Assembly (NCBI RefSeq): GCF_001037495.1
Contig: NZ_KQ089822.1
Span: forward strand, 4,049,938 to 4,113,937
Direction of reading: 5' to 3'
Source of the DNA: Citrobacter sp. MGH106
GTDB taxonomy: Bacteria > Pseudomonadota > Gammaproteobacteria > Enterobacterales > Enterobacteriaceae
DNA length: 64,000 bases
Position numbers and translations under genes: made by a program. The notes under the pieces were generated by a model that was not told the origin of the DNA, made no database searches, and saw only the letters and a program-made list of their open reading frames with translations. Of this stretch, positions 1-64,000 are shown piece by piece; the stretch's first letter is position 1; every line of letters begins with the position of its first letter.

Positions 1-1010
1 TTCTGTTTGGCCTGGAGCCTTATGAAATATCCAACCTGTTCGAACAACGCCAGGCAATGTTGCACTCTATAAAGGAAGGCGTTATTGCCGTTGACGAAAG
101 TGGTGAAGTGACACTGATAAACCAGGCAGCGCAGGAGCTTCTTGATTACCGTAAATCACAAGACGATGAGCAGCTCTCAACGCTCAGCCATGCGTGGTCG
201 CAAGTGGTCGATCTTTCAGAAGTATTACGTGATGGGACGCCACGCCGTGATGAGGAGATCACGGTAAAAGATCGGCTACTCTTAATCAACACCGTACCGG
301 TACTCAGTAACGGTAAGATCATCGGGGCCATTTCAACGTTCAGAGATAAGACGGAAGTCCGTAAGCTCATGCAACGTCTGGATGGTATGGTCAACTATGC
401 CGATGCACTTCGTGAACGATCCCACGAATTCATGAATAAGTTGCACGTGATTCTGGGCTTATTGCACCTGAAAAGTTATAAGCAGTTGGAGAATTATATC
501 ATTAAGACTGCGAACAATTATCAGGAAGAGATCGGCTCACTGTTAGGCAAAATAAAATCCCCGGTGATCGCGGGTTTTTTACTCAGTAAGATTAATCGCA
601 CATCAGATTTAGGCCATTCCCTGGTTATTAGTAATGAAAGCCAATTGCCGGAAAACAGTAATGAAGATCAGGTGGCTGTACTGATTACCGTTCTGGGGAA
701 TTTGATTGAAAACGCTCTGGAGGCGCTAGGTCAAGAACCGGGTGGGGAGATCAGCGTATCCTTACACTATCGACACGGCTGGTTGCATTGTGAAGTGAAT
801 GACGATGGCCCGGGGATCGCCCCCGAGCATATTGATCACATCTTTGAGAAGGGCGTTTCGTCAAAAGGAACCGAACGGGGAGTAGGTTTAGCGCTTGTTA
901 AACAGCAGATTGAAAGCGTTGGCGGCAATATTTCCGTCGAGTCTGAACCAGGGATCTTCACCCAATTTTTTGTACAGTTACCGTGGAATGGTGAGAGGGC
1001 CAGCAGATGA
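1..1010 (+). CDS. dcuS: Sensor histidine kinase DcuS (3' part; 5' end outside window)
   Basis: Membrane sensor kinase for C4-dicarboxylates and citrate that phosphorylates DcuR. The frame is open from base 3 to the stop at 1008-1010, so about 335 C-terminal residues are present; the periplasmic sensor and membrane segments lie upstream of the window. Visible parts are the cytoplasmic PAS domain (bases ~57-360), a phospho-acceptor region with RERSHEFMNKLH (His at bases 423-425) and an ATPase domain with N-box NLIENALEAL and G-boxes DDGPGIAP and GVGLALVKQQ. The ATGA overlap with dcuR at 1007-1010 indicates translational coupling. The match to the E. coli CitA/DcuS family is clear. Confidence 0.97.
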   Translation, partial: LFGLEPYEISNLFEQRQAMLHSIKEGVIAVDESGEVTLINQAAQELLDYRKSQDDEQLSTLSHAWSQVVDLSEVLRDGTPRRDEEITVKDRLLLINTVPVLSNGKIIGAISTFRDKTEVRKLMQRLDGMVNYADALRERSHEFMNKLHVILGLLHLKSYKQLENYIIKTANNYQEEIGSLLGKIKSPVIAGFLLSKINRTSDLGHSLVISNESQLPENSNEDQVAVLITVLGNLIENALEALGQEPGGEISVSLHYRHGWLHCEVNDDGPGIAPEHIDHIFEKGVSSKGTERGVGLALVKQQIESVGGNISVESEPGIFTQFFVQLPWNGERASR

Positions 1011-1726
1011 TCAATGTCTTAATTGTCGATGACGATGCAATGGTAGCGGAATTAAACCGTCGATATGTGGCGCAACTCTCCGGTTTTCATTGCTGTGGGA
1101 CCGCCTCTACGCTGGAGAAAGCCAAAGAGATAATTTTTCAAGGCGAGCACCACATTGATCTGATTTTACTTGATATTTATATGCAGAAAGAAAACGGTCT
1201 GGACCTGTTGCCCGTTCTGCATAGTGAAGGCTGCAAGTGTGATGTCATTGTCATCTCCTCCGCCGCCGATGCCACAACCATCAAAGACTCACTCCACTAC
1301 GGTGTGGTTGACTATCTGATCAAACCGTTTCAGGCATCCCGTTTTGAAGAAGCGCTTACCAGTTGGCTGCACAAGAAGACGGAGATGGAAAAACACCAGT
1401 ACTATGAACAGTCAGAGCTTGACCAACTGATCCATGGCAACTCTTCCAGCGAACAGGAAACGCGGCGCTTGCCCAAAGGGTTAACCCCCCAGACGTTACG
1501 TACGCTATGCCAGTGGATTGATGAGCACCAGGATCAAGAGTTTTCTACGGATGAACTGGCAAACGAGGTCAATATCTCCCGCGTCTCTTGTCGTAAATAC
1601 CTCATCTGGTTAGTCAATTGTCACATCTTATTTACCAGCATCCATTATGGCGTTACTGGCAGACCAGTTTATCGTTATCGTGTTCAAGCCGAGCATTACT
1701 CATTGCTTAAACAATATTGCCAATAA
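1007..1726 (+). CDS. dcuR: Response regulator DcuR
   Basis: Partner of DcuS. When phosphorylated it activates dcuB, fumB and other anaerobic C4-dicarboxylate genes. It has 239 residues, the family's normal length. An N-terminal receiver domain carries the acidic pair DDD near residue 8, the phospho-acceptor Asp in LLDIYM (~56) and the Lys in the IKPF motif (~106). The C-terminal part is a CitB-type helix-turn-helix (about residues 160-225). The start is set by the 4-base overlap with dcuS. About 750 bases without a convincing gene follow before dcuB. Confidence 0.97.
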   Translation: MINVLIVDDDAMVAELNRRYVAQLSGFHCCGTASTLEKAKEIIFQGEHHIDLILLDIYMQKENGLDLLPVLHSEGCKCDVIVISSAADATTIKDSLHYGVVDYLIKPFQASRFEEALTSWLHKKTEMEKHQYYEQSELDQLIHGNSSSEQETRRLPKGLTPQTLRTLCQWIDEHQDQEFSTDELANEVNISRVSCRKYLIWLVNCHILFTSIHYGVTGRPVYRYRVQAEHYSLLKQYCQ

Positions 1727-2476
1727 AACACATATCTGGGATTATTCGTTATATAAAAGTAACAATTATTAAGATAATGAAAAATCCCTTTTTTGTTTGC
1801 TGACGCAGTAAAATAGTGATTTGCGTTAGATCAAATATATTTGTATATGATATGTTAATGCATTATTTTAATATTGACAAACGTCACACTGTTTTTAATT
1901 TCAAAATCGCTAACAAAAGTTAATTAAGTATTATCTAACTCACAGAGTGTGTATTTTTACCCATAAAGGATTAGTCTGAAATTAACCAGACATAAAAATC
2001 TAGCTGGTAGCAATGGAGAACATGCTACGTACTATGGACACCGTACATTTTTGTGAGCAAATAAAAGTATCCGCGAGCCAACCTCATTACATCATGAACT
2101 GGCGTGAGCGTGATCACACAAATAATCCTCTCACCCATTGTGCCGGTGGTTCACGTAATAGCGGAAAACATAAAGCTGATGATAAGCGCCTGGATAACCA
2201 GGACAAAATACAGACTGTACAGCGTCAGCCACTGCTCTTCATAACAAGCCCTGCTTCCCATCGCCTGAGGATTCTCTCCTCTGAACAAAGCCACAGAAAG
2301 AAAGTTTAATATTTCTAATAATCATAAAGAAACATTTTAACCAGACATTTGAACATTAATCGCAAATACGGACATACCGAATATTGACCATTTTCTGATG
2401 CTTATTCCAGCACAAAAGAATGTGGTGCAGATCCATTTTTTAAAAATTGACTGGTTTTTTCGCGAGGGTAAATAAA
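1727..2476. other. Long AT-rich intergenic region dcuR-dcuB
   Basis: A 750-base spacer holding the dcuB control region. It is AT-rich through about 1730-1960. A 98-codon open frame (2013-2309, +) lacks a convincing ribosome binding site, and its translation shows no recognisable domain; I do not call it a gene. From knowledge of E. coli, DcuR, FNR and NarL sites are expected here; only one FNR-like motif was picked out by eye. Confidence 0.6.
1821..1834 (+). promoter_or_regulatory. Candidate FNR half-consensus site upstream of dcuB
   Basis: TTGCGTTAGATCAA has one perfect half-site (ATCAA) and one degenerate half-site of the FNR palindrome TTGAT-N4-ATCAA. It lies about 640 bases from the dcuB start, far for direct activation unless the promoter is also distal. 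dcuB is FNR-activated in E. coli; use of this particular site is a guess. Confidence 0.25.
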
Positions 2477-3817
2477 ATGTTATTTAGTATACAACTTCTC
2501 ATAATATTAATATGTTTGTTTTATGGCGCCAGAAAGGGCGGTATCGCGTTGGGTTTGTTAGGCGGTATCGGTCTGGTCATCCTGGTTTTTGTTTTCCATC
2601 TCCAGCCAGGTAAACCACCTGTAGACGTTATGCTGGTTATTATTGCCGTAGTGGCCGCGTCTGCAACCTTGCAAGCCTCCGGCGGTCTTGACGTTATGCT
2701 GCAAATTGCTGAAAAGCTGCTGCGCCGTAACCCAAAATACGTTTCCATCCTGGCACCGTTTGTTACCTGCACCCTGACCATTCTTTGTGGTACAGGCCAT
2801 GTGGTATACACCATTCTGCCAATCATTTATGACGTAGCCATTAAGAACAATATTCGCCCGGAACGTCCGATGGCAGCGAGTTCTATTGGCGCACAAATGG
2901 GGATTATCGCCAGCCCGGTTTCCGTAGCCGTTGTGTCACTGGTCGCAATGCTGGGCAACGTGACGTTTGAAGGCAAGCATCTTGAGTTCCTCGACCTGCT
3001 CGGCATCACTATTCCGTCTACCCTGTTGGGTATCCTGGCTATCGGTATCTTCAGCTGGTTCCGTGGTAAAGATCTGGATAAAGATGAAGAGTTCCAGAAG
3101 TTTATCTCTGTACCGGAAAACCACCATTATGTGTATGGCGACACCGCGACTCTGTTAGACAAAAAGCTGCCGAAGAGCAACTGGCTGGCAATGTGGATCT
3201 TCCTGGCCGCTATCGCCGTTGTTGCCGTGCTCGGCGCAGTATCTGAACTGCGTCCTTCTTTTGGCGGCAAACCGCTGTCGATGGTTCTGGTTATTCAGAT
3301 GTTCATGCTGCTGACTGGCGCACTGATTATCATTCTGACGAAAACCAATCCCGCATCTATCTCAAAAAATGAAGTCTTCCGTTCAGGTATGATCGCGATT
3401 GTAGCGGTGTACGGTATTGCCTGGATGGCGGAAACCATGTTCGGCGCGCATATGTCTGAAATTCAGGGCGTACTGGGCGACATGGTGAAAGAGTATCCAT
3501 GGGCCTATGCGGTTGTTCTGTTATTGGTCTCTAAGTTTGTAAACTCCCAGGCTGCAGCGCTGGCGGCTATTGTTCCGGTTGCGCTGGCAATCGGGGTAGA
3601 TCCAGCGTACATCGTTGCCTCTGCTCCGGCATGCTACGGTTACTACATTCTGCCGACCTACCCGAGCGATCTGGCGGCCATTCAGTTTGACCGTTCCGGC
3701 ACTACCCACATTGGCCGCTTCGTTATCAACCACAGCTTCATTCTGCCTGGTTTGATCGGCGTAAGCGTATCCTGTGTCTTTGGCTGGGTATTCGCCGCAA
3801 TGTACGGTTTCCTGTAA
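2477..3817 (+). CDS. dcuB: Anaerobic C4-dicarboxylate transporter DcuB
   Basis: Inner-membrane antiporter that exchanges external fumarate or malate for internal succinate during fumarate respiration; it also acts as a co-sensor with DcuS. It has 446 residues, as in E. coli, and is hydrophobic throughout, with ten or more membrane segments. The frame is open further upstream (from 2447), but the ATG at 2477 is chosen because it starts the conserved MLFSIQLL segment and has GAGGG about 10 bases before it. fumB follows after 96 bases, with a hairpin between them, giving the usual dcuB-fumB operon. Confidence 0.97.
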
Positions 3818-3826
3818 CCACACTTC

Positions 3827-3854
3827 GCGTGCCGTCCAGTTTTGTACGGCACGC
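3827..3854 (+). terminator. Hairpin between dcuB and fumB
   Basis: A perfect 9-bp inverted repeat (GCGTGCCGT / ACGGCACGC) with a 10-base loop sits just after the dcuB stop. No run of T follows, so it is more likely an mRNA-stabilising or partial-attenuation hairpin within the operon than a full terminator. Confidence 0.6.
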
Positions 3855-3913
3855 CACCTTTAAGATACAGAGAATTTTTAAATTCCTGATAAAAATGAAA
3901 AGGCTGGAAGCAA

Positions 3914-5560
3914 ATGTCAAAAGTTGAATTCACTTACCAGGCGCCTTTCCCGCTGGGGGAAGACAAAACTGAGTACTACCTGCTGACATCCGATCACGTC
4001 AGCGTCGGCGAGTTTGAAGGCGAATCAATCCTGAAAGTAGCACCTGAAGCACTTACGCTACTGGCTCAGCAAGCCTTCCACGATGCCTCCTTCATGCTCC
4101 GCCCCGAACACCAACAGCAAGTCGCCTCCATTCTCCATGACCCAGAAGCCAGCGAAAATGATAAGTACGTTGCGCTGCAATTCCTGAGAAACTCCGAAAT
4201 TGCCGCCAAAGGCGTATTGCCAACCTGCCAGGATACCGGCACGGCAATTATCATGGGCAAAAAAGGCCAACGCGTCTGGACTGGCGGCGGTGACGAAGCT
4301 GCACTCTCCAAAGGCGTATTTAATACCTATATTGAAGATAACCTGCGCTATTCACAAAACGCGGCGCTGGATATGTACAAAGAGGTGAATACCGGCACCA
4401 ACCTGCCTGCACAAATTGATTTGTACAGCGTGGACGGTGACGAATACAAATTCCTCTGTGTCGCCAAAGGCGGCGGCTCTGCCAACAAAACCTATCTGTA
4501 TCAGGAAACCAAAGCGCTGCTGACTCCCGGGAAGCTGAAGAATTTCCTGGTAGAGAAGATGCGCACACTCGGAACTGCCGCTTGCCCGCCGTACCACATC
4601 GCATTTGTAATTGGCGGTACTTCAGCGGAAAGCACGCTCAAAACAGTAAAACTGGCCAGCACGCACTATTACGACGCGCTGCCGACTGAAGGTAATGCCC
4701 ATGGTCAGGCATTCCGCGATATTCAACTGGAACAGGAACTGCTGGAAGAAGCCCAGAAACTTGGCCTCGGTGCACAGTTTGGCGGAAAATATTTCGCTCA
4801 TGATATCCGCGTAATCCGCCTGCCTCGCCACGGGGCATCCTGCCCTGTAGGTATGGGGGTCTCCTGCTCCGCTGACCGTAACATCAAGGCTAAGATTAAC
4901 CGCGAAGGCATCTGGATTGAAAAGCTGGAACATAACCCAGCCCAGTACATTCCAGAATCACTGCGTCAGGCGGGCGAAGGCGAAGTGGTTAAGGTCAACC
5001 TTAACCGTCCGATGAAAGAGATCCTCGCCCAGCTTTCTCAATACCCGGTTTCTACCCGCCTGTCTCTGAGCGGCACCATCATTGTGGGTCGTGACATCGC
5101 CCACGCTAAGCTGAAAGAACGTATTGATTCCGGTGAAGGTCTGCCACAGTACGTGAAAGATCACCCAATCTACTACGCAGGGCCGGCAAAAACGCCAGCG
5201 GGTTATCCATCAGGCTCCTTAGGCCCAACTACTGCAGGTCGTATGGACTCTTATGTCGATCTGCTGCAGTCCCACGGCGGTAGCATGATCATGCTGGCGA
5301 AAGGTAACCGTAGTCAGCAAGTGACAGACGCCTGCCACAAACACGGTGGTTTTTACTTAGGTAGCATCGGCGGTCCGGCAGCGGTGTTGGCGCAGCAGAG
5401 CATCAAGCATCTGGAATGCGTGGAGTACCCTGAGCTGGGGATGGAAGCCATCTGGAAAATCGAAGTCGAAGATTTCCCGGCCTTCATCCTGGTTGATGAC
5501 AAAGGTAACGATTTCTTCCAGCAAATCGTGAGCAAACAATGCGCTAACTGCGCGAAATAA
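3914..5560 (+). CDS. fumB: Class I fumarate hydratase, anaerobic (FumB)
   Basis: Iron-sulfur fumarase interconverting fumarate and malate; under anaerobiosis it supplies fumarate to fumarate reductase. At 548 residues it has the full class I length. Three cysteines expected to ligate the [4Fe-4S] cluster are seen in LPTCQDTGT (~105), GTAACPPYH (~224) and SCSADR (~318), and the C-terminal domain contains the YYAGPAKTP and [12 protein letters not shown] motifs. The dcuB-linked position identifies it as FumB rather than FumA. Confidence 0.96.
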
Positions 5561-5567
5561 GCCATTC

Positions 5568-5639
5568 GGCCCGGCACTGGACTGCTCCCAATAGTTGGAT
5601 ACTCAACCATTGGGGTCAGTCCGGTGATCCCCCCGGGCC
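5568..5639. repeat. Long imperfect inverted repeat after fumB
   Basis: Two 22-base arms (5576-5597 and 5604-5625) pair with three mismatches around a 6-base loop. An outer 7-bp stem (GGCCCGG at 5568-5574 with CCGGGCC at 5633-5639) extends the fold. It lies 8 bases after the fumB stop and may act as terminator or mRNA end protector. It does not match the REP consensus. Confidence 0.6.
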
Positions 5640-5720
5640 AACTTTTCCCCTTAATTACTGGCATTGAAATTTTATCGTTCCCGGTAAATAGTAGGCTTTT
5701 CCACTCGTTGAAAAGTCACC

Positions 5721-6353
5721 ATGAACCGCACACTCAACACATCGCAGCTCAACGCTGGCGCATTGCTGCTGGCGCTTATCCTTATCTACACCGGTTTTAG
5801 TGCCACAGAAAAAATCACCTGGTTGATGGAAGTTACGCCGGTCATTATTGTCGTGCCGCTGTTACTTGCCACGGTAAAGCGCTATCCATTAACACCACTG
5901 CTCTACACGCTGATTTTCTTTCACGCCATCATTCTGATGGTGGGCGGCATGTATACCTACGCCAAAGTTCCCATCGGTTTTGAAGTTCAGGAGTGGCTGA
6001 ATCTGAGCCGCAACCCTTACGACAAACTGGGGCACTTCTTCCAGGGACTGGTCCCTGCACTGACGGCGAGAGAAATTTTAGTGCGCGGCAATATTGTCCA
6101 TGGGCGTAAGATGCTGGCATTTTTAGTCTGCTGCGTGGCCCTGGCGATTAGCGCTACCTATGAACTGATTGAATGGTGGGCAGCGCTGGCGATGGGTCAG
6201 GGTGCTGATGACTTCCTTGGCACACAGGGAGATCCGTGGGACACCCAGTCGGATATGTTCTGCGCCCTGCTCGGAGCATTGACTACAGTAATTTTTCTGG
6301 CGCGTATTCATTGTCGACAGCTGCGGCGTTATGCATTAATTGCCACCAACTGA
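5721..6353 (+). CDS. yjdF: Inner-membrane protein YjdF (DUF2238)
   Basis: A 210-residue integral membrane protein of unknown function with five or six hydrophobic segments. The DUF2238 core is visible as the polar stretch YDKLGHFFQGLVPAL (~residues 100-115) and a later acidic segment with DFLGTQGDPWDTQSDM. The position after fumB is the same as in E. coli. A REP-like sequence follows, then the end of convergent melA. In E. coli its downstream neighbour is melB, which is missing here. Confidence 0.92.
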   Translation: MNRTLNTSQLNAGALLLALILIYTGFSATEKITWLMEVTPVIIVVPLLLATVKRYPLTPLLYTLIFFHAIILMVGGMYTYAKVPIGFEVQEWLNLSRNPYDKLGHFFQGLVPALTAREILVRGNIVHGRKMLAFLVCCVALAISATYELIEWWAALAMGQGADDFLGTQGDPWDTQSDMFCALLGALTTVIFLARIHCRQLRRYALIATN

Positions 6354-6354
6354 T

Positions 6355-6383
6355 TGCCGGATGTTGCTCACGCTAATCCGGCC
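6355..6383. repeat. REP-like element between yjdF and melA
   Basis: Begins TGCCGGATG and ends ATCCGGCC, the arms of an enterobacterial REP sequence, with a shortened centre. It fills the gap between two convergent genes and marks the place where melB would be expected. Confidence 0.65.
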
Positions 6384-6407
6384 TGTGCATGACTGATGTA
6401 AATGACC

Positions 6408-7763
6408 TTATCGATGTAACCAGCCCGGTAACCAGTCACCGTGTGCTGCGATCAGGTCATCCACCAGCGCATAAATTTCCTCAATCCCCAATACCGCAGC
6501 GGTGTGCGGATCCATCATTGCCGCGTGATAAACACGATCGCGATTTTCCGTCAGGATGGCTTCCGTCAGCAGTGTCTGCACATTGATATTGGTTTGCATC
6601 ATTGCCGCCAAATGCGACGGGAGGGTACCAACTTTTGTCGGCTGAATGCCGTTAGCATCGACCAGACAAGCCACTTCAACACAGCAACCTGAAGGCAGAT
6701 TATCGATCAGGTTGTCATTACGAACGTTGCCATAAATTACGCTCGGTTCACCAGTCCAGAGAGCGTTCATGATAGTGCTGGCATATTCTCGCGACGCTTT
6801 AATATCAATACGCGCAGCCGTTTTGTACTCTTCCAGCTCTTGATGCCAGTTAGCCAGTTGTTCCACGCAACGTTTCGGGTATTCATCCAACGGAACCCTG
6901 TAGCGCTCAATTAGATCCTCGCGTCCCGGTTTGATAAACCACGGTGTATATTCGGCAAAGTGTTCAGACGACTCGGTGACGAAATACCCTAATTTTTTGA
7001 ACATTTCATAACGCACAATGTTCTGACAACGCGTATTACCGTGAATATTCGGTTTCGGAGCCTGCCCTGCTTCATAGGCTGCCAGCAGTTCCGGGTAAAG
7101 ATCCACATAGCTGCCATCGGCAGTTTTGCGTTCCAGCTCCAGATAAAACGCCATATGGTTGATCCCGGCGCTGCGATAGCGCAAAGAGGCTGGGTCGATA
7201 TTCACATCGCGGGCCAGCTCCTCCGCCGTTCCCTGTACTGAATGGCACAACCCCACCTGCTTAATATGCGGATAACGGGCATACATTGCCCAGGTGTTCA
7301 TCGCCATGGGGTTGACGTAATTAAGCAGAGTGGCATGCGGGCAGACTTCGGTCATGTCTTCACAAATCTGCCATAAATGTGGAATGGTGCGCAGCGCACG
7401 CATAATGCCGCCGGGCCCTAACGTGTCAGCAATAGTTTGCTCGAGCCCGTGACGCTTACAAACCGCAAAATCGGTGACGGTACACGGCTCATAACCACCA
7501 ATCTGGAACGCGACAACCACAAAATCGGCATCCTGCAATGCCGGTTTTTGTTCAGTATGGCAAGTGATGTGACCGGAAGCGCCAGCTGAATCCATCAGCT
7601 TACGCACCACAATATGCGACTCTTCAAGGCGGGTCGCATCGATATCCATTAAGGCAATATGCGCCGATTTCAGCGCCTCACGATGAAAGACATCCCCGAG
7701 AATATTTTTTACAAAGATCGTGGAACCGGCGCCGATAAAGGTAATTTTAGGTGCAGACATCAT
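6408..7763 (-). CDS. melA: Alpha-galactosidase MelA (NAD- and Mn-dependent, GH4)
   Basis: Hydrolyses melibiose to galactose and glucose in the cytoplasm. It is a 451-residue glycoside hydrolase family 4 enzyme: N-terminal NAD-binding ITFIGAGST, the NYVNPMAMNTWA motif, and the metal-binding CHSVQGTAEE and GINHMAF motifs with the conserved Cys and His. The start is the first of two tandem ATG codons at 7763, 4 bases after GGAG; a GTG one codon upstream is less likely. It diverges from melR. In E. coli the permease gene melB follows immediately; here the stop lies 55 bases from the end of yjdF, so melB is absent although melA looks intact. Confidence 0.96.
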   Translation of the reverse strand: MMSAPKITFIGAGSTIFVKNILGDVFHREALKSAHIALMDIDATRLEESHIVVRKLMDSAGASGHITCHTEQKPALQDADFVVVAFQIGGYEPCTVTDFAVCKRHGLEQTIADTLGPGGIMRALRTIPHLWQICEDMTEVCPHATLLNYVNPMAMNTWAMYARYPHIKQVGLCHSVQGTAEELARDVNIDPASLRYRSAGINHMAFYLELERKTADGSYVDLYPELLAAYEAGQAPKPNIHGNTRCQNIVRYEMFKKLGYFVTESSEHFAEYTPWFIKPGREDLIERYRVPLDEYPKRCVEQLANWHQELEEYKTAARIDIKASREYASTIMNALWTGEPSVIYGNVRNDNLIDNLPSGCCVEVACLVDANGIQPTKVGTLPSHLAAMMQTNINVQTLLTEAILTENRDRVYHAAMMDPHTAAVLGIEEIYALVDDLIAAHGDWLPGWLHR

Positions 7764-8031
7764 CACTCTCCAGAACGTTGTTGAATATCGTCATGGTGGC
7801 ACGGGGTTTCCATGAAAACTTCCGGCTTCTGTAATGAGCACTCCCAAAAACTCAGATCCCCCTTCCGTCAACGAACAATCTGAGTTTATGGGATAAAATT
7901 GACCAAAAAGCAGAGTATGCGACCCAAAAATCTGACTATCTACACTCGCAGTGGAGCGATTTGCGCCTCAATTCTCAGTCTTATCCATCGGCAAATGGCA
8001 TGATTCTGATAATTCAGGAAATGGAGCAACC
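7764..8031. promoter_or_regulatory. Divergent melA / melR control region
   Basis: A 268-base spacer between the two divergent starts, where in E. coli MelR and CRP bind to control both promoters. Its position supports retention of the control region. I could not assign individual MelR sites by eye with confidence. Confidence 0.55.
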
Positions 8032-8964
8032 ATGAATACGCTGCCAACGCCACACCTCCCCCTTGATCCGCACATGTGCAATAGTGATGAACCGCAGACT
8101 CGTAGCCCGCTAACGCTGTACTCTGAATATCAACGTATGGATATCGAACTGCGCCCGCCGCAAGCCATGACCACCAGCCACTGGCATGGCCAGGTGGAGG
8201 TCAACGTCCCGTTCGATGGTGATGTTGAGTATCTGATCAATAACGAAGTGGTGCAGATAAAACAGGGCCATATCACGCTATTCTGGGCCTGTACACCGCA
8301 TCAGTTGACGCGTATCGGCACCTGCCAGAACATGGCGATATTCAATTTACCTATGCACCTGTTTCTCTCCTGGCCACTGGACCGCGAGCTGATCAATCAC
8401 GTCACCCACGGCATGGTGATAAAATCACTGGCCACACAGCAGTTGAGCACTTTTGAAGTTCAGCGCTGGCAGCAGGAACTGAGCAGCCCGAACGAACAAA
8501 TCCGCCAGCTTGCCATCGATGAAATTGGCCTGATGCTTAAGCGGTTTAACCTTTCTGGCTGGCAGCCAATCCTGGTCAATAAAACCTCGCGCACACACAA
8601 AAACAGCGTATCCCGGCACGCCCAGTTTTACGTAAGCCAGATGCTGAGCTTTATCGCTGACAACTACGATCAAGCACTCACCATCAACGATGTTGCGGAA
8701 CACGTAAAACTCAATGCCAATTATGCGATGGGGATTTTCCAGCGCGTAATGCAACTCACCATGAAGCAATACATTACCGCAATGCGTATCAACCACGTCC
8801 GCGCACTACTTAGCGATACCGATAAAACAATTCTGGATGTCGCACTCACCGCTGGATTTCGCTCCAGCAGCCGCTTTTACGACACCTTCAACAAGTTCGT
8901 TGGTATGTCGCCACAGCAATACCGCAAGCTGAGCCAACAACGGCGGCAATCCTCAACGACCTGA
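8032..8964 (+). CDS. melR: Melibiose operon regulator MelR (AraC family)
   Basis: AraC-type activator that binds melibiose and switches on melAB. About 310 residues: an N-terminal cupin-like sensing domain (HWHGQVEVNVPFDGDVEY) and a C-terminal double helix-turn-helix from ~residue 210 (LTINDVAEHVKLNANYAMGIF, then DVALTAGFRSSSRFYDTF). The ATG at 8032 is chosen because GGAG lies 5 bases before it and it matches the E. coli N-terminal region; the frame is open upstream to 7951. The regulator is intact although its transporter target melB is missing. Confidence 0.95.
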   Translation: MNTLPTPHLPLDPHMCNSDEPQTRSPLTLYSEYQRMDIELRPPQAMTTSHWHGQVEVNVPFDGDVEYLINNEVVQIKQGHITLFWACTPHQLTRIGTCQNMAIFNLPMHLFLSWPLDRELINHVTHGMVIKSLATQQLSTFEVQRWQQELSSPNEQIRQLAIDEIGLMLKRFNLSGWQPILVNKTSRTHKNSVSRHAQFYVSQMLSFIADNYDQALTINDVAEHVKLNANYAMGIFQRVMQLTMKQYITAMRINHVRALLSDTDKTILDVALTAGFRSSSRFYDTFNKFVGMSPQQYRKLSQQRRQSSTT

Positions 8965-9000
8965 GCACCTGGCAATATCACTATCAGCCAAAAAAATAAT

Positions 9001-9022
9001 TCCCCTGTCGATAAACAGGGGA
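9001..9022. terminator. Hairpin downstream of melR
   Basis: Perfect 8-bp inverted repeat TCCCCTGT / ACAGGGGA with loop CGATAA, 36 bases after the melR stop. There is no T-run directly after it, so function as an intrinsic terminator is uncertain. Confidence 0.5.
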
Positions 9023-9164
9023 CAGAAACGGCTCAATCCTTTATCTAATAAATTGTTTATAAAGGATAAAAAACTCAAACAGTCTGTTTATTGACCGCTT
9101 TACTCACTTATTTATCAGGTAAATACTTGCCCTCGTCACACATCCTCCACTACGGGAAAAGACG

Positions 9165-11432
9165 ATGAAAGTATTAATTGTTGAAAGTGAATTTCTGCAT
9201 CAGGACACCTGGGTCGGTAGCGCTGTCGAACGTCTGGCTGATGCTTTAAGTCGGCAAAATGTTACCGTCATTAAGTCCACCTCATTCGACGACGGTTACG
9301 CCATCCTCGCCGCGAATGAAGCCATTGATTGCCTGATGTTCAGCTATCAAATGGAACAACAAGATGAACACCTGAATGTCAGGCAATTGATCGGTAAGCT
9401 TCACGAACGCCAACAAAACGTCCCTGTTTTCCTGTTGGGCGATCGGGAAAAGGCCACCGCGTCACTGGATCGCGACCTGCTGGAGCTTGTCGATGAATTC
9501 GCCTGGATTCTTGAAGACAGCGCTGACTTTATCGCGGGTCGCGCCATGGCGGCGATGACCCGTTACCGTCAACAGTTATTACCACCGCTGTTCGACGCCC
9601 TGATGAAATACAGCAATGTCCATGAATATTCCTGGGCAGCGCCCGGTCACCAGGGCGGTGTCGGTTTCACCAAAACGCCTGCTGGTCGCCTGTACCATGA
9701 CTACTACGGTGAGAATCTGTTCCGTACCGACATGGGGATTGAACGTACCAATCTCGGGTCTTTACTCGACCACACAGGCGCATTTGGTGAAAGCGAAAAA
9801 AATGCCGCCCGCGTGTTCGGCGCAGACCGTTCCTGGTCCGTGGTAGTCGGAACCTCCGGCTCTAACCGTACTATCATGCAGGCATGCATGACCGATAACG
9901 ATGTGGTGGTGCTGGACCGTAACTGCCATAAATCTATCGAACAGGGGTTAATCCTCACCGGAGCAAAACCGGTGTATATGGTGCCAAGCCGCAACCGCTA
10001 CGGCATTATCGGGCCTATCTACCCGCAGGAAATGCAGCCAGAAACTCTGCAGAAAAAAATCAGCGAAAGCCCGCTGACTAAAGGTAAAGCAGGACAAAAA
10101 CCGTCATACAGCGTTGTAACCAACTGCACCTACGACGGTGTGTGCTACAACGCGAAAGAAGCGCAGGATCTGTTAGCGCAAACCAGCGATCGCATTCACT
10201 TCGATGAAGCCTGGTACGGCTATGCCCGCTTCAACCCGATCTATTCCGATCACTACGCAATGCGTGGCGAGCCTGGCGACCATAACGGCCCAACCGTTTT
10301 TGCCACCCACTCGACCCATAAACTGCTGAATGCTCTCTCTCAGGCCTCTTACATTCACGTTCGTGAAGGTCGCGGTGCCGTCAATTTCTCCCGCTTTAAC
10401 CAGGCGTATATGATGCACGCCACCACCTCGCCGTTATATGCCATCTGCGCATCGAACGACGTGGCAGTCTCCATGATGGACGGCAACAGCGGCCTGTCGC
10501 TGACTCAGGAAGTGATCGACGAAGCAGTCGACTTCCGTCAAGCCATGGCGCGGTTATACAAAGAGTTCACTACCGAGGGAGACTGGTTCTTCAAACCGTG
10601 GAACAAAGAGGTCGTAACCGATCCGCAGACCGGCAAAACCTATGACTTTGCTGACGCGCCAACCCAACTCCTGACCACTGACCAAAATTGCTGGGTGATG
10701 CGGCCGGGTGAATCCTGGCACGGTTTTAAAGACCTGCCGGATAACTGGAGCATGCTGGACCCGATTAAAGTCAGCATTCTGGCACCGGGTATGGGCGACG
10801 ATGGCGAACTGGAAGAGTCCGGCGTACCGGCAGCTCTGGTCACAGCCTGGCTTGGACGTCACGGTATCGTGCCAACACGTACTACCGATTTCCAGATTAT
10901 GTTCCTGTTCTCAATGGGTATCACCCGTGGAAAATGGGGCACATTAATCAACACACTGTGCTCTTTCAAACACCACTACGATGCCAATACTCCGCTGTCG
11001 CAGGTTATGCCTGAACTGGTAGAGGAACATCCCGACACTTACGCAAACATGGGCATTCACGACCTGGGCGACACCATGTTTGCATGGCTGAAAGAAAACA
11101 ACCCTGGCAGCAAACTCAATGCGGCCTACTCCGGCCTGCCTGTCGCGGAAATCACCCCGCGTGAAGCTTATAACGCGATAGTAAGCGACAACGTTGAGAT
11201 GGTGGCCATCGAAAATCTGCAGGGCCGTATCGCAGCAAATTCCGTAATTCCTTACCCACCGGGAATTCCTATGCTGCTGTCCGGTGAAAATTTTGGCGAC
11301 GCCAACAGCCCGCAGATCGGATACCTGCGTTCGTTGCAGTCCTGGGACCATCACTTCCCTGGCTTTGAACATGAAACCGAAGGAACGGAAATTATTGACG
11401 GTGTGTATCACGTCATGTGCGTGAAAGCATAA
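9165..11432 (+). CDS. adiA: Biodegradative arginine decarboxylase AdiA
   Basis: Acid-induced PLP enzyme converting arginine to agmatine and CO2, consuming a proton; it works with the AdiC antiporter. It has 755 residues, the family's full length: an N-terminal receiver-like wing domain (MKVLIVESEF), then a fold type I aminotransferase domain with APGHQGG, the aspartate motif HFDEAWYG and the PLP-binding Lys in THSTHKLLNALSQ (~386), and a C-terminal domain ending PPGIPMLLSGE...MCVKA. An intrinsic terminator follows at 11536. adiY and adiC follow on the same strand. Confidence 0.97.
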   Translation: MKVLIVESEFLHQDTWVGSAVERLADALSRQNVTVIKSTSFDDGYAILAANEAIDCLMFSYQMEQQDEHLNVRQLIGKLHERQQNVPVFLLGDREKATASLDRDLLELVDEFAWILEDSADFIAGRAMAAMTRYRQQLLPPLFDALMKYSNVHEYSWAAPGHQGGVGFTKTPAGRLYHDYYGENLFRTDMGIERTNLGSLLDHTGAFGESEKNAARVFGADRSWSVVVGTSGSNRTIMQACMTDNDVVVLDRNCHKSIEQGLILTGAKPVYMVPSRNRYGIIGPIYPQEMQPETLQKKISESPLTKGKAGQKPSYSVVTNCTYDGVCYNAKEAQDLLAQTSDRIHFDEAWYGYARFNPIYSDHYAMRGEPGDHNGPTVFATHSTHKLLNALSQASYIHVREGRGAVNFSRFNQAYMMHATTSPLYAICASNDVAVSMMDGNSGLSLTQEVIDEAVDFRQAMARLYKEFTTEGDWFFKPWNKEVVTDPQTGKTYDFADAPTQLLTTDQNCWVMRPGESWHGFKDLPDNWSMLDPIKVSILAPGMGDDGELEESGVPAALVTAWLGRHGIVPTRTTDFQIMFLFSMGITRGKWGTLINTLCSFKHHYDANTPLSQVMPELVEEHPDTYANMGIHDLGDTMFAWLKENNPGSKLNAAYSGLPVAEITPREAYNAIVSDNVEMVAIENLQGRIAANSVIPYPPGIPMLLSGENFGDANSPQIGYLRSLQSWDHHFPGFEHETEGTEIIDGVYHVMCVKA

Positions 11433-11752
11433 GTCTTTTTTTGCTTAGTCTGCTTTTCTGCTTTCAAGGTTGACACATGATAATTGAGTAATTCCTGAGT
11501 ATTGCTGCAAAACAATAACATTGTCATACCTTTTTGCGCGGGACCACCCCGCGCTTTTTTTATACAAAAAAAACGTATTGCCACTTGCGTAAATAATTAT
11601 GTACACCGCGATAATTCCTAAAAATATTGTAATTACTTTAAATCACGCTATTTTAACGCAGGTCTTGATTCATCATACAATTCCATTTAACCGGTATTGT
11701 TCACCCCTTGGTGAGCAACGGTATTTTATGTTCATATTCCAGGAGTTCGGGT
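11433..11752. other. adiA-adiY intergenic region
   Basis: A 320-base AT-rich spacer containing the adiA terminator (11536-11561) and the presumed adiY promoter. A short open frame overlapping 11599-11820 has no features of a gene. Confidence 0.6.
11536..11561 (+). terminator. Intrinsic terminator of adiA
   Basis: Stem GCGCGGG / CCCGCGC (7 bp, GC-rich), 5-base loop, followed by a run of seven T. This is a textbook rho-independent terminator about 100 bases after the adiA stop. Confidence 0.9.
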
Positions 11753-12514
11753 ATGAGGGTTTGCAGCAAAGAAGCTTGTGTTGTTGTATTAACGGAGAAA
11801 GATGTTTGGTTAAGGATTAACGGAAAAGAAGCCATCAGTTTAAAAGCTAACCATATGGCGTTATTAGCTTGTGAAAATAATATTATCGACTTCTCTTCAC
11901 TCAATAATGCGCTGGTTGTCCATATCAGCCGCAGTATCATTAAAGATTACTTACGGTTCTTAAATAAAGATCTGTCACAGATCCCCCTCTGGCAACGCAG
12001 TGCCAACCCGGTAATGACCGCCGTCTGCCTGACGCCGGATGTCTTTCGGGTCACCGCTCAACACAGCGTGATGGATAGCCAGAATGAAAGTGAATCCGAA
12101 CGTAAACGCTCGTTGTTATTCACTGTGTTATCACGTTTTCTCGACAGTAAAAAGTTTATCTCCCTCCTCATGCATATGCTACGCAACCGTATCAGCGACT
12201 GCGTTTACCACATCATTGAGAGCGATATTCATAAAGACTGGAATTTAAGCATGGTCGCCAGTTGCTTATGCCTGAGCCCCAGTTTGTTAAAGAAAAAGCT
12301 TAAAAGTGAAAATACAAGTTACAGTCAAATAATTACCACCTGTCGAATGCGATATGCAGTTAATCAATTAATGATGGACGGAAAAAATATTTCACAGGTA
12401 TCTCAGTTGTGCGGATATAACAGCACGTCATATTTTATTTCCGTATTCAAAGAGTTCTATGGCATGACGCCACTGCATTATGTAAGTCATTATCGGGAAC
12501 GTTCGGCTGCCTGA
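11753..12514 (+). CDS. adiY: AraC-family activator AdiY
   Basis: Regulator of the arginine-dependent acid resistance genes adiA and adiC. It has 253 residues, as in E. coli. The N-terminal region is a poorly conserved sensing domain; the C-terminal part contains two helix-turn-helix units (NLSMVASCLCLSPSLLKKKL and ISQVSQLCGYNSTSYFISVF). The ATG at 11753 is preceded by AGGAG at 7 bases and matches the family N-terminus (MRVCSKEACVV). The frame is open further upstream, but no better start is seen. Confidence 0.95.
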   Translation: MRVCSKEACVVVLTEKDVWLRINGKEAISLKANHMALLACENNIIDFSSLNNALVVHISRSIIKDYLRFLNKDLSQIPLWQRSANPVMTAVCLTPDVFRVTAQHSVMDSQNESESERKRSLLFTVLSRFLDSKKFISLLMHMLRNRISDCVYHIIESDIHKDWNLSMVASCLCLSPSLLKKKLKSENTSYSQIITTCRMRYAVNQLMMDGKNISQVSQLCGYNSTSYFISVFKEFYGMTPLHYVSHYRERSAA

Positions 12515-12641
12515 TTTTTAACCATTAAGCGATAAGCCACAATAATATCAGCATTAGCGATACCCCTTTTCCGACATCATAAAATAGCCGTGTGAAGAGG
12601 TATGATACGTCGTCATTTATCCTTATCAGGAGTAAAAAAAT

Positions 12642-13979
12642 ATGTCGACGGATGCTGATGCTCACAAAGTGGGCTTAATCCCCGTCACCCTTATGGTGTC
12701 GGGGAATATTATGGGTTCCGGTGTATTCCTGCTACCCGCAAACCTTGCGTCAACTGGCGGGATTGCAATCTACGGATGGTTGGTCACTATTATCGGTGCT
12801 CTGGCACTGTCGATGGTATACGCCAAAATGTCGTCCTTAGACTCCAGTCCCGGTGGTTCATACGCTTATGCACGCCGTTGCTTCGGACCTTTTTTAGGCT
12901 ACCAGACCAACGTGCTGTACTGGCTGGCCTGCTGGATCGGTAACATCGCAATGGTGGTGATTGGCGTTGGTTACCTGAGCTACTTCTTTCCTGTCTTAAA
13001 AGACCCACTGGTCTTAACGCTAACCTGCGTGGCCGTACTGTGGATCTTCGTTTTGCTGAATATCGTCGGGCCGAAAATGATCACCCGCGTGCAGGCCGTG
13101 GCGACCGTGCTGGCGCTGGTGCCTATTGTCGGGATTGCGGTCTTCGGCTGGTTCTGGTTCCGTGGTGAAACCTATATGGCAGCCTGGAACGTCAGCGGCA
13201 TGAACACCTTCGGCGCAATCCAAAGCACTTTAAACGTCACTCTGTGGTCATTTATCGGGGTGGAAAGTGCCTCTGTGGCAGCAGGCGTAGTCAAAAACCC
13301 CAAACGTAACGTTCCTATCGCCACTATTGGCGGGGTGCTAATTGCTGCCGTCTGCTACGTTCTCTCCACAACGGCGATTATGGGTATGATCCCTAACGCA
13401 GCACTGCGCGTCTCTGCCTCTCCGTTCGGTGATGCAGCACGAATGGCGCTGGGTAACACCGCCGGGGCGATCGTCTCATTCTGTGCGGCTGCAGGGTGCC
13501 TGGGGTCACTGGGCGGCTGGACGCTACTTGCTGGACAGACAGCAAAAGCAGCAGCTGATGATGGTCTGTTCCCGCCGATTTTCGCCCGCGTTAACAAAGC
13601 CGGTACCCCGGTTGCCGGGTTAATTATCGTCGGTATCCTGATGACTATCTTCCAGTTCAGTAGCATGTCGCCGAATGCCGCAAAAGAGTTTGGTCTGGTC
13701 TCTTCGGTATCCGTCATCTTCACGCTGGTCCCGTATCTTTATACCTGCGCCGCCCTGTTGCTGCTGGGCCACGGACACTTTGGTAAAGCGCGTCCACTGT
13801 ACTTAGTGGTGACCTTCGTGGCATTTGTCTACTGCATCTGGGCCGTGGTTGGCTCTGGTGCCAAAGAGGTAATGTGGTCGTTCGTGATGCTGATGATCAT
13901 CACCGCGCTGTATGCCCTCAATTACAACCGGATCCATAAAAACCCGTATCCGTTAGATGCTCCGGTTAACCGTAATTAA
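12642..13979 (+). CDS. adiC: Arginine:agmatine antiporter AdiC
   Basis: Inner-membrane APC-superfamily exchanger that imports arginine and exports agmatine, completing the proton-consuming cycle with AdiA. It has 445 residues and about 12 membrane segments. The substrate-site motif GSGVFLLP (unwound TM1) and the TM6 Trp in [12 protein letters not shown] are present. AGGAG precedes the ATG by 8 bases. It ends before an inverted repeat at 13995. Confidence 0.97.
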
Positions 13980-13994
13980 TTTCGATGCTCACTG

Positions 13995-14023
13995 AAGCCC
14001 GATAGCACCAGCTCATCGGGCTT
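13995..14023 (+). terminator. Hairpin after adiC
   Basis: AAGCCCGAT / ATCGGGCTT, a 9-bp perfect stem with an 11-base loop, 15 bases after the adiC stop. It is followed by only a weak T content, so it is a probable but not ideal terminator. Confidence 0.65.
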
Positions 14024-14063
14024 ACTCATCACGCAACCAGCCGGTAAATGCAAACATTAAGAA

Positions 14064-14080
14064 CTTAAGGTTGGCTTAAT
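14064..14080 (+). promoter_or_regulatory. PmrA (BasR) box upstream of eptA
   Basis: CTTAAGGTTGGCTTAAT fits the PmrA box of two YTTAAK half-sites spaced by five bases. It lies 47 bases before the eptA start, as expected for an activator site at the -35 region. The same 17 bases occur in inverted orientation at 17648-17664, upstream of pmrR. Confidence 0.85.
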
Positions 14081-14126
14081 TTTACTTTGAGAGGATCTGC
14101 CCCACTTAGTTGATGGAACCCCCTTA

Positions 14127-15764
14127 ATGTTAAAGCTCCTGTTTAAAAGACCGACTTTCGGGCAAATCAGCTGGCTTCTGCTGATCTCATTTTATCTTGC
14201 GACCTTCCTGAACATTGCGTTCTACAAACAGGTACTACAAGACCTGCCGCTGGATTCCCTGCGCAACGTACTGGTATTTTTATCAATGCCGGTAGTTGCC
14301 TTCAGCGTTATGAACATTGTACTGACGCTGGCCTCTTTCCTGTGGCTTAACCGCCTGCTGGCCTGCATTTTCATTCTGGCAGGCGCATCTGCCCAGTATT
14401 TCATTATGACTTACGGCATCATCATCGACCGCTCGATGATCGCCAATATGATGGATACCACACCAGCGGAAACCTTCGCCCTGCTGACGCCGCAAATGAT
14501 CGTGACGCTTGGATTCAGCGGCATCATGGCAGCGGTAATCGCTTGCTGGATCAAAATCAAACCGGCAGCGCCAGTATTGCGTAGCGTGTTGTATCGAGGG
14601 GCCAATATACTGGTATCCGCTCTGCTGATCGTGCTGGTCGCCGCCTTCTTCTATAAAGATTACGCTTCGCTGTTTCGCAATAACAAAGAGTTGGTTAAGT
14701 CCCTCAGCCCGTCTAACAGCATTGTGGCTACGTCGTCCTGGTATTCCCACCAACGGCTGGCTAATCTGCCACTGGTACGCATCGGTGAAGATGCTCATCG
14801 CAATCCATTGATGACAAAAGAAAAACGTAAAAACCTCACCATTGTGGTTCTCGGCGAAACCTCGCGCGCCGATAACTTCTCGCTGTCGGGTTATTCGCGC
14901 CAGACCAATCCTCTGCTGGAAAAAGATAACGTGGTCTATTTCCCGCGCACCACCTCCTGCGGTACGGCGACAGCCGTTTCCGTACCCTGCATGTTCTCCG
15001 ACATGCCGCGCGCACATTATGATGAAGAGCTGGCGCACCACCAGGAAGGCGTACTCGACATCATTCAACGGGCGGGGGTTAACGTGCTGTGGAATGATAA
15101 TGACGGCGGCTGTAAAGGTGCATGTGACCGCGTACCGCATCAGAATATGACCGAGCTGAACCTGTCGGGGCAGTGTATTGATGGTGAATGCTATGACGAA
15201 GTCCTGTTCCACGGGCTGGAAGAGTACATTAATCAGTTGCAGGGTGATGGCGTGATTGTACTGCACACTATCGGCAGTCACGGTCCGACCTATTACAATC
15301 GCTATCCGCCACAGTTTAAGAAATTTACCCCCACCTGCGACACGAACGAAATCCAGACCTGCTCACAGCAACAACTGGTGAATACCTACGACAACACCAT
15401 CCTGTACGTCGACTATATTGTTGATAAAGCAATTAATATACTGAAAGCGCATCAGGATAATTTCACCACCAGTCTGGTCTATCTTTCCGATCACGGTGAA
15501 TCCTTAGGGGAAAATGGCGTCTATTTGCACGGCCTGCCGTATTCGATTGCACCGGACACACAAAAGCATGTACCGATGCTGCTTTGGTTGTCAGAGGATT
15601 ACCAGCAGCGCTACCAGATCTCTCAGACATGTTTGCAAAAACGGGCAAACGCTGAAGATTTCTCACAGGATAATCTCTTCTCAACCCTGCTGGGATTAAC
15701 AGGCGTACAGACAACCTATTACCAGGGCGCAGATGATATTCTGCAACCATGCAGGGGAGGCTAA
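14127..15764 (+). CDS. eptA: Lipid A phosphoethanolamine transferase EptA (PmrC)
   Basis: Inner-membrane enzyme that adds phosphoethanolamine to lipid A, lowering negative charge and giving polymyxin resistance. It has 545 residues: five N-terminal membrane helices (to ~residue 180) and a periplasmic sulfatase-fold domain with the catalytic Thr in LGETSRAD (~245), zinc ligands in [13 protein letters not shown] and HGLPY, and paired cysteines ([16 protein letters not shown]). It is the first gene of the eptA-basR-basS operon, four bases before basR, and is preceded by a PmrA box. Confidence 0.97.
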
Positions 15765-15768
15765 CCGA

Positions 15769-16437
15769 ATGAAAATTTTGATTGTTGAAGACGATACGCT
15801 GTTGCTACAGGGGCTGATACTCGCCGCGCAAACGGAAGGTTACGCCTGCGATGGCGTGTCAACCGCTCGTGCAGCAGAGCATTGCCTGGAGACCGGACAT
15901 TATAGTCTGGTAGTTCTGGATCTCGGTTTACCCGATGAAGACGGTCTGCATTTTCTGAACCGTATCAGGCAGAAGAAATATACCCTACCGGTACTGATCC
16001 TCACCGCTCGTGACACGCTCAAAGATCGTATCAACGGACTGGACGTCGGTGCCGATGACTATCTGGTAAAACCCTTCGCTCTGGAGGAACTGCACGCCCG
16101 CATCCGGGCGCTATTACGTCGTCATAACAACCAGGGTGAGAGTGAACTTATTATCGGTAACCTGACGCTGAATATTGGTCGTCGCCAGGTGTGGTTGGAC
16201 GGACAAGAGGTTATCTTAACGCCCAAAGAGTACGCGCTACTGTCGCGGTTGATGCTCAAAGCGGGCAGCCCGGTACACCGGGAAATTCTGTATAACGACA
16301 TCTACAGTTGGGATAACGAGCCGTCGACAAATACGCTTGAAGTCCACATTCACAATCTGCGCGACAAAGTCGGGAAATCACGCATCCGCACGGTCAGAGG
16401 ATTTGGCTACATGCTGGCTGCTACCGGGGAAAGCTAA
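15769..16437 (+). CDS. basR: Response regulator BasR (PmrA)
   Basis: OmpR-family activator responding to high iron or low pH through BasS; controls eptA, arn and pmrR-type genes. It has 222 residues: receiver domain with ED(D) at the N-terminus, the phospho-acceptor in VVLDLGLPD (Asp ~51) and KPF, and a C-terminal winged helix ([13 protein letters not shown]...[14 protein letters not shown]). The ATG at 15769 gives the canonical MKILIVEDD; the frame is open upstream into eptA but that extension is not used in the family. Confidence 0.97.
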
Positions 16438-17520
16438 GTGAAGCTGATACATTTTTTAAAACAACCGCTCCCGCTTCGTCACCGCCTGATGCTGACGATT
16501 GGCCTTATTCTGCTGGTCTTTCAGCTGATTAGTACCTTCTGGCTATGGCACGAAAGCACTGAACAAATACAGCTGTTCGAGCAGGCGTTACGCGAAAACC
16601 GTAACAACGATCGCCACATCATGCATGAGATCCGCGAGGCCATCGCCAGCCTGATCGTCCCCGGTATCTTTATGGTCAGCCTGACGCTGATTATTTGCTA
16701 TCAGGCAGTACGGCGTATTACCCGTCCCCTTGCTGATTTACAAAAAGAGTTAGAAGCACGTACGGCAGATAACCTGACTCCTATCGCTATTCGCAGCTCG
16801 ACCATTGAGATCCAGGCGGTAGTCTCGGCCCTCAATCAACTGGTGACGCGACTGACCACCACCATCGAAAACGAACGTCTGTTTACCGCCGATGTCGCCC
16901 ACGAGCTTCGAACGCCGTTATCCGGCGTTCGCCTGCACCTGGAACTGCTGTCAAAAGCCCACAACGTTGACGTTTCGCCGTTGATTGCCCGTCTTGACCA
17001 AATGATGGACAGCGTGTCGCAGCTACTGCAGCTCGCCCGTGTGGGTCAGTCGTTTTCCGCCGGGAATTACCAGCATGTGAAACTGCTGGAAGACGTGATA
17101 TTGCCTTCCTACGATGAGCTCAGCACTATGCTGGACCAGCGGCAACAGACGCTATTACTACCAGAGAGCGCCACGGATGTCGTCGTCCGGGGTGACGTCA
17201 CGCTGCTGCGTATGCTGCTGCGAAACCTGGTGGAAAACGCACATCGTTACAGCCCGGAAGGCACTAATATTACGATTGTCCTAAACACAGAACACGATGC
17301 GTTGATGGCCGTCGAGGATGAAGGGCCAGGAATTGATGAAAGTAAATGCGGGGAGTTAAGCCAGGCGTTTGTACGCATGGACAGTCGTTTCGGCGGCATT
17401 GGCCTGGGATTGAGTATTGTTAGCCGTATAACCCAGCTCCACCATGGCCAGTTCTTCTTGCAGAATCGCGTCGGAACTACCGGCACCCGAGCCTGGGTGG
17501 TGCTGGAGAAAGATCAGTAA
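16438..17520 (+). CDS. basS: Sensor histidine kinase BasS (PmrB)
   Basis: Membrane kinase sensing Fe3+/Al3+ and mild acid, partner of BasR. It has 360 residues with a GTG start directly after the basR stop: membrane helix, a short periplasmic loop with acidic ExxE motifs (WLWHESTEQIQ, HEIREA), second helix, HAMP, H-box FTADVAHELRTPLSG (His ~152), N-box NLVENAHRYS and G-boxes DEGPGID, GIGLGLSIV. Its last 7 bases overlap the convergent stop of pmrR. Confidence 0.96.
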   Translation: MKLIHFLKQPLPLRHRLMLTIGLILLVFQLISTFWLWHESTEQIQLFEQALRENRNNDRHIMHEIREAIASLIVPGIFMVSLTLIICYQAVRRITRPLADLQKELEARTADNLTPIAIRSSTIEIQAVVSALNQLVTRLTTTIENERLFTADVAHELRTPLSGVRLHLELLSKAHNVDVSPLIARLDQMMDSVSQLLQLARVGQSFSAGNYQHVKLLEDVILPSYDELSTMLDQRQQTLLLPESATDVVVRGDVTLLRMLLRNLVENAHRYSPEGTNITIVLNTEHDALMAVEDEGPGIDESKCGELSQAFVRMDSRFGGIGLGLSIVSRITQLHHGQFFLQNRVGTTGTRAWVVLEKDQ

Positions 17521-17603
17521 GAGCTCACCCATACGTACAAAAAGCTGCTCACGATCAGCACGCTGCATACGGTGGTTAAACTTTCATAAATACGGGTTTT
17601 CAT
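17514..17603 (-). CDS. pmrR: Small membrane peptide PmrR
   Basis: A 29-residue peptide (MKTRIYESLTT..., ending WVSSY) consisting almost entirely of one membrane helix. It matches PmrR of Salmonella/E. coli, a PmrA-activated peptide that inhibits the lipid A kinase LpxT and so favours phosphoethanolamine addition. It has a very strong GGAGGAG 5 bases before its ATG. Its stop overlaps the last 7 bases of convergent basS. A PmrA box lies at 17648-17664, and an unusual hairpin (17608-17633) encloses the ribosome binding site. It is easily missed because of its size. Confidence 0.88.
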   Translation of the reverse strand: MKTRIYESLTTVCSVLIVSSFLYVWVSSY

Positions 17604-17607
17604 GACA

Positions 17608-17633
17608 CTCTCCTCCAATAATCTGGAGGAGAG
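17608..17633 (-). promoter_or_regulatory. Hairpin enclosing the pmrR ribosome binding site
   Basis: On the minus strand CTCTCCTCCA and TGGAGGAGAG form a perfect 10-bp stem with loop GATTAT. The 3' arm contains the whole Shine-Dalgarno of pmrR and ends 4 bases before its ATG, so in RNA the site would be sequestered. The structure is seen directly; a regulatory role is inferred. It could alternatively serve basS mRNA as a 3' hairpin. Confidence 0.7.
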
Positions 17634-17647
17634 TTTGCCTGACAGAG

Positions 17648-17664
17648 ATTAAGCCAACCTTAAG
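17648..17664 (-). promoter_or_regulatory. PmrA box upstream of pmrR
   Basis: On the minus strand it reads CTTAAGGTTGGCTTAAT, identical in all 17 bases to the box before eptA. It sits 45 bases before the pmrR ATG, close to the 47-base spacing at eptA. Confidence 0.85.
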
Positions 17665-17707
17665 AGCCTGCCCTATTAGGCTCTAACCCCTGGCTTACAG
17701 GAAAAGA

Positions 17708-19210
17708 TTACTCATCAATACGCGGGTGCTGCTGTACCAGTCGCGAACGCTTGACCTGCAATTCAGCAATTTCCTGATCGATATCTTCAATCTTCTGCTC
17801 GATGTTATCGTAGTGCTCACCGAGGATTTCTTTCGCTTCCTGTATATCCGAAGCCGCAGGGGTCGCTCCTTTCAGTGGCTGATTAGCGGTCTCTTTCATG
17901 GTCACGCCGGTAATTAAACCCACCACCGCAATCACCATCAGATAGTAAGCAGGCATCATCAGATTCTGCGAACTTTCCACCAGCCAGGCGGCCAGCGTTG
18001 GGGTCAAACCGGCAATCAATACCGAAATATTAAACGCCGCAGCCAGCGCACTGTAACGAATGTGCGTCGGGAACATCGCCGGTAACGATGATGCCATTAC
18101 CCCGGTAAAGCAGTTGAGGATCACCGCCAGCATCAATAAACCAGCGAAAATCAGGCCGATAATGTTGCTGTTAATCAAAATGAATGCCGGGATCGCCAGC
18201 ACAAACAGCGCAATACTGCCCATAATAATAAACGGACGACGCCCGAAACGGTCGCTGAGCAGCCCCATCACCGGTTGTACAAACAGCATCCCGATCATGA
18301 TGGCGATAATAATCAGCACACCGTGATCTTCAGAATAATGCAGGTTATGCGACAGGTAGCTCGGCATATAAGTGAGCAGCATGTAATAGGTGACGTTTGT
18401 CGCAATCACCAGACCAGTACACGCCAGCAGGCTACGCCAGTGCTTGGTCGCAATTTCCTTAAAGGAGACTTTCGGCCCTTCCTGCAAACCCTGACGGTCG
18501 CCCTGCTCCAGCTTATCAACGTGCTGTTGAAACGCCGGAGTCTCTTCCAAAGCGTGACGCAGATACAGACCAATCAACCCTAACGGCAACGCGAGGAAGA
18601 ACGGAATACGCCAGCCCCAGTCAAGGAAATTCTCCTCACCGACGACGGTGGAGATCAACACCACGACGCCCGCACCCAGCACAAATCCCGCGATGGAGCC
18701 GAAATCCAGCCAGCTCCCCATAAACCCACGCTTACGGTCGGGAGAGTATTCCGCGACGAAAATTGATGCGCCGGTGTACTCCCCACCCACTGAGAAGCCC
18801 TGCGCCATCTTACACAGCAGCAGCAGTATTGGCGCCCAGATACCAATGGAGGCATACGAAGGGATAAGTCCGATACAGAACGTACTTATCGACATAATCA
18901 CAATCGTGATAGCAAGTATCTTCTGGCGACCATATTTATCGCCGAGCATACCGAAGAACAATCCGCCAAGCGGTCGAATCAGAAAGGGAACGGAGAAGGT
19001 GGCAAGTGCAGCAACCATCTGCACGCTGGGGTCAGCCCCCGGGAAAAACACTTTACCTAATGCGTAAGCTACAAACCCATAAACACCAAAATCAAACCAC
19101 TCCATTGCATTACCTAACGACGCAGCGGTAATGGCTTTTCGCAGTTTACCGTCATCGATAATGGTGACGTCGCGAAGCGTGATAGGTTTTATTTTTTTCC
19201 TTTTTAGCAT
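17708..19210 (-). CDS. proP: Osmosensing proline/glycine betaine symporter ProP
   Basis: Proton-coupled major-facilitator transporter that senses and responds to high osmolality by importing proline, betaine and ectoine. It has 500 residues with 12 membrane helices, MFS loop motifs (GMLGDKYGRQKI, GLLSDRFGRRP) and a C-terminal antiparallel coiled-coil tail (about residues 460-500, IEQKIEDIDQEIAELQVKRSRL) that tunes the osmotic threshold. The start at 19210 gives the conserved MLKRKKIKP; a 15-residue upstream extension is open but unlikely. A CRP site lies upstream. Confidence 0.97.
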   Translation of the reverse strand: MLKRKKIKPITLRDVTIIDDGKLRKAITAASLGNAMEWFDFGVYGFVAYALGKVFFPGADPSVQMVAALATFSVPFLIRPLGGLFFGMLGDKYGRQKILAITIVIMSISTFCIGLIPSYASIGIWAPILLLLCKMAQGFSVGGEYTGASIFVAEYSPDRKRGFMGSWLDFGSIAGFVLGAGVVVLISTVVGEENFLDWGWRIPFFLALPLGLIGLYLRHALEETPAFQQHVDKLEQGDRQGLQEGPKVSFKEIATKHWRSLLACTGLVIATNVTYYMLLTYMPSYLSHNLHYSEDHGVLIIIAIMIGMLFVQPVMGLLSDRFGRRPFIIMGSIALFVLAIPAFILINSNIIGLIFAGLLMLAVILNCFTGVMASSLPAMFPTHIRYSALAAAFNISVLIAGLTPTLAAWLVESSQNLMMPAYYLMVIAVVGLITGVTMKETANQPLKGATPAASDIQEAKEILGEHYDNIEQKIEDIDQEIAELQVKRSRLVQQHPRIDE

Positions 19211-19425
19211 ACCTGTCCTCTTAGACTTAGCCCTGTCGCGCACAGAACGAATCACTCAACGCAGCATGCGCTAAGGTCATCGGCCTTGCGGGGAATGCAC
19301 TGGCGCAATCCCTGTAACAAGCGTAGCAGGTTTACTTACACTGACCTGAAGTGTGCAGTACAACCGAACCTGTTGACGCCTGATTGGGCGGTTAATGACC
19401 TCTTTACCCTAACAGTGTTTAAATT

Positions 19426-19441
19426 TGTGATCAACTTCACA
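19426..19441. promoter_or_regulatory. Consensus CRP site in the proP promoter
   Basis: TGTGATCAACTTCACA has perfect TGTGA and TCACA half-sites spaced by six bases. In E. coli CRP binds the proP P1 promoter and represses it until osmotic upshift; the position about 215 bases before the proP start fits that promoter. Confidence 0.85.
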
Positions 19442-19684
19442 CATAGTTTTTCATTTCGTCAACATGCGTAAATAAGGTCATTCTTAGTCAGCTTTTTTAC
19501 ATAAAGTCGTTGCGATTTATTGGCAATTATCTACAAGAGAATCGCCCTGTCGCACCAACAATCACCGCAGTCATTATTATTCTGCTAGCGAAAAAAACAT
19601 CTAATCCCTTCACAAAAAATTCACAGATTTTTTAATAGCCGGAAGCTTTAGGAATTTTTGCTCGGAATATGTGATGAAGATAAC

Positions 19685-19699
19685 TAAAACACCGTTTTA
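19685..19699. promoter_or_regulatory. Weak KdgR-like palindrome upstream of the permease gene
   Basis: TAAAACACCGTTTTA is a 6-bp inverted repeat around a 3-base centre and resembles the A/T-flanked AAAC...GTTT core of KdgR operators. It is about 210 bases before the gene. The match is loose and the assignment speculative. Confidence 0.3.
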
Positions 19700-19909
19700 T
19701 TTTGATTGAATCATCGTTCTCATGAATGCACACTAATTCCAGACGCAATATCCCTGGGAGCAGTTAGATGCTCAACGTATGCCGCGTTAGATTTTATAAA
19801 ACAAAGAGATAGCCGTTTTCTTTGTTGTTATTTTTAAGTAACCATTTGAATTTAAATAATTTTTAATTTCTTGCGCGTTTGATACCAGCGACAAGACATG
19901 AGGACGTTT

Positions 19910-20908
19910 ATGAAAATTAAAGCCACGATTGAACGCATCCCCGGCGGAATGATGTTGATTCCACTGTTATTAGGCGCAGTATTAAATACGTTAGCTCCCG
20001 ATACCGGTGCTTATTTCGGTTCATTTACAAAAGGAATGATCAGCGGCACCGTTCCGATTCTGGCTGTGTGGTTTTTTTGTATTGGCGCATCTATTGATTT
20101 ACGCGCAACCGGAACGGTATTACGCAAATCCGGTACGCTGGTATTAACCAAAATAGCCGTGGCCTGGGCAGTGGCAATGATTGCCGCTTCATTTATCCCT
20201 GACACAGGTATTCAAACTGGTTTCTTTGCGGGTCTTTCCGTTCTGGCGATTGTCTCGGCAATGGACATGACCAACGGTGGTCTGTACGCCAGCCTGATGA
20301 ATCAGTACGGTACTAAAGAAGAGTCCGGCGCATTCGTTCTGATGTCACTGGAGTCTGGCCCGTTAATGACTATGGTCATCCTGGGTTCTGCAGGTCTCGC
20401 TTCCTTCGAACCGCACCATTTCGTCGGTGCAGTCTTACCGTTCCTGATTGGCTTTGCGCTGGGTAACCTGGATCACGACCTGCGTTCCTTCTTCAGCAAA
20501 GCGACGCCGGTGCTGATTCCGTTCTTCGGCTTCGCGCTGGGTAACACCATTAACCTGAGCGTCATTGTTGATACCGGTCTGCTGGGTATCCTGCTGGGTG
20601 TCGCGGTAATCGTTATTACTGGTATCCCGCTGATTATTGCCGACCGTGTCATTGGCGGAGGGAACGGTACTGCGGGCGTCGCAGCCTCTTCTGCGGCAGG
20701 TGCTGCGGTGGCAAATCCGGTGATCATCGCTCAGATTAACCCGGCATTTGAACCCGTTGCCGCCTCAGCGACGGCATTGGTTGCCGCCAGCGTTATTGTC
20801 ACTGCGATTCTGGTACCAATTATCACCGCGCTGTACGCCAAACGTTTTAACAAACAGCCGGTCGTCACAGAGACTGCGGCCACACCAGCGGATTCTCTGC
20901 ACCACTAA
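19910..20908 (+). CDS. kdgT: 2-keto-3-deoxygluconate permease family protein (KdgT-like)
   Basis: Predicted inner-membrane proton symporter of the KdgT family, importing 2-keto-3-deoxygluconate, a pectin and uronate breakdown intermediate. It has 332 residues with about ten hydrophobic segments. The N-terminal IPGGMM, the [14 protein letters not shown] motif and the [18 protein letters not shown] motif are characteristic. The ATG at 19910 has GAGG 6 bases before it; an ATG at 19898 is less well placed. In E. coli yjcZ adjoins proP, so this gene is an addition here. Similarity to E. coli KdgT looks moderate, so it may be a paralogue with a related substrate. Confidence 0.82.
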
Positions 20909-20925
20909 GTTTGCCCCAACGTACT

Positions 20926-20960
20926 CACCGTCCCCTCTCAACCCATGAGAGAGGACGGTG
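20926..20960. terminator. Bidirectional hairpin between kdgT-like gene and yjcZ
   Basis: CACCGTCC...CTCTC pairs with GAGAG...GGACGGTG around a short loop. The stop codon of yjcZ (20938-20940) lies inside it. It separates two convergent genes; no long T-run is seen on either side. Confidence 0.55.
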
Positions 20961-21831
20961 CAAAAATCTCTTCAACCATCGCATCAACTAACCGCTTTGC
21001 CGAACACAGCCTCGGCATTCCCAACGCCACATTTTGCCAACGCTGCGTTACCGACCAGCTCACCGGATGCCGCTCTGCATCACACCAGTCACCAAGCCAG
21101 CTCAGCATATCGTTGTGTTCACTTGATCCGCCGACAGCAGGTGTACTGAGCCATTGGTGATAATAATGACGCGTAGTAGGTGCAGCATTTACGCTATGTG
21201 CCAGCGCCTGGGTAGCCATCGTGCGCAGATTGTCTTTTAGCATCGATACCACATCGGCATTCCCCAGCCGACAGGCATCTCCAAAGGCTCCCCAACGTAG
21301 CTCCTCCAGCGCGATGAAGCAGCGCCCCGGCAATGACCAGCCGTCATAAGCGCCAGCACGCCAGCGAGTAAAAATTTGTTCGCTATGTTCACCTGCCTGG
21401 ACAGTCAGCCCTCGTTGGACAAGCGCCTTCTTTTTATAAGCGCTGCGTTGTGTAAACCAGTCGGAGAGTGCGCTTATCTGCAGCATTACGCCCTGGGTGG
21501 CCTGACCGCGCGGATTTTCCATTTGATGCATAAACAACAGTCGTTCAGCAATACGCATCAGCGCCAGATGCCCCGGATCGATCATTCCCGCCAGTTTCTC
21601 CACCAGCTTAAGACGCATAACCAGGTGCTCGCTGGACACTCCCGCCATAACCCACGCCCGAAGCTGAGTCTGGGATAACACTTCTTGCGTCAGGCGCGCG
21701 CGCAGTCGCTTCTGCTGTTGCAGAAAACCGCCGGAACGTTTGGTTTCATCTCCCTGAACCAGATCGACCATAAACTTCGGGTAGACACACTCCAGCGTCC
21801 GCCCTGGGCCTTCCAGTAACACGTTAGTCAT
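20938..21831 (-). CDS. yjcZ: YjcZ family protein
   Basis: A 297-residue soluble protein of poorly known function, always linked to crfC in enterobacteria. No catalytic motif is recognisable; the sequence is rich in Trp, Arg and Leu and predicted helical, with segments such as VYPKFMVDLVQGDE and GRCFIALEELRWGAFGDA. Its ATG overlaps the crfC stop by four bases (ATGA at 21828-21831), indicating a coupled operon. In E. coli yjcZ has been reported as a suppressor of yhjH motility defects. Confidence 0.9.
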   Translation of the reverse strand: MTNVLLEGPGRTLECVYPKFMVDLVQGDETKRSGGFLQQQKRLRARLTQEVLSQTQLRAWVMAGVSSEHLVMRLKLVEKLAGMIDPGHLALMRIAERLLFMHQMENPRGQATQGVMLQISALSDWFTQRSAYKKKALVQRGLTVQAGEHSEQIFTRWRAGAYDGWSLPGRCFIALEELRWGAFGDACRLGNADVVSMLKDNLRTMATQALAHSVNAAPTTRHYYHQWLSTPAVGGSSEHNDMLSWLGDWCDAERHPVSWSVTQRWQNVALGMPRLCSAKRLVDAMVEEIFAPSSLMG

Positions 21832-24182
21832 GTATGCTCTACTGCAAAAAGGGTGTGAATATCGTCACGTAGCAAGCGAGAATCTTCATAAATCCATGCC
21901 GCAGTCGCAATACGATGCTGTAATTGCTCACTCAGGGCATTCACTGCAGATTCATTTTGCTGACGCAGGGCCAAACTCTCACGCAGGCTCGCCTGTAATT
22001 GCGTCAGGCTCAGTGAAAAATCGGCAAAAAACGTTGCCATACCTGCCGTAACGGAAATATCGACCTGCGCCACTAAAGCTTTACGGATTTGTTGGCAAAA
22101 CAGGGTGACGTACTGCACCAGGCTCTTGTGCAGTACGCTCATATCAATCAGGTAACGCGTTTTGGTTTCAACGTAATCATTCCATCCCCAGTTTGGCTGG
22201 TTCAGCCAGCGGGAGAAGGTGTCCCGCACGCCTCCCACCGTGGAGGTGGTATTTTCCGACGGCATATCCTGTTCAATGGCTTCGTTAAACAACTGGCGAG
22301 TATTGAAGTTGAACATCGCCGCATGAAATGCCGGAAAACGGATCCGCGCACGAAATCCGGTATGGCTCAGTTCCTCTTTCACCCGCAGCTCAATTGGCCT
22401 CATAGCCTCGTTTAACGTCCGCGACAGCGTCGACTCCAGTTGCTCAAAACGCAACGCCAAATCGCGACTGATATTCTCCTGCGCTGCCAGCAGGACGACT
22501 TCACAGGACGACCGAATTTTATCTAATACAATCTTCGCTTGCCCTTCGTCATGCAGCACCAGCATTTCACCCGCCATTTCCGCCGCTGCAATGGACGCTC
22601 CCATACCGTGTTGTGAGATCCTCAACACGTTTTCTTTTGCAAAGAACGCATTAATTCTAAAAAGAATATCGGCTTGCTGTTGATTGAGAAACGCCGTGGC
22701 AGATTCCAGTGCCAGCTCAACCTCGTGGTTAACTTCATCACTCACCCGCTCCTGGCTCACCTGAAGCTGCTGCATATCTTCTTCAATATGGCTGACATTC
22801 AGCTGCAGCTTTTCATACGCTACTGTTAAGCCGTGATAGCGAAACTCCAGGTATTCATGCGCGCTTTGCGCATAGTTCAATAACTTATGTGACGCAGAGC
22901 GTAGTGCATAGAGCGAAGCATTAGCGTAGGCAGCATGGATCAATTTTTGAATCGGCTGCTCAAACAATGAATCTTCCCAAAGCAAATCGGCGGCATGCCT
23001 AATATGCTCCGTATCATCAAGATCGGTGGTTCGCCAGCGCCTGCCGAGCGCCGCTTCGGCAAAATCCTGTACCCAGCGTTGTTTATGGTGATCCGGCAAC
23101 CGCCCGTTAGTCGTCAACTCATGACGCGCCCTGTTCGCCAGATATCCCCACATTGAAGAAACCGGATAAATACGTTCAGGTGTAATAGCGCCTTTCATCA
23201 AGGTACCGGAAATCAACGCCCGCACCTGCTCTTCATCATCACTATTGCGGTCTTTCTGATCGAATTTATTCACCAGAGCGTACAACGGCACCGACTTTCC
23301 AACCGCTGTAATGGCCTGACGGACTTCCTCATCCGAAATAGATTTCAGTTGGGTATAATCCATCACCGCCAGCACCGCTGAAGCCCGAGCCAGCTGTTCA
23401 TTAAGCATCTTTTGTAAGTGCGGCTGCCCCGCCTCATTTGGCCCCGGCGTATCCAGCAGGGTCAATTGCCCCGGATAGCTCGCCAGCCCGGCCAAATGCA
23501 CAAACTCAACTTCAATAACCGGAATATGCTCAATCGCGGCGTAAGCGGAAAAAGGAAAATCGACCTCCAGCGCTTTTGACAGACGCACAAGATCGTTCAG
23601 ACTTTTGAGACAGTGGAAAATAGGTTCTGCGCCAAGATAATACCGTTCAAATGCCACGCCGGTTTCAATACGCTGAAGCAGGGCATTCATATCCTTATCA
23701 ATTTCCAGCGTCTGAGTCAGAAGCTGGCGATCGCACTCCCGCACGCGCTGCTGTAATAAATTCATCAAGGCATCAATCGGTGCAACATGAGAAAAATGCA
23801 GCACCGGCTCTTTCTGACCTGGCGTATGGCGGATAAGCGTCGGCAGCGCCGTCATCGGGCGATTACGATTAGGCAGAACCTCCGTACCCACAATCGCGTT
23901 TATTGTCGTCGATTTACCCGCCTTCATGGTGCCGACAATAGCCAGCACCATCTCCAGACGCGTTATCTTTCGCAGCTCATTGTTGAGCGTTGCCTGCTGG
24001 ACATCCATGCCACGCGCACTGAAATGCAGGGGCTGTACCTGTCCGCTATGCTCTCCTTCTTTCTGCGTGACGTTATCCAACGATGTCGCGGGCAATTTTT
24101 GTAATTGCTTGAGATGTTCCTGAGAGAGCATCAGCAAGCGTTCAGCTTCCTGACTTAATTCATATATTGTCTGTGTGTACAT
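21828..24182 (-). CDS. crfC: Dynamin-like GTPase, clamp-binding sister replication fork factor CrfC
   Basis: Large dynamin-type GTPase (formerly YjdA) that in E. coli binds the DNA sliding clamp and keeps sister replication forks together. It has 784 residues, longer than E. coli's roughly 740. The G domain occupies about residues 70-370: P-loop GTMKAGKSTTIN (~85), G3 DTPGPNEAG and G4 NKFD. The C-terminal half is long helical stalk sequence with many Gln/Glu-rich coiled-coil stretches. The N-terminal region aligning with the E. coli clamp-binding motif (around residue 22) reads EHLKQL and lacks the leading Gln. Confidence 0.93.
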   Translation of the reverse strand: MYTQTIYELSQEAERLLMLSQEHLKQLQKLPATSLDNVTQKEGEHSGQVQPLHFSARGMDVQQATLNNELRKITRLEMVLAIVGTMKAGKSTTINAIVGTEVLPNRNRPMTALPTLIRHTPGQKEPVLHFSHVAPIDALMNLLQQRVRECDRQLLTQTLEIDKDMNALLQRIETGVAFERYYLGAEPIFHCLKSLNDLVRLSKALEVDFPFSAYAAIEHIPVIEVEFVHLAGLASYPGQLTLLDTPGPNEAGQPHLQKMLNEQLARASAVLAVMDYTQLKSISDEEVRQAITAVGKSVPLYALVNKFDQKDRNSDDEEQVRALISGTLMKGAITPERIYPVSSMWGYLANRARHELTTNGRLPDHHKQRWVQDFAEAALGRRWRTTDLDDTEHIRHAADLLWEDSLFEQPIQKLIHAAYANASLYALRSASHKLLNYAQSAHEYLEFRYHGLTVAYEKLQLNVSHIEEDMQQLQVSQERVSDEVNHEVELALESATAFLNQQQADILFRINAFFAKENVLRISQHGMGASIAAAEMAGEMLVLHDEGQAKIVLDKIRSSCEVVLLAAQENISRDLALRFEQLESTLSRTLNEAMRPIELRVKEELSHTGFRARIRFPAFHAAMFNFNTRQLFNEAIEQDMPSENTTSTVGGVRDTFSRWLNQPNWGWNDYVETKTRYLIDMSVLHKSLVQYVTLFCQQIRKALVAQVDISVTAGMATFFADFSLSLTQLQASLRESLALRQQNESAVNALSEQLQHRIATAAWIYEDSRLLRDDIHTLFAVEHT

Positions 24183-24735
24183 GGAAAATTTTTCCTTAAC
24201 GCAAATAGCAGTGCTTTTATTTAGCCAAATCGTTTTATTTATAGACTTTCGGCTTTTATAATTACGTGTGGAAATAATTAAAAATCAAAACAACCAATTG
24301 ATATTTTTAATATAGAATTCAATGTATAACCGTTGGCCTGAGGCCTCTCACTTACTGTATTAAGTAAGAAAGATAAAGAGAGTAGTTCAGTTTTAAAAAA
24401 TGCCAGCTTAATTCCCCTACCTAAATTAAGGGGTCGTGAAGCATTCACATACAATGGCTAAGTGATACTGAAAGTCGTGTGACCTATGAATATCAGGTGG
24501 TTTGCCTCACCTTATCTTAAATAACAAAGCGTAGCAATTTCCCTTAAAAAATATTCAGTCCGGATTTCAGGTACTGGAAAGCAAAGGAATTGTGGTGTTT
24601 AACTGCAGCCTGCCATTTTTCTTAATCGGACAGTAGTCCCGACAAAAGCAGGGATTTTATGTATAATTGCGGCCTTTTTCGGCAATCTGCCATTTTTGGG
24701 CGCTTTTGCCCCTGCTGACTTTTGAGGAAATCTAC
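24183..24735. other. Divergent crfC / yjdM intergenic region
   Basis: A 553-base AT-rich spacer without a gene. It contains several short inverted repeats, such as CTTACT / AGTAAG near 24350 and CCCC / GGGG near 24415-24435, and the presumed promoters of crfC (minus) and yjdM (plus). Nothing else is identifiable by eye. Confidence 0.6.
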
Positions 24736-25071
24736 ATGTCATTACCACACTGCCCACAATGCAACTCCGAATACACTTACGAAGATAACGGCATGTTCAT
24801 TTGCCCGGAATGCGCCCACGAATGGAACGATGCTGAACCGGCTCAGGACAGCGACGAACTGATCGTGAAAGACGCTAACGGCAACCTGCTGGCCGACGGC
24901 GACAGCGTTACCGTCGTGAAAGATCTGAAGGTAAAAGGTAGCTCTTCAATGCTGAAGATTGGGACCAAAGTGAAAAACATCCGTCTGGTTGAAGGCGACC
25001 ACAACATTGATTGCAAGATCGATGGATTTGGCCCAATGAAACTGAAATCCGAGTTCGTGAAAAAGAACTAA
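24736..25071 (+). CDS. yjdM: YjdM (PhnA-type zinc-ribbon protein)
   Basis: A 111-residue protein once named PhnA; not required for phosphonate use in E. coli and of unclear function. The N-terminal zinc ribbon shows CPQC near residue 6 and CPEC near residue 24; the rest is the PhnA domain ([35 protein letters not shown]). The ATG at 24736 has GAGGAAA 5 bases before it; the frame is open upstream, but nothing supports a longer protein. A REP element follows. Confidence 0.95.
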
Positions 25072-25077
25072 TGATTA

Positions 25078-25104
25078 TGCCCGGTGGCGCTTCGCTTACC
25101 GGGC
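25078..25104. repeat. REP element after yjdM
   Basis: A short palindromic element with arms TGCCCGGTGGCGC and GCTTACCGGGC around a 3-base centre. It lies between yjdM and yjdN. Confidence 0.8.
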
Positions 25105-25150
25105 TTACGCTAACTACACTTAACTGGCTTCTTTTACTGAGGTAAAAATT

Positions 25151-25597
25151 ATGCCATTAAGTCCCTACATCTCTTTTGCCGGCAATTGCGCCGACGCCAT
25201 CGCATACTACCAACAGACATTGGGCGCAGAGCTGCTCTACAAAATCAACTTTGGTGAAATGCCCAAATCGGCACAGGACAGCGAAGAGGGTTGCCCTTCA
25301 GGTATGAAATTCCCCGATACTGCAATAGCCCACGCTAATCTGCGTATCGCGGGCAGCGATATCATGATGAGTGATGCTGTTTCATCAGGAAACGCACATT
25401 ATTCCGGTTTCACGCTGGTTCTTGATACGCAACATGTCGACGAAGGGAAGCGCTGGTTTGACAAACTTGCCGCCAAAGGCCAAATCGAAATGGACTGGCA
25501 GGAAACCTTCTGGGCGCACGGATTCGGTAAAGTCACCGATCAATACGGTGTGCCATGGATGATTAACGTCGTGAAGCAACCGCAGCCAACCGAGTAA
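25151..25597 (+). CDS. yjdN: YjdN (PhnB), VOC/glyoxalase-fold protein
   Basis: A 148-residue protein of the vicinal oxygen chelate superfamily (3-demethylubiquinone methyltransferase-like, formerly PhnB); not needed for C-P lyase. It has the paired beta-alpha-beta repeats: LSPYISFAGNCADAIAYYQ at the N-terminus, a central IMMSD segment and a C-terminal EMDWQETFWAHGFGKVTDQYGVPWMI. GAGG is placed about 10 bases before the ATG. A GC-rich hairpin follows directly, separating it from the Pho-controlled phnC operon. Confidence 0.93.
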   Translation: MPLSPYISFAGNCADAIAYYQQTLGAELLYKINFGEMPKSAQDSEEGCPSGMKFPDTAIAHANLRIAGSDIMMSDAVSSGNAHYSGFTLVLDTQHVDEGKRWFDKLAAKGQIEMDWQETFWAHGFGKVTDQYGVPWMINVVKQPQPTE

Positions 25598-25601
25598 CCT
25601 G

Positions 25602-25622
25602 ACGGGAGGCTCGCCCTCCCGT
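25602..25622 (+). terminator. Hairpin after yjdN
   Basis: ACGGGAGG / CCTCCCGT, 8-bp perfect GC-rich stem with a 5-base loop, starting 5 bases after the yjdN stop. The T content after it is weak. Confidence 0.65.
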
Positions 25623-25667
25623 ACTGTCATCAAATCTCGCTCAACTCTTCATCGCCAGGTAACCTTC

Positions 25668-25685
25668 CTTTAACGAAAATGTCAC
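25668..25685 (+). promoter_or_regulatory. Pho box upstream of phnC
   Basis: CTTTAACGAAAATGTCAC resembles the PhoB 18-base box (two CTGTCAT-like heptamers, 11-base period) and lies 45 bases before the phnC start, at the place known for the E. coli phn operon. It implies induction by phosphate starvation. Confidence 0.7.
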
Positions 25686-25729
25686 ATTAATCCGCCACGA
25701 TGGGGCCACTTTTTTAGGGAGGCCGCATC

Positions 25730-26518
25730 ATGCAAACGATTATTCGCGTCGAAAAACTCTCCAAATCCTTCAATCAACATCAGGCGCTAAACGCGGTTGA
25801 TCTCAATATCGGTGCCGGTGAGATGGTCGCTCTGCTTGGGCCGTCTGGCTCCGGCAAATCCACCCTTTTACGCCATTTAAGCGGTTTGATTACTGGTGAT
25901 AAATCACCAGGCAGTCGCGTCGAACTGTTAGGTCGCACCGTACAGCGTGAAGGCCGGCTGGCGCGCGACATTCGCAAAAGCCGCGCTCACACCGGCTACA
26001 TCTTCCAGCAGTTCAATCTGGTGAACCGTCTGACCGTGCTGGAGAACGTGCTGATTGGTGCGCTCGGCAGCACACCGTTCTGGCGCACTTGTTTTAGCTG
26101 GTTTACGTCAGAACAGAAACAACGTGCGTTACAGGCGCTAACCCGCGTTGGCATGGCGCACTTTGCATATCAGCGCGTTTCCACGCTTTCAGGCGGGCAG
26201 CAGCAACGCGTCGCCATCGCCCGCGCGCTGATGCAGCAGGCAAAAGTGATCCTCGCCGATGAGCCGATTGCCTCGCTGGACCCGGAATCTGCGCGCATCG
26301 TGATGGACACCCTGCGCGACATTAACCAGACCGACGGCATCACCGTGGTTGTCACGCTGCATCAGGTGGATTACGCCCTGCGTTACTGCGAACGCATTGT
26401 CGCACTGCGTCAGGGGAACGTCTTCTTTGATGGCAGCAGCCAGCACTTCGATAACGATCGATTTGATCATCTCTACCGCAGCATGAACCGCGTCGAACAG
26501 AACGCGCAGGCTGCTTAA
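25730..26518 (+). CDS. phnC: Phosphonate ABC transporter ATPase PhnC
   Basis: ATPase subunit of the phosphonate importer PhnCDE. It has 262 residues: Walker A GPSGSGKS (~37), Q-loop FQQFNL, signature [15 protein letters not shown] (~157), Walker [14 protein letters not shown] and H-loop His in [14 protein letters not shown] precedes the ATG. It is the first gene of the Pho-controlled phnC-phnP operon. Confidence 0.97.
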
Positions 26519-26583
26519 TTGGACTGAAAAGACCAGGCTGACAAGTGAAATAGCCTGGAACAATGACTCGTTGAGGAAAAAAC

Positions 26584-27600
26584 ATGAGCTATAAGGCCGT
26601 TGCCGCGCTGGCGTTCACCAGCATGTTCAGCATCAGTACCTTGTTAAGCCCGGCGCATGCCGAAGAGCAGGAAAAAGCGCTGAACTTTGGCATTATTTCG
26701 ACTGAATCACAGCAAAACCTGAAGCCACAGTGGGAACCGTTCCTGAAGGACATGGAAAAATCACTGGGCGTAAAAGTGAACGCCTTCTTTGCCCCGGACT
26801 ATGCCGGGATCATCCAGGGAATGCGTTTTAACAAAGTCGATATCGCCTGGTACGGCAACCTCTCCGCCATGGAAGCGGTGGACCGCGCCAACGGACAGGT
26901 CTTTGCACAGACCGTTGCCGCAGATGGATCGCCGGGTTACTGGAGCGTGCTGATCGTTAACAAAGACAGCCCGATCAACAACCTGAACGAACTGATCGCC
27001 AAACGCAAAGATCTGACTTTCGGCAACGGCGATCCTAACTCCACTTCAGGCTTCCTTGTTCCTGGTTACTACGTCTTCGCCAAAAACAATATTTCTGCCA
27101 GCGACTTCAAACGCACGGTTAACGCCGGGCACGAAACTAACGCCCTGGCGGTCGCCAACAAGCAGGTGGATGTGGCAACCAACAACACCGAAAACCTCGA
27201 CAAACTGAAAACCTCCGCGCCAGACAAACTAAAAGAACTGAAGGTGATCTGGAAGTCACCGCTGATCCCGGGCGATCCGATCGTCTGGCGTAAGAACCTC
27301 TCCGAAAACACCAAGGACAAGGTGTACGACTTCTTTATGAACTACGGCAAAACACCAGAAGAGAAAGCCACTCTGGAACGTCTGGGCTGGGCGCCATTCC
27401 GCGCCTCCAGCGATCTGCAACTGGTGCCGATTCGTCAGTTGGCGTTGTTTAAAGAGATGCAGGGCGTGAAGGACAACAAAGGGCTGAATGCAGAAGAGAA
27501 AACCAGCAAAACCTCAGCGCTGAAAGCACAGCTCGACGACCTCGACCGCCTGACTGCTGCACTGGGTGCGATGACCAGCGTCACCAAAGCGGTGCAGTAA
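26584..27600 (+). CDS. phnD: Phosphonate-binding periplasmic protein PhnD
   Basis: Periplasmic receptor delivering alkylphosphonates to PhnE/PhnC. It has 338 residues with a clear signal peptide (SYKAVAALAFTSMFSISTLL, cleavage after PAHA, ~residue 27). The mature part has the type II binding-protein fold with the ligand-site segments WYGNLSAMEA and NGDPNSTSGFLVPGYY. GAGGAA lies 6-8 bases before the ATG. A REP pair follows before phnE. Confidence 0.96.
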   Translation: MSYKAVAALAFTSMFSISTLLSPAHAEEQEKALNFGIISTESQQNLKPQWEPFLKDMEKSLGVKVNAFFAPDYAGIIQGMRFNKVDIAWYGNLSAMEAVDRANGQVFAQTVAADGSPGYWSVLIVNKDSPINNLNELIAKRKDLTFGNGDPNSTSGFLVPGYYVFAKNNISASDFKRTVNAGHETNALAVANKQVDVATNNTENLDKLKTSAPDKLKELKVIWKSPLIPGDPIVWRKNLSENTKDKVYDFFMNYGKTPEEKATLERLGWAPFRASSDLQLVPIRQLALFKEMQGVKDNKGLNAEEKTSKTSALKAQLDDLDRLTAALGAMTSVTKAVQ

Positions 27601-27605
27601 CGGAT

Positions 27606-27673
27606 TGCCCGGTGGCGCGATGCTTACCGGGCCTACGAACGTAGGCCGGATCAGGCAAAGCTGCCATCCGGCA
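27606..27673. repeat. REP pair (BIME) between phnD and phnE
   Basis: Two palindromic units, one with arms TGCCCGG/CCGGGCC (27606-27633) and one with GCCGGAT/ATCCGGC (about 27644-27672). They lie inside the phn operon, so they are transcribed and could stabilise the upstream phnCD message, favouring more PhnD than PhnE. Confidence 0.8.
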
Positions 27674-27695
27674 ATACAGAATAACGGAGCCAAAT

Positions 27696-28475
27696 ATGCA
27701 AACCATCACCGTCGCCCCACCCAAGCGCAGCTGGTTCTCGCTACTGAGCTGGGCCATCCTTCTCGCCGTGCTGGTTGTCTCGTGGAAAGGTGCCGAAATG
27801 GCCCCGCTCACGCTGATCGAGGATTCCGGCAATATGGCGACTTTCGCCGCCGACTTCTTCCCGCCGGACTTCAGCCAGTGGCGGGACTATTTGGGCGAAA
27901 TGGCCGTCACTCTGCAAATCGCCGTCTGGGGTACCGCCCTCGCTGTTGTTTTATCGATTCCTTTTGGCCTGATGTGCGCCGATAACCTCGTGCCGTGGTG
28001 GATTTACCAGCCGATGCGAAGGGCGATGGACGCCTGTCGCGCCATCAACGAAATGGTCTTCGCCATGCTGTTTGTCGTCGCCGTCGGCCTGGGTCCGTTT
28101 GCAGGCGTCATGGCGCTGTTCATCCATACCACCGGGGTGCTCTCCAAGCTGCTTTCCGAAGCAGTAGAAGCCATTGAACCCGGTCCGGTAGAAGGGATTC
28201 GCGCTACCGGTGCTAACAAGATTGAAGAGATCCTCTACGGCGTTCTGCCGCAGGTCATGCCGCTACTCATCTCCTACTCGCTGTACCGTTTTGAGTCCAA
28301 CGTCCGCTCCGCCACGGTGGTTGGGATGGTCGGCGCAGGCGGGATCGGCGTAACGCTATGGGAGGCGATTCGCGGCTTTCAGTTCCAGCAAACCTGCGCC
28401 CTGATGGTGTTAATCATCGTCACCGTCAGCCTGCTGGATTTCCTCTCCCAGCGTTTACGTAAGCACTTTATCTGA
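27696..28475 (+). CDS. phnE: Phosphonate ABC transporter permease PhnE
   Basis: Membrane subunit of the phosphonate importer. It has 259 residues with about five or six membrane segments and the ABC permease EAA-type loop [24 protein letters not shown] (shown in part). In E. coli K-12 phnE is cryptic because of an 8-base duplication; here the frame is continuous, so the transporter should work. Confidence 0.95.
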
Positions 28476-28495
28476 TTAGCGAGGCATTGATTGCT

Positions 28496-29221
28496 ATGCA
28501 CTTGTCTACACATCCGACCAGTTATCCGACGCGTTATCAGGAGATTGCCGCGAGACTTGAGCAGGAGCTTCGTCAACATTATCGCTGCGGCGACTACCTT
28601 CCCGCGGAGCATCAGCTTGCCGCGCGCTACGAGGTGAACCGCCATACATTGCGCCGTGCCATCGACCAACTGGTTGAACGCGGCTGGGTGCAGCGTCGTC
28701 AGGGCGTGGGCGTACTGGTGCTGATGCGCCCGTTCGATTACCCACTCAATGCTCAGGCGCGCTTCAGCCAGAACCTGCTGGACCAGGGTAGCCACCCTAC
28801 CAGCGAAAAACTGCTGGCGGTGCTGCGCCCGGCGTCCAGCCACATTGCCGACGCATTGAGCGTCAAAGAGGGCGACAACGTCATTCATCTGCGCACCCTG
28901 CGCCGGGTGAACGGTATCGCTCTGTGTCAGATTGACCACTACTTTTCCGACCTCACCCTCTGGCCGCTGTTGCAGGGCTTTAACAGCGGCTCATTGCACG
29001 ACTATCTGCGCGAGCAATCTGGTCTGACATTACAGCGCACGCAGACGCGTATCAGCGCCCGCCGCGCGCAGGCCAAAGAGAGCAAGATACTGGAAATCCC
29101 CAACATGGCGCCGCTGCTGTGCGTGCGTACCCTGAACCACCGTGATGGCGAAGAGCATGCAGCGGAATACTCCGTCAGCCTGACCCGCGCCGACATGATC
29201 GAATTCACCATGGAGCACTGA
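28496..29221 (+). CDS. phnF: Phosphonate operon regulator PhnF (GntR/HutC family)
   Basis: Predicted transcriptional repressor within the phn operon. It has 241 residues: winged helix-turn-helix at residues ~15-75 (YLPAEHQLAARYEVNRHTLRRA) and a C-terminal UTRA ligand domain. The ATG at 28496 gives MHLSTHPTSYPTRYQ, the family N-terminus; GAGG lies rather far upstream (11 bases), suggesting weak initiation, as expected for a regulator. Confidence 0.94.
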   Translation: MHLSTHPTSYPTRYQEIAARLEQELRQHYRCGDYLPAEHQLAARYEVNRHTLRRAIDQLVERGWVQRRQGVGVLVLMRPFDYPLNAQARFSQNLLDQGSHPTSEKLLAVLRPASSHIADALSVKEGDNVIHLRTLRRVNGIALCQIDHYFSDLTLWPLLQGFNSGSLHDYLREQSGLTLQRTQTRISARRAQAKESKILEIPNMAPLLCVRTLNHRDGEEHAAEYSVSLTRADMIEFTMEH

Positions 29222-29225
29222 CTGA

Positions 29226-29678
29226 ATGCACGTCGATATCGCCACCCGCCAGCACTGGATGCGCGTGCTGGCTTACAGCAACGCTGAAACCCTGAATGCG
29301 CGTCTGCAGGCACTGAAGCTGACGCCGGAATATGAACTGATCCGCGCACCAGAAACCGGACTGATGCAGATTCAGGCCCGTATGGGCGGCACCGGCAACC
29401 GTTTCTTTGCTGGCGACACCACGCTCACCCGCGCAGTAGTACGCCTTAAAAGCGGCACGCTGGGCTACAGCTATCTGCTCGGACGTAATAAACACCATGC
29501 TGAGCAGTGCGCCGTCATTGACGCGCTGCTCCAGGAACAGACGCATTTCCAGAGCCTAATGGAAACCCTTATTACCCCGCTGGAAGCGGAACGCGATGCA
29601 CTGATTAGCGCTCGCCGTGCCGAAGTTAACGCCAGCCGGGTCGACTTCTTCACGCTGGTACGCGGAGATAACGCATGA
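29226..29678 (+). CDS. phnG: C-P lyase subunit PhnG
   Basis: Subunit of the PhnGHIJ core complex; with PhnI, PhnH and PhnL it helps attach phosphonate to the ribose of ATP. It has 150 residues with conserved [19 protein letters not shown] and a C-terminal [21 protein letters not shown] (last part). The gene starts 4 bases after phnF and overlaps phnH by ATGA, so it is translationally coupled. Confidence 0.96.
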
Positions 29679-30259
29679 CCTTACAAACAGCCTTTAACCT
29701 ACCCGTCCAGGACGCGCAACAAAGCTTTCGTCGTCTGCTGAAAGCAATGAGCGAACCGGGGGTGATTGTCGCCTTGCATCAACTGAAACACGGCTGGCAG
29801 CCGCTGAATCTCGCGACCACCAGCGTGTTACTGACACTGGTCGATGGCGACACACCGGTCTGGCTGGCACCTTCCATGAATAATGACATTGCCAGCCAGA
29901 ACCTGCGTTTTCACACTAACGCGTCGCTGGTGGATCAGCCACAACTGGCGGCATTTGCCGTTGCCGACGAACGCATCAGCAGCGAACAACTAAACGCACT
30001 CTCCTCCGGCTCCGCCGTTGCGCCAGAGACCAGTGCCACCCTGATTGTGCAGGTCGCAGGTTTAAGCGGTGGCCGAATGCTGCGCCTGACGGGTGCGGGC
30101 ATTGCAGAAGAACGGATGATTGCGCCACAACTGCCTGAATGCATTATTCATGAACTCACCGAACGCCCGCACCCGTTCCCGTTGGGAGTCGATCTGATCC
30201 TGACCTGCGGCGAGCGGTTGCTGGCTATTCCGCGAACCACCCATGTGGAGGTGTGCTGA
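29675..30259 (+). CDS. phnH: C-P lyase subunit PhnH
   Basis: Structural subunit of the C-P lyase core complex with a PLP-transferase-like fold lacking the cofactor. It has 194 residues, the usual length; conserved segments include [15 protein letters not shown] near residue 13 and [14 protein letters not shown] near the C-terminus. It overlaps phnG by 4 bases and phnI by 1 base (TGATG). Confidence 0.96.
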
Positions 30260-31326
30260 TGTACGTCGCCGTCAAAGGGGGTGAAAAGGCGATAGCCAAC
30301 GCCCACGCACTGCAAGAAAACCGACGCCGGGGCGATGATGACATTGCCGAACTGAGCGTGACGCAAATCGAACAGCAGATGAACCTGGCGGTCGATCGCG
30401 TGATGACTGAGGGCGGGATTGCTGACCGTGAACTGGCCGCGCTGGCACTGAAACAAGCCAGTGGTGATAACGTCGAAGCCATCTTTCTGCTGCGCGCCTA
30501 CCGCACAACGCTGGCAAAGCTGGCGGTGAGCGAGCCGCTAAACAGTGCAGAGATGCGCCTGGAACGCCGTATCTCCGCCGTCTACAAGGACATTCCCGGT
30601 GGACAGCTGTTAGGCCCTACTTACGACTACACCCACCGCCTGCTGGATTTTACCCTGCTGGCCAATGGCGAAACGCCGCCACTGCGAACCGCTGATAGCG
30701 CACAGGAGGCCTCCCCACACGTCTTCTCTCTGCTGGCAAACCAGGGACTGGCAAAGCGTGAAGAAGATAACGGGGCAACGCCCGATGACATCACCCGCAC
30801 ACCGCCAGTTTACCCCTGCTCACGCGCCTCACGCCTGCAACAGCTAATGCGTGGTGATGAAGGTTATCTGCTGGCACTCGCCTACTCCACTCAACGCGGT
30901 TACGGGCGTAACCATCCGTTTGCGGCAGAGATCCGCAGCGGCTATGTGGAACTGGAAACTGTACCGGAAGAGCTGGGATTTGCGGTCAATGTCGGCGAAC
31001 TGTTGATGACCGAATGCGAAATGGTCAACGGTTTTGTCGCGCCAGAGAACGAAGCGCCCCATTTTACCCGCGGTTACGGGCTGGTGTTCGGCATGAGTGA
31101 ACGTAAAGCGATGGCAATGGCACTGGTGGACAGAGCCCTACAGGCACCCGAATACGATGAAACGGTCACGGGACCCGCGCAGGACGAAGAGTTCGTGCTG
31201 GCGCATGCGGATAATGTCGAGGCGGCGGGTTTTGTTTCGCACCTCAAGCTCCCCCATTACGTCGATTTCCAGGCCGAGCTGGAACTGCTCAAACGTCTGC
31301 AACAGGAGGCCTCTCGTGACCACTAA
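30259..31326 (+). CDS. phnI: C-P lyase nucleosidase subunit PhnI
   Basis: Subunit that, with PhnG/H/L, displaces adenine from ATP by phosphonate to give 5-triphosphoribosyl 1-phosphonate. It has 355 residues with conserved [12 protein letters not shown] at the N-terminus, RRISAVYKDIPGGQLLGPTYDYTHR (part) and the TRGYGLVFGMSERKAMAMAL segment. The ATG at 30259 overlaps the phnH stop by one base and gives the family N-terminus; a GTG two codons upstream is not used. Confidence 0.96.
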   Translation: MYVAVKGGEKAIANAHALQENRRRGDDDIAELSVTQIEQQMNLAVDRVMTEGGIADRELAALALKQASGDNVEAIFLLRAYRTTLAKLAVSEPLNSAEMRLERRISAVYKDIPGGQLLGPTYDYTHRLLDFTLLANGETPPLRTADSAQEASPHVFSLLANQGLAKREEDNGATPDDITRTPPVYPCSRASRLQQLMRGDEGYLLALAYSTQRGYGRNHPFAAEIRSGYVELETVPEELGFAVNVGELLMTECEMVNGFVAPENEAPHFTRGYGLVFGMSERKAMAMALVDRALQAPEYDETVTGPAQDEEFVLAHADNVEAAGFVSHLKLPHYVDFQAELELLKRLQQEASRDH

Positions 31327-32164
31327 CCTCTCCGGTTACAACTTTGCTTATCTTGATGAGCAGACCAAACGCATGATCCGCCGCGCCATTTTGAAAGCGG
31401 TCGCCATTCCCGGCTATCAGGTGCCGTTCGGCGGCCGTGAAATGCCGATGCCCTACGGCTGGGGAACTGGTGGTATTCAACTGACTGCCAGCGTGATTGG
31501 CGAGCCGGATGTGCTGAAGGTGATTGACCAGGGTGCAGATGACACTACCAACGCCGTGTCGATCCGCAACTTCTTCAAACGCATTACTGGGGTAAATACC
31601 ACTGAGCGAACAGAAGACGCCACGCTGATCCAGACTCGTCATCGGATCCCGGAAACACCCCTGACTGAAGATCAGATCCTGATCTTTCAGGTACCGATCC
31701 CGGAGCCGCTGCGCTTTATCGAACCTCGCGAAACGGAAACCCGCACCATGCACGCGCTGGAAGAGTACGGCGTGATGCAGGTGAAGCTGTATGAAGATAT
31801 CGCCCGCTTCGGCCATATCGCCACCACTTATGCCTATCCGGTGAAGGTTAACGGGCGCTACGTGATGGACCCATCACCCATTCCAAAATTCGACAACCCG
31901 AAGATGGATATGATGCCAGCCCTGCAACTGTTTGGCGCAGGCCGTGAAAAACGGATCTACGCCGTTCCGCCCTATACCAGGGTGGAAAGCCTCGATTTTG
32001 ACGATCACCCGTTCACGGTGCAGAGCTGGGATGAGCCCTGCGCCATCTGCGGTTCAACCCACAGTTATCTCGACGAAGTGGTGCTCGATGACACCGGCAA
32101 ACGGATGTTTGTCTGCTCCGACACCGATTACTGCCGCCAACAGAGTGAGGCTCTCAGCAAATGA
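31316..32164 (+). CDS. phnJ: C-P lyase catalytic radical-SAM subunit PhnJ
   Basis: Radical-SAM enzyme that cleaves the C-P bond of ribose 1-phosphonate 5-phosphate, releasing alkane. It has 282 residues. The unusual cysteine set is visible at the C-terminus: PCAICGSTHS then VCSDTDYC, fitting the C-X2-C-X21-C cluster motif plus the catalytic cysteine. The start is GTG at 31316, overlapping the end of phnI by 11 bases, with AGGAGG 6 bases upstream; the longer open frame from 31097 lies wholly inside phnI. The GTG start differs from the ATG I recall in E. coli. Confidence 0.95.
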   Translation: MTTNLSGYNFAYLDEQTKRMIRRAILKAVAIPGYQVPFGGREMPMPYGWGTGGIQLTASVIGEPDVLKVIDQGADDTTNAVSIRNFFKRITGVNTTERTEDATLIQTRHRIPETPLTEDQILIFQVPIPEPLRFIEPRETETRTMHALEEYGVMQVKLYEDIARFGHIATTYAYPVKVNGRYVMDPSPIPKFDNPKMDMMPALQLFGAGREKRIYAVPPYTRVESLDFDDHPFTVQSWDEPCAICGSTHSYLDEVVLDDTGKRMFVCSDTDYCRQQSEALSK

Positions 32165-32919
32165 CGCAACCGCTGCTTTCGGTCAACAACCTGACCCACC
32201 TCTACGCGCCGGGCAAGGGCTTCAGCGATGTCTCTTTCGACCTGTGGCCTGGCGAAGTGCTGGGCATCGTCGGCGAGTCCGGCTCCGGCAAAACTACGCT
32301 GCTGAAATCGATCTCCTCACGTCTGACGCCGCAGAGCGGTGAGATTTTGTATCAGAACCATTCGCTGTACGGCATGAGTGAAGCCGACCGCCGGCGCCTG
32401 CTGCGTACCGAATGGGGCGTGGTGCATCAGCATCCGATGGACGGTCTGCGCCGCCAGGTTTCGGCGGGTGGCAATATCGGCGAACGCCTGATGGCTACCG
32501 GCGCGCGCCATTATGGTGACATCCGAGCCACCGCGATGCGCTGGCTGGAGGAGGTCGAGATCCCCGCCTCACGTATTGACGACCTGCCGACCACCTTTTC
32601 CGGCGGCATGCAGCAACGTTTACAGATCGCCCGTAACCTCGTCACCCATCCCAAACTGGTGTTTATGGATGAACCCACCGGCGGGCTGGACGTCTCGGTA
32701 CAGGCCAAACTGCTGGACCTGCTACGCGGCCTGGTGGTGGAACTGGATCTGGCTGTGGTGATTGTCACCCATGATTTAGGCGTGGCGCGTCTGCTGGCAG
32801 ACCGTTTGCTGGTGATGAAGCAAGGTCAGGTGGTGGAAAGTGGATTAACTGACCGCGTGCTCGATGATCCACATCACCCCTATACCCAACTGCTGGTGTC
32901 GTCCGTACTGCAGAATTAA
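32161..32919 (+). CDS. phnK: C-P lyase ABC-type subunit PhnK
   Basis: ABC-family ATPase that binds the PhnGHIJ core rather than a transporter. It has 252 residues: Walker A GESGSGKTT (~37), signature FSGGMQQRLQIARNL, Walker B LVFMDEPTGGLDV and His in THDLG. It overlaps the phnJ stop by ATGA. It resembles oligopeptide-type ATPases but its operon position identifies it. Confidence 0.95.
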   Translation: MTQPLLSVNNLTHLYAPGKGFSDVSFDLWPGEVLGIVGESGSGKTTLLKSISSRLTPQSGEILYQNHSLYGMSEADRRRLLRTEWGVVHQHPMDGLRRQVSAGGNIGERLMATGARHYGDIRATAMRWLEEVEIPASRIDDLPTTFSGGMQQRLQIARNLVTHPKLVFMDEPTGGLDVSVQAKLLDLLRGLVVELDLAVVIVTHDLGVARLLADRLLVMKQGQVVESGLTDRVLDDPHHPYTQLLVSSVLQN

Positions 32920-32928
32920 GAGGCCAAC

Positions 32929-33609
32929 ATGATTCGCGTTGAAAATGTCAGTAAGACTTTTGTACTCCACCAGCAAAACGGTGTACGTCTGCCGGTGCTG
33001 CAAAACGCCACTCTGGAAGTTAAAAACGGGGAATGCGTGGTACTGCACGGCCATTCCGGTAGCGGAAAATCAACGCTGCTGCGCTCGCTGTACGCCAACT
33101 ATCTGCCGGATGAAGGGCACATCCACATTCGCCACAGTGATGAATGGGTGGATCTGGTGCAGGCTCCGGCACGCAAAGTACTGGAAGTCCGTCGCGCAAC
33201 CATCGGCTGGGTGAGCCAGTTTCTGCGTGTGATCCCAAGGATTTCCGCGCTGGATGTCGTAATGCAGCCTCTGCTTGATCTGGGGGTTTCTCGCGAGGAA
33301 TGCGCTGCCAAAGCGGCGAATCTGCTCACTCGCCTGAATGTCCCGGAGCGACTGTGGCATCTTGCACCGTCGACGTTTTCCGGCGGTGAACAGCAGCGCG
33401 TCAACATTGCTCGCGGGTTTATCGTTGATTACCCCATTCTGCTGCTCGATGAGCCCACTGCCTCACTGGATGCCAAAAACAGCGCTGCCGTCGTCGCACT
33501 GATTGAAGAAGCGAAAGCCCGCGGCGCGGCAATTGTCGGCATTTTTCACGATCAAACCGTGCGCGACCGCGTAGCGGATCGCCTGCACCTGATGGGAACA
33601 ACAGCATGA
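32929..33609 (+). CDS. phnL: C-P lyase ABC-type subunit PhnL
   Basis: Second ABC-family subunit, required with PhnG, H and I for the nucleosidase step. It has 226 residues: Walker [11 protein letters not shown] (~44), signature [15 protein letters not shown], Walker [14 protein letters not shown] and His in GIFHDQ. It starts 10 bases after phnK and overlaps phnM by four bases. Confidence 0.95.
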
Positions 33610-34742
33610 TTATCAACAATGTAAAGCTGGTGCTGGAAAATGAAGTGGTGCAGGGATCGCTGGAAATACAGGACGGGGTTATCCGCGCTGTTGCCGAAGG
33701 CCAGAGCCGTCTTCCGCAAGCGCTGGACGGTGAAGGCGGTTGGCTGTTGCCGGGACTGATCGAACTGCATACCGATAATCTGGATAAATTCTTCACCCCC
33801 CGCCCGAAGGTGGACTGGCCCGCCCATTCGGCAATGAGCAGCCACGACGCGCTGATGGTCGCCAGTGGTATCACGACCGTGCTGGATGCGGTAGCGATTG
33901 GCGATGTGCGTGACGGCGGCGACCGCCTGGAAAATCTGGAAAAGATGATCAACGCCGTGGAAGAAACTCAGAAGCGTGGGGTCAATCGCGCTGAACACCG
34001 CCTGCATTTGCGCTGTGAGTTGCCGCATCACACCACCCTGCCGCTGTTTGAAAAGCTGGTCGGTCGCGAACCGGTAACTCTGGTTTCGCTGATGGACCAC
34101 TCGCCGGGTCAGCGTCAATTTGCCAACCGCGAGAAGTACCGCGAGTATTATCAGGGCAAATATTCACTCACCGATGCGCAGATGGCCCTTTATGAAGAGG
34201 AACAAGTGGCACTGGCGGCACGCTGGTCGCAGCCCAACCGCTCAGCCATTGCGCAGATGTGCCGCGAACGTCAGATTGCGCTGGCAAGCCACGATGACGC
34301 GACGCATGAACATGTGCTGGAATCGCATCAGCTTGGCAGCGTTATTGCCGAATTTCCCACCACGTTTGAGGCCGCAGAAGCCTCACGCCAGCATGGTATG
34401 AATGTGCTGATGGGAGCGCCAAACATCGTGCGCGGTGGTTCCCACTCAGGCAACGTGGCGGCACATAAGCTGGCAGAATTAGGCCTGCTGGATATCCTCT
34501 CTTCTGATTACTACCCCGCCAGCCTGCTCGATGCTGCCTTTCGTGTTGCCGATGACGAAGCCAACCGCTTTACGCTATCGCAGGCAATCCGGCTGGTCAC
34601 CCGCAACCCGGCACAAGCGCTGAATCTCAACGATCGTGGCGTTATTGCTGAAGGTAAGCGTGCGGATCTGGTGCTGGCACACCGTAAGGGCGATCACATC
34701 CATATCGATCACGTCTGGCGTCAGGGGAAAAGGGTGTTCTGA
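33606..34742 (+). CDS. phnM: Triphosphoribosyl 1-phosphonate diphosphohydrolase PhnM
   Basis: Amidohydrolase-fold enzyme that releases diphosphate from 5-triphosphoribosyl 1-phosphonate, giving the PhnJ substrate. It has 378 residues: metal-binding [15 protein letters not shown] (~50-65), the carboxylate/His-containing [13 protein letters not shown] and [15 protein letters not shown], then [10 protein letters not shown]. It overlaps phnL by ATGA and is followed 2 bases later by phnN. Confidence 0.96.
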
Positions 34743-34744
34743 CT

Positions 34745-35299
34745 ATGGGAAAACTGATCTGGTTGATGGGGCCATCCGGCTCAGGTAAGGACAGTTTGCT
34801 GGCGGCACTCCGCCAGCAGGAACATACGCAGTTACTGGTGGCGCACCGCTACATTACCCGAGCCGCTAACGCCGGGAATGAAAATCATATCGCCCTCAGT
34901 GAACAAGAGTTTTTTACCCGCGCCGGGCAGAATCTGCTGGCGCTGAGCTGGCATGCCAACGGCCTATACTACGGCGTGGGCGTGGAGATCGACCTCTGGC
35001 TGCACGCCGGTTTCGATGTCGTCGTCAACGGATCGCGCGCCCATCTGGCACAGGTGCAAACGCGCTATGGCACCTCGCTTTTGCCCATTTGCTTACAAGT
35101 TTCTCCTGAGATTTTGCGCCAGCGCCTGCAGATGCGCGGGCGGGAGAGCGCAATGGAAATCGCCGCCCGCCTCGAACGCGCAGCACGCTACACGCCGTTT
35201 GACTGCCATGTCCTCAATAACGATGGAAGTTTGCTACAGTCAGTCGATACATTGCTCACACTGATGGGACGCAAGGAGAAGAAACATGTCTGTCTGTGA
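34745..35299 (+). CDS. phnN: Ribose 1,5-bisphosphokinase PhnN
   Basis: Kinase converting ribose 1,5-bisphosphate, the end product of the C-P lyase route, to PRPP. It has 184 residues with a P-loop [11 protein letters not shown] near residue 8 and a guanylate-kinase-like core ([19 protein letters not shown]). Its end overlaps the start of phnO by 14 bases. Confidence 0.95.
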
Positions 35300-35720
35300 A
35301 TTACGCCGCGCCACGCTGTACGATGTTGATTCGGTTTACGCGCTTATTTGCGAACTAAAGCAGGGCAAATTTGACCACCAGGCATTTAGCGCCGGGTATG
35401 CCGCAAATCTGCAGGACCACAATATGCGCTACCAACTGGCGCTATTGGACGGACAAGTCGTCGGGATGATTGGTCTGCACTTACAGTTTCACCTGCACCA
35501 CGCCAACTGGATCGGTGAAATTCAGGAATTAGTTGTAATGCCACAGGCGCGAGGGCTAAAAGTAGGCAGTCAACTGCTGGCCTGGGCTGAAGCGACAGCA
35601 CGTGAGGCTGGCGCAGAAATGACCGAGCTTTCCACCAGTGTTCAACGCCACGACGCACACCGTTTTTATCTGCGTGAAGGCTATGTACAAAGCCATTACC
35701 GCTTCACCAAGCCGTTGTAG
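35286..35720 (+). CDS. phnO: Aminoalkylphosphonate N-acetyltransferase PhnO
   Basis: GNAT-family enzyme acetylating aminoalkylphosphonates such as aminomethylphosphonate before C-P cleavage. It has 144 residues; the acetyl-CoA binding segment [20 protein letters not shown] (~78-97) shows the R/Q-x-x-G-x-G/A type motif. AAGGAGAAG lies before the ATG. It overlaps phnN. Confidence 0.95.
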
Positions 35721-35728
35721 GGAGAGCT

Positions 35729-36487
35729 ATGAGTCTGACCATCACGCTGACGGGAACGGGCGGTGCCCAGTTAGTACCGGTTTTTGGCTGCGACTGTGCA
35801 GCCTGCCAACGGGCACGTATACAGACACAATACCGTCGTCGCCCCTGTAGCGGGGTGGTCAGGTTCAATGATTCGGTGACGCTGCTGGACGCGGGGATCC
35901 CACACCTGATGGATGACTGGCCCGCAGGCAGTTTCCGGCAATTTCTGCTCACCCATTACCATATGGATCATGTACAGGGGCTGTTTACGCTGCGCTGGGG
36001 TGTAGGCAAGACCATCCCGGTGTACGGACCGCCGGATAAACAGGGCTGTGACGATCTGTTTAAGCATCCCGGCATTCTCGATTTTAGCCATACGGTCGAA
36101 CCGTTTGTGGTCTTTGATCTCCAGGGCTTACAGGTTACTCCATTGCCGCTTAACCACTCAAAACTGACGTTTGGTTATCTGCTGGAAACCGCGCACAGTC
36201 GCCTGGCGTGGCTCTCCGACACCGCCGGACTACCTGACAAGACGCTGAAATTCCTGATCAACAATCAACCTCAGGCAATCGTCATCGATTGTAGCCATGC
36301 CCCGCGCACCGAACCGCCGCGTAATCATTGCGATCTCAACACCGTAATGGCACTCAATGAGCTGATTCGCTGCCCGAGGGTGATCCTGACTCACATCAGC
36401 CACCAGTTCGACGCATGGATGATGGAAAATCCATTACCAAAAGGGATTGAGGCCGGATATGACGGGATGGAGATTGTGCTGGATTAG
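35729..36487 (+). CDS. phnP: Phosphoribosyl cyclic phosphodiesterase PhnP
   Basis: Metallo-beta-lactamase-fold phosphodiesterase opening 5-phosphoribosyl 1,2-cyclic phosphate to ribose 1,5-bisphosphate. It has 252 residues: the metal-binding [10 protein letters not shown] motif (~75), later His in LNHSKLT and an Asp in SDTAG, plus a structural zinc site seen as CDCAAC (~22-27). It is the last gene of the phn operon. Confidence 0.96.
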
Positions 36488-36556
36488 CCCACTTCACGCG
36501 CGCTTCACACTCCAGGCCTATGCTCCCTGCACATTGTTCAATTTGAAGGGAATCGC

Positions 36557-37015
36557 ATGACCCGAACACGACGTATCATCCACCACGCCAGTTGGTTCAC
36601 GCTGCTGGGGCCGTTTATCGGCATGCTGTTAACCATTATCGGTCTGATGTGCATAACGTCTGATTCAGCCATGCGCCTGCTGGCCGACATTCTGCACATG
36701 TTTTCGCTGTTTATTACGCTGACATGGATAATCGGTGCGATTCCCGCGCTACTGACGGGAATCATCGTCGCGAAAAAAGGTGAATGGGGCGTTAACGATC
36801 GTAGTCCTCTTCCATTCTACGCTCTTCATCTTCAAGCTGACGCCGTTCCTGATCGAGCTGACGCTGGCGGTCGTCTAACTGACGACGACGGTCTTCAAAC
36901 TGGCGACGGCGGTTATCATACTGCCTGCGACGATCGTCGCTCATCTGGCGCTGCCAGCTTTCATCACGAGAATCGTCGTAATCCCGATTATTTTCAGGTT
37001 TATAGGCATCGCTGA
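36557..37015 (+). pseudogene. Probable remnant of a small membrane protein gene
   Basis: An open frame of 152 codons with a good AAGGGA before the ATG. The first ~78 residues look real: three hydrophobic segments (FTLLGPFIGMLLTIIGLMC, MFSLFITLTWIIGAIPALLTG). From about base 36792 the frame runs antisense through yjdP and becomes polar and low in hydrophobicity, unlike the first half. The simplest reading is a membrane protein gene that lost its 3' end to a deletion joining it to yjdP. I do not recognise the family. An intact short gene with a chance tail is possible. Confidence 0.45.
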
Positions 37016-37121
37016 CGGCACGTTGAATATTGCCGATGGCGTCATCGATAATATCCGCCTGTGCCGAAATGGTGGTCAGCATCAGCAGACTGAATAAAAA
37101 GAGTGTCGTGGAGCGTTTCAT
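36792..37121 (-). CDS. yjdP: YjdP family periplasmic protein
   Basis: A 109-residue secreted protein of unknown function. It has a signal peptide (MKRSTTLFLFSLLMLTTISAQA, about 22 residues, given in outline) and a mature part that is strikingly rich in Arg, Asp, Gln and Glu with a repeating DRRRQ(L/F)(D/E) pattern over ~residues 60-105, likely a single charged helix. The E. coli homologue sits in the same place near phnP. Its 3' end overlaps the convergent frame at 36557-37015. Confidence 0.9.
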   Translation of the reverse strand: MKRSTTLFLFSLLMLTTISAQADIIDDAIGNIQRAVSDAYKPENNRDYDDSRDESWQRQMSDDRRRQYDNRRRQFEDRRRQLDDRQRQLDQERRQLEDEERRMEEDYDR

Positions 37122-37190
37122 AAAACCAGCCCTGAAGAGAAACTCGCTCCACGGTAATCAAAGCACTGTCACACAAGTAGCGGAGGATTC

Positions 37191-39455
37191 TCAATTCCGT
37201 GGGTGGCGTAGCACCTGCGCCAGTTCGCTACGGGTAAAAGGTTTACGCAATAATGCTACGTCAGGTAGCGCTGGGTTGTGCGCCGGGCGTAAATCCTGGC
37301 CGCTGATCAGCAGGATGGTCAACTGCGGATAATGCTTCAGCGCGTGGTTAACCACATCCACCCCGCTTAAGCCACCAGGTAACATTAAGTCACTGATAAG
37401 AATATCAATCTCAGATGACGACGCCAGCATATGCATCGCCTGTTCGCCGTTGGACGCCTCCAGCGTCAGATAGCCCAGCAGGTGTAGCTGCTCGCACAAC
37501 GTCTGGCGCACGTCGGCCTCATCTTCGAGTACCAGAACCAGTTTTTCGCCGCGGGTTGTGGCGTGTTCCGTTATCGGTTCCACCTGAATCTGCACCGGCA
37601 CAATCGCGCGAGGAAGCTGTAACCTGACGGTGGTTCCCTGCCCTGGCGCGCTTTCAATCTCGACGCGACCGCCGGACTGGCGCACAAATCCGTATACCAT
37701 CGACAACCCCAGCCCGCTGCCGCTGCCGGTCTGTTTGGTAGTGAAAAACGGTTCAAAGACCTGTGCTTTGATCTCCTGCGACATGCCGCTACCCTGGTCG
37801 GCAACCTCCAGCATCACCATGTCCTGCCTGCGTCCATCGCTGCGCGTCACCCGCTGATTCCAGCTGCGAATTTTAATCGTGCCCGCCTGCCCTTCCATCG
37901 CATCACGGGCGTTCATGACCAGATTAATGATGGCATTTTCCAGTTGGCTGACGTCAATCCACGCCGGCCAGGCGGGCGTCTGGGCTTCAATCTCCAGTGT
38001 CAGCGTGGCGGGTAACGAGTGGCGCATCAACTCACCCAGATTCTCCAGCAACGTTTTCAGCTCTACCGCATGCGGATGCAAAGATTGTTTAAGCGAAAAG
38101 GCTAATAGCCGTTGGGTGAGTAGTGCGCCGCGCTCCGCCGCTTTGAGCGCCCGGTTGATACGCGGCGCATCGGGAGAATCCGGATTAACCAGATCCAGAC
38201 TGCCGATAATCACCGCCAGCAGGTTATTGAAATCATGCGCTAACCCGCCGGTCAGTTGCCCCACCGCCTTCAGCTTTTGGCTGTGCAACAGTGCTTCTTC
38301 AAGGCCCTGACGTTCGGTTCGATCGATTTCCATTTGCGTGGTTTTTTCTTTCAGCAACCGGGTGGTGTGCTCAAGCGAAGCCGTGTTACGCGCAAAAACG
38401 CTAAAAGCACGCGCCAGCTCTCCCAGCTCATCGCGCCGTTGCAGGGCTGGAACACTAACGTCTGATTCGCCATGCGCCAGCCGGGTCATCGCACGCGAGA
38501 TAGCCGTCAGGTTGGAGCCAAGATTACGGTAGATATACCAGCCGGCAAAACCCGTGATCACCACCGCCAGCAGCGCAAAGATCATGATAAACAGCACGCC
38601 GGACTGCAATTCATGATGGCTCTGTGCCACCCGCTGTTCAGAGATAATCGCCACCTGTGAGACATACTGGTTGATATCACTGTTGAGGATCGCTACCAGC
38701 GCTTTGATATGAAACATATACCAGTTGATCGCCAGATCGCTCTGTTCCAGCGCTGACGAAAGCGGTTCAAGCTTATGTAGCTCCTGATTGAAGTCGTTGA
38801 GAATACGGTTAATCAACAGGTTGGCATTGTGCAGTGGCAACGCAGGCATTACATCGTCCAGCTGTTTGATCACCGATCGCGGCGTTGGCGTTTCGATAGC
38901 GGCGACGATCAAGCGATCCATTTGCCCCAGCAGCACGTCATCCTGCCCATCGGTGAGTTTTTGCAGATGGCGTAAGTAACTTTGATTCTGGTACAGCGAA
39001 CTGAGCAATGCGTTACGTTCCAGATGTCGTAACTGACCGCGCTGTAACATGCCTTCCACACTGCTTTGCAACTCATTGCTGCGTTGGATAATTCGTCCAA
39101 CCAACTCCGGTTCCTGCTGTGCCAGCGGTGCGCTGGCCAGTTGTTCCAGCGAATGTTTCAGCGCCCGCTGGGTCTCCTGTAACCGCTCCGCTTCACCTTT
39201 GTATTCCAGCGCCCCCACCACTTGCGAGAGCCGCACCGCCGCCGTTGCCACGTTTGCTGTATCGCGCGCCAGATTCATGCTACCGGTCATATCGTCTACG
39301 GTTTGCTGTTGCACCTGTTCCTGAATCTGACTGGCATGCTGAAAACCCAGCACCGCAACGCCACTCACCATCAGCGTGACCGCGACCACCAGCAGGTTAA
39401 AGAACAGCAGTCGCCCACGCGCACTGGCGAAAAAGTGACGTCCGGGTTGCGGCAT
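37191..39455 (-). CDS. Hybrid sensor histidine kinase of the sugar island
   Basis: Predicted membrane sensor for the adjacent sugar genes. About 754 residues: membrane helix at ~17-40, a ~250-residue helical periplasmic domain with many Gln/Glu/Leu, second helix ~300-322 (FIMIFALLAVVITGFAGWYIY), HAMP (NLTAISRAMTRLAHGE), coiled coil, H-box QLTGGLAHDFNNLLAV, N-box NLVMNARDAM, G-boxes DQGSGMS and GSGLGLSMVYGF, and a C-terminal receiver with Asp in DILISDLMLPGG. No HPt domain is seen. The frame is open to 40169, but that part is antisense to the ABC gene; GGAG 6 bases before the ATG at 39455 decides the start (an ATG at 39467 is the alternative). Confidence 0.88.
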   Translation of the reverse strand: MPQPGRHFFASARGRLLFFNLLVVAVTLMVSGVAVLGFQHASQIQEQVQQQTVDDMTGSMNLARDTANVATAAVRLSQVVGALEYKGEAERLQETQRALKHSLEQLASAPLAQQEPELVGRIIQRSNELQSSVEGMLQRGQLRHLERNALLSSLYQNQSYLRHLQKLTDGQDDVLLGQMDRLIVAAIETPTPRSVIKQLDDVMPALPLHNANLLINRILNDFNQELHKLEPLSSALEQSDLAINWYMFHIKALVAILNSDINQYVSQVAIISEQRVAQSHHELQSGVLFIMIFALLAVVITGFAGWYIYRNLGSNLTAISRAMTRLAHGESDVSVPALQRRDELGELARAFSVFARNTASLEHTTRLLKEKTTQMEIDRTERQGLEEALLHSQKLKAVGQLTGGLAHDFNNLLAVIIGSLDLVNPDSPDAPRINRALKAAERGALLTQRLLAFSLKQSLHPHAVELKTLLENLGELMRHSLPATLTLEIEAQTPAWPAWIDVSQLENAIINLVMNARDAMEGQAGTIKIRSWNQRVTRSDGRRQDMVMLEVADQGSGMSQEIKAQVFEPFFTTKQTGSGSGLGLSMVYGFVRQSGGRVEIESAPGQGTTVRLQLPRAIVPVQIQVEPITEHATTRGEKLVLVLEDEADVRQTLCEQLHLLGYLTLEASNGEQAMHMLASSSEIDILISDLMLPGGLSGVDVVNHALKHYPQLTILLISGQDLRPAHNPALPDVALLRKPFTRSELAQVLRHPRN

Positions 39456-39569
39456 ATCACGCTCCATGAAGAAAAATCGCAATATGACAAATATGAACGG
39501 CTTCTGACATTTTGCATTTACATTCCTGTGATGGACTGCTGATATCGGCCCCCCCGCAGGAGATCCGTT
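39456..39569. promoter_or_regulatory. Divergent control region of the sugar island
   Basis: A 114-base spacer between the sensor kinase (minus) and the ABC ATPase (plus). It must hold the promoters of both units and is the most likely binding place of the OmpR-type regulator at 45778-46509. No direct repeat was obvious by eye. Confidence 0.5.
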
Positions 39570-41093
39570 ATGAGCAAGACACCGGTTCTGGAAATGCGCA
39601 ATATTGCCAAAGCATTTGGCAAATTTTATGCGCTGAAAGGGGTCGATTTGACGGTCTGGCCCGGTGAGATCCACGCGCTGATGGGCGAAAACGGCGCGGG
39701 AAAAAGCACCCTGATGAAGATCCTTGCTGGCGCCTATACCGCCACCAGTGGTGAGATCCTGATTGACGGTCAGCCTTTTCATATTCGTGGGCCAAAGGAT
39801 GCGCTTAGTGCAGGCATTACGTTGATTTATCAGGAGATGCAGCTCGCACCGAATCTTACAGTAGCGGAAAATATCTTCCTCGGCAGCGAGCTGTCGCGTG
39901 GTGGCCTGGTCCAGCGTAAAGAGATGGTGATGCAGGCGCAAAAGGTCATCGACCGGCTTGGCGCGCAGTTTAAGGCCAGCGATCGCGTGATGACGCTCAC
40001 TATCGCCGAACAGCAGCAGGTGGAAATCGCCCGCGCTCTGCACCGTAACAGCCGCATCCTGGTAATGGATGAACCCACCGCCGCACTCTCCTCCCGTGAA
40101 ACCCACCGCCTGTTTGAGCTGATCATGCGTCTGCGTGATGAAGGCATGGCGATTATCTACATCAGCCACCGTATGGCAGAAGTCTACGAACTGTCGGATC
40201 GCGTCAGCGTATTACGCGACGGGCAGTACGTCGGCAGTTTGACCCGCGACAAGCTCAACGCCTCCGAACTGGTACGTATGATGGTGGGCCGCCCTTTAAG
40301 CGATCTGTTCAACAAAGAACGCGATATCCCATTAGGCAAAGCGCGTCTGAATGTCCATCACCTGACTGATGGCAACAAAGTCCAGCCATGCAGTTTACTG
40401 GTACGTTCCGGGGAGATCGTTGGCCTGGCTGGGCTGGTCGGAGCCGGGCGTTCCGAACTGGCGCAACTCATATTTGGCGTACGTAAAGCGATCAGCGGCA
40501 TGATTGAAGTGGACGGTGAGCCGGTGGTGATCCACTCCCCGCGCGAAGCCATTGACCACGGTATCGGTTTTCTTACCGAAAATCGCAAAGAACAGGGGCT
40601 GTTTTTAGAGCTGGCGGCGGCAGAGAACATCACCATGGCAACCCTGGAACGTGATGCAAACTGGGGCATGCTCAACCGCAAAAAGGCACAGACCATTTCT
40701 GATGACGCCATCCAGTTGCTCAATATCCGCGTCCCACATGCTCAGGTTCGCGCAGGCGGTCTGTCTGGCGGTAACCAGCAAAAATTACTGATCTCACGCT
40801 GGGTAGCGATTGGCCCACGCATTTTGATCCTTGATGAACCGACCCGTGGTGTGGACGTCGGAGCAAAAAGCGAGATCTACCGGATCATGAACGATATGGC
40901 GCGCAAAGGCGTGGCGATCCTGATGATCTCCAGCGAACTGCCGGAAGTCGTCGGCATGAGCGATCGGGTGTATGTGATGCGCGAAGGCAGTATTGCCGGA
41001 GAGCTGAACGGACAAAGCATTACTCAGGAAAACATTATGACGCTGGCGACCGGCGTGAACGACTCCCATCATCAGGCGGTGCACCATGACTAA
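39570..41093 (+). CDS. Sugar ABC transporter, tandem ATPase subunit (RbsA/CUT2 type)
   Basis: Energy-coupling subunit of a carbohydrate importer. It has 507 residues with two ABC domains: N-terminal Walker [10 protein letters not shown] (~40), degenerate signature [15 protein letters not shown] and Walker [13 protein letters not shown]-terminal half with degenerate P-loop GLVGAGRSE, full signature [14 protein letters not shown] and [14 protein letters not shown]. This layout is typical of CUT2 (ribose/xylose/AI-2) systems. AGGAG precedes the ATG. It overlaps the permease gene by 8 bases. Confidence 0.93.
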
Positions 41094-42081
41094 TCCAACC
41101 ACTCCCCAGCAGGTGGCAAAATCGGCCTCCGCAAAAAAAATGCTGATGAGCGATCTGATGCAAACGGTCGGCATTTTACCCATTTTGATCCTGATTGTGG
41201 CGGTATTTGGTTTTATCGCCCCCAACTTTTTTACTGAGAGCAACCTGCTCAATATTACCCGTCAGGCATCGATTAACATCGTACTGGCTGCCGGAATGAC
41301 CTTCATCATTCTGACCGGCGGGATCGATCTCTCCGTGGGCTCCATTCTTGGTACTACCGCAGTCGCGGCGATGGTCGTTTCTCTTATTCCTGAACTGTCC
41401 ATGCTGTCGATTCCGGCTGCGCTGATGCTCGGTCTGGTTCTGGGGTTGTTTAACGGCGCACTGGTCGCCTTTGCCGGATTGCCACCGTTTATCGTTACGC
41501 TTGGGACCTACACGGCACTACGCGGTGCGGCCTATCTGCTGGCAGACGGGACGACAGTAATTAACTCCAACATTAGCTTTGAGTGGATCGGCAACAACTA
41601 TCTCGGGCCGATTCCGTGGCTGGTGGTGATTGCCCTGGCGGTGATTGTCGTGTGTTGGTTTATTCTGCGCCGCACCACACTGGGCGTTCATATCTACGCA
41701 GTCGGCGGCAACATGCAGGCGGCACGGTTAACCGGCATCAAAGTGTGGCTGGTGCTGCTGTTCGTCTACGGCATGAGCGGTCTGCTTTCGGGTCTTGGCG
41801 GGGTGATGAGCGCCTCACGACTGTACAGCGCCAACGGCAACTTAGGCATGGGCTATGAGCTGGACGCCATCGCGGCGGTGATCCTCGGCGGCACCAGTTT
41901 TGTCGGCGGAATTGGCACCATCACCGGCACGCTGGTTGGGGCGCTTATTATCGCGACGCTCAATAACGGAATGACGCTGATGGGCGTTTCCTATTTCTGG
42001 CAACTGGTGATCAAAGGGGCGGTGATCATCATAGCGGTGCTAATCGACAAATACCGTACCCGACACCATCAAAGTGCATAA
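41086..42081 (+). CDS. Sugar ABC transporter permease (RbsC/CUT2 type)
   Basis: Inner-membrane permease partner of the preceding ATPase. It has 331 residues with about 8-10 membrane helices; the family motifs [34 protein letters not shown] and [15 protein letters not shown] are clear. It overlaps the ATPase gene by 8 bases, and a REP element separates it from the binding-protein gene. Confidence 0.93.
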
Positions 42082-42089
42082 GCCAACTT

Positions 42090-42120
42090 GCCGGATGGCG
42101 GCGCAATTGCCTTATCCGGC
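42090..42120. repeat. REP element between permease and binding-protein genes
   Basis: Arms GCCGGATGGCGGCG and GCCTTATCCGGC, a canonical REP unit. It lies inside the sugar operon. Confidence 0.85.
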
Positions 42121-42154
42121 TTATAACAACAATACCCTACGTGAGGAAACGAGT

Positions 42155-43096
42155 ATGCGTTTGAAGCCATTAGTGACTGCGCTCTGTGCTGGCGCACTGC
42201 TTGCTGCTACGCCTTATGTGCAGGCAAAAGAACTGAAATCAATCGGCGTAACGGTGGGCGATCTTGCCAACCCGTTCTTCGTACAGATAACCAAAGGTGC
42301 GGAGCTGGAAGCGCGCAAACTGGCGGGTGATGGTGTCAAAGTAACGCTGGTTTCCAGCGGCTACGATCTGGGGCAGCAGGTGTCTCAGATCGACAACTTT
42401 ATTGCCGCCAAAGTTGACATGATTATTCTTAACGCTGCCGATTCCAAAGGCATCGGACCGGCGGTCAAGCGGGCAAAAGATGCGGGGATCGTCGTGGTCG
42501 CTGTTGACGTGGCGGCTGAAGGTGCAGATGCGACCATCACCTCCGATAACACCCAGGCAGGTGAAATGGCCTGTAAGTACATCACCGATCGCCTGAAAGG
42601 CAAAGGCAACGTCGTGATCATCAACGGGCCTCCGGTTTCCGCGGTACAGAACCGCGTGGAAGGCTGCCAGACCGAATTCAAACGCCACCCGGACATCAAG
42701 GTGCTTTCACATAACCAGAACGCCAAAGGCAGCCGTGAAGGTGGACTGGAGATCATGACTGCATTGCTGGCGGCCAATCCGAAGATCGACGGCGTATTCG
42801 CGATTAACGATCCCACGGCGATCGGCGCCGATCTGGCAGCAAAACAGGCGCAACGCAGTGAATTCTTTATTGTTGGTGTTGACGGATCTCCGGACGGAGA
42901 AGAAGCACTGAAGCGTGAGAATTCACTGTTTGTGGCGACCCCGGCACAAGATCCGCAAGTGATGGCTGCCAAGGCGGTAGAAATCGGCTATGACATATTA
43001 CAGGGGAAACCCGCGCCGAAAGAGCCTGTGCTGATCCCGGTGACGATGATCGATAAAAACAACGTCGGTAGCTATAAGGGTTGGACGGTGAAATAA
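42155..43096 (+). CDS. Sugar-binding periplasmic protein (RbsB type)
   Basis: Periplasmic receptor for the ABC importer and possibly for the sensor kinase. It has 313 residues: signal peptide with cleavage after YVQA (~residue 24), then a type I binding-protein fold (SIGVTVGDLANPFF, VDMIILNAADSKGIGPAV, VVAVDVAAEGADATITSDN, GVFAINDPTAIGAD). The ATG at 42155 is chosen because it starts the signal peptide and has GAGGAAA at 5 bases; the upstream open frame reads through a REP. The ligand cannot be named from sequence; D-ribose, D-lyxose, D-fructose or D-mannose-type sugars are candidates. Confidence 0.92.
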   Translation: MRLKPLVTALCAGALLAATPYVQAKELKSIGVTVGDLANPFFVQITKGAELEARKLAGDGVKVTLVSSGYDLGQQVSQIDNFIAAKVDMIILNAADSKGIGPAVKRAKDAGIVVVAVDVAAEGADATITSDNTQAGEMACKYITDRLKGKGNVVIINGPPVSAVQNRVEGCQTEFKRHPDIKVLSHNQNAKGSREGGLEIMTALLAANPKIDGVFAINDPTAIGADLAAKQAQRSEFFIVGVDGSPDGEEALKRENSLFVATPAQDPQVMAAKAVEIGYDILQGKPAPKEPVLIPVTMIDKNNVGSYKGWTVK

Positions 43097-43113
43097 CCCC
43101 CCACCACGACACT

Positions 43114-43144
43114 GCCGGATGGCGGCATCAATGCCCTGTCCGGC
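43114..43144. repeat. REP element between binding-protein and isomerase genes
   Basis: Arms GCCGGATGGCGGCAT and TGCCCTGTCCGGC, slightly degenerate. Together with the unit at 42090 it flanks the binding-protein gene. Confidence 0.75.
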
Positions 43145-43165
43145 GTTATAAGGAGAATGCTGCCC

Positions 43166-43849
43166 ATGAAACGCTCCGCAATAAACGAAATTCTCGGCCA
43201 CACACGCCAGTTTTTTTCCCTGCACGATGTGCATCTCCCGCCTTTTGCCAACTTTCCGCCAACCCAATGGCGCAAACTCGATGCCTCCGCATGGAGCGAA
43301 GTCTTTGACCTCAAACTCGGCTGGGATGTCACTGCATTCGGTGGCAACAACTTCGCCGCACTGGGATTAACGCTGTTCACCCTACGTAATGGCTCGCCGA
43401 AAGGCATGCCTTATGAGAAATGCTACGCCGAAAAAATCATGCATGTCCGTGATGCACAGGTCACCCCAATGCACTTTCACTGGCGCAAGCGCGAAGACAT
43501 TATCAATCGCGGCGGCGGCAATTTGATTGTTGAACTGTGGAACGCCGATATTCGCGAGCAAACAGAAGCGAGCAACGTCAGCGTGGTCATTGACGGTTGT
43601 CGGCAAATCCACTCCGCTGGCAGCCAGTTACGCCTGACTCCAGGGGAAAGCATCTGCCTGACACCCGGTCTGTATCACAGCTTTTGGGCTGAGGAAGGTT
43701 TCGGCGACGTACTGGTTGGCGAAGTGTCTTCTGTTAATGACGACGACCATGACAATCACTTTCTGCTGCCGATCGCCCGTTATAACGACATTGAAGAAGA
43801 TGAACCGGCGCAGTTGGTGCTGTGTAACGAGTATCGCCTGTTCCGTTAA
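43166..43849 (+). CDS. D-lyxose ketol-isomerase family enzyme
   Basis: Cupin-fold, metal-dependent sugar isomerase, very like the E. coli O157:H7 enzyme known to prefer D-lyxose and D-mannose. The predicted reaction is D-lyxose to D-xylulose (or D-mannose to D-fructose). It has 227 residues. Metal ligands are expected in PMHFHWRKREDIINRGGGN (two His and a Glu/Asp) and GLYHSFW (His). The ATG at 43166 gives the family start MKRSAIN with AGGAG 10 bases upstream; an ATG at 43157 is only one base from AGGAG and so unlikely. It feeds the PfkB kinase and aldolase that follow. Confidence 0.9.
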   Translation: MKRSAINEILGHTRQFFSLHDVHLPPFANFPPTQWRKLDASAWSEVFDLKLGWDVTAFGGNNFAALGLTLFTLRNGSPKGMPYEKCYAEKIMHVRDAQVTPMHFHWRKREDIINRGGGNLIVELWNADIREQTEASNVSVVIDGCRQIHSAGSQLRLTPGESICLTPGLYHSFWAEEGFGDVLVGEVSSVNDDDHDNHFLLPIARYNDIEEDEPAQLVLCNEYRLFR

Positions 43850-43863
43850 CCAAGGAGCGTATT

Positions 43864-44724
43864 ATGCCGTTGATTTCTCTTGCCGATGGCCTCGCCCATG
43901 CTCGCGAGCACCGCTATGCCTTAGGGGCTTTTAACGTCCTCGATTCACACTTTCTGCGCGCGCTGTTTGCCGCAGCCAAACAGGAACGTTCACCGTTTAT
44001 TATCAACATTGCCGAAGTCCACTTTAAATATGTCTCGCTGGATTCGCTGGTCGAAGCGGTGAAATTTGAAGCCGCACGGCATGATATCCCTGTGGTGCTT
44101 AACCTTGACCACGGTCTGCACTTTGAGTCAGTCGTCCGGGCACTGCGATTAGGATTCAGTTCAGTAATGTTCGATGGTTCAACGCTGGATTACGAAGAAA
44201 ACATCCGTCAGACCCGCGAAGTGGTGAAGATGTGTCACGCCGTCGGCGTTTCGGTGGAAGCGGAACTGGGTGCGGTGGGCGGTGATGAAGGCGGTGCGCT
44301 GTACGGTCATGCCGACGAATCATTATTTACCGATCCCATGCTGGCACGCGATTTCGTCGACAGAACCGGTATTGACGCGCTGGCAGTTGCTATTGGCAAT
44401 GCGCACGGCAAGTACAAAGGCGAGCCAAAACTCGACTTCCCGCGTCTGGACGCCATTCGCCAGCAGGCAGCGATCCCGTTGGTACTGCATGGGGGTTCAG
44501 GCATCAGTGATGATGACTTCCGCCGCGCGATCGAACTGGGGATTCATAAAATCAACTTTTATACCGGCATGTCACAGGCGGCACTGGCTGCAGTAGAGTC
44601 GCGCATGGCCAATCGTCAGCCGCTGTACGATGAATTTGCCGAGCTGTTATTAGGTATTGAAGAGGCCATCACCGATACCGTTTCCGAACAGATGCGCATC
44701 TTTGGCAGCGCGGGGCAGGTCTGA
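43864..44724 (+). CDS. Class II ketose-(bis)phosphate aldolase
   Basis: Zinc-dependent aldolase of the fructose-bisphosphate/tagatose-bisphosphate family. It has 286 residues with catalytic and metal residues in VVLNLDHGLHFE (Asp, His), EAELGAVGGDE, IGNAHGKYKG (His) and LVLHGGSGISDDDF (His). If the kinase makes a ketose 1-phosphate, this enzyme would give DHAP and an aldehyde (glycolaldehyde from xylulose 1-phosphate, glyceraldehyde from fructose 1-phosphate). Substrate is inferred from context. Its stop overlaps the start of the kinase gene (TGATG-type, 1 base). Confidence 0.9.
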   Translation: MPLISLADGLAHAREHRYALGAFNVLDSHFLRALFAAAKQERSPFIINIAEVHFKYVSLDSLVEAVKFEAARHDIPVVLNLDHGLHFESVVRALRLGFSSVMFDGSTLDYEENIRQTREVVKMCHAVGVSVEAELGAVGGDEGGALYGHADESLFTDPMLARDFVDRTGIDALAVAIGNAHGKYKGEPKLDFPRLDAIRQQAAIPLVLHGGSGISDDDFRRAIELGIHKINFYTGMSQAALAAVESRMANRQPLYDEFAELLLGIEEAITDTVSEQMRIFGSAGQV

Positions 44725-45725
44725 TGGAACGCCGGGGCATTATCGCCGCGGGCAACATGCTGGTCGATCATGTACATCAGATCGTGCAATGGCCGGAGCG
44801 CGGCTGGCTGGCTGAAATAACCCGTAGCGAACGCGCAACGGGCGGTGCGCCGTTAAACGTGCTGCTCACGCTGGCGAAAATGCACACGGGTTTGCCGCTG
44901 CAGGCGGTGGGATTGATCGGCCAAGACAGCGACGGGGACTACATCATGGCGATGCTCGAGCAGTATCACGTTAATCGCCAGCACGTACAGCGCACCACCT
45001 CAGCCCCTACCTCGATGTCTCAGGTGATGACCGACCCAGGCGGCCAGCGTACTTTTTTCCACTCTCCCGGCGCGAACCGGCTACTGGATTTGCCCGCATT
45101 TGGCGCACTTGATACGTCGATGAAAATTTTCCATCTGGGTTATCTGCTGCTGCTCGACAGTCTGGACATGCCAGACGAAGAGTTCGGCACGCGCAGTGCA
45201 CGATTGTTGGCACAAATGCGTGAGAATGGATTTGAAACATCGCTGGATCTGGTGTCTCGCAAGGGTGATCCACGCTATCAACCACTGGTAATGCCCGCGC
45301 TGCGTCATCTGGATTATCTTGTCATCAACGAGCTGGAGGCCGGAGAATTCAGCGGTCTGGAGATCCGCCAGCCCAACGGTGAGTTACATATCCCCCATAT
45401 CGCCAGCGCCGCGCGTGAACTCCTGGACGCAGGCGTGCGCCAGCGAGTGGTGATCCACTGCCCGGAAGGCGCCTGGGGAGAAACGCCGGATCAGGATGGC
45501 GTCTGGATACCGTCACAGTATCTGGCACAGGAGGAGATCGTGGGCAGCGTCGGCGCGGGGGATGCGTTTTGCGCGGGTTTTCTGTACGGCTGCCACGAAC
45601 GCTGGTCGCTGACGGATAGCGTCAGACTGGCGCACGCCTGTGCACGGGCAAGCTTGCTGTGCGCCAACGCGATTGACGGTGCAAAAACGCTGGAAGAGTT
45701 AAAAGCCGGAATGGCTGACGCCTGA
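44724..45725 (+). CDS. PfkB-family sugar kinase
   Basis: Ribokinase-like kinase predicted to phosphorylate the ketose made by the isomerase. It has 333 residues: the N-terminal GG motif in ATGGAPLNVLLTLAK, the LVINELEAGEFSG segment and the catalytic anion-hole motif GSVGAGDAFCAGFLYG (~275). The position between the aldolase and the regulator suggests it makes xylulose 1-phosphate or fructose 1-phosphate for the upstream aldolase. A REP element overlaps its stop codon. Confidence 0.9.
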   Translation: MERRGIIAAGNMLVDHVHQIVQWPERGWLAEITRSERATGGAPLNVLLTLAKMHTGLPLQAVGLIGQDSDGDYIMAMLEQYHVNRQHVQRTTSAPTSMSQVMTDPGGQRTFFHSPGANRLLDLPAFGALDTSMKIFHLGYLLLLDSLDMPDEEFGTRSARLLAQMRENGFETSLDLVSRKGDPRYQPLVMPALRHLDYLVINELEAGEFSGLEIRQPNGELHIPHIASAARELLDAGVRQRVVIHCPEGAWGETPDQDGVWIPSQYLAQEEIVGSVGAGDAFCAGFLYGCHERWSLTDSVRLAHACARASLLCANAIDGAKTLEELKAGMADA

Positions 45726-45775
45726 TGGCGCGACGCTTATCAGGCCTACGGGAAACGTGTAGGCCTGGATGATAA
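45720..45775. repeat. REP/BIME between kinase and regulator genes
   Basis: First unit (45720-45745) has perfect arms GCCTGAT / ATCAGGC and includes the kinase stop codon; a partial second unit (GTAGGCCTGGATGATAA) reaches almost to the convergent regulator stop at 45778. Confidence 0.8.
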
Positions 45776-45777
45776 AA

Positions 45778-46509
45778 TTACGCTGCTTTATCGTGATGCT
45801 GCACGTCAGCGGCGAACACATAACCCAGGCCGCGCAGAGTTTTGATCAACGTCGGCTGATGCGGATTGTTCTCTATTTTTCGCCGCAAACGCATAATTAA
45901 TACATCGATCGTACGGTCAAAGACTTCGACGTTGTCGCTACGCGTTAGCTCCAGTAACTGTTCACGACTCAGCACCCGACGGGCGTTTTGCGCCAGCGCC
46001 AGTAGCAGACTGTACTCGCCTTGCGTCAGATCCACTTTCAACTGTTGGGGGTTATGCAACTGGCAGCCTGCGGTATCAAGATGCCAGCCATTAAAGGAGA
46101 GCCCCGTCGTTTGCGGGCCAGTGCTTTCTGCACTGAGCACTCCGACACGCCTGAGCACCGCCTTCACCCGCGCCACCAGCACGCGGGCGTTGAACGGCTT
46201 GCCAATGTAGTCATCAGCGCCCATTTCCAGTCCCACAACCACATCCGACTCACTGCCCAGCCCGGTCAACATCACGACCGGCAACCCTGGCCTCATCTTT
46301 TGCACCTGTTGCAGCACCATCAACCCGTTGGTATCGGGCAGCATCATATCCAGCAATACCAGAGCAATATCCGGCTGGGTATCAATACAGCGCAACGCCT
46401 CCTGCCCGGTATGACAGGCCGTCACAGCAAAGACATGCTCGCTCAGCACATCCTGTAACAATGCGCAGATCGCCACGTCATCATCCACAACCAGTATGGC
46501 TGGCTTCAT
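45778..46509 (-). CDS. OmpR-family response regulator of the sugar island
   Basis: Likely partner of the hybrid kinase at 37191-39455, the two bracketing the sugar genes. It has 243 residues: receiver domain with DDD (~9-11), phospho-acceptor in LVLLDMMLPDTNG (Asp ~53) and GKPFN, and a C-terminal winged helix (LTQGEYSLLLALAQNARRVLSRE in part, DVLIMRLRRKIE, TLRGLGYVF). GGGGAAG precedes the ATG. It resembles TorR-type regulators. It is convergent with the kinase gene and divergent from fdhF. Confidence 0.9.
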   Translation of the reverse strand: MKPAILVVDDDVAICALLQDVLSEHVFAVTACHTGQEALRCIDTQPDIALVLLDMMLPDTNGLMVLQQVQKMRPGLPVVMLTGLGSESDVVVGLEMGADDYIGKPFNARVLVARVKAVLRRVGVLSAESTGPQTTGLSFNGWHLDTAGCQLHNPQQLKVDLTQGEYSLLLALAQNARRVLSREQLLELTRSDNVEVFDRTIDVLIMRLRRKIENNPHQPTLIKTLRGLGYVFAADVQHHDKAA

Positions 46510-46729
46510 TATTCTTCCCCATTTTATGCCAACTCAAATGAGTGTGAATGATTCTGCACAGAGTGACAGCGATAAGGCACAAGGACGTGCGGGAAACATA
46601 ACCTTGGTCACACTGCCAGGCCGTCACACATTTGGAATTCGTCACGTCAAATATGACGACAGCCTGTTTTTCGTCAGGGTTTTGTTCAAAATTCACCCGT
46701 AATATCAGTAAATGCCCCTAATAAAAACA

Positions 46730-46746
46730 TGGCATAAAAGATGCAT
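46730..46746 (+). promoter_or_regulatory. Sigma-54 promoter of fdhF
   Basis: TGGCATAAAAGATGCAT has the -24 GG and -12 GC elements with correct spacing and matches the known fdhF promoter, which is driven by sigma-54 and FhlA under formate. It lies about 52 bases before the start codon. Confidence 0.85.
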
Positions 46747-46797
46747 AACTAAAGCGACAAGCGCGTATGCGCGATTTGATTAACTGGAGCGAGACCG

Positions 46798-48945
46798 ATG
46801 AAAAAAGTCGTCACGGTTTGCCCATATTGCGCATCAGGTTGCAAAATCAACCTGGTGGTCGATAACGGCAAAATCGTCCGGGCTGAGGCGGCGCAGGGGA
46901 AAACCAACCAGGGTACCCTGTGTCTGAAGGGCTACTATGGCTGGGATTTTATTAACGATACCCAGATCCTGACCCCTCGTCTGAAAACCCCAATGATCCG
47001 TCGCCAGCGTGGCGGCAAGCTGGAATCTGTATCCTGGGATGAAGCGCTTAATTACGTCGCCGATCGCCTGAGCGCCATCAAAGCGAAGTATGGCCCGGAC
47101 GCCATTCAGACGACCGGTTCATCTCGCGGCACAGGTAACGAAACCAACTATGTAATGCAAAAATTCGCGCGCGCCGTTATTGGTACCAATAACGTTGACT
47201 GCTGCGCTCGCGTCTGACACGGCCCTTCGGTTGCAGGTCTGCACCAATCGGTCGGTAACGGCGCAATGAGTAATGCTATCAATGAAATTGATAACACAGA
47301 TTTAGTGTTCATCTTCGGGTACAACCCGGCGGATTCCCACCCTATCGTGGCGAATCACGTGATTAACGCTAAACGTAACGGGGCGAAAATTATCGTCTGC
47401 GATCCGCGCAAAATTGAAACTGCGCGCATTGCCGACATGCACATCGCGTTGAAAAACGGCTCGAATATCGCGCTGCTCAACGCCATGGGACATGTCATTA
47501 TCGAAGAAAAACTGTATGACCAGGCGTTCGTGGCCTCGCGTACGGAAGGCTTCGAAGAGTACAGCAAGATTGTCGAAGGCTACACGCCGGAGTCCGTCGA
47601 AGATATTACTGGCGTTAGCGCTCAGGAAATTCGTCAGGCTGCGCGTATGTACGCATCGGCAAAAAGCGCGGCCATCCTCTGGGGCATGGGTGTTACCCAG
47701 TTCTATCAGGGTGTGGAAACCGTGCGTTCACTGACCAGCCTCGCCATGCTGACCGGTAACCTCGGTAAGCCAAGCGTGGGTGTTAACCCGGTCCGTGGCC
47801 AGAACAACGTTCAGGGCGCGTGCGACATGGGTGCACTGCCGGATACCTATCCGGGCTATCAGTATGTGAAAGATCCGGCTAACCGCGAGAAATTCGCCAA
47901 AGCCTGGGGCGTTGAAAGCCTGCCTGCACATACCGGCTATCGCATCAGCGAACTGCCGCACCGTGCGGCACATGGCGAAGTTCGCGCAGCGTACATTATG
48001 GGTGAAGATCCATTACAGACCGATGCTGAACTCTCCGCGGTGCGCAAAGGCTTTGAGGATCTGGAACTGGTCATTGTGCAGGATATCTTCATGACCAAAA
48101 CAGCCGCTGCCGCAGACGTTATTTTACCGTCTACGTCATGGGGTGAGCATGAAGGCGTTTTCTCCGCAGCTGACCGTGGCTTCCAGCGCTTCTTTAAAGC
48201 CGTTGAGCCGAAGTGGGACCTGAAAACGGACTGGCAGATTATCAGTGAAATCGCTACCCGTATGGGCTATCCGATGCACTACAACAACACCCAGGAAATC
48301 TGGGATGAGTTGCGTCATCTGTGCCCTGATTTCTACGGTGCCACTTACGAGAAAATGGGCGAGCTGGGTTATATCCAGTGGCCGTGTCGCGACACCTCAG
48401 ATGCCGACCAGGGTACGTCTTACCTCTTCAAAGAGAAGTTCGACACCCCGAACGGCCTGGCGCAGTTCTTCACCTGCGACTGGGTAGCGCCAATCGATAA
48501 ACTCACCGAAGAGTACCCAATGGTACTGTCTACGGTGCGTGAAGTTGGCCACTACTCTTGCCGCTCCATGACCGGCAACTGTGCAGCGCTGGCTGCACTG
48601 GCGGATGAACCGGGCTATGCCCAGATCAACACCGCCGACGCTGAACGTCTGGGTATTCAGGATGAAGATCTGGTGTGGGTTAACTCTCGCAAGGGTCGAG
48701 TTATCACCCGCGCGGCAGTGAGTGACCGTCCGAACAAAGGTGCGATTTACATGACCTACCAGTGGTGGATTGGGGCATGTAATGAACTGGTAACCGAGAA
48801 CTTAAGCCCGATTACCAAAACGCCGGAGTATAAGTACTGTGCCGTCAACGTTGAACGCATTGCCGATCAGCGTGCTGCCGAACAATACGTTATTGATGAG
48901 TACACCAAGCTGAAAGCCAGCCTGCGCGAAAGCGCAATGGGTTAA
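46798..48945 (+). CDS. fdhF: Formate dehydrogenase H, selenocysteine-containing (FdhF)
   Basis: Molybdopterin and [4Fe-4S] enzyme oxidising formate in the formate hydrogenlyase complex. The reading frame is interrupted only by TGA at 47215-47217 (codon 140), read as selenocysteine: the context is NVDCCARV-U-HGPSVAG. The whole gene gives 715 residues, the family's length. The N-terminal cluster ligands CPYCASGCK...C are present (~8-42), followed by molybdopterin-binding domains and a C-terminal NVERIADQ. A naive annotation would split it in two. It is followed by a strong terminator. Confidence 0.97.
47215..47254 (+). promoter_or_regulatory. SECIS element of fdhF
   Basis: The 40 bases starting at the TGA contain CGGTTGCAGGTCTGCACCG-like pairing: GGTTGCAG and CTGCACC arms around GGTCTG, the bacterial SECIS hairpin bound by SelB. 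The loop and the sequence agree with the well-studied E. coli element. Confidence 0.88.
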
Positions 48946-48955
48946 GCTTGTCTCT

Positions 48956-48983
48956 ACGGCCTCCATTCGGAGGCCGTTTTTTT
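48956..48983 (+). terminator. Intrinsic terminator of fdhF
   Basis: ACGGCCTCC / GGAGGCCGT, 9-bp GC-rich stem with loop ATTC, then a run of seven T (counting the last stem base). Strong rho-independent terminator 11 bases after the fdhF stop. Confidence 0.93.
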
Positions 48984-49036
48984 ATGCAAATAATCTCTCT
49001 ATACTGTTCATTCCCTACACTAAATCTAAAAATAAG

Positions 49037-49720
49037 ATGAAACGACTTTTCGCCTTAATGGTGTTAATCACATGCTTTGTCCATGCCGAAGAGCCTGGTA
49101 GCCAGTTTCTGCAGGCTGCCGAATCCGGAGACCGACGTGCGCAATACTTCCTCGCTGATACCTGGTTTAGTTCCGGCGATTTGAGCAAAGCCGAATACTG
49201 GGCGCAAAAAGCCGCCGACAACGGTGATGCAGATGCCTGGGCCTTACTGGCGCAAATTAAGATAACCAATCCGGTCAGTCTGGATTACCCGGAAGCCAAA
49301 ACGCTGGCCGAAAAAGCCACTCAGGCTGGCAGTAAGGCCGGGGAAATCACGCTGGCGCGAATTCTGGTGAACACTCAGGCGGGGCGACCAGATTATCCCA
49401 AAGCCATTACGTTGCTACAAAATGCATCCGAGAATCTGGAAAGCGATTCAGCTGTTGATGCACAAATGCTGCTAGGGCTGATTTATGCCAACGGTGTGGG
49501 CATACCCGCAGATGATGAGAAAGCGACATGGTATTTCAAACGCAGTTCTGCCATTTCGCGTACCGGTTATTCCGAGTACTGGGCGGGGATGATGTTCTTA
49601 AACGGCGAGCAGGGCTTTATCGAGAAGAATAAACAGAAGGCTCTGCACTGGCTGAATCTGAGCTGTACGGAAGGATTTGATACCGGCTGCGAGGAGTTTG
49701 ATAAGTTAACGAACGGCTAG
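49037..49720 (+). CDS. yjcO: Sel1-repeat periplasmic protein YjcO
   Basis: A 227-residue secreted protein of unknown role with a signal peptide (MKRLFALMVLITCFVHA, cleavage ~17) and four or five Sel1/TPR-like repeats, seen as A-x2-G-x7-L pattern units (AAESGDRRAQYFLADTWF, LIYANGVGIPADDEKATWYF, KNKQKALHWLNLSC). Such repeats usually mediate protein contacts. It is convergent with gltP across a REP cluster. Confidence 0.92.
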   Translation: MKRLFALMVLITCFVHAEEPGSQFLQAAESGDRRAQYFLADTWFSSGDLSKAEYWAQKAADNGDADAWALLAQIKITNPVSLDYPEAKTLAEKATQAGSKAGEITLARILVNTQAGRPDYPKAITLLQNASENLESDSAVDAQMLLGLIYANGVGIPADDEKATWYFKRSSAISRTGYSEYWAGMMFLNGEQGFIEKNKQKALHWLNLSCTEGFDTGCEEFDKLTNG

Positions 49721-49728
49721 TTTTGAGT

Positions 49729-49827
49729 TGCCGGATGAACGTAGTCGTTGTAGGCCTGATAAACGTAGCGCCATCAGGCAACCCAGAGCAGGTTGCCGGA
49801 TGGCGGCGTTGCCTTATCCGGCCCTAC
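49729..49827. repeat. REP cluster (BIME) between yjcO and gltP
   Basis: Three REP units in alternating orientation: a degenerate one from 49729, one with arms GCCTGAT / ATCAGGC (~49753-49780) and a canonical one (49794-49822, GCCGGATGGCGGCG ... CCTTATCCGGC). The gltP stop codon (TAG on the minus strand, 49824-49826) abuts the last unit. Confidence 0.88.
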
Positions 49828-51134
49828 AAGGCGGTCTTCTCAAATTTCCCCAGCACCTCACGCTCATAGGCCAGCGCTTTTTTGCGGTCAAATTTGTGTT
49901 CCCATTTCGCAATAACCAGTACTGCCAGCGCGTTACCCACCACGTTCAGTGCGGTACGCGCCATATCAAGGATACGGTCGACACCGGCAATGAACGCCAG
50001 GCCTTCAAGTGGAATCCCCACGCTGCCAAGCGTAGCCAGCAGCACGACAAAAGATACGCCCGGCACGCCTGCGATCCCTTTCGACGTCACCATCAACGTC
50101 AGCACCAGCACGATTTCCTGCCACAATGACAGATCAATACCGTACAGTTGAGCGATAAAGATAGCGGCGATACTCTGGTACAGCGTCGAACCATCAAGGT
50201 TGAATGAATAACCGGTCGGCACCACGAAGCTGGTGATCGACGCCGGAGCGCCATAGGCTTCCATCTTCTCAATAATACGCGGCAGCACGCTCTCGGAACT
50301 GGCGGTGGAATAGGCCAGAATCAACTCGTCTTTCAGAATACGAATCAGGATCCAGATGCTCAGCCCACACACGCGTGCCACGATACCCAGTACGACCAAC
50401 GCGAAGAACAGGATGGCGAAATGCACCAGCAGTACCAGCTTCGCCAGCGGCCACAGGGATGCAAAACCGAAGTTTGCAACGGTAACGGCAATCAACGCAA
50501 AAACACCGACCGGCGCATAACGCATCACCATGTGCGTCACTTTAAACATGGTTTCAGAGATGGAGCGAAACACGGTAACCAGCGGTTCGCGGTGGGTTGC
50601 TGGCAGAGAAGACAACCCTAAGCCAAACAGCACCGAGAAGAAGATAATCGGCAGCATTTCGCCTTTTGCCATTGATGCAACAATGTTGGTCGGCACCAGT
50701 GACAAAATAGTGCCCATCAGGCCATGCGCGTGGCTCTGCACTTCTGCGGTTGTGCTTTGATATTTCGAAATATCCACGGTCGCCAGTTGCGACATATCAA
50801 CGCCGGTACCGGGCTGGAATACGTTCGCCAGCGTGATACCGAGGATGATCGCAACGGTGGTGATCACTTCGAAATAGATAATGGTTTTTGCGCCAATACG
50901 ACCCAGTTGTTTTGCATCACCGACCCCGGCGATACCTACAATCAGCGTTGAGATAACAATCGGAACTACGATCATTTTGATCAGGTGGATAAAGATATCG
51001 CCTGCCGGGGACAGCAGGTTTAACACCAGCCATTCTCGGCTGTCACTATGGTAATGCAGGTAACTCCCTAGCAAAATGCCCAGCACCATGGCGATCAAAA
51101 TCTGCCAGGCCAGGCTGACTTTCAAATTTTTCAT
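49824..51134 (-). CDS. gltP: Glutamate/aspartate:proton symporter GltP
   Basis: Inner-membrane DAACS-family transporter. It has 436 residues: eight membrane helices and two hairpins; the serine-rich motif AYSTASSESVLPRI and the VPTGYSFNLDGSTLY motif bind substrate. The start at 51134 (MKNLKVSLAWQI) is the family one; GAGGAAG lies 6 bases upstream, and the 12-residue upstream extension is not expected. The C-terminus ends KTAL and its stop falls at the edge of a REP cluster, so the last residues differ from the E. coli protein. Confidence 0.96.
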   Translation of the reverse strand: MKNLKVSLAWQILIAMVLGILLGSYLHYHSDSREWLVLNLLSPAGDIFIHLIKMIVVPIVISTLIVGIAGVGDAKQLGRIGAKTIIYFEVITTVAIILGITLANVFQPGTGVDMSQLATVDISKYQSTTAEVQSHAHGLMGTILSLVPTNIVASMAKGEMLPIIFFSVLFGLGLSSLPATHREPLVTVFRSISETMFKVTHMVMRYAPVGVFALIAVTVANFGFASLWPLAKLVLLVHFAILFFALVVLGIVARVCGLSIWILIRILKDELILAYSTASSESVLPRIIEKMEAYGAPASITSFVVPTGYSFNLDGSTLYQSIAAIFIAQLYGIDLSLWQEIVLVLTLMVTSKGIAGVPGVSFVVLLATLGSVGIPLEGLAFIAGVDRILDMARTALNVVGNALAVLVIAKWEHKFDRKKALAYEREVLGKFEKTAL

Positions 51135-51477
51135 AACAACGGACTTCCTCGGTGGAGCGCTATTCCACATGCAGTGTGTGGTAATAGTACATACTGAAAG
51201 GGTATGAATTGTGTTGCGTTCGTTTATGGAGTTTTTTAACGCTTATTATCATTATCATTTGCGTGCTATCTCGCGCAACCCTCCAGGAACAGAGCCTTCA
51301 GCTGAATTTATGCATAAAAATGCAATTTTATCGGGATAACGATGAATAACTTTTTGTTATAAAAGAATTTTAATATGTTCAAAAATGAAGAAGTCATGGC
51401 GTGAGTTTTTTTTGCTCATTTGTTCGTTCGCCTGTTTTTTAAACAGCAAAAACGATGCAAATCACAAAAAAACAATT
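51135..51477. other. nrfG-gltP intergenic region
   Basis: A 343-base AT-rich spacer, presumably the gltP promoter and the end of the nrf transcript. A near-palindrome CCACATGCAGTGTGTGG lies around 51165-51182. No gene is seen. Confidence 0.55.
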
Positions 51478-52209
51478 TTATTTCTGCCGATTCTGCAACA
51501 ACTTCGCCATATTGATAGAGTCAATCAACTGCACACGATTCACCCTTGGTGAGTTTAAATCCAGTACTTTTTGCCACTGCGAAATAGCCTGATCGTAATC
51601 AGCCTGCATAAACGCATCGGAAGCCAGAAGCATCAACGCGGTGACTTCACTGGCGTCCAGCGCCAGGGCTTTATCTATCATTTCACGGGTTTTTGGTGTC
51701 ATGTGCTGCCCGGCCTGATAGTACAACACCGTCGCCAGAGCCGAGTAGATTTCAGCGTTTTCGCCGCGTAAACGCAGCGCCTGTTCATAGGCCAGCAGCG
51801 CATTATGATACGCATTTTGCCAGAGATAATACTCACCAAGCAGCGCCCACTGCGCGCTGTCCTGCGGGTTAGCGCGGATTTTCTCCTGCAGGGATAGTAG
51901 CTGTTTTTCCTGCACATTTTCAGCAGAAAAGGCGTGTAAAGGGTCCGCCAGACGCGCCTGTTCCACGCGGATCGCCTGCCATTTTGGCATCAGAAAATAA
52001 GCCCCCACGCAGGCTGCTGCCACCAGCATGACCGAGACACTCAGCCACTTCAGCGGAAGCCGACGTGATGAGGTAACAAGCCGCGATGGTTCTGCCAGAT
52101 CATGGCTCAGCTCCTGTTGTAACTGCTCCGCCTCGGGTTGTGCCAGTAGCCGCTGAGCCTGCTGCTGGCTGTGACGCAGTAATATTACACTGACCTGATG
52201 CAGACTCAT
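51478..52209 (-). CDS. nrfG: Heme lyase accessory protein NrfG, with N-terminal extension
   Basis: TPR protein that guides the NrfA C-terminus to the NrfEF heme lyase for attachment of the unusual CXXCK heme. It has 243 residues; E. coli NrfG is about 198. The extra ~45 N-terminal residues ([19 protein letters not shown]..., then a membrane helix at ~53-72) resemble the N-terminal region of CcmI/CycH. TPR units cover ~95-225. GGAG lies 7 bases before the ATG, which overlaps the upstream stop (ATGA at 52206-52209), so the long form is well supported. Confidence 0.9.
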
Positions 52210-54569
52210 TTACGTTCTCCGCGGTTGCGTTGGCTGACTCTCACCCGCCACAGGATAATCCCTCCCAGCAACAACAGGACGCACGGCAATGCCCACAGCA
52301 GCAGCGTTTGTCCAGTCAACGGGGGGTTATAGCGCACAAAATCGCCGTAGCGCTCAGTCATCCAGGTGGTGATTTCCTCCTCGCTTTTCCCCTCTTCCAC
52401 CATGCTGTAAACCTGATGACGCATACTGACCGCCACTGGCGCATTGGATTCCAGTAAGTTTTGGTTCTGGCACTGGGGGCAGCGTAGTTGGCTGGCAATA
52501 AATAGCGCTTTTTCCTGCTGTTGCGGGTTTTCAAAGCGCCAGGTATCCACAATCTGAGCATGGCCGCTAAAGGGCAGAAAAATCAGCACTGCCAGCAGTA
52601 ACATCGTTTTGCCGGATGATGGCGTCGACGCCTTATTCAGCTTGTCTGATTCATCACACACAGGAGCGATAAGCGCAGAATCATCAGGCAACAATCCAGG
52701 ACGCTTCCTCCCTCGCCATCCGCTGAGCAGCGCACCGAGTACCATCAACAACCCGCCGCCCCATACCCAACGCACGCCGGTCTGAATGTAAAAGCGCATC
52801 GCATATCTCTCTCCCCCGGTTTTTTCGCCCATCACCGCATACCAGTCATGAAGCAGATCCCAGCGAATACCCGGCTCCATCATCTGTTGACGCCGTGCCG
52901 CATAAAAACGTCGCTCTGGCACAACGCTGCCGATGTGCTGCCCATCTTCTGAGATAACGATTCGCGCTTTTTCGGTGGTGTAGTTCCCGTGTGCGGCAAG
53001 ATCGAGGCGATCAAAACGAAACGTATAACCTGCCAGTTCAACCTGTTCCCCGGGGCTTAAATTAAGGCTTATCTCGTGCCGACTGCCGCTGGAGAAGATG
53101 ATCCCCGCAGCGAATACCAGCACACCGGTGTGCGCCAGCAATGCCGGAAGCTGGCGGCGTAGTGCCTCCAGAGGCTGAAACCAGAGTCGCACCATTACCG
53201 CAGCGACCAGCCCACCAGCCATTGCGTCCAGCGTACCCAGCGACCAGCACAGCGCAGCCACCAACAAACCAATGGCAAATGGCCAGACCCGTCGGCGCAA
53301 GGAAATACGTGCAGAGCGTTTCCAGAACCCGCCCGCCGACAGACCAAGCACCACCAGCATGAGCAGGCCGAACGGCAGCGTGGCACGATTAAAATAAGGT
53401 GCGCCAACGGAGAGTCGTCCCCAACCAAACAGGCCATAAATCATCGGATAGAGCGTACCGATCAGCACGATTAGCAGCACTGCGCAAAAGAGCAGCAACG
53501 CCGCCAGAATCGACATCTCGCGCGACCAGCCGCCAAAACGCGCAACCTGGTGGACATCCCGCGCCCGCCAGGCATACAGACCAAGTGATGCCAGGCTTAG
53601 CACGGTAAACAGCGCGAACAGCGGCGCGGCGCGGACGTTATCCAGTGCGAAGGCGTGGACAGAAACCAGAATACCGGAACGTACAATCAGCGTACCCAGC
53701 AGCGATAATATCAGCGTCACAATCGCCAGCAGCAGCGACCAGTGACGGAAGATTCCCCGCTGGCAAGTGACATACAGGCTATGCAGCAACGCACTGGCAG
53801 AAAGCCAGGGTAATAAAGAAGCGTTTTCAACCGGGTCCCAGAACCACCAACCGCCCCAACCCAGCTCGCAATACGCCCACCAGGAACCGAGGATGATACC
53901 CAACGTCAGAGCGCACCAGCCAGGCAGCGCCCAGCGCCAGCATACCCAGGCGGTCGCCGCGCTAAAGCTCCCGCGTAGCAGCGAAGCCAGCGCTACGCCA
54001 GCCGCCACCATCAGGCCACCGTAGCCAAGATAGAGCAGCGGCGGGTGGAAGATAAGTCCAGGGTGTTGCAGCATCGGATTAAGGTCGCGCCCTTCAATCG
54101 CTGGCGGGAAGATACGCACAAACGGATCAGACCACACCACCACAAACAGCAGGAGCAGAGCTGTCATGATTGACAGAACGCTGAGAGTCAGCGGAAACAG
54201 CGTGTCCGGTTCCCGCCGATAGCGCCAGGCGAACAGCGCACTCCAGCCGGAAAGAAACAGTACCCACAACAGGAGCGATCCTTCATGACCGCCCCATACC
54301 GCCGCAAGTTTTAACCCCCACGGCAGCAGGCTGTAACTATGCTGGGCAACGTAAACAACGGAGAAATCGCTGGTCAGAAAACAGAAAGCCAGAATGGCAA
54401 AAGCCAGCAGCAGCAGTGTAAATTGCGTCCATACGCCAACGCTTGCCAGACGCATCACGCCCAGCCAGCGCAGGCGAACACCCACCAGCGCGGCAAGCGG
54501 GGTCAACACGTTGACCCCGAGACTTAACAGCAGTGCCAGAAAACCGGCTTCAGGAAGGAATATTTCCAG
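52206..54569 (-). CDS. nrfE: NrfE-NrfF fused cytochrome c nitrite reductase heme lyase
   Basis: One continuous frame carrying two proteins that are separate in E. coli. NrfE (CcmF-like, ~12-13 membrane helices) holds the heme-handling motif [13 protein letters not shown] and the tryptophan-rich [18 protein letters not shown]. NrfF follows from base 52604 (signal-like helix, then [17 protein letters not shown], the CXXC thioreduction motif, and a C-terminal membrane helix). The ~32-residue linker (52605-52700) is encoded by a degenerate REP pair. No Shine-Dalgarno precedes the NrfF Met. Start: the conserved segment [15 protein letters not shown] lies upstream of the first GTG (54509), so initiation at CTG 54569 (AGGG 6 bases before) or ATT 54572 is proposed. 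It overlaps nrfG. Confidence 0.88.
52611..52690. repeat. Degenerate REP pair inside the nrfEF frame
   Basis: GCCGGATGATGGCG followed by CGCCTTATTCAGC (52611-52641) matches a REP unit with a few changes; AGCGATAAGCGC...ATCATCAGGCA (about 52664-52690) matches a second one in opposite orientation. It sits exactly where the nrfE-nrfF gap would be and is read through in frame as a linker without stops. Confidence 0.7.
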
Positions 54570-54582
54570 AATTCACCCTACC

Positions 54583-55539
54583 TTATGCAACTGTAAGCTG
54601 GCCTGCGTACAGAATAAAAAAGCGCAGTAACAGCACTCCTGTCAGACTGGCGCCACACACCGCCAGAACGCCGTGAAACGTCGAGCTACGATTAGCCCAG
54701 GGTTTCAGCAGCATCGGTAGTATCAGCCCAAGCCCGGCAACGCCAAGCCAGAACCACCAGGTCCAGAAACCACCACCCAGCGCTGCTGCCAGTGCACGCA
54801 TTTTGCCGTCATCGCCTAATGCCAGCCCCACAAAGAACGCTGCCAGCAGGAAGATCTCCAGCCAGACAACCGGGGTTTCCATACGGTGAACAAAGTGCGC
54901 CTCAGTACTGTGCGGGTTGCTGCGATGGCGTAATGCCATGGCAATTAACGCAACCGCCGCCCCGGAGGAGATCCCGGAGAACAGGAACAGGACCGGCAGG
55001 ATCGGGTTATTCAGGAACGGATAGGATTTCAGCGCCGACAGCAGGAACCCGGTATATGCCCCGAGCAGTACCGCCAGCACCAGCATTACTGTTTCCAGCA
55101 GACGATGGAACGGCGTTATCAGCGCCAGCAGTTTCTGCACGATACTCAGACGCGGGATGAAGCGCTGTTGCAGGGCAATAACATCTTTTTCGAAGATTTT
55201 TGCCAGCCACAACACCAGCACCACCATGTACAACTGAAACAGCATGACCCCCATCGACATCACCGAAGTGAAGCTGTAGTGGAACATCAGTTTCCAGAAG
55301 GTCCACGGTCGCGTCAGGTGGAATACCAGAATCAACAGACCAAGAATAATCGCTCCCGGCCCGAGTACCAGCGTGGTGCGCAGCAGCGTACTGTCGGCAC
55401 CGCCCGCTTCCGGGTGCAGCCGGCGCAGCAATACCGACAACGTCACCAGTCCAGCGGATATGCCAATCAGAAACAGATAGATGGCAATGGGCCAATCCCA
55501 CACCAGTGATTCAAAATGAAAAGCAGAAGCGGGTGTCAT
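54583..55539 (-). CDS. nrfD: Nitrite reductase membrane quinol dehydrogenase subunit NrfD
   Basis: Membrane subunit that oxidises menaquinol and passes electrons to NrfC. It has 318 residues with eight or nine membrane helices (PsrC/NrfD family), including the conserved N-terminal VWDWPIAIYLFLIGISAG and an acidic residue-containing HRLLETVMLVLAVLLG. It overlaps nrfC by four bases. Confidence 0.95.
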   Translation of the reverse strand: MTPASAFHFESLVWDWPIAIYLFLIGISAGLVTLSVLLRRLHPEAGGADSTLLRTTLVLGPGAIILGLLILVFHLTRPWTFWKLMFHYSFTSVMSMGVMLFQLYMVVLVLWLAKIFEKDVIALQQRFIPRLSIVQKLLALITPFHRLLETVMLVLAVLLGAYTGFLLSALKSYPFLNNPILPVLFLFSGISSGAAVALIAMALRHRSNPHSTEAHFVHRMETPVVWLEIFLLAAFFVGLALGDDGKMRALAAALGGGFWTWWFWLGVAGLGLILPMLLKPWANRSSTFHGVLAVCGASLTGVLLLRFFILYAGQLTVA

Positions 55540-56207
55540 TGGCTCACCTCCCCATATTTAAAGGGAACGCGGTAGACCTTCGGTTTTGTGCCCAGCGCCA
55601 GCTTGTAACGGTAGGTGTTTTTCTGGTGCAACAAACGAGAGATGTCGCTGTTGGGATCGTCCAGATTACCGAACGTCAACGCTTTCGTCGGACACGACTC
55701 AACGCAGGCAGGCTGTTTGCCCGCTTTCAGGTTGGTTTTCCGACAGAAATCGCATTTATCCGCCGTCTTATTGACCGGGTGGATAAATCGCACACGGTAA
55801 GGACAAGCGGCAATGCAATACTGGCAGCCGACGCAAAGATCCGGGTTTACATCCACAATCCCGGTGGCGGCATCGCGATACGACGCCCCCGTCGGGCAGA
55901 CGTCAACACAGGGAGCATGATCGCAGTGCTGGCAAGAGTGACGGAAGAAGCGGTACTTCACATCGGGAAACGTCCCCAGCGGCTCACTACGAATAATCGT
56001 CAGACGCGAGACGCCTTCTGGCACGTTGTTGACTTCCCGACAGGCATCCATACAGGCAGTGCAGCCGATGCATAATGACTCATCATGTATCATGCCGTAA
56101 CGGACGCCGTTGATATTCAACGTCTTCGCCACAACGCGTCCCGCCGTCCCGCTCACAGCCACCAGCGCGCTGACGCCGGTGATAAACTGGCGACGAGAGC
56201 AACTCAT
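55536..56207 (-). CDS. nrfC: Nitrite reductase iron-sulfur subunit NrfC
   Basis: Periplasmic ferredoxin-like subunit transferring electrons from NrfD to NrfB. It has 223 residues: a Tat-type signal ([10 protein letters not shown], then a hydrophobic stretch ~10-28) and four [4Fe-4S] motifs: [38 protein letters not shown] and CDFC...CVESCP. It overlaps nrfB and nrfD by four bases each. Confidence 0.96.
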
Positions 56208-56770
56208 GGATGCTCCTTAAGCAAGGGAATAGACGCCGGGTTAAAGTTTGGATTGTTACGCTGATCGCTGTGGCAATCGACGCAAATCTTAATCCGTCCT
56301 TTATCGCTTAGCGTCTGCATCGTGTCTTGCTTCGGATGCAATGAGTGACAGCTGGCACAGGCCACTTTAGTCACGTGGACATCATGCGGCCAGAACGCTT
56401 TTTGCAACTGCTCAGGCAGGTGGCAGGACATACAGACGCTGTTCTGCTGCTCCACGTTGTACATCGGCTCATTAAAGCGCATCACATCCTTCACTCCTTC
56501 ACGGTGATTCGGGGATGGCTGGCCGTGACAGTTGGTACAGGTAACCGGCAGTTTATTATTCGGGTTGATGACTTGTGCATGTTTACCATGCATGCCTTCA
56601 GTGTCTGGCTTATGACAATCCAGACAGGCGGCATCCGGGTTACGCTGTTGTGTTACCGTCCAGCGTTGCTCCGATTCCTGTGGCGTTGGCGTGGCGGTTA
56701 TCCCGCACAGGCTCCAGAACAGGCCTGACGCCAGCACCCCAGCAGTTAATAACGAACGTAATACGCTCAT
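56204..56770 (-). CDS. nrfB: Pentaheme cytochrome NrfB
   Basis: Periplasmic five-heme c-type cytochrome, electron donor to NrfA. It has 188 residues with a signal peptide (~residues 1-27) and five CXXCH sites: CLDCH, CTNCH, CMSCH, CASCH and CVDCH. The ATG at 56770 has GGAG 5 bases before it; a GTG two codons upstream is within that site and not used. nrfA lies 44 bases upstream. Confidence 0.96.
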
Positions 56771-56814
56771 ATTCACTCCGTTGAGTTATCCGCCCCTTGC
56801 GAGGCGGAATGGGG

Positions 56815-60643
<3,829 letters not shown>

Positions 60644-60657
60644 CAAAGTCCTGAAAA

Positions 60658-60692
60658 TGCCGGATGGCGACGCCAAAACGTCTTATCCGGCC
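60658..60692. repeat. REP element after acs
   Basis: Arms TGCCGGATGGCGACG and CGTCTTATCCGGCC around a short centre, 15 bases after the acs stop. Confidence 0.85.
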
Positions 60693-60741
60693 TACAAATC
60701 TGACCCTACCCTCTCTTCACCGGGAGGGAAATATAAAAACC

Positions 60742-60866
60742 TCCCCCAAAGGATTTCGCGTTACAGGAAGGCGACAAACGAGCATATCCCCAAGAACAGA
60801 GTTCACTATGTCACTGGGGTGGGTGAGTGCGGCCAACAAGCCTGTAACGCGAAAGACGCAGGGGGA
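60742..60866. repeat. ERIC-type intergenic repeat (IRU) between acs and yjcH
   Basis: A 125-base inverted repeat with ends TCCCCC / GGGGGA, a perfect 14-bp inner stem (TTTCGCGTTACAGG at 60754-60767 and CCTGTAACGCGAAA at 60841-60854), and the ERIC core: ATCCCC (60785-60790), then TCACTGGGGTGGGTGAG, which matches the well-known ERIC consensus core with small changes. It is transcribed within the operon and ends 19 bases before yjcH. Confidence 0.85.
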
Positions 60867-60884
60867 CCTCTGGAGAGCTCTGTG

Positions 60885-62845
<1,961 letters not shown>

Positions 62846-62860
62846 CTAATAGTCTCTCTC

Positions 62861-62886
62861 CTCCTCCGGCCTGCGGGTCGGAGGAG
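62861..62886. terminator. Hairpin between actP and the LrgB-type gene
   Basis: CTCCTCCG / CGGAGGAG, 8-bp stem with a 10-base loop, between two convergent genes, followed on the plus strand by TTCATTTT. Probably acts in both directions. Confidence 0.7.
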
Positions 62887-62897
62887 TTCATTTTCTC

Positions 62898-63587
62898 TCA
62901 AAACATCAATGTAGCCACCAACGGTGCGACCAGAACCATCACCACACCGGAGAGCATCATCACCAGACTGGCGACAACCCCCTCCTGCTGACCAAGTTCA
63001 TAAGAGCGCGCCGTACCCGCACCGTGGGACGCCGCACCAAATCCCGCCCCTTTCGCCATACCTTCGCGAATAGAGAGCCGCAGAAACAGCACATCGCCGA
63101 CCGCCATACCGAACACGCCAGTAACTACTACGAACAACGCCACCAGATCCGGTTGACCGCCTAACGGCTCCGCCGCCGCCAGCGCAAACGGTGTGGTGAC
63201 AGAGCGTACTGCCAGACTGCGTTGGATCTCATCGGGTAACATGAACAGACGTGCCAGCCAGACGGAGCTGGTCACAGCCACCAGCGTTGCTGTGACAACA
63301 CCTGCTGTCAGAGACATCCAGTGGCGCTTAATCACCGCGAGATTATCGTAAACCGGAACGGCAAAAGCGATGGTCGCCGGGCCTAACAGCCACAGCAGCC
63401 AGTGAGATTCACCAATATAGTTTTGCCAGGAAATGTGGCCAAAAACCAGCATCAGTACCAACAGGGCCGGAGTAAGAACCAGCGGCATCAGCGGTAATTT
63501 ACGAAAGCGGCGATACAGACGCTTGTTGGCAAAATAGATACCTAGCGTTATCACCAGGCAAAGCACGCTTAACTGGAAGTTACTCAC
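62898..63587 (-). CDS. LrgB/CidB (YohK-type) family membrane protein
   Basis: A 229-residue protein with about six or seven membrane helices. The family motif is visible as SVTTPFALAAAEPLGGQPDLVA (part) and the glycine-rich GFGAASHGAGTARSYELG near the C-terminus. Members are described as holin-antiholin-like or as pyruvate/murein-hydrolase export components; the exact role here is unknown. Its start overlaps the stop of the LrgA-type gene by 8 bases. Confidence 0.88.
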   Translation of the reverse strand: MSNFQLSVLCLVITLGIYFANKRLYRRFRKLPLMPLVLTPALLVLMLVFGHISWQNYIGESHWLLWLLGPATIAFAVPVYDNLAVIKRHWMSLTAGVVTATLVAVTSSVWLARLFMLPDEIQRSLAVRSVTTPFALAAAEPLGGQPDLVALFVVVTGVFGMAVGDVLFLRLSIREGMAKGAGFGAASHGAGTARSYELGQQEGVVASLVMMLSGVVMVLVAPLVATLMF

Positions 63588-63990
63588 GGTTTAACCTGCT
63601 CATTTCATAGCGATACACTTTATCTACTACCCATGCGGTTGCACCAAGTACCATCAGCGTACTGATCGCAATAACAGCAAAAATGCGCCAACCATCGACC
63701 AGCAACAGTTGCGTATAGTTCACGACAGCCACAACAGCCGGAACAAAAAACAGCAGCATTTCAGCCAGTAACCAGCGGGCGCCTGCACGTATCCAGTTAA
63801 GTGGGATAACCCGGCAGACAATCAACGCCAACATCAAAATCATCCCTACCAGATTGGCAGGAAGCGGCAGGTGTAGCCAGGAGACAAGATATTGGGCAAA
63901 AACAAATAAACCTGCGTACAACAGTACCTGAACGGGTATCTGGAGTCGGTAAATAACGGCAGGCGTCACGCGGCTTATCGCCACAGCCAT
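63580..63990 (-). CDS. LrgA/CidA (YohJ-type) family membrane protein, start uncertain
   Basis: A 136-residue protein with four membrane helices and the family signature LPLPANLVGMILMLALI and LLFFVPAVVAVVNY. It pairs with the LrgB-type gene downstream. The ATG at 63990 has no clear Shine-Dalgarno (CCCTC just before it), and the frame stays open to the window end 10 bases away, so the true start may lie outside. Confidence 0.85.
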   Translation of the reverse strand: MAVAISRVTPAVIYRLQIPVQVLLYAGLFVFAQYLVSWLHLPLPANLVGMILMLALIVCRVIPLNWIRAGARWLLAEMLLFFVPAVVAVVNYTQLLLVDGWRIFAVIAISTLMVLGATAWVVDKVYRYEMSRLNRE

Positions 63991-64000
63991 GAGGGAATGT

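Follow-up and report, generated by a model that had tools for sequence, protein, structure and literature searches.

Fusions of heme lyase subunits and REPs read in frame within genes are both known kinds of arrangement. The E. coli proteins NrfE and NrfF, together with NrfG, constitute the CXXCK heme lyase for NrfA and are the closest described counterpart of the locus reported here, with the same domains, gene order and operon. The accessible portions of PMC12285233 and PMC3601427 treat NrfE, NrfF and NrfG as separate proteins. The same portions describe CcmH of the paralogous E. coli heme lyase as a fusion of two subunits, CcmH and CcmI (PMC3601427, PMC12285233), which likewise joins parts of a lyase; CcmH unites an F-like with a G-like part, whereas the present locus joins the F-like part to the CcmF-like lyase through repeat DNA. 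Fused cytochrome c synthase subunits are also found in CcsBA and NrfI of System II, NrfI acting on CXXCK, according to the part of PMC12285233 that was available. The architecture of CcsBA and NrfI differs from that of the present fusion. Neither is known to contain a CcmH-like part.

REPs inside coding regions and the palindromic elements of Rickettsia (RPE) are likewise palindromes inserted in frame and translated, as the available text of PMC3733652 describes, with the reservation that N-terminal cases may reflect misannotation. Unlike these elements, the repeat at the present locus lies at a start/stop overlap and two genes have been merged. FbcH of Bradyrhizobium is a cytochrome b/c1 precursor in which a membrane protein and a signal-bearing anchored protein are joined and then cut at the internal signal; its proteins differ from those of NrfEF, for which cleavage is a rule-based prediction. 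Neither an NrfE-NrfF fusion nor a REP in nrfF was found in the literature searched, mostly openly readable main texts, and as far as this search reaches, the combination of the two, its unfused intermediates and a triple fusion appear unreported.

The window, a 64,000-nucleotide stretch of Citrobacter sp. MGH106 (genome G000), carries NrfE and NrfF in one frame, in contrast to E. coli, where nrfE and nrfF are separate genes with an 8-bp overlap. The initial annotation had noticed that no stop separates the two parts and had placed a linker of about 32 codons at 52605-52700; both points were borne out, the linker coordinates exactly. Positions 52206-54569 on the minus strand form a single open frame of 787 amino acids plus stop, counted from a CTG and free of internal stops (788 from stop to stop; 767 amino acids from the first GTG in the open-frame listing), and the family models of both proteins fall on this one product. 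It consists of a whole NrfE and a whole NrfF with a linker of 32 codons between them. The features of the locus are as follows.

56815-58251, minus strand: nrfA, open frame, named from gene order and the annotated E. coli operon
56204-56776, minus strand: nrfB, open frame, named in the same way
55536-56207, minus strand: nrfC, open frame, named in the same way
54583-55539, minus strand: nrfD, open frame, named in the same way
52206..54569, minus strand: fused nrfEF, 787 aa and a stop, beginning with the CTG at 54569-54567
52701..54569, minus strand: NrfE part, a CcmF-like heme lyase scoring over the cut-offs of NF007691 and TIGR00353; related solved structure 6zmq (CcmF), E 7.2e-66
53166..53333, minus strand: NrfE region with about 47 extra residues (residues about 413-468), from alignment
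52704..52712, minus strand: ancestral nrfF Shine-Dalgarno, GGGAGGAAG, retained inside the fused frame
52605..52700, minus strand: REP-derived linker, 32 codons (residues 624-655), from alignment with relatives; pLDDT <50 over residues 619-675
52660..52691, minus strand: upstream REP remnant, TTGCCTGATG..., seen only via alignment with the intact unit of G003
52609..52641, plus strand: downstream REP, degenerate and in opposite orientation, nhmmer E 5.7e-5
52557..52604, minus strand: former NrfF signal peptide, predicted signal-peptidase I site after HA
52209..52556, minus strand: mature NrfF part; RCPQC, with C-x-x-C at 52470-52481; C-terminal membrane helix; solved relatives 2hl7 and 2kw0
51478..52209, minus strand: nrfG, NF007692; ATGA overlap with the nrfEF stop

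On the fused protein, the NCBIfam model NF007691 (NrfE) scored 1040.9 bits against a cut-off of 394 and TIGR00353 scored 778.4 against 569.05, while a further NrfE model, TIGR03145, stayed below its curated cut-off (599.1 against 927.3). The NrfF model TIGR03147 reached 193.7 bits (cut-off 159.2), with the C-x-x-C present as RCPQC, and the Pfam families CcmF_C, Cytochrom_C_asm and CcmH were all matched by the same protein. The WWD segment, which we take to be the haem-handling segment of NrfE and CcmF, is present in the NrfE translation and in the consensus of the NrfE alignment, and CWSCK is present in the adjoining NrfA. The names of nrfABCD (54583..58251) derive from gene order and comparison with the E. 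coli operon rather than from family libraries.

Two features of the NrfE part stand apart from the junction. CTG is the nrfE start in 33 of the 36 starts read, the window included (two are TTG and one CCA), and the RefSeq start of E. coli nrfE (L113:3501) falls on the same CTG, so this rare start codon is conserved. The stretch of about 47 residues, which is likely to form two membrane segments, recurs in G109, G221, G057 and G076 and is absent from the 16 other genomes of the genus, from four and three rows of two further genera and from E. coli, in a comparison whose underlying NrfE alignment left four named loci outside; this patchy occurrence points to repeated loss or exchange.

The fusion extends beyond the window genome, and the reading that it is limited to G000 was rejected. 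Four of the 17 genomes of the genus are fused (G000, G003, G007 and G015), the other 13 having two frames, and a family sample of 295 genomes yielded two more, G273 and G241, one of five and one of eight genomes in their respective genera. In a second family sample, 4 of 392 were fused (G000, G007, G241 and G273) at E 1e-85, a level that could miss more diverged fusions. An order-wide search with an E limit of 1e-38 gave matches in 8 of 394 and revealed no further fusion, at a threshold that a more diverged one could escape. When the whole fused protein was compared with genome contigs, the best 80 of 593 matches were mostly distant CcmF or NrfE. G241 (L117) goes further, with NrfE, NrfF and NrfG in one frame of 935 amino acids. 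For E. coli, the separateness of nrfE and nrfF, given as known in the initial annotation, agrees with 29 of the 30 records listed out of 5380, the remaining one having a ccmF match only, and with the one locus inspected. In G193 (L146), nrfF alone was matched at E 1e-45 and nrfE had no match at that level. In L034, L035, G200, G277, G105 and G287, NrfF lies within open frames of about 350-380 amino acids, which suggests NrfF-NrfG fusions in other genera.

Junctions were read in 39 genomes: all 17 of the genus, four of the five and all eight in the two further genera, and ten more, among them a named E. coli. G193, the remaining member of the genus of G273, was left out because the search pattern did not pick up its nrfE. 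In every one of the 33 unfused junctions, the stop of nrfE is overlapped by the ATG of nrfF (ATGCGTAA and similar), which has a Shine-Dalgarno of -7.3 to -12.6 kcal/mol; given this overlap, there was no ancestral spacer between the genes. Twenty of the 33 carry a REP, a pair of REPs or a remnant in frame between the nrfF ATG and the signal peptide at a profile E of 1e-3 or lower, the weakest cases being G309 and G310 with E near 8e-4; the other 13, E. coli included, have none, and all six fused junctions have one. The idea that a non-coding intergenic palindrome had been domesticated as the linker is accordingly unsupported, and the REP as intergenic spacer was rejected. Fusion was found in 6 of 26 junctions with a REP and in 0 of 13 without, an association that is suggestive only, as the junction rows are best hits and not a random draw. 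In the unfused genomes G001, G004, G005, G009 and G010, the Shine-Dalgarno energy is unfavourable for every start within the tail (0.3 to 0.5 kcal/mol), and for this reason the REP in their nrfF tail is very probably translated. These several unfused relatives without a Shine-Dalgarno-backed internal start stand against the misannotation caution voiced in the available text of PMC3733652.

By comparison with relatives, in which near-perfect copies occur, the window's linker appears to be a pair of opposed REPs that has decayed. The description of the linker as two degenerate REP units in opposite orientation held for the downstream unit, which was recovered by the REP profile at E 5.7e-5, and less directly for the upstream unit (about 52660-52691), on which the profile made no call and which was recognized by alignment. 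The profile was seeded from the junctions of five relatives and not from that of the window; the relatives' junctions match it with E down to 3.6e-16, scores that are not independent for the five seed rows, which, like rows identical to them, match by construction. The relatives' junctions display the features of GTAG-type REPs and BIMEs, namely a GTAG-tailed palindrome, opposed pairs and many genome copies. Exact-core copies number 27 in the G000 genome against 0 for a reversed-pattern control. A simple consensus scan of the window allowing up to three mismatches hit four places, none in the linker, with 1.02 expected by chance. Elsewhere in the window, well-kept REPs lie at 42088-42126, 49793-49829 and 60657-60697, and the profile detected weaker ones near 27641-27674 and 43113-43144. 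By a crude codon score, none of the 27 copies is clearly intragenic, one of them, L184, sitting at the upstream edge of a long frame's open part. The REP-transposase family PF01797 had no match in G000, so a local REP transposase was rejected as the present agent; it was matched in 8 of the 17 genomes of the genus, strongly and at full length only in G005, G008 and G013 and weakly or partially in the others.

The REP pair was found in both orientations, the unfused type of the genus reading LPDGGVNALSG... and the fused type LPDGAALIRPT.... Both readings belong to the open frames of the element; as four of its six frames are open in either type, openness by itself is unremarkable. In the decayed G000 linker, the frame is still open and without indels although 27 of 96 positions differ from G003: the chance of an open frame after 27 random changes is 0.53, which makes the open frame weak evidence.

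Comparison of the G000 junction with that of the unfused G076 suggested how the two frames came into register. The best match with a single gap calls for a 13-nt deletion and leaves 5 mismatches over 37 positions; the overlapping nrfF start and nrfE stop lie in the part that is lost. G003, G273 and G007 are also 13 nt short relative to G076, with 7 to 9 mismatches; by fewest mismatches the gap falls a few bases earlier in G003, G007 and G273 than in G000, whereas MAFFT placed it at one position in all five. The G000 and G003 linkers are likely, though not certain, to share a single origin. The junction of G241 is unlike the others, and at least two fusion origins were counted on that ground.

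We regard it as quite probable that this is a genuine fusion made in two steps, with REPs entering nrfF and a 13-nt deletion following, and that the resulting NrfEF precursor is likely cut by signal peptidase. In the first step, an opposed REP pair (BIME) would have entered the nrfF frame just past the start codon that overlaps the nrfE stop, leaving NrfF with a REP-coded N-terminal tail ahead of its signal peptide. In the second, a net deletion of 13 nt at the overlap would have removed stop and start and put the frames in register, whereupon the fused gene would be translated as one NrfEF precursor. The NrfF signal would carry the NrfF domain to the periplasm, signal peptidase I would most likely cut between HA and Q to give NrfE and NrfF as two chains in a 1:1 ratio, and the product would load the CXXCK haem of NrfA.

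A different reading, that the fusion is a neutral accident tolerated in a dispensable gene and without effect, appears somewhat unlikely. It would be consistent with the rarity of the fusion and with the report, in the accessible part of PMC3601427, that NrfF of E. coli is not essential, so that a crippled NrfF might be tolerated. The linker of G000 likewise looks near-neutral: between G000 and G003 its dN is 0.323 and dS 0.449, and its folding energy has weakened from the -43.9 kcal/mol of G003 to -28.4 kcal/mol, a loss of the hairpin as expected from random change, so strong protein-level selection on the linker is unsupported in G000. The flanking domains argue the other way. For the same pair, dN and dS are 0.128 and 1.284 in the NrfE C-terminus and 0.134 and 1.002 in NrfF, values by which both are clearly judged to be under purifying selection; across the ten pairwise comparisons among G000, G003, G007, G015 and G273, NrfF dN/dS lies between 0.06 and 0.31, and the C-x-x-C and signal site are intact.

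The fused junction also appears to have crossed genera, which again speaks against a mere accident. Among G003, G007, G015 and G273, the linkers show 0 to 2 differences over 96 positions, compared with a dS of 0.13 to 0.86 in the coding flanks. The near-identical tract, about 160 bp long, continues beyond the REP into the signal with boundaries that vary by pair, for which reason recombination is preferred over strong nucleotide-level constraint on the linker DNA, which may be an alternative; movement of the fused junction between species by recombination would be the simplest reading. In the trees, G273 falls with its own genus in the N-terminal part of NrfE and with G015 in NrfF. The fused rows are scattered, with six changes of the fused label on the NrfE tree (35 rows, without G057, G058, G076 and G294, four of the 39) and five on the NrfF tree (39 rows), eight further rows lying outside the trees; shuffled labels gave as few changes in 500 of 500 cases on the former and 160 of 500 on the latter, so the fused label is little or no more clustered than shuffled ones.

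A permanent tether, in which the chain stays uncut, NrfE and NrfF are a single protein and the old signal serves as a membrane helix within it, is considered unlikely. It is compatible with the single frame, with the joining of NrfG as well in G241 and with the view in the available portions of PMC12285233 and PMC3601427 that NrfE, NrfF and NrfG act together. The initial annotation had taken the NrfF N-terminal helix for such an uncleaved internal membrane segment, and this became doubtful when the signals were assessed by the -3/-1 rule and by scales of membrane preference. In each of the 39 proteins, 6 fused and 33 unfused, position -1 is Ala and position -3 a small residue, so that the internal signal of every fused protein obeys the rule, as far as a rule alone can tell. 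The hydrophobic core of the six fused signals is a 15-residue uncharged stretch with Pro, among the least membrane-favouring of the set, and the insertion energy of the signal, summed over 19 residues, comes to 2.2 to 4.3, compared with -0.8 to -2.9 for the proteins' own C-terminal helices; some unfused signals, that of E. coli included, score equally high, and the measure therefore ranks the helix and is no proof of cleavage. The short core and the retained small-x-Ala site before Gln make cleavage likelier than a permanent tether, and cutting of the fused precursor by signal peptidase, with two chains made 1:1, is the reading we prefer on these sequence features.

The NrfE C-terminus and the old NrfF N-terminus should both be cytoplasmic, with a positive RGRKR before the linker, so the fusion would leave the topology undisturbed. 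In the structure model, the NrfE helices are mostly confident and the NrfF domain is helical, followed by a helix at the C-terminus (helices 682-741 and 753-786); over the linker and signal, residues 619-675, its pLDDT is below 50 and it decides nothing on topology.

It is also improbable, in our estimate, that NrfF is additionally made on its own from the TTG codons at 52689-52694 within a long frame that is itself real. The internal NrfF ATG (52602-52604) has a Shine-Dalgarno of -1.7 kcal/mol, compared with the -7.3 to -12.6 kcal/mol of the unfused overlap ATGs, and the remark that this Met lacks a Shine-Dalgarno was thus largely correct. The ancestral Shine-Dalgarno persists ahead of the in-frame TTG codons, giving -11.4 and -9.3 kcal/mol for those at -47 and -46 in G000, and a start there would produce a tail close in length to those of the 20 unfused relatives that carry a REP (-38 to -54); some free NrfF from TTG is thus possible. 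Against this, GGAGG stands 12 nt from the TTG in G000 and 15 in G003, compared with 7 from the ancestral ATG of G001, a distance of which the energies take no account. TTG is moreover weak as a start, and its Shine-Dalgarno, -9.3 kcal/mol in G003, G015 and G273, is only -5.7 in G007. Such a product would be extra to the fused protein and not a substitute for it: synthesis of NrfE and NrfF would be 1:1 if the chain is made whole, and the TTG start could add free NrfF. Finally, a sequencing or assembly error, which as a one-base indel in the linker had been named as refuting the fusion, has a negligible chance of being the explanation and was rejected, since the fusion occurs in five further genomes of three genera and the junction of G003, G007, G015 and G273 is the same, its 32 codons free of indels; only one error common to several assemblies would escape this argument.

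Beyond the two-step fusion with likely signal-peptidase processing, a wider proposal is offered tentatively and may well prove too broad. The start-stop overlap could be a recurrent landing place of translated REPs, at which the lyase genes were welded at least twice, once as NrfEFG, and from which one allele would spread between genera as a short recombining cassette; a selfish repeat would in this way build signal-peptidase-processed multi-domain membrane proteins. The junctions form a natural series from overlapping genes through a REP in the second gene and the loss of stop and start to fusion and triple fusion, and this series shows how repeat insertion can fuse operon genes. NrfEF offers a case in which to ask if a polytopic membrane protein can have an internal signal peptide excised, and the 935-aa NrfEFG of G241 is a natural single-gene heme lyase for studying the cooperation of NrfE, NrfF and NrfG on the CXXCK haem.
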